Assembly: GCA_019456075.1 (NCBI GenBank)
Contig: VRUN01000009.1
Span: 1 to 40,590 of the forward strand
Direction: 5' to 3'
Source of the DNA: Candidatus Methylomirabilota bacterium
GTDB taxonomy: Bacteria; Methylomirabilota; Methylomirabilia; Methylomirabilales; CSP1-5
Length of the DNA stretch: 40,590 bases
Every line of letters begins with the position of its first letter. The stretch's first letter is position 1. This document shows, one piece after another, positions 1 through 40,590 of this stretch. The notes beneath the pieces were generated by a model. It saw nothing but the letters and a program-made list of their open reading frames with translations. It was not told where the DNA came from and did no database searches. The position numbers were made by a program, and so were the translations under genes.

Positions 1-111
1 CTGGAAACCGGCAAGGGGGAATTTGCCTTTGCTATCGCCCTTGGCTTGATCCTCATCCTCCTCGCTCTGATGACCAACATCAGCCTCCGACTGCTGGTCC
101 CAAGAGGGTAA
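1..111 (+). CDS. ABC transporter permease, C-terminal end (partial; tungstate-type)
   Basis: An open frame runs from the first base of the window to TAA at 109-111 and encodes 36 residues. They form the tail of a membrane protein: a hydrophobic helix (about residues 8-25, rich in Ile, Leu and Ala) followed by a short basic tail ending in PRG. The stop lies 9 bp before the start of a TupC/ModC-like ATPase, the usual permease-ATPase order of tungstate (TupBC) and related anion importers. The transmembrane end is seen directly. The tungstate assignment is inferred from the downstream ATPase, since too little of this protein is present to classify it. Confidence 0.6.
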   Translation: METGKGEFAFAIALGLILILLALMTNISLRLLVPRG

Positions 112-120
112 GGGACATCC

Positions 121-1116
121 ATGCCCTTTGTCTTGCAACACGTGGAAGTGCGATACGGGGACCGAACGGCGCTGACGGTTCAAGACCTCGCCATCAGGCC
201 TGGCTCAATCACCGCCGTCATGGGCCCAAACGGAGCGGGCAAGACCACGTTCCTCAAGATTCTCGCAGGGCTCGTGGATCCCGCGCAGGGGGTGTTGACC
301 TACCGAGGCGAGCCGGTAGCCCCCGACAGTGTCACGCAGCTTCGTCAAAAAGTCTGCCTCGTCCATCAGACCCCGCTCCTGTTCAATACGGCGGTCCACG
401 AGAATGTCGCCTTCGGCCTCAAGGCTCGCCGTTTCCCCAAGGCAGAGATCGAACACGCGGTGTCACAGGCCCTAGACCTGGTAGGCTGTGCGGAGCTCAA
501 GAAACGGAGGGCCCGGGAGCTCTCAGGTGGAGAAGTCAAGCGCGTGGCCATTGCCAGGGCGCTCGTCTTGGACCCAGAGGTCCTCCTCTTGGACGAACCC
601 CTTGCCAACGTGGATCAGACGACAGCCACGACCCTCGAGGAGGTATTTCGGGCGATCAGAGAACGAGGACAGACCTTGATCTTCAGCACCCACGACCCTC
701 GCCTGGCCCACCGACTGGCGCGTGAGGTGGTGGTCCTCATCGATGGTCATCTCTCCCCGTCCCCGTATGAAAACCTTTTTACTGGCCGTCTCCTGACCGA
801 TGGGGAAATGACCTGGTTCGACACCGGCAAGGTTCGCATCGCCGTCCCCCCTGGACTGTCCGACACCGGGCATATCTCCATCGGTTCCGATGAGATCCTG
901 GTGTCGCGACAGCCACTCCAATCGAGCGCCCGTAATGTCCTCCAGGGACGGCTCATCCGGATCGAGGAGCACAGCGAAGGGGTGCTCAACGTTGGGGTGG
1001 AGGCGGGTGAGCCCTTCACGGTCCGCTTGACACAGCAGTCTTTCCAGGACCTCGGGCTGAGCATTGGCGCCCCGGTCTACCTCACCTTCAAGAGCACCGC
1101 CGTCAACCCGCTGTAG
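121..1116 (+). CDS. tupC: Tungstate/molybdate-type ABC transporter ATP-binding protein
   Basis: This 331-aa protein energises import of a small oxyanion through the permease whose end lies just upstream. Residues 1-215 form an ABC ATPase domain, with Walker A GPNGAGKTT (about 35-43), a signature LSGGE followed by VKRVAIARAL, Walker B VLLLDEP and an H-loop STHDP. Residues 220-331 form a separate beta-rich C-terminal domain of the TOBE/Mop type, which in ModC/TupC/CysA proteins binds oxyanions or regulates the ATPase. The ATG follows the permease stop by 9 bp. The nearby moaC supports a tungstate or molybdate role, but sulfate or another anion cannot be excluded from sequence alone. Confidence 0.75.
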   Translation: MPFVLQHVEVRYGDRTALTVQDLAIRPGSITAVMGPNGAGKTTFLKILAGLVDPAQGVLTYRGEPVAPDSVTQLRQKVCLVHQTPLLFNTAVHENVAFGLKARRFPKAEIEHAVSQALDLVGCAELKKRRARELSGGEVKRVAIARALVLDPEVLLLDEPLANVDQTTATTLEEVFRAIRERGQTLIFSTHDPRLAHRLAREVVVLIDGHLSPSPYENLFTGRLLTDGEMTWFDTGKVRIAVPPGLSDTGHISIGSDEILVSRQPLQSSARNVLQGRLIRIEEHSEGVLNVGVEAGEPFTVRLTQQSFQDLGLSIGAPVYLTFKSTAVNPL

Positions 1117-1198
1117 CGTCGCACGATACTTTCGCCTACTTCCACGCCTGTCCGAACTGCTGCGGCACTTTGGTCCGGAGCACGAGCCCGTTTTTTCC

Positions 1199-1227
1199 TT
1201 GACTTTGCTGGATGGTCCCATTAGAAT
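1199..1227 (+). promoter_or_regulatory. Predicted sigma-70 promoter upstream of the DUF465-moaC pair
   Basis: TTGACT (1199-1204) and TAGAAT (1222-1227) are separated by exactly 17 bp, in a locally AT-rich stretch within GC-rich DNA. Transcription would start near 1234, giving a leader of about 155 nt before the ATG at 1389. I looked in that leader for a molybdenum-cofactor or other riboswitch and did not recognise one. Confidence 0.5.
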
Positions 1228-1388
1228 AATAAGTTAGCTAGCAGACCTAAACACCTTAGGGGATATGGTTCTGTTCGGAGTGCTCATCCCACCGACGTAC
1301 GGTTTACCTGCCAGTTCATTTTCCGCATCGTTGTACCTTGCGCAGTCGCATCTCCTCTGGATAACTCCCCACCGAAAGGAGGTTAAAT

Positions 1389-1682
1389 ATGAATGAAACG
1401 GAGGCGCAGCTCTTTGCGCGGCTCAAGAAGGAAGATACCGAATTCCGCCACCTCGCCGAAAAGCACCGAGAGTTTGATTGCAAAATCATGGAATTCGATC
1501 GCATCTACTACCTGACCAGTGATCAGGAGCGCAAGCGCAAAGAGCTGCAAAAGACCAAGCTCAAGATCAAGGACGAAATGTACGCCATCATGCGTCAGCA
1601 TATACAGGCCAAAAATGCAGCGGTTATCCCATCTGGATCCCCTGGGCCGAGCCAGGATGGTGGATATCAGCGAAAAAGCTGA
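1389..1682 (+). CDS. DUF465 (YdcH-like) small coiled-coil protein
   Basis: This 97-aa protein is highly charged. Its first 75 residues have the pattern of the DUF465/YdcH family: a helical hairpin with FRHLAEKHREFD, then a second helix with LTSDQERKRKELQK and KLKIKDEMYAIM. Family members are usually 65-80 aa and of unknown function. The ATG is preceded by AAAGGAGG, a strong ribosome binding site. The last 20 or so residues are low-complexity (Pro, Ser, Gly), extend past the normal family length, and overlap the start of moaC by 68 bases. That tail may simply be tolerated read-on into the next gene. Confidence 0.75.
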   Translation: MNETEAQLFARLKKEDTEFRHLAEKHREFDCKIMEFDRIYYLTSDQERKRKELQKTKLKIKDEMYAIMRQHIQAKNAAVIPSGSPGPSQDGGYQRKS

Positions 1683-2097
1683 TTCCGACCGTGAGGCAAC
1701 AGCCCGAGGCGCCATCCATCTTCAACCGAAAGCCCTCCGGATGATCCTCGATAAATCGATCCCCAAGGGGGATGTGTTGGCCGTGGCCCGCGTCGCCGGG
1801 ATCATGGCCGCCAAGGGAGTCGATCGCCTCATCCCGCTTTGCCACCCCCTGCTCATCACCTCGGCAGAGGTCACGTTCAGCTCCCACGCCAAACGGGGGA
1901 CGATCGAGATCGAGTCCCGGGTCAAAGTGCATGGCAAGACCGGAGCCGAAATGGAGGCGCTCACCGCCGTCTCGGTGGCCGCCCTGACGATCTACGACAT
2001 GTGTAAGGCGGTGGACAAAGGCATGACCATCGAGAACATCCGGCTCGTCACCAAACGCGGGGGACGGAGAGGGGATTACCGTCGCCCCGGTGAATAG
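1615..2097 (+). CDS. moaC: Cyclic pyranopterin monophosphate synthase MoaC
   Basis: MoaC works with MoaA in the first step of molybdenum/tungsten cofactor synthesis, converting GTP-derived 3',8-cyclo-7,8-dihydro-GTP to cyclic pyranopterin monophosphate. The 160-aa product has the typical family length. Recognisable blocks are LSHLDPLGRARMVDIS (4-19), KGDVLAVARVAGIMAAK, LIPLCHPL with His77, KTGAEMEALTAVSVAALT and YDMCKAVDK with Asp128. I chose the ATG at 1615 because the family N-terminus begins just before the LSHLD block; the next ATG (1657) would remove it. This places the start inside the DUF465 gene in another frame, with only a weak ribosome binding site, so translation may be coupled. 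Confidence 0.9.
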   Translation: MQRLSHLDPLGRARMVDISEKADSDREATARGAIHLQPKALRMILDKSIPKGDVLAVARVAGIMAAKGVDRLIPLCHPLLITSAEVTFSSHAKRGTIEIESRVKVHGKTGAEMEALTAVSVAALTIYDMCKAVDKGMTIENIRLVTKRGGRRGDYRRPGE

Positions 2098-2142
2098 GAC
2101 TGACCCGCTGCCCGTCGAGGTTCTTCGCGCCAAAGGCACCAG

Positions 2143-3291
2143 ATGATGACCAGCTCAACCCAGGCCCTTTTCTTCTATACCCCAAAGTATCAGGACTTTG
2201 ACTACGGCTCCACTCACCCGATGAAGACCCGCCGCCTGAAGCTCACCCATGACCTGATCCAGGCTTACGGCCTCCTCCATCCTAATCATGTCCGCCTGGC
2301 AGACGTCCCGGCTGCTGCCGACGAAGACCTCCTCCGCATTCATACGAAAGAGTATCTGGATGTGCTGCGGGAAGCGGATGAAGGGCTTCCGCCAACCCAC
2401 TCCCGGCAATTCGGCCTCGGTCCGGGAGATTGCCCTATCTTCCCCGGTCTTTTCACATATTCGGCGTTGCTCACGGGTGCCTCGTTGGAAGCGGCTCGGC
2501 ACTTGGCCTCCGGGGAGATTCCCCGGGCCTTCAATATCGCCGGAGGTCTACACCACGCCGCATCCAATCGCGCCTCGGGCTTTTGCTACATCAACGACGC
2601 CGCCGTGGCCATCAGCTTCCTGGTCGACCAGGGACTCCGGGTGGCCTATGTGGATATTGATGCCCATCACGGGGACGGGGTCCAAGCCGCCTTCTACGAT
2701 TCGGAACAGGTGCTGACTATTTCACTCCACGAAACGGGACTCACGCTCTTCCCCGGCACCGGCTTCCCCGAAGAGATTGGAACCGGGAAAGGGGAGGGAT
2801 ATTCGGTGAACGTTCCCCTCGCGCCGGAGACCGATGACGACATCTTCATCTGGGCCTTCGAGGAGACGGTTCCGCCTCTGCTGGAGGCGTTTCGCCCTGA
2901 TGCGATCGTGACTCAGTTGGGGATCGATGGCCACCGAAGCGATCCCCTGTCCAACCTGCGACTGACGATGCGGGGCTTCCTCCGGGCTGTCACGCTGTTC
3001 GAGCATAGCCCTGCCCGCTGGCTCGCGCTGGGAGGGGGGGGGTATAACCTCGGGAATGTCCCCCGAGCCTGGACCGCAGTCTGGGCCCGCATGGCAGGCA
3101 TCGAGATCGATCCGGAACTCCCACCCGCGTTTCTGTCGCCGTTTCGGACCGAGGGGTGCACAGAGACCTCCCTCACCGATCCGCCGTACCAGACCGAAGG
3201 CGCGCGGAAAGAGGAAGCATGGGGCTATGCCCGAACCCAGGTGAAACACGTTCACGAGCTCATCTTTCCGCGCTTAGGGATCCAAGGTTGA
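2143..3291 (+). CDS. acuC: Histone deacetylase superfamily protein (AcuC-like)
   Basis: This 382-aa protein is a zinc-dependent deacetylase of the arginase/HDAC fold, of the kind that in Bacillus (AcuC) removes acetyl groups from acetyl-CoA synthetase. Catalytic motifs are intact: GGLHHAASNRASGFCYIND (paired His, active-site loop), DIDAHHGDGVQ (zinc ligands), a later Asp-containing block QLGIDGHRSDPL, and LGGGGYN near the end. The N-terminus has the expected HPMKTRRL block. Its natural substrate is unknown, and acetoin or acetate use is suggested only by homology. It follows moaC by 45 bp in the same direction and could share its transcript. Confidence 0.85.
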   Translation: MMTSSTQALFFYTPKYQDFDYGSTHPMKTRRLKLTHDLIQAYGLLHPNHVRLADVPAAADEDLLRIHTKEYLDVLREADEGLPPTHSRQFGLGPGDCPIFPGLFTYSALLTGASLEAARHLASGEIPRAFNIAGGLHHAASNRASGFCYINDAAVAISFLVDQGLRVAYVDIDAHHGDGVQAAFYDSEQVLTISLHETGLTLFPGTGFPEEIGTGKGEGYSVNVPLAPETDDDIFIWAFEETVPPLLEAFRPDAIVTQLGIDGHRSDPLSNLRLTMRGFLRAVTLFEHSPARWLALGGGGYNLGNVPRAWTAVWARMAGIEIDPELPPAFLSPFRTEGCTETSLTDPPYQTEGARKEEAWGYARTQVKHVHELIFPRLGIQG

Positions 3292-3379
3292 ACACACAAA
3301 GGAGGAAAGGATGGGGCCTTGAGCATTGACCAGAGCTCTCAGGATCGAAGATGCACCGGTAAGGATCAAGGAGGAAGTC

Positions 3380-3682
3380 ATGACCTTGCAAGATAAAATC
3401 TTGACGTGTGTGGAGTGTGGAAAAGAATTTGCCTTTACGGCCGGGGAACAGGAGTTCTTCGCGCAAAAGGGATTCACCAACGAGCCAAAACGGTGCAAGA
3501 GCTGTAAGGCAATGCGGAGGGGGGGTGGGCTCAGCGCCGGACCGAGGGAGATCTTCGAGGCCGTCTGCTCTCAGTGCGGCCAGCCGACGACCGTTCCCTT
3601 CCGGCCGGTGCCAGACCGCCCAGTATTTTGCAGGCCGTGCTACCAAGCCCGGCGCGCGGGGGCCGTACAGGAAATCTCGTAG
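3380..3682 (+). CDS. Zinc-ribbon protein with two Cys4 modules
   Basis: This 100-aa cytoplasmic protein has two zinc-binding modules. The first (about residues 10-47) has CVECGKEF followed by CKSCK. The second (about 65-90) has CSQCGQP, a VPFRPVPDRPVFC stretch and CRPCY, the CxxC/RPVxCxxC module also found at the ends of some DEAD-box helicases and stand-alone bacterial zinc ribbons of unknown role. I chose the ATG at 3380 because GGAGGAAG lies 3 bp upstream and the protein then begins with the first ribbon; the longer frame from 3326 has no such support. The stop codon TAG is the first three bases of the structured RNA that follows. Confidence 0.8.
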   Translation: MTLQDKILTCVECGKEFAFTAGEQEFFAQKGFTNEPKRCKSCKAMRRGGGLSAGPREIFEAVCSQCGQPTTVPFRPVPDRPVFCRPCYQARRAGAVQEIS

Positions 3683-3864
3683 TGCCGTTCCAGTCATTGC
3701 CCCGAACACGGGGAAGGCCCGCTCTAACCGAGGAGCGGGCCAAGGAAGCCAACAAGCCTGGCCTTAGCCTAGCCACACCTCTGTAATGGGTGAGCAAAGT
3801 TGGAACGGTACTAGCCGGACCGAGAAGCCCATACAAAAGCCACCTTTGGGTGGCTTTTGTTTTT
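3680..3864 (+). ncRNA. Predicted structured RNA of unknown class with intrinsic terminator
   Basis: A 13-bp closing stem pairs 3680-3692 (TAGTGCCGTTCCA) with 3801-3813 (TGGAACGGTACTA), with one G-U. A second stem pairs 3695-3700 with 3783-3788 (CATTGC/GTAATG). Inside are three hairpins: CCCCG-AACA-CGGGG (3700-3713), a 9-bp stem GGCCCGCTC/GAGCGGGCC (3716-3724 with 3733-3741), and AAGG...CCA/TGG...CCTT (3742-3765). A terminator follows at 3833-3864. The asymmetric internal loop 3789-3800 is purine-rich. It matches no tRNA, tmRNA, SRP, RNase P or riboswitch consensus that I could recall. It could be a stand-alone sRNA or the structured 3' end of the zinc-ribbon mRNA. The selA promoter lies downstream, so it is not an obvious selA leader. 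Confidence 0.5.
3833..3864 (+). terminator. Rho-independent terminator
   Basis: Perfect 12-bp inverted repeat ACAAAAGCCACC (3833-3844) and GGTGGCTTTTGT (3849-3860) with a 4-nt loop, followed by TTTT (3861-3864). It closes the zinc-ribbon/structured RNA transcript before the selA promoter. Confidence 0.85.
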
Positions 3865-3881
3865 ACGGTCCGCGCGCCAAT

Positions 3882-3910
3882 TTGCATTGCAAGAGACCGG
3901 AAAGTATAGT
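3882..3910 (+). promoter_or_regulatory. Predicted sigma-70 promoter of selA
   Basis: TTGCAT (3882-3887) and TATAGT (3905-3910) are 17 bp apart, directly after the terminator. A start near 3917 leaves a leader of about 36 nt with AAGAGG upstream of the selA ATG at 3953. Confidence 0.6.
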
Positions 3911-3952
3911 ATATAAAGAGATTAATGACGTCTCCCGACGAAGAGGCCTACC

Positions 3953-5389
3953 ATGGCTACCCGAGAGCAGCATCCGGGTCTCCTCCTCCGCCAAATCCCC
4001 GCCGTCGATGAAGTCCTCCAAGAGCCGGTCGTCCAGCGGCTCCTTGAGGCACACCCCCGGTGGGTGGTAGTCGAGGCGGTCCGGGAGACCCTTGAGGAGC
4101 GCCGGCAGCACGTGCTGGCCCTCCTTCGCGAGGGGACGGAGGCCTCCGTCCCCGATCTCGCCACCCTCATCGAGCAGGTCCGCATCAAGGTCCTGGACCG
4201 GGCGCGCCCGAGCCTGCGCCGAGTCATCAATGCCACCGGGGTCATCCTCCACACGAACCTGGGTCGAGCGCCTCTTTCCCCCGAGGCCCAAGCCCGCCTG
4301 CAAGAGGTCGCACAGCACTACTCGACCCTGGAATTCGAACTCCGGGAAGGGACCCGGGGCTCTCGCCAGGTGCACGTCGAGGGGCTCCTGACCCGCCTCA
4401 CGGGGGCCGAAGCGGCCCTGGCGGTGAACAACAACGCCGCCGCAGTCCTTTTGAGCATCAATACGATGGCCGAAGGTCGAGAGGTGGTCGTCTCCCGGGG
4501 AGAGTTGATAGAGATCGGCGGTTCCTTCCGGATCCCGGATGTCATGCGAAAGGGAGGCGGGATCCTCAGGGAGGTGGGGACCACCAACCGGACCCACCTC
4601 AAAGACTACGAAGCGGCGATTGGCGACGGGACGGCCCTTCTCCTGAAGGTTCACCCGAGTAACTTTCAGATGGTCGGCTTCACCAGCGAGGTCTCCCTGA
4701 CGGACCTCGTGGGTTTGGGCCGGCGGCGGGGCGTCCCCGTAATGATGGACGCAGGAAGCGGCGCCCTCACGGATTTCACCCCCTTCGGCCTCAAGGGGGA
4801 ACCGACAGTCCAGGAAACCCTGAGGAGCGGGGTGGATCTGGTCACCTTCAGTGGGGACAAGCTGCTGGGAGGACCCCAGGCAGGGTTAGTCGTAGGGGGG
4901 AAGGTTTTGATCGAGCGCCTCCGGAAGAACGCGCTGGCGCGCGCCGTTCGCATTGACAAGCTCTCTCTCGCCGCTCTCGAGGCCACCCTCCGAGGCTATC
5001 TGGAAGGGGAGAAAGGGGTCGGCACGATTCCCGCCGTGGCGATGATCACCTGCTCGCTCGCAGAGATCCGGCAGCGAGCAGAGCGCGTGCAAGCTGGCTT
5101 GCAAGAGCAGGCACATTCATCGATCCAGGTGGGTATAGAGGAGCACCGGTCGGAAGTGGGAGGGGGGGCGCTTCCCGCTGAGAGCCTCGCGACCTATTGT
5201 GTCACGCTTCACTCACCGCGGGTCTCCCCCCATCGACTGGAGGCGGCGCTGCGCGGTGCAGATCCAGCGGTGGTGGGGCGGATCAAAGGAGAGAAGGTCC
5301 TCCTCGATCTCAGGACCGTCCGGGAGGAAGAGGTGACGCTTTTGATCGAGGCCGTCGGCCCAATCCTTGCAAGCGAGATCGGCTCATGA
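3953..5389 (+). CDS. selA: L-seryl-tRNA(Sec) selenium transferase SelA
   Basis: SelA is the PLP-dependent enzyme that converts seryl-tRNA(Sec) to selenocysteyl-tRNA(Sec) using selenophosphate. At 478 aa it has the full family length. It shows an N-terminal helical tRNA-binding part (1-85), RVINATGVILHTNLGRAPLS (90-109), a substrate and PLP pocket with AVNNNAAAVLL and MMDAGSGA, and the PLP lysine Lys303 in TFSGDKLLGGPQAG. Its own promoter and terminator-bounded start suggest independent expression. selB, selD and tRNA-Sec are not in the window, and I found no selC-like tRNA in the flanks. Its presence means some UGA codons in this genome encode selenocysteine. Confidence 0.95.
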   Translation: MATREQHPGLLLRQIPAVDEVLQEPVVQRLLEAHPRWVVVEAVRETLEERRQHVLALLREGTEASVPDLATLIEQVRIKVLDRARPSLRRVINATGVILHTNLGRAPLSPEAQARLQEVAQHYSTLEFELREGTRGSRQVHVEGLLTRLTGAEAALAVNNNAAAVLLSINTMAEGREVVVSRGELIEIGGSFRIPDVMRKGGGILREVGTTNRTHLKDYEAAIGDGTALLLKVHPSNFQMVGFTSEVSLTDLVGLGRRRGVPVMMDAGSGALTDFTPFGLKGEPTVQETLRSGVDLVTFSGDKLLGGPQAGLVVGGKVLIERLRKNALARAVRIDKLSLAALEATLRGYLEGEKGVGTIPAVAMITCSLAEIRQRAERVQAGLQEQAHSSIQVGIEEHRSEVGGGALPAESLATYCVTLHSPRVSPHRLEAALRGADPAVVGRIKGEKVLLDLRTVREEEVTLLIEAVGPILASEIGS

Positions 5390-6177
5390 GTGAGTCACCC
5401 TCCGGTCCCGACCATTCTTCTCCGAGCCGCGACGAGGCCATCAGTCTCGCCCAATCGGAAAAGACCGAGCCCCGGCTCCTCGAGGACCTTCCCAATAAGT
5501 TCCCCGTCGACGAGGAGCTCTGGACGCTCCTCCTGGCAAATACTCAGACGCCCCTCGGCGCCTCTGTCTATATGGCGGAGCGGGCGCCGGCTTCCGTGGC
5601 GGCGCAACTCCTGGAGGATCGGGTCTTCCTCTTCCACAACCCCGTCGTCGGCCAAGCTCTTCTCAAGAACCCTACCTTGACTGAGCCGGACCGGCGGAAG
5701 CTGCACTGGATTCTGCAGGAGACCACGAAGGAAGAGCGAGAGCGAAAGAAAACCCTCCTCCAATTGATCAGGGAGATGAGCGTCGGGCAGAAGCTGACGC
5801 TGGCGAAGAAGGGAAATAAGGACGCCCGCCTGATCCTGGTCAAGGACCACAATGAGATAATCGCCCTCGAGGTGGTGAACGGTCCACGGATTTCCGATGA
5901 CGAGGTTCTTGCGATCGCGCAAATGCGAGAGGTTTCCGATAAGGTCCTCAGGGCGATCGCCAACATCAGGCGCTTCCGGACGAATAAGTATGTCGTCGCG
6001 AGTCTCCTCCACAACCCCAAAACCCCCGTCGGGGTGTCGCTAGGCCTCGGGCTCCCGAATCTCACGGATCGGGACCTCGCCCGTTTGGCCAGGGATCGCA
6101 ACATCCCCGCCGCAGTTTCCAGGGCGGCCCAACAGATCCTGGAGCGCCGCGCGAAGGGTCCGGTGAAGAAACAGTAG
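5386..6177 (+). CDS. Conserved hypothetical helical-repeat protein
   Basis: The ATG at 5386 overlaps the selA stop by 4 bp (ATGA), which decides the start; the longer frame beginning at 5197 lies inside selA. The 263-aa product is all-alpha and charged, with no signal peptide or membrane segment. Short motifs recur, for example NPVVGQALLKNP, LVKDHNE, ALEVVNGPRISDDEVLAIA and LLHNPKTPVGVSLGL, giving a HEAT-like series of helical repeats. I recall a similar family in deltaproteobacterial genomes (MSVGQKLTLAKKGNKDARLIL-type core), whose function is unknown. Coupling to selA suggests co-expression but does not prove a role in selenium metabolism. Confidence 0.75.
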   Translation: MSESPSGPDHSSPSRDEAISLAQSEKTEPRLLEDLPNKFPVDEELWTLLLANTQTPLGASVYMAERAPASVAAQLLEDRVFLFHNPVVGQALLKNPTLTEPDRRKLHWILQETTKEERERKKTLLQLIREMSVGQKLTLAKKGNKDARLILVKDHNEIIALEVVNGPRISDDEVLAIAQMREVSDKVLRAIANIRRFRTNKYVVASLLHNPKTPVGVSLGLGLPNLTDRDLARLARDRNIPAAVSRAAQQILERRAKGPVKKQ

Positions 6178-6188
6178 CGAGGATTACA

Positions 6189-6204
6189 CTCGAGACGTCT
6201 CGAG
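6189..6204. repeat. 16-bp perfect palindrome upstream of tmk
   Basis: CTCGAGACGTCTCGAG is a perfect palindrome in the 50-bp gap between the hypothetical gene and tmk. It could be a protein binding site or a small hairpin. It has no T-tract, so it is not a standard terminator. Confidence 0.5.
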
Positions 6205-6227
6205 GACCACCATTTCCCCAACGCCTT

Positions 6228-6920
6228 GTGTCACCCTCCATGAAGAACGGCCTCCTCATAGTATTCGAAGGCATTGACGGATCGGGGAAGGCAACCCAGG
6301 CCCACCTCCTCCGTGAGTACCTGAGCGAACGAAATGTCGCGTGTTCCCTATTTAGCTTCCCTTGCTACGACGGACTCTATGGCCGTCTTGTTGCACGATA
6401 CCTCAATGGAGAATTCGGCGATGTATTCGAGGTGAGTCCGCACCTTGCCTCTCTTTCGTATGCTGGAGATCGCTTAGAGCATCGTGACCTTCTCAGGGAA
6501 AGGCTGAGGGCAGGGGAGATCGTTTTGGTCGACCGATATGTGGCGTCAAATATGGCGCACCAGGGAGCGAAACTTCCAGTTGAGCAGAGAGCCGACTTTG
6601 TCAGTTGGATTGAGGAACTCGAATATACGGTACACGGGGCTCCACGAGAGAATCTCGTGTTTTATTGCAGGATTCCCGTCAGCATAGCGCAGCAACTGGT
6701 TGACAAAAAAGACACGCGCCGGTATACAGCAGATAGGCGCGACATTCACGAGAAGAACGCGGCATACCTTCAAAATGTATGCTCCCAGTACGAATGGTTG
6801 GCCCAGAGGTATGATCACTGGGAAAGCATTGAGGCCGTGAATGGAGAAGGGCAACTTCGCAGTCCAGAGACTGTCCATAAGGAAATTGTGCATCGCTTCG
6901 AGAGGCGGTTCCCGCTGTGA
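6228..6920 (+). CDS. tmk: Thymidylate kinase (dTMP kinase), atypical subtype
   Basis: This enzyme phosphorylates dTMP to dTDP for DNA synthesis. The 230-aa protein has a P-loop FEGIDGSGKATQ (13-24), DRYVASNMAHQGAK near residue 100 (the DRY/H motif contacting the nucleotide), and a LID-like segment DKKDTRRYTADRRDIHE. The GTG at 6228 or the ATG at 6240 may start it; the P-loop is complete either way. The P-loop has GKAT where most bacterial Tmk proteins have GKST or GKTT, and base composition is visibly more AT-rich than in neighbouring genes. Position before holB is the classic bacterial tmk site, so this looks like a foreign version occupying the native slot. Confidence 0.85.
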   Translation: MSPSMKNGLLIVFEGIDGSGKATQAHLLREYLSERNVACSLFSFPCYDGLYGRLVARYLNGEFGDVFEVSPHLASLSYAGDRLEHRDLLRERLRAGEIVLVDRYVASNMAHQGAKLPVEQRADFVSWIEELEYTVHGAPRENLVFYCRIPVSIAQQLVDKKDTRRYTADRRDIHEKNAAYLQNVCSQYEWLAQRYDHWESIEAVNGEGQLRSPETVHKEIVHRFERRFPL

Positions 6921-6976
6921 GCCCATGGCCGATACGGCAGGAGCTGCTCAGACCCAGCTTTGCGGAATGAAAACCA

Positions 6977-7960
6977 ATGGGCTTTTCTGAAATCTTTGGC
7001 CAGCGACAGGTGATCTCGCTTGTAGGACGGGTGATCGAAACCGGTCGTCTCCCCCATGCGCTCCTTTTCACTGGACCCAAAGGAGTGGGGCGGTCGCTGA
7101 CAGCTGTCACGGTCGCCAAGGCGCTGAACTGCCTGGCGGGGATCAAGGGGGATTGCTGTGACCGATGCCCCGCCTGCCACAAGATCGCCAAAGGAATCCA
7201 CCCCGACGTCCACCTGCTGGCTCCGGAAGGCGCGACCCTGAAGATCGATCAGATCCGCACCCTCACCCAAGAGGCAGCCCTGAGGCCCTACGAGGGACGG
7301 CGCAAGGTGTTCATCCTGGATGAGGCCGAGACGATGACCGAGCAGGCCCAAAACGCCCTCCTCAAGACCCTGGAAGAGCCTCCAGGGGCAACGCTGCTGA
7401 TCCTCATCGCCCCCGAGGCCTCGGCCCTCCTCCCTCCGATCGCTTCGCGCTGCAGCCAGATCCGATTTGCCCCACTGCCCGAGAGTACCATCGCCGCCCG
7501 GCTCCAGGAGCAGGGATGCGATGAGGAAGAGGCCCACCTCCTCGCGAGCCTGGCCGCCGGGAGTCTGGGCCGGGCGCAAGAGCTGCGACAGAGCGCCCTA
7601 CAGGAGATCTGGGATCTGATAGATCAGGCCATAGCCCTTTCCCCCGGGAAGACCCTCCCCGTGCTCGAGCTGACCGAGCGGGTCGTCCGTCGGAAGGAAA
7701 CCCTCTCTCTTTTCCTGGAGGCACTTCTCGCCTGGTGCCGGGACCTCATGGTCTCCAAGGTGACCCGTCACGAGGCGCGCCTGGTCTACCGAAGGCACGG
7801 AGCGGCACTCAAGCGCCAGAGCGAACGTCTCACGCTGGCCCAGCTCCTGGCAATGTATCACACGGTGAAACAGACCCTGGATGGACTCGGCCGCTACGCG
7901 AACCCTCGGCTCAGCCTGGAGATCATGTTCCTCAAGCTCCGGGACCTTCAGACCGCCTGA
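6977..7960 (+). CDS. holB: DNA polymerase III subunit delta-prime
   Basis: This is a clamp-loader subunit of the replicative polymerase. The 327-aa protein begins FSEIFGQRQVISLVGRVI, then has a modified P-loop GPKGVGRS in which Arg replaces the catalytic Lys, as is common in the non-hydrolysing delta-prime subunit. Next is a zinc module with CDRCPACHK, a DEAETMTEQAQNALLKTLEEPP block and the sensor motif ASRCSQI. The C-terminal collar domain (about 210-327) is present. It lies downstream of tmk and upstream of metG. The ribosome binding site before ATG 6977 is weak. Confidence 0.92.
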   Translation: MGFSEIFGQRQVISLVGRVIETGRLPHALLFTGPKGVGRSLTAVTVAKALNCLAGIKGDCCDRCPACHKIAKGIHPDVHLLAPEGATLKIDQIRTLTQEAALRPYEGRRKVFILDEAETMTEQAQNALLKTLEEPPGATLLILIAPEASALLPPIASRCSQIRFAPLPESTIAARLQEQGCDEEEAHLLASLAAGSLGRAQELRQSALQEIWDLIDQAIALSPGKTLPVLELTERVVRRKETLSLFLEALLAWCRDLMVSKVTRHEARLVYRRHGAALKRQSERLTLAQLLAMYHTVKQTLDGLGRYANPRLSLEIMFLKLRDLQTA

Positions 7961-8073
7961 GCGGATTTACCCTTGGTGGGGGCTGCGGGATGGAAGGGTG
8001 TGGGAACGGAAGGTGTCGAGCCAACTCAATGACCGATGACGAACAACGGGAAGGGGGGCCTGGATAGGCAACG

Positions 8074-9975
8074 ATGAGTGATCGGGTATTTTACATCACC
8101 ACCCCGATCTACTACGTTAACGACGTCCCTCACCTCGGCCACGCGTATACCACCATCCTGGCCGACAGCGTTGCCCGCTTCAAGCGATTCACGGGACATC
8201 GGGTCTTCTTTCTGACCGGGACCGACGAGCACGGGGACAAGATCGCCCAGGCCGCGGCCAAGGCCGGCGAGGACGTGCGGGCCTATGCCGATCGGATCAG
8301 CGCCGTCTTCCGTGAGACCTGGGACGCTCTGCAGATTACCTATACGCACTTCGTCCGAACGACCGACCCCTTGCACCAGCGCTTGGTTCAGGATCTCCTT
8401 CAACGGATTTACGACAGTGGCGATATCTACCTCGGCGATTACGGGGGGAAGTACTGCTTTGGCTGTGAGCGCTTCTACACCGAGCGAGAGCTTCAACATG
8501 GAAAATGCCCCGATCATCAGGTCGAGCCCACCTTTATCAAGGAGCGAAACTACTTTTTTCGGATGGGCAAGTACCAGGAGCGGTTGGTCAAGCACCTCGA
8601 AGACCATCCGAACTTCATCCGTCCAGAGCGGTACCGAAACGAGGTCCTGGCCTTTCTCCGGGAGCCGCTAGAGGACCTCTGCATCTCTCGGCCTGTCAGC
8701 CGTCTGAGCTGGGGGATCCCGCTCCCCTTCGATCCGAACTACGTCACCTACGTCTGGTTCGACGCCCTGATTAATTACCTGAGCGGCCTGGGCTATCCGG
8801 ACAGCGAAACATCTCACAGCTTCTGGCCCGAGGCCAACCACCTGATCGCCAAGGACATCGTCAAACCCCACGGCATCTATTGGCCCACCATGCTTTGGGC
8901 GGCCGGAATCCCCCTCTACCGCCATTTGCGCGTGCACGGATACTGGAAAGTAGAATGGGGGAAGATGTCCAAGAGTCTGGGCAATGTGGTTCGCCCCCTC
9001 GATCTCACCCACAAATACGGCCGAGATACGCTGCGCTACTTCCTGCTCAGAGAAATGGTCTTCGGGCTGGATGCCACCTTCAGCGAAGAGGCGATGATCA
9101 ATCGGCTCAATTCCGACTTGGCCAACGACCTGGGCAACTTGGTCAGTCGCGTCTTGACGATGATTGAAAAGTACCTGAAGGGCAGGATCCCGGACCAGGT
9201 GGGCCCGGAAAGCCCCGAGGATCACGAACTGCGCCATCAGGCCGACGCCAGCCGTGCAACCCTCTTGAGAGCGGTGGATGAATTCGCTTTCAACCGCGCT
9301 TTGGAGTCCCTCTGGGGGCTCGTGAATGCAGTCAACAAGTATGTCGACAGCACGAAACCCTGGGAACTGAGCAAGAAGAAACCTCAAGCCCTGGAGCGGG
9401 TCCTCTCCCATGCCTGGGAAGCGCTCCGGATTGTGGGGCTTTTACTGTCTCCCTTTCTGCCAGAGACCGGGCAAGCCATCGCCGATCAACTGGGCATTGA
9501 TGAAAACGTCGAGGAGGCCCGAATCGAGCAGGCCGTATGGGGAAGTCGCCCCACTTCCGGCATGATCCGGAAGGGACCGCCCCTCTTCCCCCGCATGGAG
9601 GGGGGCTTTGCAGCGATCCGCGGCCAAGAGGACGCTGAGCCAGCGAATCCCGAGATAAGCCTCGCGGAGTTTCAGCGTCTCAACCTCCGGGTGGCAGAAA
9701 TCACGCGCGCCGAGTCGCTTGCGGGCTCGAAAAAGCTCCTCAAGCTCACCGTCCGTCTCGGTGACGAAGAACGGACCGTGGTCGCTGGGCTGCAGGGGCA
9801 GTATGCAGCCGAGGGATTGATCGGCAAGAAAGTCGCCCTCGTGACCAATCTCAAGGCGGCAAAGATCAAGGGGATCGAATCGCAGGGGATGGTCCTGGCC
9901 GCCGAAGATGCCGAAGGGCACGTCGTCCTCCTCACGCCAGATAAGGATATTCCTCCCGGCTCGAAGATCCGCTGA
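8074..9975 (+). CDS. metG: Methionyl-tRNA synthetase, long form with C-terminal tRNA-binding domain
   Basis: MetG charges tRNA-Met. The 633-aa protein has a Rossmann fold starting ITTPIYYVNDVPHLGHAYTTI, which contains the HIGH-like HLGH. It has a zinc-binding insert near residue 130 (CFGCERFYTE...KCPDH), the KMSKS loop at 297-301, an anticodon-binding helical domain (about 380-510) and a C-terminal EMAP-II/Trbp111-type OB domain (about 530-633) that starts EFQRLNLRVAEITRAE and ends in LLTPDKDIPPGSKIR. The 113-bp gap after holB holds no recognisable gene. A leading GGATAGGCAACG precedes the ATG. Confidence 0.95.
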   Translation: MSDRVFYITTPIYYVNDVPHLGHAYTTILADSVARFKRFTGHRVFFLTGTDEHGDKIAQAAAKAGEDVRAYADRISAVFRETWDALQITYTHFVRTTDPLHQRLVQDLLQRIYDSGDIYLGDYGGKYCFGCERFYTERELQHGKCPDHQVEPTFIKERNYFFRMGKYQERLVKHLEDHPNFIRPERYRNEVLAFLREPLEDLCISRPVSRLSWGIPLPFDPNYVTYVWFDALINYLSGLGYPDSETSHSFWPEANHLIAKDIVKPHGIYWPTMLWAAGIPLYRHLRVHGYWKVEWGKMSKSLGNVVRPLDLTHKYGRDTLRYFLLREMVFGLDATFSEEAMINRLNSDLANDLGNLVSRVLTMIEKYLKGRIPDQVGPESPEDHELRHQADASRATLLRAVDEFAFNRALESLWGLVNAVNKYVDSTKPWELSKKKPQALERVLSHAWEALRIVGLLLSPFLPETGQAIADQLGIDENVEEARIEQAVWGSRPTSGMIRKGPPLFPRMEGGFAAIRGQEDAEPANPEISLAEFQRLNLRVAEITRAESLAGSKKLLKLTVRLGDEERTVVAGLQGQYAAEGLIGKKVALVTNLKAAKIKGIESQGMVLAAEDAEGHVVLLTPDKDIPPGSKIR

Positions 9976-10155
9976 AACCAATCACCACCTGGTGCTTCAC
10001 CTTACCCTCCGAGAGGAAATGGTCACCCTTTTTCCCTGAGCCGGTGCCTTTCCGGGGCAAATTGCGAAAGTGTCGAGCAGCGCCTCGTACCGAATGCTTA
10101 AAACGTGTGCGGAGCGTTGGGAAGGATACAGGACCGCCCGAATGCGAAAGCCCGT

Positions 10156-10302
10156 TCAGGTCCGAGCGGCGGGGCGTTCGGCGTGTTGAAGTGTTTCGCG
10201 ACAGGAGGGACAGGCCTCGCGGAGATCCCAATGGCCACTGAAGGTGGAATCAACCCATTGGATCGGCAGAACCCAGTTTTTACATACGTCGCAGTAAACC
10301 AT
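10156..10302 (-). CDS. Small zinc-ribbon protein (48 aa), hypothetical
   Basis: Reading the minus strand from ATG at 10302 to TGA at 10156 gives 48 residues with two Cys pairs, YCDVCKNWVLP near the start and ACPSCRETLQ at about residues 33-42, separated by an aromatic stretch (Trp17, Trp25). This is the spacing of a rubredoxin-like or zinc-ribbon knuckle. GGGAGG lies 9 bp upstream of the ATG. No family name is recognised. The paired CxxC motifs and a correctly placed ribosome binding site argue for a real gene. The C-terminal part is unremarkable, and a frameshifted longer ancestor cannot be ruled out. Confidence 0.5.
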   Translation of the reverse strand: MVYCDVCKNWVLPIQWVDSTFSGHWDLREACPSCRETLQHAERPAART

Positions 10303-10651
10303 TGATGCGAGCCTCCCATTCCGCCGCTACTGTAGCAACGAACGTGCCAAAGGGAAGGTTCCCTTGCGGGGGAAGTCTGTGGCGTGATAACGTCCCTCCC
10401 AAGGATGCAATACGGGACAGCACATTCGGCCCCTCGCTCCGGGCCTCTCCGCAAGAGCCCGGAACCCTTCGGGCCCGCGGCGACCCTGGTCGGTCCGAAA
10501 GCCTTCGGACTCCCGGCATGTCGCTCGGCGCCTCCAGGTGCTGTCTCCTTCCGCCGGGGAAGACCCACTCGCCGAATCCTCCCCGGTCCGACGGCCATCG
10601 GGAGGAGCGGAGCGAGGGGCGTGCACCTCTTCACGGCTGGGGTTTCGTACC
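10303..10651. other. Intergenic stretch (349 bp) before the FetA-like gene
   Basis: Apart from repeat copy A and the inverted 12-mers CCCCTCGCTCCG (10430-10441) and CGGAGCGAGGGG (10608-10619), I see no coding region that stands up. The open frames here are GC-driven and have no recognisable protein features. Confidence 0.5.
10418..10543 (-). repeat. Dispersed intergenic repeat, copy A
   Basis: On the minus strand this stretch matches 22119-22230 on the plus strand. The best-conserved core is 10476-10543 against 22119-22187, nearly base for base over about 68 bp. A second conserved block, GGAGCGAGG followed by GCCGAA, lies after a length difference. The core holds the near-palindrome GTCCGAAAGCCTTCGGAC (10493-10510). 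Copy A adds another hairpin, GCCCGGAACCCTTCGGGC. The two copies lie in opposite orientations in two unrelated intergenic regions. Confidence 0.75.
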
Positions 10652-11377
10652 ATGGAAATGACGACCGGGGCTGAGGCTGAGTTAATCCTCGTATGTCGCA
10701 AGGTCTCAGGCGGATATTCGGTGGATGCGCAGCCCCACCGAGAGGTTCTCAAGTCGATCTCCTTTCAGGTGCACGCCGGGGAGTGCCTCAGTATCGCCGG
10801 CCCCTCCGGCTCGGGCAAATCGGCGCTCCTCCGGTTGCTCAACCGGTTCGATGATCCCGCCCAGGGCGAGATCTGCTTCCGGGGAAAACCCTTGCAACGC
10901 TTCGACCCGCTGGAAATCCGGAGGCGCATTGCTCTGGTCCTTCAGAATCCAGTGATGTTTCACGGGACGGTCCGGGAGAATCTCCTCCGGCGCCCGGGGA
11001 GGCAGGACCTTTCGGAGCCCCCCCTCGTCCAGGCGCTGGAGGAGGTCGGCTTGGACCGGTCCTTTTTGGATCGCATCGCCACAGAGCTTTCGGGTGGAGA
11101 GAAGCAACGGATCTCCATTGCACGATCGCTCCTCGGGGGGCCTGAGATCCTCCTGCTGGACGAGCCCACGTCGGCCCTCGATCCGCGGAGCCTCCGCCTC
11201 GTGGCCGACCTGATCACCCAGCTCAACCGGGTCCGGGGCCTGACCCTGATTGTGGTCACCCACCAAGTAGACTTGATTCACCGCCTAGGGGGGCGGGTTC
11301 TGGTTCTCGACAGGGGCCAGGTCGTCCGGGAAGTCCGGGCAGAACAGGCGGGCAGCCTGTTGGAGGAGCATGAATGA
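10652..11377 (+). CDS. fetA: ABC transporter ATPase, FetA/YbbL family
   Basis: This 241-aa protein is the nucleotide-binding half of a FetAB-type exporter, linked to iron homeostasis and oxidative stress in E. coli (also called YbbLM; related to plant STAR1/2). It has Walker A GPSGSGKS (50-57), Q-loop VLQNPVMF, signature LSGGEKQRISIARSL, Walker B ILLLDEPTSALDP and H-loop VVTHQVD. The ATG at 10652 is chosen because the ABC fold starts soon after it; the open frame extends upstream into repeat-containing DNA without similarity. Its stop overlaps the fetB start by 4 bp (ATGA), showing translational coupling. Confidence 0.85.
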   Translation: MEMTTGAEAELILVCRKVSGGYSVDAQPHREVLKSISFQVHAGECLSIAGPSGSGKSALLRLLNRFDDPAQGEICFRGKPLQRFDPLEIRRRIALVLQNPVMFHGTVRENLLRRPGRQDLSEPPLVQALEEVGLDRSFLDRIATELSGGEKQRISIARSLLGGPEILLLDEPTSALDPRSLRLVADLITQLNRVRGLTLIVVTHQVDLIHRLGGRVLVLDRGQVVREVRAEQAGSLLEEHE

Positions 11378-12162
11378 AGCCGATCATCGATGTGGAAACC
11401 CTTCATCTCGTTCTTGCCCTGCTCCTCGTCTTGGCGGTCCTCGCCATCTCCTACCGAGAACGACTTGGTCTCGAGCGGGATCTCATTATCGCGACCGCCC
11501 GAACGTTCCTCCAGCTCTTTGTCGTGGGGTACTTCCTTGTCTACCTCTTTGCCTGGGACCGTTGGGAGCTGGTTCTCCTCACCCTCACCCTGATGCTTGC
11601 TGCCGCCTCTTGGATTGCGGTGGGGAGACTGAAGCGGCCGGTGCCGGGGGCCCGTTGGATGGCCGTCGTATCCTTGGCCGTGGGAAGCGCCATCACGCTC
11701 ACCTTCGTGACCTACGTTGTGATCGGGGTCGAGCCCTGGTATGACCCCCGCTATGTCATTCCCATCGGCGGGATGATTCTCGGGAATGCCATGACCGGTG
11801 CGGCGCTGGCAGGAGAACGATTCCAGAGTGAGCTGCGTAGCCGTGTGGAGGAGGTAGAGACTCTCCTCGCCTTGGGATTCTCGGGGTTGGAGGCCGTCCA
11901 AGATCTCTACCGCTCTGCCATCCGAGCGGCCATGATTCCGACGATTAACGCCATGCTCGCGGTGGGGATTGTGCAGCTTCCCGGTATGATGACCGGGCAG
12001 ATCCTCTCGGGCACCTCCCCCTTGATCGCCGTAAAGTATCAAGTGGTGGTCATGCTCATGATCACCTGCGCCGTGGCGTTGAGTTCTATCCTCTTTCTCC
12101 GCCTCGCGGTCAGGCAGTACCTCACCCCGGCCCACCAGCTCAGACGGCAACTCATCCTCTGA
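11374..12162 (+). CDS. fetB: ABC transporter permease, FetB/YbbM (UPF0014) family
   Basis: This 262-aa integral membrane protein partners the FetA-like ATPase. It has about seven hydrophobic segments, starting with LHLVLALLLVLAVLAISY. Family hallmarks are ATARTFLQLFVVGYFL near residue 45, IPIGGMILGNAMTGAAL near 125-141, and LPGMMTGQILSGTSPLIAVKYQ near 200. The cargo is proposed to be iron in E. coli and is not settled for this family. The start overlaps fetA by 4 bp, so a two-gene operon is clear. Confidence 0.88.
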   Translation: MKPIIDVETLHLVLALLLVLAVLAISYRERLGLERDLIIATARTFLQLFVVGYFLVYLFAWDRWELVLLTLTLMLAAASWIAVGRLKRPVPGARWMAVVSLAVGSAITLTFVTYVVIGVEPWYDPRYVIPIGGMILGNAMTGAALAGERFQSELRSRVEEVETLLALGFSGLEAVQDLYRSAIRAAMIPTINAMLAVGIVQLPGMMTGQILSGTSPLIAVKYQVVVMLMITCAVALSSILFLRLAVRQYLTPAHQLRRQLIL

Positions 12163-12279
12163 GTTCCCAACATTGCTCCCGTGAGCAACACAATCGTCGG
12201 TGCGCCTGGGCAGCACCGCCTCCGATGTTGATCTTCGGCAGCGCTTTCGGTACCATGACGCGATCCCCCGGAGGTCTCG

Positions 12280-13023
12280 ATGCGCTATCGCACCGTCATC
12301 TTTGATCTCTTTGATACGCTCGCGGATTTCGTGCGAGATCGCCTCCCCACCATTTACGTCGACGGGAAAGCCATCCCCTCAACGACCGCTGTCGTCTATC
12401 CCCTGTTCGTAGAACGATACAACCATATATCGCTCGAGACCTTTTACCAGGCCTTCCGGGATAGCTTTGACGAAGCAGCCCGTCTTCGAGAAATTGAGGA
12501 GCGCGAGGTATCAGCTCGCGAGCGATTTACCCTCTTCTTCCACAAACTCCAAATCCCGGTCACCTCAGACATCGAGCCCTTCCTCTCGAGTCTCCTGGAC
12601 GCGCACATGGCTTGTATTGCTGAAGCCGTCCACGCCCCGCCGGAGCACGTCGAGCTGCTCGAGTGGCTGAGGCCCAGGTATCAGCTGGCCCTCATCTCCA
12701 ATTTCGATCACGGTCCTACCGCCCGCCAAATCCTGGACCGGACCGGGATGACCTCTTTCTTCGATCTGATCCTGATCTCCGATGAGTTGGGGCAGCGGAA
12801 GCCCCATGCGGCCATCTTCGAGACAGCGTGTCAAGCCCTCAGAATTCGTCCGCACGAGGCGATCTTCATTGGGGATAGCCCTGGCATTGACGTCGCGGGG
12901 GCAAAAGCGGTGGGCATGGCCGTCATTTGGCTGAACCGCCGGGGAGAGGCCCTTGACGAATCCATCCCCCCGCCGGATCATACCGTGACACGCTTGCAAG
13001 AGATCAGGACCATCTTGGGCTGA
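12280..13023 (+). CDS. HAD superfamily hydrolase
   Basis: This 247-aa cytoplasmic protein has motif I IFDLFDTL with nucleophile Asp9, motif II ALISNF, motif III Lys in GQRKPHAAIF and motif IV FIGDSPGIDVAGAKAVGM. The helical cap lies between motifs I and II (residues 15-100). The residue two after the nucleophile is Phe rather than the Asp typical of phosphatases, as in haloacid dehalogenase-like members, so phosphatase activity should not be assumed. GGAGG sits 7 bp before the ATG. A bidirectional terminator follows. Confidence 0.82.
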   Translation: MRYRTVIFDLFDTLADFVRDRLPTIYVDGKAIPSTTAVVYPLFVERYNHISLETFYQAFRDSFDEAARLREIEEREVSARERFTLFFHKLQIPVTSDIEPFLSSLLDAHMACIAEAVHAPPEHVELLEWLRPRYQLALISNFDHGPTARQILDRTGMTSFFDLILISDELGQRKPHAAIFETACQALRIRPHEAIFIGDSPGIDVAGAKAVGMAVIWLNRRGEALDESIPPPDHTVTRLQEIRTILG

Positions 13024-13069
13024 AGGGCAGTGGAGTCTCGCTGAGACACGCTGAAAACCGACCGGAAGA

Positions 13070-13113
13070 AAAAAGACCACACCTCCCAACTCACGGTGTG
13101 GTCTTCTTTTTCT
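13070..13113. terminator. Bidirectional intrinsic terminator
   Basis: AGACCACACC (13074-13083) and GGTGTGGTCT (13095-13104) form a 10-bp stem with an 11-nt loop. An A-run precedes it and TCTTTTT follows, so it can serve both the HAD gene (+) and the citrate synthase gene (-). Confidence 0.88.
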
Positions 13114-13119
13114 GGAAGT

Positions 13120-14409
13120 CTATTTGCGCTTTTCTATCGGGACGTAGTCGCGCTCTGCGGAACCGATATAGAGCTGCCGGGGGCGGCAAATCTTTTGTTC
13201 GGAATCGGTCAGCATCTCCTGCCATTGGGCAAGCCACCCGGGGGTCCGGCCGATGGCGAACAGGACCGGGTAGATATCAACCGGAAACTGCATCGCCTGA
13301 TAGATAATCCCCGAATAGAAATCGACGTTCGGGTACAGGCGTCGGTTCACGAAGAAGTCATCCTCCAAAGCGATCCGCTCCAGCTCCAAGGCGATGTCCA
13401 ACAGGGGGTTGCGCCCCGTTACTGTGAAGACCTGCTCAGCCGTCTGCCGGATGACCTTGGCCCGGGGGTCGTAGCTCTTGTACACCCGGTGGCCAAAGCC
13501 CATGAGGAGCGCCTCGCGTGCCTTGACCTTCTTGAGGAACTCCCCGACCTTGTCCTTCGAGCCGATTTCGCGGAGCATGCGGAGCACCGCCTCATTTGCC
13601 CCCCCATGCAGCGGGCCATAGAGCGCCGCGGTGGCCGCAGCCACCGCGGAGTAAGGATCGACGTGCGAGCTGCCGACGCTGCGCATGGCGTTGGCGCTAC
13701 AGTTCTGTTCGTGGTCCACGTGTAGAATGAAGAGCACGTCCAGGGCTTTCTCCAACACCGGATCCGGCTTGTACTTTAACTCCGTGGCCTTGAACAGCAT
13801 GTTGAGGAAGTTCCCGCCATAGGAGAGATCGTTGTCCGGATACGCATACTGCATCCCCAGACTGTGCCGATAGGCGAAGGCCGCCAGGGTCGGCATCTTG
13901 GCGATCAGGCGGTAGATCTGCCGCTGGCGATTGGCCGGGTCCAGGATATTCTTGGCGTCCGGGTAGAAGGTGGAGAGTGCCCCCACCGTCCCCGCCAGGA
14001 TTCCCATGGGGTGGGCGTCATAGTGAAAGCCGTCCATGAACTTCTTGATATTCTCGTGAATCATGGTGTGGTGGGTGATGTGGTAGATCCAGTCCTCCAG
14101 TTGTGGCCGCGTGGGCAGCTCCCCATGAAGGATCAGATAGGCGGTCTCGAGGAACGTGCTTCGCTCGGCCAACTGCTCGATGGGGTAGCCCCGGTACCGC
14201 AGGATCCCCTTGTCCCCGTCGATAAAGGTGATTGTGCTCTTGCAGGAGGCCGTATTCATGAAGGCGGGATCGTAGCTTAGCAGCCCGAAGTCGTCGTCGG
14301 ACACCCGGATCTGACGAAGATCGATCGCCCGAATGGCTCCGTGCTCAACCGGGACCTCGTAGGTCTTGCCGGTGCGGTTGTCCGTAATGGTCAACGTTTC
14401 CTTCCCCAT
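13120..14409 (-). CDS. gltA: Citrate synthase
   Basis: This enzyme condenses oxaloacetate and acetyl-CoA to citrate at the entry to the TCA cycle. The 429-aa protein is of the long, hexameric Gram-negative type (an N-terminal beta domain followed by FIDGDKGILRYRGYPIEQLAE). Catalytic residues are visible: His268 in GPLHGGANE, His307 in GFGHRVYK and Asp363 in PNVDFYSG. I chose the ATG at 14409 because AAAGGAG lies 7 bp upstream and family similarity begins there; the open frame extends further without similarity. KDPG aldolase lies upstream in the same direction, 129 bp away. Confidence 0.95.
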   Translation of the reverse strand: MGKETLTITDNRTGKTYEVPVEHGAIRAIDLRQIRVSDDDFGLLSYDPAFMNTASCKSTITFIDGDKGILRYRGYPIEQLAERSTFLETAYLILHGELPTRPQLEDWIYHITHHTMIHENIKKFMDGFHYDAHPMGILAGTVGALSTFYPDAKNILDPANRQRQIYRLIAKMPTLAAFAYRHSLGMQYAYPDNDLSYGGNFLNMLFKATELKYKPDPVLEKALDVLFILHVDHEQNCSANAMRSVGSSHVDPYSAVAAATAALYGPLHGGANEAVLRMLREIGSKDKVGEFLKKVKAREALLMGFGHRVYKSYDPRAKVIRQTAEQVFTVTGRNPLLDIALELERIALEDDFFVNRRLYPNVDFYSGIIYQAMQFPVDIYPVLFAIGRTPGWLAQWQEMLTDSEQKICRPRQLYIGSAERDYVPIEKRK

Positions 14410-14490
14410 CTCCGCACTCCTTTCACCCAGTTCGCCAGTGCAATCCGGTCCTTCCGTTGAGCCCTCCGAGCCCCCCGATCCAACATCATA

Positions 14491-14519
14491 AGTATGGCAC
14501 AACCGCGGCAGAACGCCAA
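14491..14519 (-). promoter_or_regulatory. Possible promoter of citrate synthase
   Basis: On the minus strand TTGGCG (14519-14514) is followed after 17 bp by CATACT (14496-14491), with an overlapping TATGAT at 14490-14485 as an alternative -10. It lies in the gap between KDPG aldolase and citrate synthase. Confidence 0.35.
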
Positions 14520-14538
14520 CCGGAGAAACCGCCTCCCC

Positions 14539-15201
14539 TCACACTTTTTCTCTTCGCTTCTCGACCAGGAGGACAAAATCCCTGGCCCGGGCCGTGATAG
14601 CGGCGTACACTCCCTGAGCCACGAGTCGCGGAACGACCAGGCTGTCCCCGAGGGCAATCACCTGGATCGGCAGCCCCAGATAATCCGGCAAATTCTCCAG
14701 GGTCACCCCCCCCCCAACCATCATGGGAACTGGAGGTAAAACCCCGAAGACTGCTCGGAGAAACTGGGAGCCTCCGAGAGCCTTCAGGGGGAAGATTTTC
14801 ACCATGTCTGCCCCACCCCGGTGGGCGGCCAAGATCTCGGTGGGGGTCAGGGCGCCGATAACACTCACGGCCCCCGCCTCCTGGCAAAGCGGGACCAGAC
14901 TCACATCGCCCACAGGGCAGACCAGGAATCGGGCCTCGGCTAGAAGGGCCACCTCGGCGTGCTCCCTATCCAGGACAGTCCCGGCGCCGACGGTGAGGCC
15001 GGCTCGGCCAGCCAAAGTCTTGATGACCTGCGCCGCCTCCGGCACGGTGAAAGCGATCTCGAGGCTGGTGATGCCTCCCGCTGCCAACGCCTCCGCGCTC
15101 GCCAGGGCTTGCTCGGGGGTCTTAGTCCGGATGACTGCCATCAGCTTCCGGTGAATCATCCCCTTGAGGAGCGTCTTTTGCCTTGGTTCCTCTCTCTTCA
15201 C
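14539..15201 (-). CDS. eda: 2-dehydro-3-deoxy-phosphogluconate (KDPG) aldolase
   Basis: This class I aldolase cleaves KDPG to pyruvate and glyceraldehyde 3-phosphate (Entner-Doudoroff pathway); paralogues act on KDPGal or on 4-hydroxy-2-oxoglutarate. The 220-aa product has Glu48 in TSLEIAFT, the phosphate-binding VGAGTV and the Schiff-base Lys135 in MVKIFPLK. A second glycine-rich phosphate loop is MMVGGGVT. The GTG at 15201 is preferred because it has GGAG 8 bp upstream and includes the first helix of the family; the ATG at 15159 is a shorter option. No other Entner-Doudoroff gene is in the window, so the true substrate is uncertain. Confidence 0.85.
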   Translation of the reverse strand: MKREEPRQKTLLKGMIHRKLMAVIRTKTPEQALASAEALAAGGITSLEIAFTVPEAAQVIKTLAGRAGLTVGAGTVLDREHAEVALLAEARFLVCPVGDVSLVPLCQEAGAVSVIGALTPTEILAAHRGGADMVKIFPLKALGGSQFLRAVFGVLPPVPMMVGGGVTLENLPDYLGLPIQVIALGDSLVVPRLVAQGVYAAITARARDFVLLVEKRREKV

Positions 15202-15495
15202 CCTCTCTGCTCCGAGTCCCCCACCCGCTCGACCCCGAGCCCCTCGGGCGGCGTAGAACCCCGTAGAGTCCAACGCGATCATCGGGGGATAAGTTCCTGT
15301 GCCGTCGCCGAGTTCCCGCCAACGAGGCAAGCCCCAGGAGGCTCACGCGCCGGTCGAGTGTATCCCCTCAGGCAGGAATTGCAAACCCTTCTCTGCCGGT
15401 CCCCGTTCGGGAGCCAGGGAATATCGAAGACCTAACCCGTCACGCGAGAATGTGCTATGATCATAGACATCCACTTCTGGACGGGAGGGGTCATG

Positions 15496-15789
15496 ATGTC
15501 GCAAAAGGTCTACGGGGTCAATTTCCTGGTTCAGGTCGTCTCTGAGCCGCCGGCAGGTTTGACCATCCACTGCCCTCGGGGCTCCCCGATCCGGTACGGC
15601 CGCGTGGTCGTTACGGGGGATGGTTTCGACGCCGGGGCCAATGCTTTCCGCGAGATGCCCCACGTGGGGGCCCTGGTGGCCTTCGAGGAGAGCCCCGAGG
15701 GGGTGGAGGGGCATTATTTCTACCAGAGGAATGAAGAATACCGGGTACTCCATCTGGACACGGTGATCATCGCCTTTCCGCAGGAATGA
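15496..15789 (+). CDS. Small protein with GroES-like fold features (97 aa)
   Basis: Starting at the ATG at 15496 (GGGAGGGG is 5 bp upstream; an ATG also sits at 15493) the product is 97 aa, the same length as GroES. The middle and end follow the GroES pattern: a glycine turn with RYGRVVVTGDG, a VGALVAF strand, then EEYRVLHLDTVIIAF, which parallels the closing EEYLIL...DILAVI block of GroES. The mobile-loop region is replaced by a PRGSP stretch. I recognise no named family, and the fold assignment is an inference from pattern rather than a database match. It stands alone, with no groEL nearby. Confidence 0.65.
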   Translation: MSQKVYGVNFLVQVVSEPPAGLTIHCPRGSPIRYGRVVVTGDGFDAGANAFREMPHVGALVAFEESPEGVEGHYFYQRNEEYRVLHLDTVIIAFPQE

Positions 15790-15966
15790 CGCTTCCCCGC
15801 TTTCCGTGCCCCCGGCGCCGATGACGCCAGAGAGTGGCCTCGGCCGCAAGTACCCCCCCGCCAGGCTCCTCGTGCTGCTCAACGCCCTCTCTCCCCGGCT
15901 GGGAGACTGGGTCATAGGAACCATGGCCTCCGGGAAAGCGTGAGGCCGCGGTCGGCAGGAGATGAG

Positions 15967-16647
15967 ATGGCGGCTCCTCCGATGGTCCGGCTGAAGCAGG
16001 TCAGTAAGATTTACCACAAGAGGCCACAGCCGATCCCGGCCCTTCAGGGGGTTACCCTGGAAATCCATCGGGCGGAATTTGTGGCCGTGGTGGGGCCGAG
16101 TGGCTGTGGGAAGAGCACCTTGCTCCATCTCATGGCCGGCATCGATCGATCCACCAGTGGTGAGGTGTGGTTTGAGGACCACCTCCTGAGTACGATGCGT
16201 GAGACGGGACTCACGCGCCTCCGCCGAGAAAAAGTGGGCATCGTCTACCAGCTGTATAATCTCCTGCCGCATCTGACCCTTTGGGAGAATGTCGCCTTGC
16301 CCCTCCTCCTGGCAGGAAGCCCAGCGGACGATATCCGGACACGCGTGGCAGAAGTGGTCAAGGCCCTCGACCTCACGGAGCGCACCGATCATTGGCCGCA
16401 TCAACTCTCGGGTGGAGAGATGCAACGGGCTGCCGTGGCCCGGGCAGTCATCACCCGGCCCTCCCTGATTCTCGCTGATGAACCCACGGGCAACCTCGAT
16501 TCGAAGGCAGGAGAGGCGGTCCTCAGACTCTTGCGCACCCTGAATCAGGAGGGGGGATTCACTGTCGTTCTTGCCACCCACAGTCAGGAGGCGGCCGCCT
16601 TCGCTGACCGGGTCCTCCGCCTCCGCGACGGACGGATACTCGAGTGA
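15967..16647 (+). CDS. ABC transporter ATPase, LolD/MacB type
   Basis: This 226-aa protein is the nucleotide-binding partner of the following FtsX-type permease, in the family used for lipoprotein release, peptide or macrolide export, or mechanotransmission. It has Walker [11 protein letters not shown]-loop [11 protein letters not shown], signature [14 protein letters not shown], Walker [14 protein letters not shown] and H-loop ATHSQEA. The DEPTGNLDS motif is diagnostic for the LolD/MacB group. The ATG at 15967 has AGGAG 5 bp upstream; the alternative GTG at 15940 is unsupported. Its stop overlaps the permease start by 4 bp (GTGA). Confidence 0.87.
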
Positions 16648-19202
16648 TCGACAGGACCTGGGGTTTTCTCCTCCTCCTCGGCCGTGGCGTGCAGCAGTTC
16701 CCCCTCCGCGCGACCCTGACGGTATCCGGCATCGCCATCGGTGTCGCGGCATTCGTCGCGATCCAACTGGCAAATCACAGCATACTCGCCTCCTTCCAGC
16801 GAACCATTAATGCGGTGGCTGGCCGAAGTGCCCTGGTGGTCACCGCCGGAGAGCTGGGATTTGACGAAACGGCCCTGCTTAAAGTGCAAGCGACGGAGGG
16901 GGTCGAATACGCGGCCCCGCTCATCATCAATATTGCTCCGGTGACGGGGCGGCGCGGAGAGGTGCTCCTGGTCCTGGGAGTGGACCTCTTAGCCGAGAAG
17001 GCCTTCCGCGAATACCGTCTGGCGGGACAGAAGGAGGCGGTCGATCTCAAGATGCTCCTCCAGCCGGAGACGCTCTTTCTGTCCCGGTCGTTCGCCGCGA
17101 CTCACGGTCTTGCGGTGGGAGAGACTATCACCCTTCTGACCGGGAGCCACCGCCGCACGTTCATCATCCGAGGCCTCTTGGAACCCCGAGGGCCTGCCCG
17201 AGCCCTGGAGGGTCATTTAGCCCTTATGGACATCGCTACCGCCCAGGCGGCCTTTGACAAGGTGGGGAGGCTGGATCGAATCGACATTGTCCTTCGGGAG
17301 GCGGCGGGGATCGACGCAATGGCCGCCCAGCTCGGAAAGGTTCTCCCCACGCATCTGACCGTTCAACGGCCCGAGCAACGTAATCGCCAGGTCGAGAAGA
17401 TGCTAGCCGCCTTCCGAATGAACTTGAACGCCCTAAGCGCTATCTCGCTCGTGGTGGCGGCTTTCTTGATCTACAATACCCTCTCCCTTTCGGTCATCCA
17501 TCGGCAACAGCAGATCGGCATCCTCCGCTCGCTGGGCGTGAGTGCGGGCGAGGTGGTCGCTCTCTTTGTCGGAGAGGCCCTGGTCTTGGGCGGGATCGGT
17601 TCACTCGTGGGCCTTGGCCTAGGCACGCTGTTGGCGAGCCAGATCCTCGAGACGATCTCCCGAACCGTCTCACAGCTGTATAGCTTCATCCGGGTCACCC
17701 ATGTAGATGCTGACCCCTTCACCCTCCTCGCTGCCCTCGGCCTCGGCCTGTCCTTCTCCCTGATCGCGGCCCTCTATCCGAGCTTTCAGGCAGGGAGGGT
17801 CTCTGTTCGAGAGTCCCTCAATCCAGTGTTGGCCGGTAAAGAGGAGCGCGGGCCCCGTGCGCTTCTCGTCGTCGCTCTCCTCTTCCTCGCCGGAGCCTAC
17901 TGGGCTGCACGGCAAAGCGCAGTGGGCAGCACCCCGCTCTTTGGTTATCTGGCCCTGGTCCTCCTCATTCTGGGCGGAGCCCTCCTCACGCCATGGGCCA
18001 TCCTCGGTTTCGCCTGGATAGTTCGCCGCGTCGGAAGACGCATGGGGAAGGGTGAAGGGCTGCTCGTCGCATCCCACCTTAGAGGGTATCAGGGAAGACA
18101 TGCCGTGGCGGTGGCAGCCATGATGACTGCTTTGGCCATGTTGATTGGTGTGGCGATTATGATCGGAAGCTTCCGCCGCACCGTAGAAATCTGGGTGGAG
18201 GAGACCATTCGGGCAGATCTGATCGTGGCCCCAGCCTCCCGATTTACCAAGGGTGTCTCTGCAACGCTGCCCTCGGACCTGTTAGGCCGGGTCCGCAAGA
18301 TCCCAGGGATCGCTGCCGTGGACCCGTTCACGGGACTCCGGATTACGTTCCGCGGCCGTCAGCTCCTCCTCGCTGCCGGGGATTTTCAGGTGGTGGCGGC
18401 CCGGGGCAGGCTGTTGTTCCTCAAGGGTGACTCCGGGGAAGTCCTCACCCGCGCCAGGGATCAAGAGGGAATCATCATCTCCGAGACCACTGCCCTGACC
18501 CACAACATCACCAGGGGAGAGCAGGTCGTCCTGCAAACCCCCACCGGACCGGCCTCCTTTCCCGTGTCCGGCATTTTCTACGACTACACCACCGATGGGG
18601 GGAAAATCGTCATGGACCGCAGCCTCTTCCAGCGGTATTGGGGGGAACAGGGGATCAACGTATTGGCGCTCTACCTGACACCGGAGGCGGACGCAAGTGC
18701 GGTGACAGGACGGATTAAACAGGCGGCCGATGGGGCGGCCATTTTGGTCATGCCGAATCAGGACCTAAAAGCACGGGTCCTAAGGATCTTCGATCAAACC
18801 TTTGCTGTGACGCACGCCCTCAGGATGATCGCGGTCATCGTGGCCGCGCTGGGGATTCTGAACGCGCTCTGGGCCTCCGTCCTCGAGCGCCAGCGAGAGA
18901 TCGGCATCCTGCGATCGGTCGGGGCGTCTCGCGCACAGGTATTCCGCGTGATTCTTCAGGAGGCCGGTCTCTTGGGCTTGCTCGCCGAGATCCTGGGTCT
19001 CATCATCGGTCTCTTCCTGGCCCTGGTCCTAATCCACGTCATCAACAAGCAGTCTTTCGGCTGGTCTATCCTCTTCTTTTTCCCCCCGACCATCCTCGCC
19101 ACATCGGCCGGGCTCGTCCTCGTCACGTCCCTCCTCGCTGGTTTCCTCCCCGCGCTCTACGCTTCCCGCATCGAGGTCGCCGATGCCATCAAATACGAAT
19201 AG
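16644..19202 (+). CDS. FtsX-type ABC permease with duplicated core
   Basis: This 852-aa membrane protein begins at a GTG overlapping the ATPase gene. It carries an N-terminal helix (about 10-35), a large extracytoplasmic domain (about 36-260), then FtsX core helices with the cytoplasmic coupling motif QQQIGILRSLGVSAGEV. The whole arrangement then repeats: another helix near 490, a second extracytoplasmic domain (about 520-720), and a core with QREIGILRSVGASRAQV. Such double-FtsX permeases are thought to work with one ATPase dimer, exporting lipids, lipoproteins or peptides. The substrate is unknown. No membrane-fusion protein gene is adjacent. Confidence 0.87.
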   Translation: MIDRTWGFLLLLGRGVQQFPLRATLTVSGIAIGVAAFVAIQLANHSILASFQRTINAVAGRSALVVTAGELGFDETALLKVQATEGVEYAAPLIINIAPVTGRRGEVLLVLGVDLLAEKAFREYRLAGQKEAVDLKMLLQPETLFLSRSFAATHGLAVGETITLLTGSHRRTFIIRGLLEPRGPARALEGHLALMDIATAQAAFDKVGRLDRIDIVLREAAGIDAMAAQLGKVLPTHLTVQRPEQRNRQVEKMLAAFRMNLNALSAISLVVAAFLIYNTLSLSVIHRQQQIGILRSLGVSAGEVVALFVGEALVLGGIGSLVGLGLGTLLASQILETISRTVSQLYSFIRVTHVDADPFTLLAALGLGLSFSLIAALYPSFQAGRVSVRESLNPVLAGKEERGPRALLVVALLFLAGAYWAARQSAVGSTPLFGYLALVLLILGGALLTPWAILGFAWIVRRVGRRMGKGEGLLVASHLRGYQGRHAVAVAAMMTALAMLIGVAIMIGSFRRTVEIWVEETIRADLIVAPASRFTKGVSATLPSDLLGRVRKIPGIAAVDPFTGLRITFRGRQLLLAAGDFQVVAARGRLLFLKGDSGEVLTRARDQEGIIISETTALTHNITRGEQVVLQTPTGPASFPVSGIFYDYTTDGGKIVMDRSLFQRYWGEQGINVLALYLTPEADASAVTGRIKQAADGAAILVMPNQDLKARVLRIFDQTFAVTHALRMIAVIVAALGILNALWASVLERQREIGILRSVGASRAQVFRVILQEAGLLGLLAEILGLIIGLFLALVLIHVINKQSFGWSILFFFPPTILATSAGLVLVTSLLAGFLPALYASRIEVADAIKYE

Positions 19203-19246
19203 CTAATATCGCCAAAGGGATTTCATTCTGCGAACCGCGTGGATGG

Positions 19247-19426
19247 CTACTGAGGGATGGGCCGAATGTCCTTCCGGGTGTATTCCCGATACAAGAAGTC
19301 GGTCTGAAGGGGAGTGAGGTTGAACTGTCGGCTCGCCTGGTCGATCAGGAGAGAGACGTTGGCACCCGGGTTATCCTGCAGCTCGCCGTTGATCCACTTG
19401 ATCGCCTCTCTGAGTTCCTGTGCCAT
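19247..19426 (-). CDS. Small conserved-looking protein (59 aa), unknown function
   Basis: Read on the minus strand from ATG at 19426 to TAG at 19247. GAGG lies 3 bp upstream of the ATG. The product is soluble and helical, beginning MAQELREAIKWINGELQ, then VSLLIDQASRQFNLTPLQTDFLYREY and a short tail RKDIRPIPQ. The second half resembles a small winged-helix or helix-turn-helix unit (LIDQASRQFNLTPLQ), but there is too little to name a family. Codon use is regular and the frame is closed at both ends, so I treat it as a real gene. It is convergent with the permease. Confidence 0.6.
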   Translation of the reverse strand: MAQELREAIKWINGELQDNPGANVSLLIDQASRQFNLTPLQTDFLYREYTRKDIRPIPQ

Positions 19427-19440
19427 CGTCCTCGATCAAC

Positions 19441-19530
19441 TTATTTCGGATTTTCGATTTCGGATTTCGCATTTGCAAATCCAGGAGCGGTCCCACAAAA
19501 TCCCAAATTCGCAATCCCAAATCCGAAATA
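19441..19530. repeat. AT-rich inverted repeat (ATTTCGGATTT type)
   Basis: TATTTCGGATTT (19442-19453) and AAATCCGAAATA (19519-19530) are perfect inverted 12-mers. Between them are further partial copies of ATTTCGGATTT and an ATTTGCAAAT palindrome. The composition is sharply more AT-rich than its surroundings. It lies between the NYN gene end and the 59-aa gene start, both on the minus strand. Confidence 0.6.
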
Positions 19531-19548
19531 CTTCAAGCGGGCTGGTCT

Positions 19549-20301
19549 CTAGTGTCCCTCCCCGAGGCCCACAACGATGTACGTCCGGCTCCGGTCGTCC
19601 CGTTTCAGTTCCACGATGTTGTGTTTAGAGGCGTCTTCGAGGAGCTTGGAGAAGGTACTGTACCCCGAGTAAGACTCATTAAAGTCGGGGCGCTTGCGCA
19701 TCATGGTCTGCTTGACCATCGAGGCCCAGAGGACGTCCTTATTCTCCCGCAACAGCGCCAGGATGGAATCGACCAAGAGGTCAAAGACGCTGGCCTTCTT
19801 CGGAGGCAGATTCTCCATCCGGGGTTTCTTGATCCTTCGGACAAGGTCCTCGTAATAGATGAACTCGTCGCAGTTCGCGACCAGCAGTTCGGAGGACGAG
19901 TTCTTGACGCCCAGGCCGATGACAAACCTATTGTTTTCCCGGAGCTTGGAGACCAGAGGGGAAAAGTCGCTGTCCCCTGAGGCGATAACGAAGGTATCGA
20001 TGTGCTCCTTCGAGTACGACAGGTCCATGGCGTCCACGACCATCCGAATATCCGCAGAGTTCTTGCCACTGTACGACCGGCGGGGGATTTCGATGAGCTC
20101 GATGGCTGCCCCGTGGAAAGCGCGCCTGTACTCGGCATACTTCTCCCAGTCGGCGTAGGCCCGCTTCACCATGATCTTGCCCTTTTCGACCAGTCGTTCC
20201 AGCACCAGGCTGATCTCGAACGATTTATACTTCGCCTCTCGGACGCCCAAGGCGATGTTCTCAAAATCCATGAAAAAAGCGAGCTTGCGTTCATCGTTCA
20301 T
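19549..20301 (-). CDS. NYN (PIN-like) domain protein with C-terminal LOTUS-like region
   Basis: This 250-aa protein belongs to the LabA-like NYN family, predicted metal-dependent RNA-processing nucleases. The conserved acidic residues are present: KLAFFMDFENIALG near the start, then KNSADIRMVVDAMDL, and FVIASGDSDFSPLVSKLR, followed by GLGVKNSSSELLVANCDEFIYYEDL. After a linker, residues 170-245 (FDLLVDSILALLREN...YSTFSKLLEDASKHNIVEL) look like an OST-HTH/LOTUS RNA-binding domain, a known pairing. The ATG at 20301 has GGGAG 6 bp upstream. The physiological RNA target is not known. Confidence 0.85.
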   Translation of the reverse strand: MNDERKLAFFMDFENIALGVREAKYKSFEISLVLERLVEKGKIMVKRAYADWEKYAEYRRAFHGAAIELIEIPRRSYSGKNSADIRMVVDAMDLSYSKEHIDTFVIASGDSDFSPLVSKLRENNRFVIGLGVKNSSSELLVANCDEFIYYEDLVRRIKKPRMENLPPKKASVFDLLVDSILALLRENKDVLWASMVKQTMMRKRPDFNESYSGYSTFSKLLEDASKHNIVELKRDDRSRTYIVVGLGEGH

Positions 20302-20324
20302 GTGCCACTCCCGCGCTACGCGCA

Positions 20325-20360
20325 ACAAGAAAGCCCCGTCGGCTCTTCGCCGCTCGGGGC
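20325..20360 (-). terminator. Predicted intrinsic terminator of the cyclase gene
   Basis: On the minus strand a hairpin runs from 20360 to 20333 with GCCCCG/CGGGGC arms and an inner GGC/GCC pairing, followed by TTTCTTGTT. It lies between the cyclase-family gene and the NYN gene. Confidence 0.6.
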
Positions 20361-20451
20361 CTCAGCGTCTCTTACCGTCACTACTCTCCATCGTTCTATC
20401 TTTATCACGAAATTGCAGCAGGCGTCAAGTTGCCGGCCGGTCCGGGCTCAT

Positions 20452-21270
20452 CTACCAAACAGCTAGGATCCTGGCCGGGCCTCCCGAGGCCCCCCGGACT
20501 CGCGGCACGCCGATGAAGAGGGTCGCGCCCCGGGGCGGAATCTTGCCCAGATTGGCCAGGTTCTCGATCCCCCACTTGTTGGCAGGTAGCACTGCAAAGT
20601 GCGCTCCAAAATCTGTCGAAGGGCCGTGATCAAGGCTGATGGTATCTACACCGATGCCGACAATGGTTCGTTCCTTCACCAGGAACGCGGCCGCCTCCCG
20701 ACTGAATCCCGGGAAGTGCATGACCCCCTTGCTGTCCATATTTAGGAATGCGGCCTGGTCGCCTGCCCGATCCTCCCATCCGCTCCACATGATTACGGCC
20801 GCCCCGCGAGAGATTCGCCCATGCTTCTTCTCCCACGCCTTGATGTCATCCACCCACACCTGGGCGTCCGGATCCCGCCGCACCCGGGCCCGGATATCGA
20901 TGACGACCACGGGGACCACGAGAGCCGCCGCTGGAATTTCGGCGGCCGACCAGCCCTGCGCGCTAAAGTGAAGGGGGGCATCCACATGCGTCCCACTATG
21001 CTCGTGGATGTGCCACGCATTGGCGTAAAACCCATCGCGCGCAATGTGATGGGTGTTGAGGATCTGAAGCAAGGGGTATCCGGGCCAGCTCGGAAATTCC
21101 GGGATGAGGGTATGGGTCAGGTCGACGACATGCGAGACCTTGAGGGGCTTTGCCTTGCGGCTGGCGCGCGATCGTTGAGCAACGGCCGCGAACCCCATCC
21201 CGACCCCACTTAGGGTTTCAGGGGATGAAAGCAGAGATCGAAACATCTCTAACGTGGCCAGCAGACACAT
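20452..21270 (-). CDS. Cyclase family protein (kynurenine formamidase-like hydrolase)
   Basis: This 272-aa protein belongs to the metal-dependent cyclase/formamidase fold. The metal-binding signature HEHSGTHVDAPLHF is near residue 90. HVVDLTHTLIPEFPSWPG marks the start of the fold near residue 46, and VGIGVDTISLDHGP and FGAHFAVLPANKWGIENLANL follow. The first 40 residues are Ser- and Arg-rich with SGVGMGFAAVAQRSR and do not belong to the fold, so the true start could be later or this may be a targeting segment. Possible reactions include N-formylkynurenine or other amide and lactone hydrolysis. The substrate is unknown. Confidence 0.8.
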   Translation of the reverse strand: MCLLATLEMFRSLLSSPETLSGVGMGFAAVAQRSRASRKAKPLKVSHVVDLTHTLIPEFPSWPGYPLLQILNTHHIARDGFYANAWHIHEHSGTHVDAPLHFSAQGWSAAEIPAAALVVPVVVIDIRARVRRDPDAQVWVDDIKAWEKKHGRISRGAAVIMWSGWEDRAGDQAAFLNMDSKGVMHFPGFSREAAAFLVKERTIVGIGVDTISLDHGPSTDFGAHFAVLPANKWGIENLANLGKIPPRGATLFIGVPRVRGASGGPARILAVW

Positions 21271-21280
21271 GGCTCTCCTC

Positions 21281-22027
21281 CTACGTCTCTTCCCAGTATT
21301 GCTCCTCTCGGATCTGGGTTTGGGGAAAATCCCGATCTAAAAGAATCTTCTTTCCCTGCTCGATCATGCCGGGATGGCCGCAGAGATAGGCGGTGGTATC
21401 GCGAGCCGTCCACTGAAGGGAATCCAAGGTCTTCTCGATCAAGGTTTCCACCCGACCGGTTTCCCCGTGCCACGCTGAGGTCTCGGACGGGCGGCTGACC
21501 GCAGGAATATAGGTGAGCCAGGGATGATGTGTCGTCATGCGCCGGAGTTCGACATCGTAGCCAAATTCGTCGGCATAGCTCACCCCGTGAAGAAGGGTCA
21601 CGCCCATCCCTACCGGCATCCCTTTGCCCCCATCAATGGCCAAGGTGCGCACCATGCTGAGGAATGGAGCAATTCCGGTGACCGTGGCGATCATCAAGTG
21701 GTGGGGGTGGCCACTCTCTCGATCGAGGAAAAACATCCCCCCTGGTGATTTGACGAGCACCCCGGCCCCGGTCTCGAGCTCAAATAGGCGAGCCGTGAGG
21801 TGGCCGTCGTCAACCCGCTCAACGAAAAACTCGAGAAAGTCCTCATGGGGGGACGAGACGATAGAGTAATCCCGCTCAATGAGCTCGCCTCGATCTCGAA
21901 TCCCGAGGGCCACATACTGCCCGGGGCGAAACCTGATCTTCGCCTCCGGTTCGACAGTAAAAACAGCCAATGCTGACGTGATGTTCCTTCGCGAGGCGAG
22001 CCGCGCCTTCACCCTACCTTCTATCAT
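21281..22027 (-). CDS. fpr: Ferredoxin-NADP reductase (FNR family)
   Basis: This flavoprotein (248 aa) moves electrons between NADPH and ferredoxin or flavodoxin. The FAD-binding domain ends in RDYSIVSSP (52-60), which supplies the RxYS motif. The NAD(P) domain starts MIATVTGIAPFLSMVRTL, shows TAYLCGHPGMIEQGKKIL near the end, and finishes in EEQYWEET. The ending with an aromatic Tyr-Trp near the C-terminus matches the bacterial short FNR type. It sits 10 bp upstream of the cyclase-family gene on the same strand, so the two are probably co-transcribed. Confidence 0.88.
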   Translation of the reverse strand: MIEGRVKARLASRRNITSALAVFTVEPEAKIRFRPGQYVALGIRDRGELIERDYSIVSSPHEDFLEFFVERVDDGHLTARLFELETGAGVLVKSPGGMFFLDRESGHPHHLMIATVTGIAPFLSMVRTLAIDGGKGMPVGMGVTLLHGVSYADEFGYDVELRRMTTHHPWLTYIPAVSRPSETSAWHGETGRVETLIEKTLDSLQWTARDTTAYLCGHPGMIEQGKKILLDRDFPQTQIREEQYWEET

Positions 22028-22118
22028 TCATCCCCCAGATCGCGTGTGTTCGATCATTCTCTGCACCTTCCAAGCTATCCGTGCCTTCTCGATAAAGTCA
22101 AGTGTCTTCGGAAAGCAG

Positions 22119-22230
22119 CAGCACCTGCAGGCTCCGAGCGACATTGCCGGAAGTCCGAAGGCCTTCGGACCGCTCAGGGTCGCCGCGCAAGGCCAGGAGC
22201 GAGGAGCCGAAGGCGCTGCCGCAACAGAAT
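22119..22230 (+). repeat. Dispersed intergenic repeat, copy B
   Basis: This is the counterpart of the repeat at 10418-10543 on the other strand. The core 22119-22187 contains a perfect 18-bp palindrome, GTCCGAAGGCCTTCGGAC (22153-22170). The shared region goes on through GGCC, GGAGCGAGG, GCCGAA and GCTG, with small length changes. It lies in the gap upstream of the FNR gene. Confidence 0.75.
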
Positions 22231-22517
22231 CAAGATGAATCCGGAAGCCGAGGGAGGGGCGGATTCGCGAGGAAGGCGGAACCTGGTTTGCGGCTCCGAA
22301 CAAGTTCAGAGAGCGAAGCGCAGGTGGGGGTAGTATCCCGTTGACCGAGGACCGATCACCGATGGCAGAAAGAACCTTTTGATCTTGACGGTCGCCGGAC
22401 TTCGGCGAGCTCCCTTCGGGTCTGAGCCTCAGGGTCGAAGACAGTCGAGCCGTCGTCCGTCATCGGTCACCGGGCCAGGAGCGGGGGGTTTGCGGGTGCT
22501 GCTTGGGAAAAGAAAGC
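22231..22517. other. Intergenic stretch downstream of repeat copy B
   Basis: The 543-bp gap between the FNR gene and the DUF4139 gene holds the repeat copy B, then this stretch, then a terminator. I see no credible coding region here. A short imperfect inversion, ACCGATCACCGAT and ATCGGTCACCGG, flanks its middle. Confidence 0.45.
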
Positions 22518-22558
22518 GGGAGGGGCGGTCCCCGCCCGTGGGCGGGGACGCCCCTCCC
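22511..22558 (-). terminator. Strong intrinsic terminator of the DUF4139 gene
   Basis: GGGAGGGGCGGTCCCCGCCC (22518-22537) pairs with 22540-22558 around a 2-nt GT tip, with one unpaired base. On the minus strand it is followed by GCTTTCTTTT. It lies just downstream of the DUF4139 stop at 22571. Confidence 0.78.
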
Positions 22559-22570
22559 AAGGTTGGACCA

Positions 22571-24016
22571 CTAAAAGGTGAGACGAACTCGGTACGCGAT
22601 CTTCACACCACTCTCCTTGGGGACCTTCACCGGGAACTCCAATGTGTGGGCCTCGACCTTCTTGTAGGCGTGGCTCGCGTGCAGAACCTCCCAGTCCCCC
22701 GGGATCGGTTCCACCACGGTTACCTCCACGTCCTCATCCTTGTGGTTCCGTAGCGAGATCTCCCACGCCACCTCATAAACTCTCCAGGCGATCTTGCGCC
22801 AGTCCTTCTGGATCCGTTCCCCCACGACGTCGAAGGCCTCTCCCATTTTAATCTTCACCTTTTCATCTTTGGGAGTATGGTCGATCCGGTCTTCCCCGAT
22901 GAACTGCAGGCTCCCAGAGCGGTCCGCCTTGTACACCCGGACCACCCCCTTGGGAAGGGGAATGCCCAGGTGATTCTTTTTCGTGTTGGCCACTTCCAGA
23001 TATACCCCCACCTTCTGGTTCGAGATCGGCTTCCCGTACCGATTCCGGTAGTAATGTTGGGCCCCGTAATAGATCAGGTCCTTGCGGATCGGGATCTCAG
23101 CGGCGCTGAGGAGGCTGATCTGCTTGGACTGATTCTGCTTGATCGTGGTCTGGCCGTCGAGCGAGTACAAATGATATTCGAAAAACCCCTCTTCCTGGAA
23201 CGCCTGTGCCTCAGCCGCGGACTTGGCTGCCATCCCTCGTAATGCATCGGCCATCTCCCGCTCACCCCTGGCCCGATTCACATCACCTGCCACGAGTTTC
23301 AGCAGGGCATTCTTGTAGGTGGCCCCGCTCTTGTTATCAATGGTCACCCAACCGGCCAGGTCTCCTTGATCATCCTTCGCATTCAGCGTCAGAACGTAAT
23401 CGGCCCGCCAGTTGATCCCTTTCGTGAGATACGTCGCCTCGATCATCTGGGACCCGGCAATAGAGTTCTTCAGCCGCCAGACCAGGGTCGGCCTGGCAAT
23501 GAGATTTTCTGGAATCGATGGGAGGATCACCCGGCCGGGGTAGTTGAGGTAGATGGCCCCATTCACTTGGTAGATTGGGCCACCGTTCACGCTGAGAAGC
23601 AGAGCTTCGACTTTTCGCTCCTCCCCGGTATAGTGATTCTTTTCCCACAACGTGATTTTCTTCCCGACATATTTCTCGAGAAGCTTCTGGGGATTAAGAA
23701 GGTCGTACTCGTAATTCTGTTCGAGGATTCTCAGCTTTTGCGGATCGGTGAGCGACTTCAGGAGGACTGTGGCGGGATTGATCTGGGCAGCGACATCCAT
23801 GAATCGAAGGTCGTGGATCCCTGTGGGCAACTGGAGGCTTCGAACATCCTTCACCAGGCCCAAGTTGCCATTGTAGATCGTCACCGCCACTTGCTGTTGG
23901 TGCTTTCCGGTGGTGGTCGGGGTCTTCCTGGCTGCCGCGACCTGGGAAGGACGGACCAGCGCCACAGCCCAGAGGAGCACCATTAAAAGGAACAGCGATT
24001 GAACGAAGCGTTGCAT
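22571..24016 (-). CDS. Exported DUF4139 domain protein
   Basis: This 481-aa protein starts with a clear signal peptide (MQRFVQSLFLLMVLLWAVAL, then SQVAAA). The mature part has the DUF4139 layout: an N-terminal strand-rich region VAVTIYNGNLGLVKDVRSL and FMDVAAQINPATVLL, then ATYLTKGINWRADYVLTL, and a long beta-rich second half. The family is common in bacteria and of unknown function. AAGGAGG stands 5 bp upstream of the ATG at 24016, which fixes the start. A promoter closely matching that of the ECF sigma gene lies 45 bp upstream, so it is probably under that sigma factor. Confidence 0.85.
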   Translation of the reverse strand: MQRFVQSLFLLMVLLWAVALVRPSQVAAARKTPTTTGKHQQQVAVTIYNGNLGLVKDVRSLQLPTGIHDLRFMDVAAQINPATVLLKSLTDPQKLRILEQNYEYDLLNPQKLLEKYVGKKITLWEKNHYTGEERKVEALLLSVNGGPIYQVNGAIYLNYPGRVILPSIPENLIARPTLVWRLKNSIAGSQMIEATYLTKGINWRADYVLTLNAKDDQGDLAGWVTIDNKSGATYKNALLKLVAGDVNRARGEREMADALRGMAAKSAAEAQAFQEEGFFEYHLYSLDGQTTIKQNQSKQISLLSAAEIPIRKDLIYYGAQHYYRNRYGKPISNQKVGVYLEVANTKKNHLGIPLPKGVVRVYKADRSGSLQFIGEDRIDHTPKDEKVKIKMGEAFDVVGERIQKDWRKIAWRVYEVAWEISLRNHKDEDVEVTVVEPIPGDWEVLHASHAYKKVEAHTLEFPVKVPKESGVKIAYRVRLTF

Positions 24017-24060
24017 GGAAACCTCCTTGTCCGAGTTGTCGATACGGGTGCACACATCCT

Positions 24061-24089
24061 TTTAGACAAGGAGACAGGCAAAAAGTTCC
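24061..24089 (-). promoter_or_regulatory. Predicted ECF-type promoter of the DUF4139 gene
   Basis: On the minus strand GGAACTTTTT (24089-24080) is followed after 12 bp by GTCTAAA (24067-24061). It has the same elements as the promoter in front of the sigma gene (25641-25612), with one base less spacing. Transcription from about 24054 would give a leader of 38 nt. Confidence 0.72.
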
Positions 24090-24148
24090 CGGGAAAGATG
24101 ACGATGTCCTGAGGGCTTCGTTCGTAACCGAAATTATAAATCGAAGGA

Positions 24149-24994
24149 CTAGGGAATCAGGCGAAAGGAAAAGGTTATGGCTCCTTCGGGAGAGGGTTTG
24201 GCTAAGGTCTCTGCCGGCGGATGCATCGGCTCGCCCAGTTCCCCGAGGGCAGCCAAGAACTCAGGGTAAGCCGATGCAGGTATCGTCAGGATGAGCTGAT
24301 GCTCTCCCTTCTTTTCCAGAAGCTTGCCACCGAGCCTTTTGACGATGTTAGCGACCCGGGAGGCCGCCTGTGAGGGGTTCTTCGTCTTGAGGATCATCTC
24401 CGGCATAGGGGAAACATCCTCCAGGGAGGCTGACGGCGCTCCCTTTCGCAGGGCGCGACCGACGGCATCCGCTTCCCCTAGAGCCTTCTGTTCGTCCTCA
24501 ACCTTCGAGTGCGCGCGAAGTTTTTCGGCGGGTCTCTTGCGTGCGGCTTGCTCCTGCCAGTCACCCCTTTGTCCTCTGGCTATAGGAGTAGTCTTATCTC
24601 GAGATTCACGTTCCGTAACGGCTTGTGGCAGCGGCGCCTGAGCAAGCTCCGGAGCAGAACGGTAGACATACACGGCCCCAAGGGTAACTAACAGCAGAGC
24701 CATGGCCTCTAGGGGGAGCTTGATGTGGAGGGGGAAAAAGAGCCGGGAGACGAGGTGCCGCCATCTCGATCCCCCCTCGGCACTCACGCCAGCCTGGATC
24801 GCCGCCGTGAGCCGGGGTGGCACCTCAATCTCCTCCAGAGACTGAAGAGTCGAGACGGTCCGCCGGAGTAGAGCGAGTTCCTGTCGGCAGCCGACACATG
24901 CCTCCACATGGCTTTCTATGCTTCGTCGCTCCGCTGCCTCGAGCTCATCCTCGAGATAGGCTGAAAACCGGTCTTGAATTTCCTCGCAACGCAT
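24149..24994 (-). CDS. Anti-sigma factor, zf-HC2 type with extracytoplasmic DUF4349-like domain
   Basis: This 281-aa membrane protein has an N-terminal zinc anti-sigma module with Cys3, His29, Cys33 and Cys36 (HVEACVGC). A cytoplasmic linker leads to a transmembrane helix near residues 93-111. After a low-complexity basic linker comes a C-terminal domain (about 195-281, with SQAASRVANIVKRLGGKLLE and IPASAYPEFLAALGELG) like DUF4349. The ATG at 24994 shares its A with the TGA of the upstream sigma gene, which makes the pair translationally coupled; GTG at 24997 is an alternative. Such factors hold their cognate ECF sigma inactive until an envelope signal arrives. Confidence 0.85.
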   Translation of the reverse strand: MRCEEIQDRFSAYLEDELEAAERRSIESHVEACVGCRQELALLRRTVSTLQSLEEIEVPPRLTAAIQAGVSAEGGSRWRHLVSRLFFPLHIKLPLEAMALLLVTLGAVYVYRSAPELAQAPLPQAVTERESRDKTTPIARGQRGDWQEQAARKRPAEKLRAHSKVEDEQKALGEADAVGRALRKGAPSASLEDVSPMPEMILKTKNPSQAASRVANIVKRLGGKLLEKKGEHQLILTIPASAYPEFLAALGELGEPMHPPAETLAKPSPEGAITFSFRLIP

Positions 24995-25602
24995 CACGCC
25001 TCCAGATAGTTCCGGATTTTCTCTTTCAGCTCCATCCGAGCCCGATGAATTCGCGACCGGACGGTCCCCCCCTCGAGGTTGAGGGCCGAAGCGATCTCAT
25101 CGTAGGACAGGCCCTGAATATCCCGCAGGACCAGCACCGCCCGGTGTTCCGGCGTGAGCTCCGCCAGCTTTGCCTGCACCACGGCATGGAGCTCTCGCTG
25201 CTCCATCCGCTCGTCCACCGGGGCGGAGGGATCCGGAAGCTGCGCAAGCGGATTCCCATTTGAGGGCTCTTTTGCGAGCGCGGTCACGGCAATCTCACGG
25301 CCCTTCCGCCTGAGCGCATTCAGACAGTGGTTATGGGCGATGCGGAACAGCCAGGTACCAAAGGCCGCCTCCCCTCGAAATCGGGGCAAGGCTTCGTAGG
25401 CCTTGAGAAACACCTCTTGGGTGAGATCCTCCGCGAAACCCCGCTCGCCCACCATCCGGTAGATGAAGTTGAGGATCCTTCTCTGGTGTCTCTGGAGGAG
25501 AGAGGTAAAAGCATCCCGATCCCCGGCCACGACCAGGTCCACGAGCTCGCGATCCACGTCCCGGCCCCCGGAGTTCATGCCATGGGAAGAGCGTGTGGCC
25601 AT
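24994..25602 (-). CDS. rpoE: ECF (RpoE-like) RNA polymerase sigma factor
   Basis: This 202-aa group 4 sigma factor has region 2 at about residues 20-95 (LLQRHQRRILNFIYRMVG, FAEDLTQEVFLKAY, GTWLFRIAHNHCLNALRR) and region 4 at about 140-195 (LTPEHRAVLVLRDIQGLSYDEIASAL, GTVRSRIHRARMEL). It heads the operon with its anti-sigma factor. Its own upstream DNA carries the GGAACTTTTT/GTCTAAA promoter, so it likely activates itself. The -10 element ends only 10 bp before the ATG at 25602 and there is no ribosome binding site, so the mRNA may be leaderless. A later start at 25578 is possible. Confidence 0.9.
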   Translation of the reverse strand: MATRSSHGMNSGGRDVDRELVDLVVAGDRDAFTSLLQRHQRRILNFIYRMVGERGFAEDLTQEVFLKAYEALPRFRGEAAFGTWLFRIAHNHCLNALRRKGREIAVTALAKEPSNGNPLAQLPDPSAPVDERMEQRELHAVVQAKLAELTPEHRAVLVLRDIQGLSYDEIASALNLEGGTVRSRIHRARMELKEKIRNYLEA

Positions 25603-25611
25603 CTCTGGAGA

Positions 25612-25641
25612 TTTAGACTACCCCGCTGCTCAAAAAGTTCC
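25612..25641 (-). promoter_or_regulatory. Predicted autoregulatory ECF-type promoter of the sigma operon
   Basis: GGAACTTTTT (25641-25632) and GTCTAAA (25618-25612) lie 13 bp apart on the minus strand, just before the sigma gene. The elements match the classical sigma-E type and the promoter at 24061-24089. Confidence 0.75.
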
Positions 25642-25758
25642 ATTGGTCCCTCCACTGCCGTCCGGCCACACCCGCCCCGGTCTGATGGGGGCATCCCGCT
25701 CACCGTAGCACCGGTGCACACCCCGGTCAATACAGCGCCTGGAACAACGCGCCGATCC

Positions 25759-25787
25759 TTGACACCATCCTCTCGTTGCTCTAGAGT
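25759..25787 (+). promoter_or_regulatory. Predicted sigma-70 promoter of the AttH/CrtC-like gene
   Basis: TTGACA (25759-25764), 17 bp, TAGAGT (25782-25787). The expected transcription start, about 25794, is only 3 bp before the ATG at 25797. Confidence 0.5.
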
Positions 25788-25796
25788 CGGCCCGAG

Positions 25797-26903
25797 ATGC
25801 TCTGCTTTCGCAAGGCGTTCGCGTTCTCAATGCTCTTCGTGGTCGGCCTCTTCACCGGAGCCCAGGCCGACTTGTACCGCCGGGCCCTGCCCGGCTACCG
25901 CTTCCAATTCCCGCAGGATCACTTTAGTCATCCCGAATTCAAGACCGAATGGTGGTATTACACCGGACATCTGCAGACGGCCGATGGCGAACGGTACGGT
26001 TATCAGATGACCTTCTTCCGCGTAGGGACCGAAGGAGGACGGAGTGCAGTGAACCCCTCCCGTTGGACGGTGCGTGATCTCTTTTTGGCTCACTTCGCCG
26101 TCTCGGATCTGAACCGTGAACGTTTTCACTTCACGGATCGGCTCAACCGGGGTGCGTTGGGGGGCGCCGGGGCCAGCACCGAGGCCCTGAAGGTCTGGAA
26201 CGGCGATTGGCGTCTTGAGGCGGAAGGCAAAACACATCGATTACAGGCCAAAGATGAAAAATTCACCCTGGACCTCACCCTGTCCCCCCTCAAGCCGCCA
26301 GTGGTCCATGGCAAAGGCGGGGTGAGCCAGAAGGGGGAGGGGGCAGGGTACGCCTCACATTATTATTCCCTGACCCGCCTCAAGAGCGCCGGGACGATAA
26401 CCGTGAATGGGCGGACGAGGCGGGTCGAGGGGTGGAGCTGGATGGATCACGAGTTTGGCAGCAGTCTATTGCGTGAAGAGCACGAGGGGTGGGACTGGTT
26501 CGGCCTTCAGCTCGATAATCGCGTCGAATTGATGTTCTATCTGATGCGACGGAGAGGGGGAGACTCCGATCCACATTCCAGCGGGACGCTGATTCTGCCG
26601 GACGGGGCCTCCCTTCCCCTGACCCTCTCGCAAGTCCAAGTTCGGCCGACCGGAACCTGGCAGAGTCCGCGCAGTAAGGCCACCTATCCCATGGGATGGG
26701 AAATCCAGATTCCGGACCATGGGATCACCCTCACGCTGACACCGAGTTTCCCCGATCAGGAGCTGGATACCCAAAAGAGCACCAGGGTCATCTACTGGGA
26801 GGGGAGCGTCGAAATACGGGGACAGTATCAAGGCACCTCAGTCGCCGGTCAGGGATATGTGGAACTGACCGGGTACGCGGCAAAATTCAACAAGCGAATC
26901 TAA
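25797..26903 (+). CDS. Exported lipocalin-like protein, AttH/CrtC family
   Basis: This 368-aa protein starts with a signal peptide (basic MLCFRKAF, hydrophobic core to GLFTGAQA). The mature part contains the family hallmark FKTEWWYYTGHL, then GYQMTFFR, YSLTRLKSAGTI, VEGWSWMDHEFGSSLL and WDWFGLQLDNRVELMFYLMR, typical of the AttH and hydroxyneurosporene synthase (CrtC) N-terminal lipocalin-like fold. In some bacteria AttH works with an AttEFG ABC exporter. Here an ABC/FtsX pair lies about 6.6 kb away, so a link is only suggestive. The ATG at 25797 has no ribosome binding site but is needed to complete the signal peptide. Confidence 0.82.
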   Translation: MLCFRKAFAFSMLFVVGLFTGAQADLYRRALPGYRFQFPQDHFSHPEFKTEWWYYTGHLQTADGERYGYQMTFFRVGTEGGRSAVNPSRWTVRDLFLAHFAVSDLNRERFHFTDRLNRGALGGAGASTEALKVWNGDWRLEAEGKTHRLQAKDEKFTLDLTLSPLKPPVVHGKGGVSQKGEGAGYASHYYSLTRLKSAGTITVNGRTRRVEGWSWMDHEFGSSLLREEHEGWDWFGLQLDNRVELMFYLMRRRGGDSDPHSSGTLILPDGASLPLTLSQVQVRPTGTWQSPRSKATYPMGWEIQIPDHGITLTLTPSFPDQELDTQKSTRVIYWEGSVEIRGQYQGTSVAGQGYVELTGYAAKFNKRI

Positions 26904-26915
26904 AAGGAGTCGCCG

Positions 26916-27410
26916 GTGGACCTGACAAGCGACGAGAAACATCTTCTGGAGCGATTTCGATCCCTCGGGGAGGAAGCGCGGGATGAACTGTTGTCTCTGA
27001 GTGACAGGCTAGCGGCCGCCAGGCAGAAGCAGAAGCCTCCCCACTATCGGGACCTCATTGGAGAGGAGGTCGTGCGCAGAGAAAGGGGCCAGACCGAAGT
27101 CCGGATCCCGATCAGGCCTTTTGTGTTAAACCGCAGCGGGGTCGTGCATGGCGGGGTGATCTGTACCCTGATGGACGAGGCGATTGGTTGGGCAGCGTAC
27201 GATAGTTTGGGGGAAGGGGGGCACGTAGTCACCACCGAGCTCAAGATCAATTTTCTCACGGCAGCAACGAGCGGGATTCTGACTGGCCATGGGCGAGTCG
27301 TCCGCCAAGGGAAACACCTCATCGTCGGGGAAGGGGATATCCTCGATCAGGAGGGGAGGCTCTTGGCCCGGGGGCTCGGTACCTGGATGATTACTAGTCC
27401 CGCCAGCTGA
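26916..27410 (+). CDS. PaaI-family hotdog thioesterase
   Basis: This 164-aa protein has a hotdog-fold thioesterase domain from about residue 40 to the end. It carries SGVVHGGVICTLMDEAIGWAAY, where HGG and the following acidic residue form the usual active site, then TTELKINFLTAA and GHGRVVRQGKHLIVGEGDI. The first 40 residues are a helical extension (DEKHLLERFRSLGEEARDELL). It starts with GTG at 26916, preceded by AAAAGGAG, 12 bp after the AttH-like gene. It presumably hydrolyses an acyl-CoA or aryl-CoA. Confidence 0.85.
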   Translation: MDLTSDEKHLLERFRSLGEEARDELLSLSDRLAAARQKQKPPHYRDLIGEEVVRRERGQTEVRIPIRPFVLNRSGVVHGGVICTLMDEAIGWAAYDSLGEGGHVVTTELKINFLTAATSGILTGHGRVVRQGKHLIVGEGDILDQEGRLLARGLGTWMITSPAS

Positions 27411-27421
27411 GGGAGCCGAAC

Positions 27422-28195
27422 GTGAAGCAAGATCCTCAGACCCTGCCCAAGGGGGCATTAGAGCTGGTCGTCCTTGGGGCGGGGGATGCCTTCGGTAGCG
27501 GCGGACGGAATCAGCCGGCTTTCCTGATACATCTTTCCGCCTGGGCCTTCCTCCTGGACTGCGGGGCCACAACCCTCGTCGCTCTGAAGCGGTTCGGGTT
27601 GGACCCCGGTGCGATCGGGGCCATCCTTCTCAGCCACCTCCACGGGGATCACACCGCCGGTATTCCATTTCTCTTCCTTCAGTATCAGTTCCTGACCCGC
27701 CGAGAAGAACCCCTGGTGATTGCAGGTCCTCCCGGAACCGAAGAACGGATTGAAGGGCTCTGGGGGCTGATGTACAAAGAAACCCGCGACATGATGGAAC
27801 GACGGTTCCCCGTTCAGTATCTGGAGCTTGAGCCAAAAAAATGGACGCGCATCGGGCCTGTGGAGGTGTTCCCCCGGCAGGTGGTCCATCACCACCGGAA
27901 GGTTGCCTACGGGTACCAGGTGAAGGCGGGGGAAAAGGTCCTGGGTTATTCGGGTGATACCGAGTGGACGGATGAACTCATCAAACTCGCCGACGGCTGC
28001 GACCTCTTCATCTGCGAATCCTACCGATATGAACGAAACCTCCCCTTTCACATGAGCTACAAAGATATCCAGGCGCACCGGTCTGCGTTCAACTGCAAGC
28101 GCCTCCTCCTCACCCACCTGCACGCCGATGCCCTTGCCCACATTGATGATATTCAAGATGAGGTTGCGTACGACGGCATGCGTATTCTTCTGTAG
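27422..28195 (+). CDS. Metallo-beta-lactamase fold hydrolase, RNase Z-like
   Basis: This 257-aa protein begins at a GTG 11 bp after the thioesterase stop. It has VVLGAGDAFGSGGRNQPAFLIH near the start, the metal motif LLSHLHGDHTAGIP, a late YSGDTEWTDELI block and a final LLLTHLHADAL motif. These are the four metal-binding sites of the RNase Z/ElaC-like and related MBL hydrolases. The protein lacks a recognisable extended exosite arm, so tRNA 3' processing is not certain. It is convergent with the DUF169 gene, 16 bp away. Confidence 0.82.
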   Translation: MKQDPQTLPKGALELVVLGAGDAFGSGGRNQPAFLIHLSAWAFLLDCGATTLVALKRFGLDPGAIGAILLSHLHGDHTAGIPFLFLQYQFLTRREEPLVIAGPPGTEERIEGLWGLMYKETRDMMERRFPVQYLELEPKKWTRIGPVEVFPRQVVHHHRKVAYGYQVKAGEKVLGYSGDTEWTDELIKLADGCDLFICESYRYERNLPFHMSYKDIQAHRSAFNCKRLLLTHLHADALAHIDDIQDEVAYDGMRILL

Positions 28196-28211
28196 CCCCT
28201 CGCATGAAACC

Positions 28212-29003
28212 CTACTTGGACTTCTTCCCCTCCGCCTCCCACAGAGGGAACAGTGCCATGTATTTCTCAGGGAAGGCAGCTTCGTAGCGAAGATACGAGG
28301 CGGTCGGGTAGCGATGGCCAGCGCTGTGAGTTTCGCGAAGCCCCTCGAGGACCTCGGGAAGGCGGCTGTAGGGGATCGAGAAGGCCATCTCGTCATCCTG
28401 CACCTGGGCGAAGATCCGATCGCCGGAGCAGGGGAGAATGACGTTACACTCCCCAGTCTTGACCGGCGTCACAATGAGGTCAGCGCAGTCCAAGCGACCG
28501 CCAAAGGAGGAGGTGAGCTTCCCTCCTCGGTGCCAGAGGGCGGCTTGGACCAAGCGCATGATCTGAGCCGAGTTACCGTAGAGACAAACGACCTCCGGAA
28601 TGAAGTCTGCCCGGTGTAGCGGTGCCATGAGGATCGTCCGGTAGCGGCCCGTCTCGTGCCGATCGACGGCTGCCTCGGACCGCGCGCCCGCCTCGGCAGT
28701 GGCGGTATACATCCCCTCACAGAGATTTCCCTGGGTATAAATGGGAAGCGGCTTGTCGAATCCGAGCACCAGCACCCCCAACGAGCACTGCATGTCTTCC
28801 TTGGTCATCGCGATGGTCCACCCATAGCGGCGCACCATATTGTAGCCTTGGCAGGTGGAGAAGTGGCGTTCCATATCCCGAAAGGGACGCCGGGCCTTTT
28901 CGGGTATCGGCTCCCCGTCCGCGAGCATTTTTATGGCAATGGGGTAGCTCTGGAGCAGCAGATATTCCATGAGCGTTGCGTACGCCTGCTTCAGCTCATC
29001 CAT
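28212..29003 (-). CDS. DUF169 family protein
   Basis: This 263-aa cytoplasmic protein belongs to the DUF169 family, which occurs widely in anaerobes and methanogens and has no settled function. It has LLQSYPIAIKMLADGEPIPEKARRP, Cys residues at FSTCQGYNMVRRYG and MQCSLGVLVLGF, a middle VVCLYGNSAQIMRLVQAAL and a late EGLRETHSAGHRYPTASYLRYE. GAGGAGGG lies 7 bp before the ATG at 29003, which decides the start over an upstream extension. The conserved Cys residues may bind a metal or cofactor. Confidence 0.82.
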   Translation of the reverse strand: MDELKQAYATLMEYLLLQSYPIAIKMLADGEPIPEKARRPFRDMERHFSTCQGYNMVRRYGWTIAMTKEDMQCSLGVLVLGFDKPLPIYTQGNLCEGMYTATAEAGARSEAAVDRHETGRYRTILMAPLHRADFIPEVVCLYGNSAQIMRLVQAALWHRGGKLTSSFGGRLDCADLIVTPVKTGECNVILPCSGDRIFAQVQDDEMAFSIPYSRLPEVLEGLRETHSAGHRYPTASYLRYEAAFPEKYMALFPLWEAEGKKSK

Positions 29004-29133
29004 GATCTTTCCCTCCTCACTTGCCCGTGCACGGACCGCATCTTCGCTTGAGGTAAGCATACACCATTGTCGCACTCCCGACCTCCGTCTTTTTCAACTG
29101 GTGTCGGACCAACAGGGAAAAGACGAATCGTTT

Positions 29134-29164
29134 TTGAGCACTGGGGAATCATCTTTGGTAGAAT
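29134..29164 (+). promoter_or_regulatory. Possible promoter of the cobalamin adenosyltransferase gene
   Basis: TTGAGC (29134-29139) and TAGAAT (29159-29164) with a 19-bp spacer. The long spacing makes it a weak call. No cobalamin riboswitch box was seen in the 53-bp leader. Confidence 0.3.
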
Positions 29165-29217
29165 AGAGCGGCGGAAGGGCCGAGATCGGAAGAGACCCAC
29201 CGAAAGGAGACGAACTG

Positions 29218-29781
29218 ATGCCTCGAATTACCAAGGTCTACACGCGGACGGGAGATGACGGCACGACCGGGCTTGGCACCGGGCGCCGCGTTCCCAAAGA
29301 CTCACCCCGCATCGAGGGCTACGGAACCGTCGATGAATTGAACTCGTATATCGGCGCGGCCATAGCCACCGGGATCGATACGGGTCTCCACGCAGACCTG
29401 GCGCGGATTCAAAACGAATTGTTCCATCTGGGCTCCGATTTGTGCATTCCCGAAGAGGACAAAGCCCGCCTCAAGGTGCCGCAGATCGAACAGCGCCACG
29501 TCGACGCGCTCGAGCAGTTGATGGATCGTCTGTCGGCAGAGCTTACCCCTCTGGAAAACTTCATCCTCCCGGGCGGCTCTCCCGGCGCCGCGCACCTGCA
29601 CATTGCGCGCACTGTCTGCCGCCGAGCCGAGCGACTGGTGATCGCCCTCAGCCGCAAGGAAGCCGTGGGCCCCTTTGCCGTGAAGTATCTCAACCGACTC
29701 TCCGATGCGTTGTTCGTCATGGCCCGGTACGAAAACAAAGCGAAGGGTGTTCCGGACATCACCTGGGACAGCCGGGCGTGA
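29218..29781 (+). CDS. pduO: ATP:cob(I)alamin adenosyltransferase, PduO type
   Basis: This enzyme makes adenosylcobalamin from ATP and cob(I)alamin. The 187-aa protein starts [19 protein letters not shown], the ATP-binding TxxGDxG motif. It continues [15 protein letters not shown] and ends with [45 protein letters not shown]. It carries all family motifs of the PduO/MMAB helical bundle. GAAAGGAG stands 8 bp before the ATG. Its stop overlaps queC (GTGA), so the two are coupled, although they serve different pathways. Confidence 0.92.
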
Positions 29782-30401
29782 CGGGTAAGCGAAGTCTTAT
29801 CCTCTTCAGCGGAGGGGTGGATAGCTCTACGCTCCTCGCCCGGGAGCTGAAAGAAGGTTTCGATGTCGTGCCGGTGCACATCGATTATGGCCAGCGGGGC
29901 GCGCAGATGGAGCGGCGAAAATGCGAGGCTCAGGCCAGTACCTACGGTCTGACATTAGAAACCCTCGACGCTTCTGCATTGGGCACAGGCTTTCGGCAAC
30001 GGGCGAAGAAGGACCGCGACGTTCCGTTTCCACACCGGAACCTGGTCATCCTCGCGATCGCCCTCTCATATGCCCACGAGCGGCATTGCACGCGCATCTG
30101 CCTTTCGATTAACCATGATGACACCGAAGATCACCCGGCCTCAACGGCGGCATTCATCGAATCCTTTCGCGTGATGGCGGCGACGCTTGACAAGAGATTC
30201 GAGATCGCCACACCGCTGATCGCCCTTCGAAAGGACGCGGTGGTGCTCCTCGGCGCGAGTCTCGGCGTAGACTTCTCGAATACCTATAGCTGCCTGCTCG
30301 GAGGCGACAAGCATTGCGGGAGCTGTGCGCAGTGCGGCGCACGCAAGAGGGCGTTCAGTCAAGCCGCTATTGCGGAACCGGAAGGATGGTATGAAGGCTG
30401 A
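29778..30401 (+). CDS. queC: 7-cyano-7-deazaguanine synthase QueC
   Basis: QueC makes preQ0 from 7-carboxy-7-deazaguanine, ATP and ammonia in queuosine synthesis. The 207-aa protein starts at a GTG that overlaps the pduO stop by 4 bp, which decides the start. It has the PP-loop FSGGVDSST (10-18), [23 protein letters not shown] and the zinc-binding Cys172, Cys180, Cys183, Cys186. The final 20 residues are a normal QueC tail. QueD, QueE and QueF are not in the window. Confidence 0.9.
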
Positions 30402-30417
30402 GCGCATCTGTGGAAGC

Positions 30418-30542
30418 GTCAGCGGCGGCGTTCCAACGTGGTGCTGCCGCGCATCGCCTGACCGTTGCGCAGAAACACGACCTCGACCTTATCCCCGGCC
30501 CGCTTCGATCGCAGGACAAACACGAAATCGTGCAGATTCTTG
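30418..30542 (-). repeat. 125-bp direct repeat, copy 1 (duplicated PDZ tail)
   Basis: This block matches 33814-33938 at about 95 percent (six mismatches in 125, no gaps, counted by eye). Copy 2 is the end of the M28 peptidase gene. Confidence 0.88.
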
Positions 30543-30601
30543 GTGGTGACCCCCACACCTGTCAAAGGACCCCCCACGGTGCAACCTACCCCACAGGCCA
30601 C
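30419..30601 (-). pseudogene. Orphan PDZ-domain C-terminal fragment
   Basis: The minus-strand frame ends in TGA at 30419 and reads KNLHDFVFVLRSKRAGDKVE, then a tail ending TTLERRR, the same as the end of the M28 peptidase PDZ domain apart from a few changes (NLHDF for NLHDL, AMRGS for AVRGT). The frame is closed by TAG immediately upstream of a GTG at 30601, and residues before TTKNL do not resemble a PDZ domain. I read it as a non-functional remnant left by duplication. It lies between queC and the protease gene. Confidence 0.65.
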
Positions 30602-30670
30602 CTATCGGGAATAACCTCTCCCCCGGAGGGCATCGGGTCGGCCAGGACAGTGCGAAACACTCGGGTAGGG

Positions 30671-31768
30671 TTATGGGCGCTTCACGTGGGTTGTCGGAAT
30701 TCTCCACGCTTCCTTCAACACCAAGAGTGCGGCATCCATTTTCACCGCGATGGCGTGGAGTGCATCAACTTTAGTGACCATCCCTATGAGGGCACCACGT
30801 CCGTCAAAAACCGGGCCGCCGGAGTTTCCCCGCTCGATGGCGGATTTCGTAAAACGAAACTTCCGGAAGTCTCCACGATCATTGAGTCCCGCAATCGTGT
30901 TCGCATTGACAGACAGGTGCCATTCTAAATCAAGCGGGTGGCCCAAGGTCGAGACTTTCTCTCCTTCCCTCAGCTTTGATATATCTCCGAGCGTGAATCC
31001 CGGGAGATCCGTGGGGATGTGCCGTCCTTTGACCGGCTCAACCGTGATTACCGCAATGTCCAGGTCTTCATCATACTTCTCGAAGCGCCTTCCTTGAAAC
31101 TTCTCGTACTGCTTGTCAAAGAACACGACCTCAATCGTTTGAGCGCCCTCGACCACATGATGTGCCGTCAGGACCAAGACGATATTCTTTTCGAGGCTTG
31201 CAACGATTCCCGCCCCTGTGTCTTTCACCTTTCCAGACTTATGAGCGATGATCTTCACCACACCTCGTTTCAACACATTGTATCCGACACGGGAGGAATC
31301 CCACTGTTCAGGACCGCGTGGACGCGGCGCGGGAGGACTCGGCGGGGCAGGAGGACGCTTCGTCTCGGGCTTGGGAGCCGGCGCGTCCGGCACCCGGGCG
31401 GGAACACCCGCCTCCTCCACGATGACCTCACCCCAGAGCGTCTCGACCACCGAAGTGCCATCCCCGATCTCGACGGAATACGCGTAGCGCCCCACCTTGT
31501 CAAACCGGCCGGTGGCGGAGCTTGTCACGTCGTCCAGCATCCTCGGCGCCCCCTCCTCTCCCCTAAAATAAATGCGCGCCAAGAACCCTGTCCGGTTTTG
31601 CCAGATCACCTCCTCGCCTTTCTGGACCACAAGGGTTGAAGGATTCATGTATGGACCAGGGTTGAGAACAACAGTCTTCTTGGCCTCGACCGTGGGAGGC
31701 GCGCATAAGGCCAGGCGTACGAATCCTATGGCCAACACCGCGAGAATGACCTTCGCCCCTCTTTTCAT
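30671..31768 (-). CDS. Secreted trypsin-like serine protease with N-terminal cupredoxin-like domain
   Basis: This 365-aa protein has a signal peptide (MKRGAKVILAVLAIGFVRLA). A beta-rich domain (about 30-118) with NPSTLVVQKGEEVIWQNRTG and a final VGRYAYSVE resembles a cupredoxin or blue-copper fold, but the His and Cys copper ligands are not evident. A Pro-rich linker (about 123-152) leads to a trypsin-like domain with His204, Asp237 and Ser316 (GNSGGP). There is no PDZ domain. GGGGGAGTAGGAG lies upstream of the ATG at 31768. It is 8 bp downstream of the next gene on the same strand. Confidence 0.78.
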   Translation of the reverse strand: MKRGAKVILAVLAIGFVRLALCAPPTVEAKKTVVLNPGPYMNPSTLVVQKGEEVIWQNRTGFLARIYFRGEEGAPRMLDDVTSSATGRFDKVGRYAYSVEIGDGTSVVETLWGEVIVEEAGVPARVPDAPAPKPETKRPPAPPSPPAPRPRGPEQWDSSRVGYNVLKRGVVKIIAHKSGKVKDTGAGIVASLEKNIVLVLTAHHVVEGAQTIEVVFFDKQYEKFQGRRFEKYDEDLDIAVITVEPVKGRHIPTDLPGFTLGDISKLREGEKVSTLGHPLDLEWHLSVNANTIAGLNDRGDFRKFRFTKSAIERGNSGGPVFDGRGALIGMVTKVDALHAIAVKMDAALLVLKEAWRIPTTHVKRP

Positions 31769-31776
31769 GCCAACTC

Positions 31777-32901
31777 CTACTCCCCCTCGCGCAGAATCTT
31801 CAGCCGCTTGAGAATCGCCAGAGACGTTGTGCCGATCAAAATCACGGCGTTCAGGTAGAGCGCCCACTGTGCCCATGTCTCACTCGCATACAGGAATTCG
31901 AGGATAGTGGGCAGGCGGTCCTTCACGAACCCTGGCGGACCCGAGTGCACTCTCCCGGCACGGCCGTGAAGGACAATGGAGATTCCATCCTCAACCTGCA
32001 GCGTCTTCAAAAAGAAATCTTTCACATCCTTCACGACCAAGAAGTCCCCCGCGGCGATCTTCACTTCTTTGCTCCCCAGTTCTTCAAACGTAATTTTTCC
32101 TTCTCCGCTGATCACCGTAGATACTCTGTGCCTTCCCTCTAACTGCGTGAAATCCACATCCCCATCAACAGACACATTTTGTTCGACAAGTTTCATGCCC
32201 GGACGGAGTTCGAAGGCCACGGTTATTCCCTCCGGTCGACCCCGAAAGCTCACCACATGCCTCCGGTCAGTTGCAAAGCGTAAGAATTTGGATCCGAAGT
32301 CACCATCGGATGAAACACCGCTGGCTGCGCAGGCACTGCACGAGAGGAGCAGCTGTCTGCCCGCCACAATCGTGCCAGCAGTCCCCTCGCCATCAACGCG
32401 AAGCTTGAGGAAGTTTGGCTCACTTTCGAGCCATGACAGGGTTGCGACGGAGCCAGGAGGAATGGCCAAGTGATTTATCGAGACATCCTGTAAAGTGACG
32501 CTAGAAAAATGGTCCTTGGAGACGATGCGAGTTTCCCCCCGTTTTCCTATTTGCCGCCAGGTGCTTGGGGTACTAGACTTTGGATCAATGGTTGTGGCGT
32601 TTTCAAGAATGCCGAGGCCAAGGTTTACCTCCTGATAACTCACCAGGCTCAAAGCGGATGTGGTGAGACCGCGGAACAGCCCGCTGCCCTGCTCCCCCAT
32701 CTTGAACGACACTCGACTGACCTTCAGGGTGATGTCAACCTCGGCACTCTTCCGCAGGATACCCAATGGGGCCAAGAGGACAGCTGTCGCAGCAAAGGGC
32801 AGGATTAAGAGAAGACGGACGTTCCGAAGTTGCTGTCGCTTTGCATCAGGCTGAGCCTTCGGCGACGCCTGATGGCCCTCTGCGCCTTGGACCTCGGCCA
32901 C
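31777..32901 (-). CDS. Membrane-anchored beta-rich protein, unknown
   Basis: This 374-aa protein starts with GTG at 32901. It has an N-terminal transmembrane segment (about 29-50, VRLLLILPFAATAVLLAPLG), a long beta-rich extracytoplasmic region (60-335) and a C-terminal transmembrane segment (about 345-366, ALYLNAVILIGTTSLAIL) ending in a basic tail. The central region has CSACAAS (possible Cys pair) and a repeated strand pattern, such as FELRPGMKLVEQNVSVDGD. No known family is recognised. It sits between the protease and the secreted protein at 32932 and is probably in one transcript with them. Confidence 0.65.
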   Translation of the reverse strand: MAEVQGAEGHQASPKAQPDAKRQQLRNVRLLLILPFAATAVLLAPLGILRKSAEVDITLKVSRVSFKMGEQGSGLFRGLTTSALSLVSYQEVNLGLGILENATTIDPKSSTPSTWRQIGKRGETRIVSKDHFSSVTLQDVSINHLAIPPGSVATLSWLESEPNFLKLRVDGEGTAGTIVAGRQLLLSCSACAASGVSSDGDFGSKFLRFATDRRHVVSFRGRPEGITVAFELRPGMKLVEQNVSVDGDVDFTQLEGRHRVSTVISGEGKITFEELGSKEVKIAAGDFLVVKDVKDFFLKTLQVEDGISIVLHGRAGRVHSGPPGFVKDRLPTILEFLYASETWAQWALYLNAVILIGTTSLAILKRLKILREGE

Positions 32902-32931
32902 CCCTCTTCCCCCTCCGCCCCCCTCGGGGAC

Positions 32932-33702
32932 TCAAGGTTTGTGAATTTCCGGCTTGTGATAGAACCGGTATTCTCGAATGGGTCCGCCAGTGCGATTTTT
33001 GAACGTCCCTTCGATGTGCAGCCACATCGGTCCTTCCGGAATACCTCGCACCTCGAATTCAACAGGAAAAGGTTCACCCGCTACTTTTTCCCCAACGACA
33101 GGCCAAGTCTTTAGCTCAACACTCTGATTATTGACAATTCGAGAGAGTGAACATGTCACCTTTTTCAGCGTCGCATTTGGCCGCAGATAGATCGTATACT
33201 TCCTGACAGACTGCGGTAACGTTGAATGATAGACGAAGGCCGGGACGATCTCGCCCCCGTTGAGAATCTGCTTGCGGGGCCTGATAACGACGCCAAGGTT
33301 CCACGAACAGACTCCCTCCCTGCTGAGAACATCGCGCGTCGGCCAAGGCCCGAATTCATTCCATGCCCCGGTCTCCCACCTCGCCGGTTTTGACTCCATC
33401 CAATACTGCTTTTGTTCCCGAAGCTCTCGCCCTTGGACGAAGATGTCCCCCGAGTGGCCTGGGAGGAAGAACCGGACTTTTAATGTCACGTCTTGTTTGA
33501 AGGGTTCACTAAATCCAACAAACGATAACAGTTCGAGGTCGGGTCTACCCACCGGAATCTCAATCCGTCCCTCGTACCTATTCCCTCGATCGTTCTGCCT
33601 CCTCCATCTATTGCCTTGAGCAAGGATTTCACCAAAGAGATTAGGGATAAAAATTGCGATCACGAGGAGACAGACCATCTCTGGCTTGATGATTCGCTTC
33701 AT
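32932..33702 (-). CDS. Secreted beta-rich protein, unknown
   Basis: This 256-aa protein has a signal peptide (MKRIIKPEMVCLLVIAIFIP, ending near ILAQG). The mature part is beta-rich and aromatic with RPDLELLSFVGFSEPFKQDV, RFFLPGHSGDIFVQGRE, WNEFGPWPTRDVL and PEGPMWLHIEGTFKNR. I recognise no family. It is the first gene of the three-gene minus-strand cassette, upstream of the membrane protein and the protease. Its DNA is visibly more AT-rich than the flanking M28 peptidase gene. Confidence 0.65.
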   Translation of the reverse strand: MKRIIKPEMVCLLVIAIFIPNLFGEILAQGNRWRRQNDRGNRYEGRIEIPVGRPDLELLSFVGFSEPFKQDVTLKVRFFLPGHSGDIFVQGRELREQKQYWMESKPARWETGAWNEFGPWPTRDVLSREGVCSWNLGVVIRPRKQILNGGEIVPAFVYHSTLPQSVRKYTIYLRPNATLKKVTCSLSRIVNNQSVELKTWPVVGEKVAGEPFPVEFEVRGIPEGPMWLHIEGTFKNRTGGPIREYRFYHKPEIHKP

Positions 33703-33813
33703 CGTGCACCTTTGAACGGAAGACCGTTAATCCCCCCCCGCGGTCCGAACACGACCCTTTTCCGCCAGACGCGGGATCAACATACCCGGGGGAAGGATGG
33801 TCTGTCAAGGAAG

Positions 33814-33938
33814 GTCAGCGGCGGCGTTCCAACGTGGTGGTGCCGCGCACCGCCTGACCGTTGCGCAGAAACACGACCTCGACCTTATCCCCGGCCCGCT
33901 TCGATCGCAGGACAAACACCAGGTCGTGAAGATTCTTG
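33814..33938 (-). repeat. 125-bp direct repeat, copy 2 (end of M28 peptidase gene)
   Basis: This is the source copy of the repeat at 30418-30542. It encodes the last 40 or so residues of the M28 peptidase. The two copies are in the same orientation and bracket the three-gene cassette. Confidence 0.88.
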
Positions 33939-35677
33939 ATGCGAACCCCTCCCATTTCCACGAGGATATCCCCACCGCGCAAGCCGGCCCTTTCTGCCGG
34001 GCTTCCCGGACGGACCCCACTCAGTCGGACCCCCTCCTCGTCCGGAGATCCGAAATCGGGGATCGAGCCAAAGTAAGCCCCATAGCCGCGCCCGCCCCCC
34101 GCACGACGGGGCTCCTTGACCTCAACGTAGGTGACCGGTTCGGGCCGATTGGCCAAACGGTCGATGACCTGATACACCAGCCGGGTCACATCCGCGAGTC
34201 CCTTCCCATTGATTTTGTCGATGGTGTCCGAAGGCCGATGGTAGTCGGTGTGGGGCCCGGTGAAGAAAAAGAGGACCGGAACCTTTCGGGAGTAGAAACT
34301 GGTGTGATCCGAAGGACCGTATCCGTCCCCGCCGAGCTTGAGGGTGAGATCGAGGTACCGATTGACCTCCTCGATCAGGTCGGCAAACTCCTTCCCCGTT
34401 TTGACCCCGAAAATATACAGTGTGCGATTTGTGAGGCGGCCAATCATGTCGAGGTTGATCATCGCCACGGTCCTTTGCAACTGGATCGGGGGCGATTCCT
34501 CGTAGTGGGAGGAGCCAACGATTCCTAGCTCCTCGGCAGAAAAGGCGGCAAAGATCAAGGTTCGCTTCGCCCCACCGCGCCTCGCAAAGGCCCTGGCGAG
34601 CAGGATCAGGCCCGCCGTTCCCGACGCATTGTCATCGGCGCCGGGGTGAATCTCCCCATATCGAGAGGGGGCCAGGGAGTACTCCCCCCCGAGCCCCAGG
34701 TGATCGTAATGTGCCCCGACGACGATGGCGGTTCCTCCTAAGACCGGATCTGACCCCGGAAGGACCCCAATGATGTTGACAGTTGTTCCCCGCTCTTCAA
34801 TGAGCTCCACCCGGATCGCCAGACGGACCGTTGGGATGAGGACAGTTTGGGGTGTCACGGTCTGATCGATGTCCTGCTGTAACTGAATCAAGGTTTTCCC
34901 GGTGCCCTTGAGGAGTTGCTCGGCCACACGCCGCCTGGCGTTAATCGCAACGATGCCAGCCCGGCTTCCGCCCGCCACCCCTCGGATGGCAAAGAGTTCT
35001 TCCCGCTCCCCCTGGTGCCCTAACGGATCTTCCACAACAATTATGGCCCCGGCCCCGTGTTCCCGAGCATTGATCGCCTTGTAGCGGACCTCGGTGTACC
35101 GATAGGCGTTGGGATCTCGAAAGGAGCTCTTTTCGTCCTTCTCTCGCGGCTCATGGGTCATGATAAGGACGATCTTGCCCGTCACATCGATCCCGGCATA
35201 GTCATCGTAGTTCAGCTCGGGTGCAGTGATCCCGTACCCCGCAAAGACGATTTCTCCTTCCACCACCCCATCCTCGGAGAAACCAAAGGGGGTAAAAAGG
35301 TTGTCGGGGATGGTCTCTGATCCTTTCTGGTCAGATCCCTCTCGCACCACACGCAACCGGGTCTTTGGCCCGACCTTCACCCCGGTGATCACGGCGAAGG
35401 ACTGCCGGTATCCTTGCGTCCCGCCCGGTTTGAGCCCCACCCGTTGAAATTCCCGGGTAATGTGATCCGCTGCCCGCTCAATCCCCGGGGTCCCCACCCC
35501 CCGGCCGGTCATAGCCGGCGATGCCAGAACCCGGATCTGCTCGAGCAGAGCGGCCGCCGTAATCGTCTCTTGCGGTGCGGAGGCGGCAATCAGGAAGGGA
35601 ACAAGAGGTATCCAAAGTCTCCGCCAACCCTGACGGACTGAACCATGAACCTTGAACCCTGAACGCGTTCTTCTCAT
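33815..35677 (-). CDS. M28 family zinc aminopeptidase with PA and PDZ domains
   Basis: This 620-aa exported protein has a hydrophobic N-terminal segment (about 20-35), then a PA (protease-associated) insert (about 130-270). The M28 catalytic domain (about 300-500) has VGAHYDHLG, HPGADDNASGTAG, FAAFSAEELGIVGS, INLDMIGR and HTDYHRPSDT, which hold the two zinc ligand sets. A PDZ domain follows (about 545-615), GVRLSGVRPGSPAERAGL through NLHDLVFVL. It probably trims peptides from the N-terminus in the periplasm or outside. Its ATG overlaps the nth stop by 4 bp, so it is read together with nth. Confidence 0.9.
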   Translation of the reverse strand: MRRTRSGFKVHGSVRQGWRRLWIPLVPFLIAASAPQETITAAALLEQIRVLASPAMTGRGVGTPGIERAADHITREFQRVGLKPGGTQGYRQSFAVITGVKVGPKTRLRVVREGSDQKGSETIPDNLFTPFGFSEDGVVEGEIVFAGYGITAPELNYDDYAGIDVTGKIVLIMTHEPREKDEKSSFRDPNAYRYTEVRYKAINAREHGAGAIIVVEDPLGHQGEREELFAIRGVAGGSRAGIVAINARRRVAEQLLKGTGKTLIQLQQDIDQTVTPQTVLIPTVRLAIRVELIEERGTTVNIIGVLPGSDPVLGGTAIVVGAHYDHLGLGGEYSLAPSRYGEIHPGADDNASGTAGLILLARAFARRGGAKRTLIFAAFSAEELGIVGSSHYEESPPIQLQRTVAMINLDMIGRLTNRTLYIFGVKTGKEFADLIEEVNRYLDLTLKLGGDGYGPSDHTSFYSRKVPVLFFFTGPHTDYHRPSDTIDKINGKGLADVTRLVYQVIDRLANRPEPVTYVEVKEPRRAGGGRGYGAYFGSIPDFGSPDEEGVRLSGVRPGSPAERAGLRGGDILVEMGGVRIKNLHDLVFVLRSKRAGDKVEVVFLRNGQAVRGTTTLERRR

Positions 35678-36330
35678 CGACTCCTCGTGACTCCCACTCT
35701 GGCGCAGTGCCGCTCTACGGGGCAGCGGCTACAGAGGGGGGAAATCGGCTTGCAGATGTTTTGGCCGAAGCTCACGAGCAGGTCATTAAAGACGATCCAG
35801 TGCCGCCGGGGGAGCTTGCGTCGCAAAGCCTGTTCCGTCTCTTCCGGCGTTCGGGTCTTCACGTACCCCCAACGGTTTGAAATCCGATGGACATGGGTGT
35901 CCACGCAGATCCCCGGCTTGCCATAGCCGGTAGAGACCACTAAATTGGCCGTCTTCCGGCCGACTCCCTTCAGCTTCAAGAGCTCATCGAGACTGTCTGG
36001 AACCTGGCCCCCGTACTGATCGATCAGAGTTCGGCAGACCCCCCGGATCACCTTGGCTTTGGTTCGGTAAAAGCCCACCGGATAAATGAGCCGCGCGATC
36101 GTTCCCTCGCGGAGCTGGAGCATCTTTGCCGGAGTGTCGGCGCGGCGGAAGAGGCGCGCGGACGCGACAGCGGTCACCTTATCCTTGGTGCGGAGACTCA
36201 GGAGACACGAGACAAGGATGCGAAAGGGGTCCTGGAAATCCTCAGCCACTTGTCCCACGGCGGTCAGATTCCATCGACCCACTTCTCGCTTCAGGGCGCG
36301 AATGATCGCGTTAATGTCCGTCTCTTTCAT
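35674..36330 (-). CDS. nth: Endonuclease III (DNA glycosylase/AP lyase)
   Basis: Nth removes oxidised pyrimidines from DNA and cuts at the abasic site. The 218-aa protein has the helix-hairpin-helix LKGVGRKTANLV with catalytic Lys126, the catalytic Asp144 in ICVDTHVHR, and the iron-sulfur ligands Cys193, Cys200, Cys203 and Cys209. These make a full [4Fe-4S] site. GGGGAG is 6 bp before the ATG at 36330; an upstream extension to 36393 is not supported by similarity. Its stop overlaps the start of the M28 peptidase gene. Confidence 0.95.
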   Translation of the reverse strand: MKETDINAIIRALKREVGRWNLTAVGQVAEDFQDPFRILVSCLLSLRTKDKVTAVASARLFRRADTPAKMLQLREGTIARLIYPVGFYRTKAKVIRGVCRTLIDQYGGQVPDSLDELLKLKGVGRKTANLVVSTGYGKPGICVDTHVHRISNRWGYVKTRTPEETEQALRRKLPRRHWIVFNDLLVSFGQNICKPISPLCSRCPVERHCARVGVTRSR

Positions 36331-36429
36331 CGAAGTCTCCCCAAGGAGGCGTTCATCATATCCAAGAGGGCCGGAGGGGACAACGCCTTTCACGGAAAGC
36401 CTGCGGGTTCCTGAAAGGTCCGAAGTGTG

Positions 36430-36458
36430 TTGCTACGGGGCAGGGCGAACCGTATAAT
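36430..36458 (+). promoter_or_regulatory. Predicted sigma-70 promoter of the amidohydrolase gene
   Basis: TTGCTA (36430-36435) and TATAAT (36453-36458) are 17 bp apart; the -10 is a perfect consensus. It lies in the divergent gap from nth. Confidence 0.65.
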
Positions 36459-36503
36459 ACGGGCCGGCGTTTGGATGAGAAGTGCCTCGGCGTGGAGGAT
36501 GTG

Positions 36504-37433
36504 ATGCAGACCCCGTTCGGCGAGATCCCGGTCATTGATGTACATGCCCACTTCTTTTCACACCGCTTCTTCGCCACGCTGGCAGCCGAGCTGCCCGAGG
36601 CTCCATCGGAGGCGGACATCTACCCGGCCCTGCAAAAGCGCCTCCCCTGGGAGTTTCCCGAGGCCGACCCGGTCCGCCTCGGCAAGCGCTGGGTGGCCGA
36701 GATGGACCGGCACGGGATTAGCCGGATGGTGTTGATCGCGAGTGTTCCGGGCGACGAGGAGTCGGTCGCGGCGGCGGCCCAGGCTTACCCCGAACGCATC
36801 ATCACCTACTTCATGGTGAATCCCACGGCGGAAGGGGCAGCAGGTCGGGTCAAGCGGGCGTTCGCCGACCTGGGGGTCAAAGGCGTGACCCTCTTCCCGG
36901 CCATGCACCGCTTCCACGTTTGGGACCCCCGCCTGCACCCCATCTATGAAACAGTCGCCGCGCATGGCGGCATCGTCTTTGTCCACTGCGGCCACCTGAA
37001 AATCGGGATCCGGGACACGCTTGGCCTTCCCAGCCGCTTTGAAATGCGCTTCGCCAATCCAGTGGACCTCCACGGCGTGGCCAAGGCCTTCCCCAACCTC
37101 CCCTTCGTCATCCCACATTTTGGGTGTGGCTACTTCCGCGAGCTCCTGCTCATCGCCGATCAGTGCGCGAACATCTACACCGACACGTCGAGTTCCAACG
37201 ACTGGGTGCGATTCATGCCGTACCCCCTCGACCTCAGCGCCCTCTTTGTCAAGACCCTGCAAGTCTTGGGGCCAGAGCGGATCCTCTTTGGAACTGATTC
37301 AAGTTTCTTCCCCCGCGGCTGGCGGAAGGATGTCTTCGATGCACAGATCGGGGTCCTCCAAACGCTGCAAGTCCCTTCACCTCACGTTGCCCAGATGCTC
37401 GGCGGGAATATGACCCGCCTCCTGGGCCGATAG
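36504..37433 (+). CDS. Amidohydrolase family protein (TIM-barrel, metal-dependent)
   Basis: This 309-aa protein belongs to the amidohydrolase-2 group. Metal-binding residues are in VIDVHAHFFSH (His14, His16), a mid-barrel HCGH, IPHFGCGY and a late FGTDSSFFPRG. The group includes decarboxylases such as ACMSD and lactonases, and the substrate here cannot be read from sequence. GGAGG lies 5 bp before the ATG at 36504. An ATG at 36471 exists but has no ribosome binding site. Confidence 0.85.
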   Translation: MQTPFGEIPVIDVHAHFFSHRFFATLAAELPEAPSEADIYPALQKRLPWEFPEADPVRLGKRWVAEMDRHGISRMVLIASVPGDEESVAAAAQAYPERIITYFMVNPTAEGAAGRVKRAFADLGVKGVTLFPAMHRFHVWDPRLHPIYETVAAHGGIVFVHCGHLKIGIRDTLGLPSRFEMRFANPVDLHGVAKAFPNLPFVIPHFGCGYFRELLLIADQCANIYTDTSSSNDWVRFMPYPLDLSALFVKTLQVLGPERILFGTDSSFFPRGWRKDVFDAQIGVLQTLQVPSPHVAQMLGGNMTRLLGR

Positions 37434-37674
37434 CTTCCCGTCACCCTCCACTGGTAGCCTCCATAACTCTTTCGGCCTGGCTGACTACATCCTGACCCCA
37501 AAGGTCTAATCGTCACCCGAGGGCTGCTCCTCTTCCGAGCCCCCCGGGTCAATATTCTGGGCCAATCGGCACCCGTGTGAGAGCGAGCAAATGGCCTATT
37601 GACGCGGAGATTCGGGTTTGGTCCGATCTTTGCACCCCTACTCTGAACGCTCGGCGCAGCACTAGGAGTCTAGG

Positions 37675-39072
37675 ATGAAGGTCGATCCCCGGAAGATCAA
37701 GATCCTCGGAGTGGACGATGACCCCGCTTCCCTGGAGGTGCTCAAGACAATCCTTCAGGCCCACGGCTATCAGGTGCTCACCGCAGGCAGCGGTAAGGAG
37801 GGGCTTGCCATCGTCCATGCACTCCCCGTTGACCTCGTCATCACGGATCTCCGGATGCCGGTCATGGACGGCCTGGCATTTCTGAAGGCGATCCACAGCA
37901 GCTTTCCCAGCCTGTCGGTGATCATCACTTCCGCGTACGCCTCGATCGACTCCGCCGTTGAAGCCATCAAGATGGGAGCCTACGCCTATCTCACCAAGCC
38001 AATCACAAGCGAGCGGGTCCTGCATCTCGTGGGCCGGGCGATCGATGAGCAGCAGCTGCGCCAAGAGAACCTCTATCTGCGGCGCCAGCTCGAGGAGCGG
38101 CACCAGTTTGACAACATTCTTGGCAAGAGCCCCCACATGCAGGAGATCTTCCGACTCATCGAGGACCTCGAGGGGAGCGATGCCACAGTGCTCATCCAGG
38201 GGAATACCGGGACCGGCAAGGAGCTCATCGCTCGAGCGCTCCATTTCCACAGTCCCCGAAAGGAGCGCCCCTTCTTGGCGGTCAACTGCGGGGGATTGAC
38301 CGAGACCCTCCTCGAGAGCGAGCTGTTTGGGCACATCAAGGGCGCCTTCACCGGCGCCACCGCCAACAAACGTGGTCTCTTCAGGGAGGCAGATTGCGGA
38401 ACCCTTTTCCTAGACGAGATCAGCGAAACCAGCGCCGGCATGCAGGTCAGACTCTTACGCGCGACCCAAGAGGGAGAGATCAAGCCGGTGGGTGTGGAAC
38501 AGCCGCTCAGGGTGGATGTTCGGATCATCGCTGCCACCAACCAGGACCTGGCCCAGGCGATGGCGGCGGGGCGTTTCCGGCCGGACCTCTACTACCGGCT
38601 CAACGTCATCGGCATCCACCTGCCCGATCTGAGGGAGCGCCGTGAGGACATTCCGCCCCTGGCCGAGCACTTCCTTGAACGGTACAGGAAGCGGCTGAAG
38701 AAGAAAGAGCTCCGCGAGATCTCTCCGGAGGCGCTGGCGGTGCTTCTCGACTATGAGTGGCCGGGCAATGTCCGGGAACTGGAAAACTGCATCGAACGGG
38801 CCGTGGTGTTGACCCGGGGCGAGGCCATTGGGCCCGAGCATCTTCCCGGGAGTCTCCGACACCTGACCCCCGAACGGTCCATCACCTTTGCCGTGGGGAC
38901 CTCGCTGGAGGTGATGGAGCGCCAAGCCCTGCTGGCCACTCTGCGCGAGGTGAAGGGAAACAAGGCCGCAGCCGCCCGCCTCCTGGGGATCTCTCAGCGC
39001 ACCCTGTATCGGAAGATCAAAACCTACGGGCTGGACCGTCTCCTCCAGGACATAATGTCCCGGACCGAGTAA
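37675..39072 (+). CDS. NtrC-type sigma-54-dependent response regulator
   Basis: This 465-aa protein has a receiver domain (1-120) with the acidic cluster VDDDP, phosphoacceptor Asp58 and Lys108, then a sigma-54 AAA+ domain (about 145-380) with P-loop GNTGTGKE (176-183), GAFTGA loop (223-228) and GTLFLDEIS. It ends in a Fis-type helix-turn-helix (NKAAAARLLGISQRTLYRKI). All residues needed for phosphorylation and sigma-54 contact are intact. No histidine kinase is adjacent, so it is an orphan. I did not find a convincing sigma-54 (-24/-12) promoter in the window. Confidence 0.92.
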   Translation: MKVDPRKIKILGVDDDPASLEVLKTILQAHGYQVLTAGSGKEGLAIVHALPVDLVITDLRMPVMDGLAFLKAIHSSFPSLSVIITSAYASIDSAVEAIKMGAYAYLTKPITSERVLHLVGRAIDEQQLRQENLYLRRQLEERHQFDNILGKSPHMQEIFRLIEDLEGSDATVLIQGNTGTGKELIARALHFHSPRKERPFLAVNCGGLTETLLESELFGHIKGAFTGATANKRGLFREADCGTLFLDEISETSAGMQVRLLRATQEGEIKPVGVEQPLRVDVRIIAATNQDLAQAMAAGRFRPDLYYRLNVIGIHLPDLRERREDIPPLAEHFLERYRKRLKKKELREISPEALAVLLDYEWPGNVRELENCIERAVVLTRGEAIGPEHLPGSLRHLTPERSITFAVGTSLEVMERQALLATLREVKGNKAAAARLLGISQRTLYRKIKTYGLDRLLQDIMSRTE

Positions 39073-39112
39073 TTCCTTCACCACGACCGACTCGAATGAT
39101 AACGCCGCTTCC

Positions 39113-40033
39113 TTATTCGGCCGTGCCCGATGTGGCCGCCGCTTCCTTCAACTGCACCTGGAACGGTTTGGTGGCCTCCCCCACATAGATCGAGCGATGA
39201 GGGAAGGGAATCTCGATCCCCTCGGCGTCAAAGGCCTTCTTCAGTCGGCGGCGATACTCCCGCCCCACGCCCCACTGTTGAATCGGAAGCGTCTTGAGCC
39301 GAGCCTTTATAATCACTGCGGAATCCGCGAATTCATCCACCCCGAAAATCTCAATGGGTTCCAGGATCATCGGGCCTAGGGTAGGATCCTGTCGCAGCTC
39401 ATCGCCCACGCGCCGCATGACCTCGACAACGTGGTCGGTGTCCTCCTTGTACGCCACGCCCACATCCATGACATAACCCGACCACACCTTTGTCATGTTG
39501 GACAGCGTATTGATCGTGCCGTTAGGAAAGATGTGGACAATCCCCGAAAGGTCCCGAAGCACGATGGTTCGGAAGGTGATCACCTCGACGAGCCCCCCTG
39601 TCCCGTTGACGATAGCGACATCGCCGACCCGCACCTGGTCTTCCAGCACCAGGAAGAATCAGCTGATCAGGTCGCGGACGAGGTTCTGCGCGCCAAAGCC
39701 TACAGCCAGCCCCATAATCCCGGCACCGGCCAGGATCGGGGTGACGTTCAATCCGATTTGCTCCAGCGTAATGATCACAACCACCGCCCACAGGCCGACG
39801 AGCGCGATCGTGCGGAGCATGCCTACCAATGTCGATACCCGTTTTTTCGCTGCCCCGGGAACAGCCTCGGTCCTCTCTCCCGCCATAATGAGCGCCGACT
39901 CGAGACGACCTAGGCCAAGCCGGAGAAGGCGGGCGCCGACATAGCCCGCAATCAGGATTAATCCTATGCGGAGCGCGGCTGCCCCCGTGTTGACCAGAAA
40001 CGGCGTGAGCGTCTCCATAGATATTTCCGTCAT
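39113..40033 (-). pseudogene. mscS: MscS-family mechanosensitive channel interrupted by in-frame TGA
   Basis: Read from ATG at 40033 (GGGAGGGG upstream), codon 125 (39661-39659) is TGA. Before it the protein reads through VGFGAQNLVRDLIS; after it the same frame continues FFLVLEDQVRVGDVAIV to the stop at 39113, giving 306 codons in all. MscS proteins normally have Gly here (LISGFF). The N-terminal part has membrane helices, and the C-terminal part has the cytoplasmic beta and alpha-beta domains. A GGA to TGA change would produce the stop. This could be a nonsense mutation, a sequencing error or a recoded codon. The product, if full, is a turgor-release channel. Confidence 0.8.
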
Positions 40034-40246
40034 TGCGTTCCCCTCCCTTTCCGACGAGATCTGCGTCCTGTGTTTCCATCGGGGGCGATACCACCCCGCC
40101 GACACGTGCTCTGATTTCTTGCAGACCAGATCATGGACGTCAAAACGTTTACCCTGAAGGGACCTCGGATCCGTGAGAACAGAGATAGGAAGATGGATGC
40201 GAAGATCTGTTGGGGGTCGGTGATCAACAAAAGGGGCAGGGTCCTT

Positions 40247-40441
40247 TCAGCCGATCCCTAAGGCCTGGAGGAGGGATAGCAACGAGGGCCCCAAGAGGGC
40301 CAGGGTCAGGAGGGTGGCAACGCCCAGAAGTAGCCACGGGAGCCGCCGTCTCCAGCGCTCACGGCGAATGTGCTGGTGGGCGAGAGCCCGGCGTCGTTCC
40401 TCGTCTCTTAGGCGCTGATATTCTCCGGCGGGAATGGGCAT
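40247..40441 (-). CDS. Small single-pass membrane protein (64 aa), unknown
   Basis: The ATG at 40441 has GGCGGAG upstream. The product has a charged, Arg-rich N-terminal half (MPIPAGEYQRLRDEERRRAL, then HQHIRRERWRRR) and a hydrophobic C-terminal helix (LPWLLLGVATLLTLALLGPSLL). The many positive charges before the helix predict the N-terminus inside. No family is recognised. Confidence 0.6.
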   Translation of the reverse strand: MPIPAGEYQRLRDEERRRALAHQHIRRERWRRRLPWLLLGVATLLTLALLGPSLLSLLQALGIG

Positions 40442-40507
40442 GACCGTTCTCCGCCTTCCTTCTACCACGGGCCTCCGACCCTGTCAAGGCGACGGCCGCG
40501 TCTCCCC

Positions 40508-40590
40508 TCACGTCCTGATGAGCAGCGCCAGGATGAACCCCTGAATGATCCAGCCGATAATACAGACACCCACGGCCCGTCCGGTGCTCT
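40508..40590 (-). CDS. Membrane protein, C-terminal fragment (partial)
   Basis: The minus-strand frame enters at the window edge and ends in TGA at 40508. The 26 visible residues (RAVGVCIIGWIIQGFILALL and a short RT tail) make one transmembrane helix. It is the end of an integral membrane protein that cannot be named from this piece. Confidence 0.5.
   Translation of the reverse strand, partial: STGRAVGVCIIGWIIQGFILALLIRT

Follow-up and report, generated by a model that had tools for sequence, protein, structure and literature searches.

How a UGA codon should be read when it interrupts an otherwise undamaged gene, in an organism that inserts selenocysteine at UGA, is the question raised by a gene for a MscS-family mechanosensitive channel (mscS) in a member of the NC10 genus to which CSP1-5 and MAG-BB-18 belong. 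The gene lies on a contig of exactly 40590 bases, referred to here as the window. A preliminary description made from the letters of the window had proposed that the stop was very recent, an assembly error, or read through, and had raised the possibility of selenocysteine. We conclude, with a probability of about 0.7, that this mscS is a null allele created by a recent, lineage-specific nonsense mutation, whether as a young pseudogene or as a polymorphic null. Everything points to an ordinary nonsense allele or an error rather than to a new reading of the code.

An in-frame UGA at an invariant glycine

On the minus strand, the mscS frame runs from an ATG at 40033 to a TAA at 39115-39113 and comprises the following features.

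39113..40033, minus strand: mscS frame, 306 codons plus TAA, broken at codon 125
39659..39661, minus strand: in-frame TGA at codon 125, the site of an otherwise invariant glycine equivalent to G121 of Escherichia coli MscS
39662..40033, minus strand: open part 5' of the TGA, 124 codons, matching Pfam MS_channel_1st (TM2/TM3) only
39116..39658, minus strand: part 3' of the TGA, 181 codons with the beta and C-terminal domains and with no frameshifts or extra stops

Both the position of the TGA and the intactness of the frame on its two sides are as originally described. When codon 125 is translated as a residue, the frame matches PF21088, PF00924, and PF21082 above cut-off and so carries all three MscS Pfam domains (TM2/3, beta, and C-terminal). 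The halves also match separately, residues 1-124 to the TM2/3 domain and the post-stop part to the beta and C-terminal domains; the truncated product is without PF00924 and PF21082.

Glycine is invariant at the interrupted site. Among the loci first collected, all 86 MscS-clade homologues have Gly at this position, encoded across the set by all four Gly codons, and the three rows with another residue are distant paralogues of 27% identity. Another 24 homologues from the NC10 phylum were examined, all of them with Gly, and neither Cys nor a stop occurs at the site in any of the 110 family homologues checked (86 + 24). The alleles nearest to the window copy (L084, L085, and L004) have GGA at this codon, and the two closest of all share 92% amino acid identity with the window copy. 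In the solved structures 3T9N and 3UDC the aligned residue is likewise Gly, and in E. coli MscS it is Gly121. In the E. coli channel, G121 has been described as a kink in the pore helix TM3 (PMC4560390).

A search of 95 NC10-phylum genomes at E<=1e-50 recovered a close copy of mscS from 30 and none from the other 65. A stop lies inside the gene in only 1 of the 30, the window genome, and the other 29 carry the gene free of any premature stop. The window genome (G000) encodes two other MscS-family proteins, on contigs C99 and C77.

A probable recent exchange of the allele and the age of the stop

New in this analysis is that the mscS allele looks to have been exchanged recently with the lineage of two sister genomes, G003 and G006.

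39114..39985, minus strand: tract of high identity to G003 and G006, with flanks about 78% identical and ends that are approximate

The mscS DNA is 94% identical to that of both sisters, whereas the ntrC-like gene and other neighbors of mscS match the same G003 contig at only about 77-80% identity. Synonymous divergence makes the same point, with a dS to the sisters of 0.10-0.125 for mscS versus 0.82-0.97 for three neighboring genes; the dS of mscS relative to G001 is 0.68, which is the usual level. Because the differences from the sisters cluster in the first 20 codons (13 of 60, against at most 5 in each later 20-codon block), one end of the tract is placed near codon 20-24; the other end coincides with the mscS stop codon. 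The simplest reading of these patterns is that the allele would have moved by recent homologous exchange between the lineages, in either direction.

Unless it is an error, the stop postdates the split from the allele of the sisters. The lack of decay downstream, on which the preliminary description had leaned, is real insofar as all 181 codons are free of frameshifts and further stops, although with about eight changes to judge by it is weak evidence and shows only that the allele is young. Those roughly eight polarized, lineage-specific substitutions downstream of the stop (five nonsynonymous and three synonymous) fit selection and neutrality alike. Pairwise dN/dS values relative to the sisters, which rest on few changes, are 0.34 and 0.60 downstream and 0.27 and 0.32 upstream. 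Against the null reading stand the lack of any further disabling mutation and a downstream dN/dS below 1.

The vicinity of the gene also differs in arrangement. In G003, about 4 kb that are absent from the window lie between mscS and the ntrC-like gene (L104:9425-13586, L106); in the window the ends of these two genes are 40 bases apart. Elsewhere in the window, at about 22110-22510 and 10425-10543, there are short dispersed repeats of 60-120 bases, up to 99% identical, which are common to many other contigs of the genome and to genus relatives.

The sequence of events that we favor is as follows. A lineage-specific G-to-T change would have converted the Gly125 codon, GGA in the closest alleles, to a UGA stop. 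Translation would then halt after TM3A, where TM3B starts, and leave a membrane fragment of 124 residues that lacks the beta domain and the cytoplasmic cage. Judged by this domain content, the fragment could form no heptameric channel, and the copy would be a null allele. We infer that the organism itself carries the TGA and that it makes no full-length MscS. The gene itself would be dispensable in this organism: its loss is probably tolerable because two further MscS-family proteins are encoded and because 65 of the 95 phylum genomes manage without a close copy. Intact homologous copies are likely to be in circulation, given the recent exchange by recombination with the G003/G006 lineage.

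A consensus error as the main rival

The main rival to a nonsense allele is an error of consensus or assembly, because the distance from the TGA to the contig end is about 930 bases. Here the organism would have a Gly codon and a normal channel, and the metagenome-derived contig would simply carry a wrong base. A single substitution in a frame that is otherwise undamaged is what such an error would leave, and the closeness of the tract to another lineage's allele means that mixed reads could have misled the assembler. No sequence overlapping the end of the contig turned up in a search of the sampled loci.

The general quality of the assembly bears on this. A scan for coding frames split by one stop, covering 434 kb in stretches of the window genome at a sensitivity of about 83%, returned 42 pairs of same-frame segments, and by eye all of these were adjacent genes except mscS and an AhpC/TSA thioredoxin-like gene that is considered below. 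Since no second unexplained interrupted gene was found in the 434 kb, the nonsense error rate is low, and a generally high rate was discarded as an explanation. A true nonsense mutation, moreover, requires no special assumption. We regard an error as unlikely, although it is the leading alternative. The earlier proposal is supported as far as a recent stop or an error is concerned; its third element, read-through, is not.

Could the UGA be decoded?

It is quite improbable that the UGA is decoded at all, by selenocysteine or by a leaky tRNA, to give full-length MscS with a substituted residue at the TM3 kink. A change of code across the genome was rejected, in agreement with the preliminary description, because other genes terminate at TGA, with unrelated sequence beyond, and because the 434-kb scan gave no second unexplained case. 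UGA still serves as a stop, and no tRNA-Gly with a UCA anticodon, as expected under genetic code table 25, was found in the incomplete set of tRNAs recovered.

Local read-through, in which UGA is read by a suppressor or near-cognate tRNA and some full-length channel results, is consistent with the intact downstream frame, the dN/dS below 1, and the small number of lineage-specific changes. Against it, the five nonsynonymous and three synonymous lineage changes do not demonstrate constraint, the UGA is present in no relative (1 of 30 genomes), and nothing comparable turned up in the 434 kb. No suppressor was seen among 29 tRNAs plus tRNA-Sec, a set that is incomplete (tRNA-Gly(UCC) is among those missing), and within that set the UCA anticodon is borne by tRNA-Sec only. 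A suppressor tRNA in this genome is thus unlikely, and read-through by such means very improbable.

For selenocysteine, the full machinery is present.

3953..5389, plus strand: selA, L-seryl-tRNA(Sec) selenium transferase (TIGR00474, 600 bits against a cut-off of 267.9)

The genome also carries selB, tRNA-Sec (selC), and selD, and the recoding of UGA that had been deduced from selA alone does take place in this organism, which decodes UGA as selenocysteine in two other genes.

L137 (G000:C101:1915-2838): SelD with UGA at the active site, present in 7 of 7 genus genomes
L132:6776-7303 (G000:C96): AhpC/TSA thioredoxin-like gene with UGA at the redox position, motif NFWHSGUPGC

In SelD a strong hairpin carries its GUG loop some 33 nt past the UGA. 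The UGA of the thioredoxin-like gene is conserved in 6 of 7 genus genomes, and 17 nt past it comes the GUC loop of a 6-bp hairpin; this selenoprotein gene is probably misannotated as truncated. Distant thioredoxin-like matches with one TGA each, at G000:C9:552-935 and G001:C4:64268-64735, are further candidates for selenoproteins of the genus. Formate dehydrogenase was dropped as a control, as the search found no FDH-N alpha and the Fdh-alpha matches in the genome were sub-threshold and without stops.

Measured against these internal controls, mscS has none of the hallmarks of a selenoprotein. In a published survey, candidates needed two or more homologues with Cys, and a TGA seen in one sequence only was set aside because it might be a sequencing error (PMC1088965), an exclusion that also speaks for an error here. 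The mscS UGA is just such a single-sequence case, found in no further genome, in contrast to the conserved UGAs of the controls, and it aligns with Cys or Sec in none of the 110 homologues, all of which have Gly. The residue is a helix-kink glycine and not a redox site.

There remains the hairpin that follows the stop, on which any selenocysteine insertion would depend.

39634..39653, minus strand: 6-bp hairpin CCUGGU / ACCAGG with the 8-nt loop GCUGGAAG, 5 nt after the TGA (stem 39653-39648 / 39639-39634)

This stem had been correctly located, and the suspicion that its loop was nearer than in classical SECIS elements was well-founded: the apical loop starts some 11 nt past the UGA, nearer than in SelD and the thioredoxin-like gene, where small GU-bearing loops lie at SECIS distance. 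In the bSECISearch model the apical loop is small, contains a G, and lies about 16-37 nt past the UGA. The stable hairpin of mscS falls outside this range, and inside it there are only loose 4-bp stems, of a sort found at 78% of random codons. In its favor, the hairpin of the window, at -15.9 kcal/mol, is more stable than those of three relatives, at about -11 kcal/mol; however, at 23% of random codons in the window genome a stem of 6 bp or more begins no further than 8 nt downstream, and the folding energy is reached at 25% of them. A SECIS reading was rejected after folding against this random-codon background and the controls, and the hairpin is likely due to chance. With no Cys homologue, no SECIS geometry, and a UGA in one genome only, a channel with selenocysteine at residue 125 is highly improbable.

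Equally improbable is a split channel, in which translation would stop at the UGA and reinitiate at a GTG (39649), 9 nt after the stop codon, which opens a 178-codon frame with the beta and C-terminal domains, so that membrane and soluble cage parts assemble: the GTG is the family's usual Val codon, nothing like a Shine-Dalgarno sequence was seen by eye ahead of it, the break would fall within the pore helix TM3B, and no relative has a split mscS.

Relation to known systems and significance

The closest parallels to a null mscS are the nonsense pseudogenes and polymorphic nulls of dispensable bacterial genes, with which it shares one stop in one genome, an otherwise intact frame, a dispensable family, and intact relatives. 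It differs from them in lying within a recently exchanged tract, which leaves the kind unchanged. With bacterial selenoproteins, such as SelD and the AhpC/TSA thioredoxin-like protein of the same genome, it shares an in-frame UGA followed by a hairpin in a genome with selA, selB, and tRNA-Sec, but its UGA replaces Gly rather than a redox Cys/Sec, its hairpin is too near, and no relative has the UGA. The UGA-to-Gly reassignment of SR1 and Gracilibacteria (code 25) likewise involves UGA at a Gly codon; unlike those organisms, the window genome has many genes ending in TGA, no UCA-anticodon Gly-tRNA that could be found, and no further case in the 434 kb.

If the UGA were read as an amino acid at the kink glycine, the product would be a selenoprotein without a redox role, which would be surprising and which the evidence opposes. 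A UGA within an open frame of a selenocysteine-decoding genome is not evidence for recoding, and internal positive controls are what tell such cases apart. If the stop is real, this mscS would be a recently arisen null version of the gene for an osmotic safety valve, exchanged between NC10 lineages, and would illustrate gene loss and exchange on a small scale.
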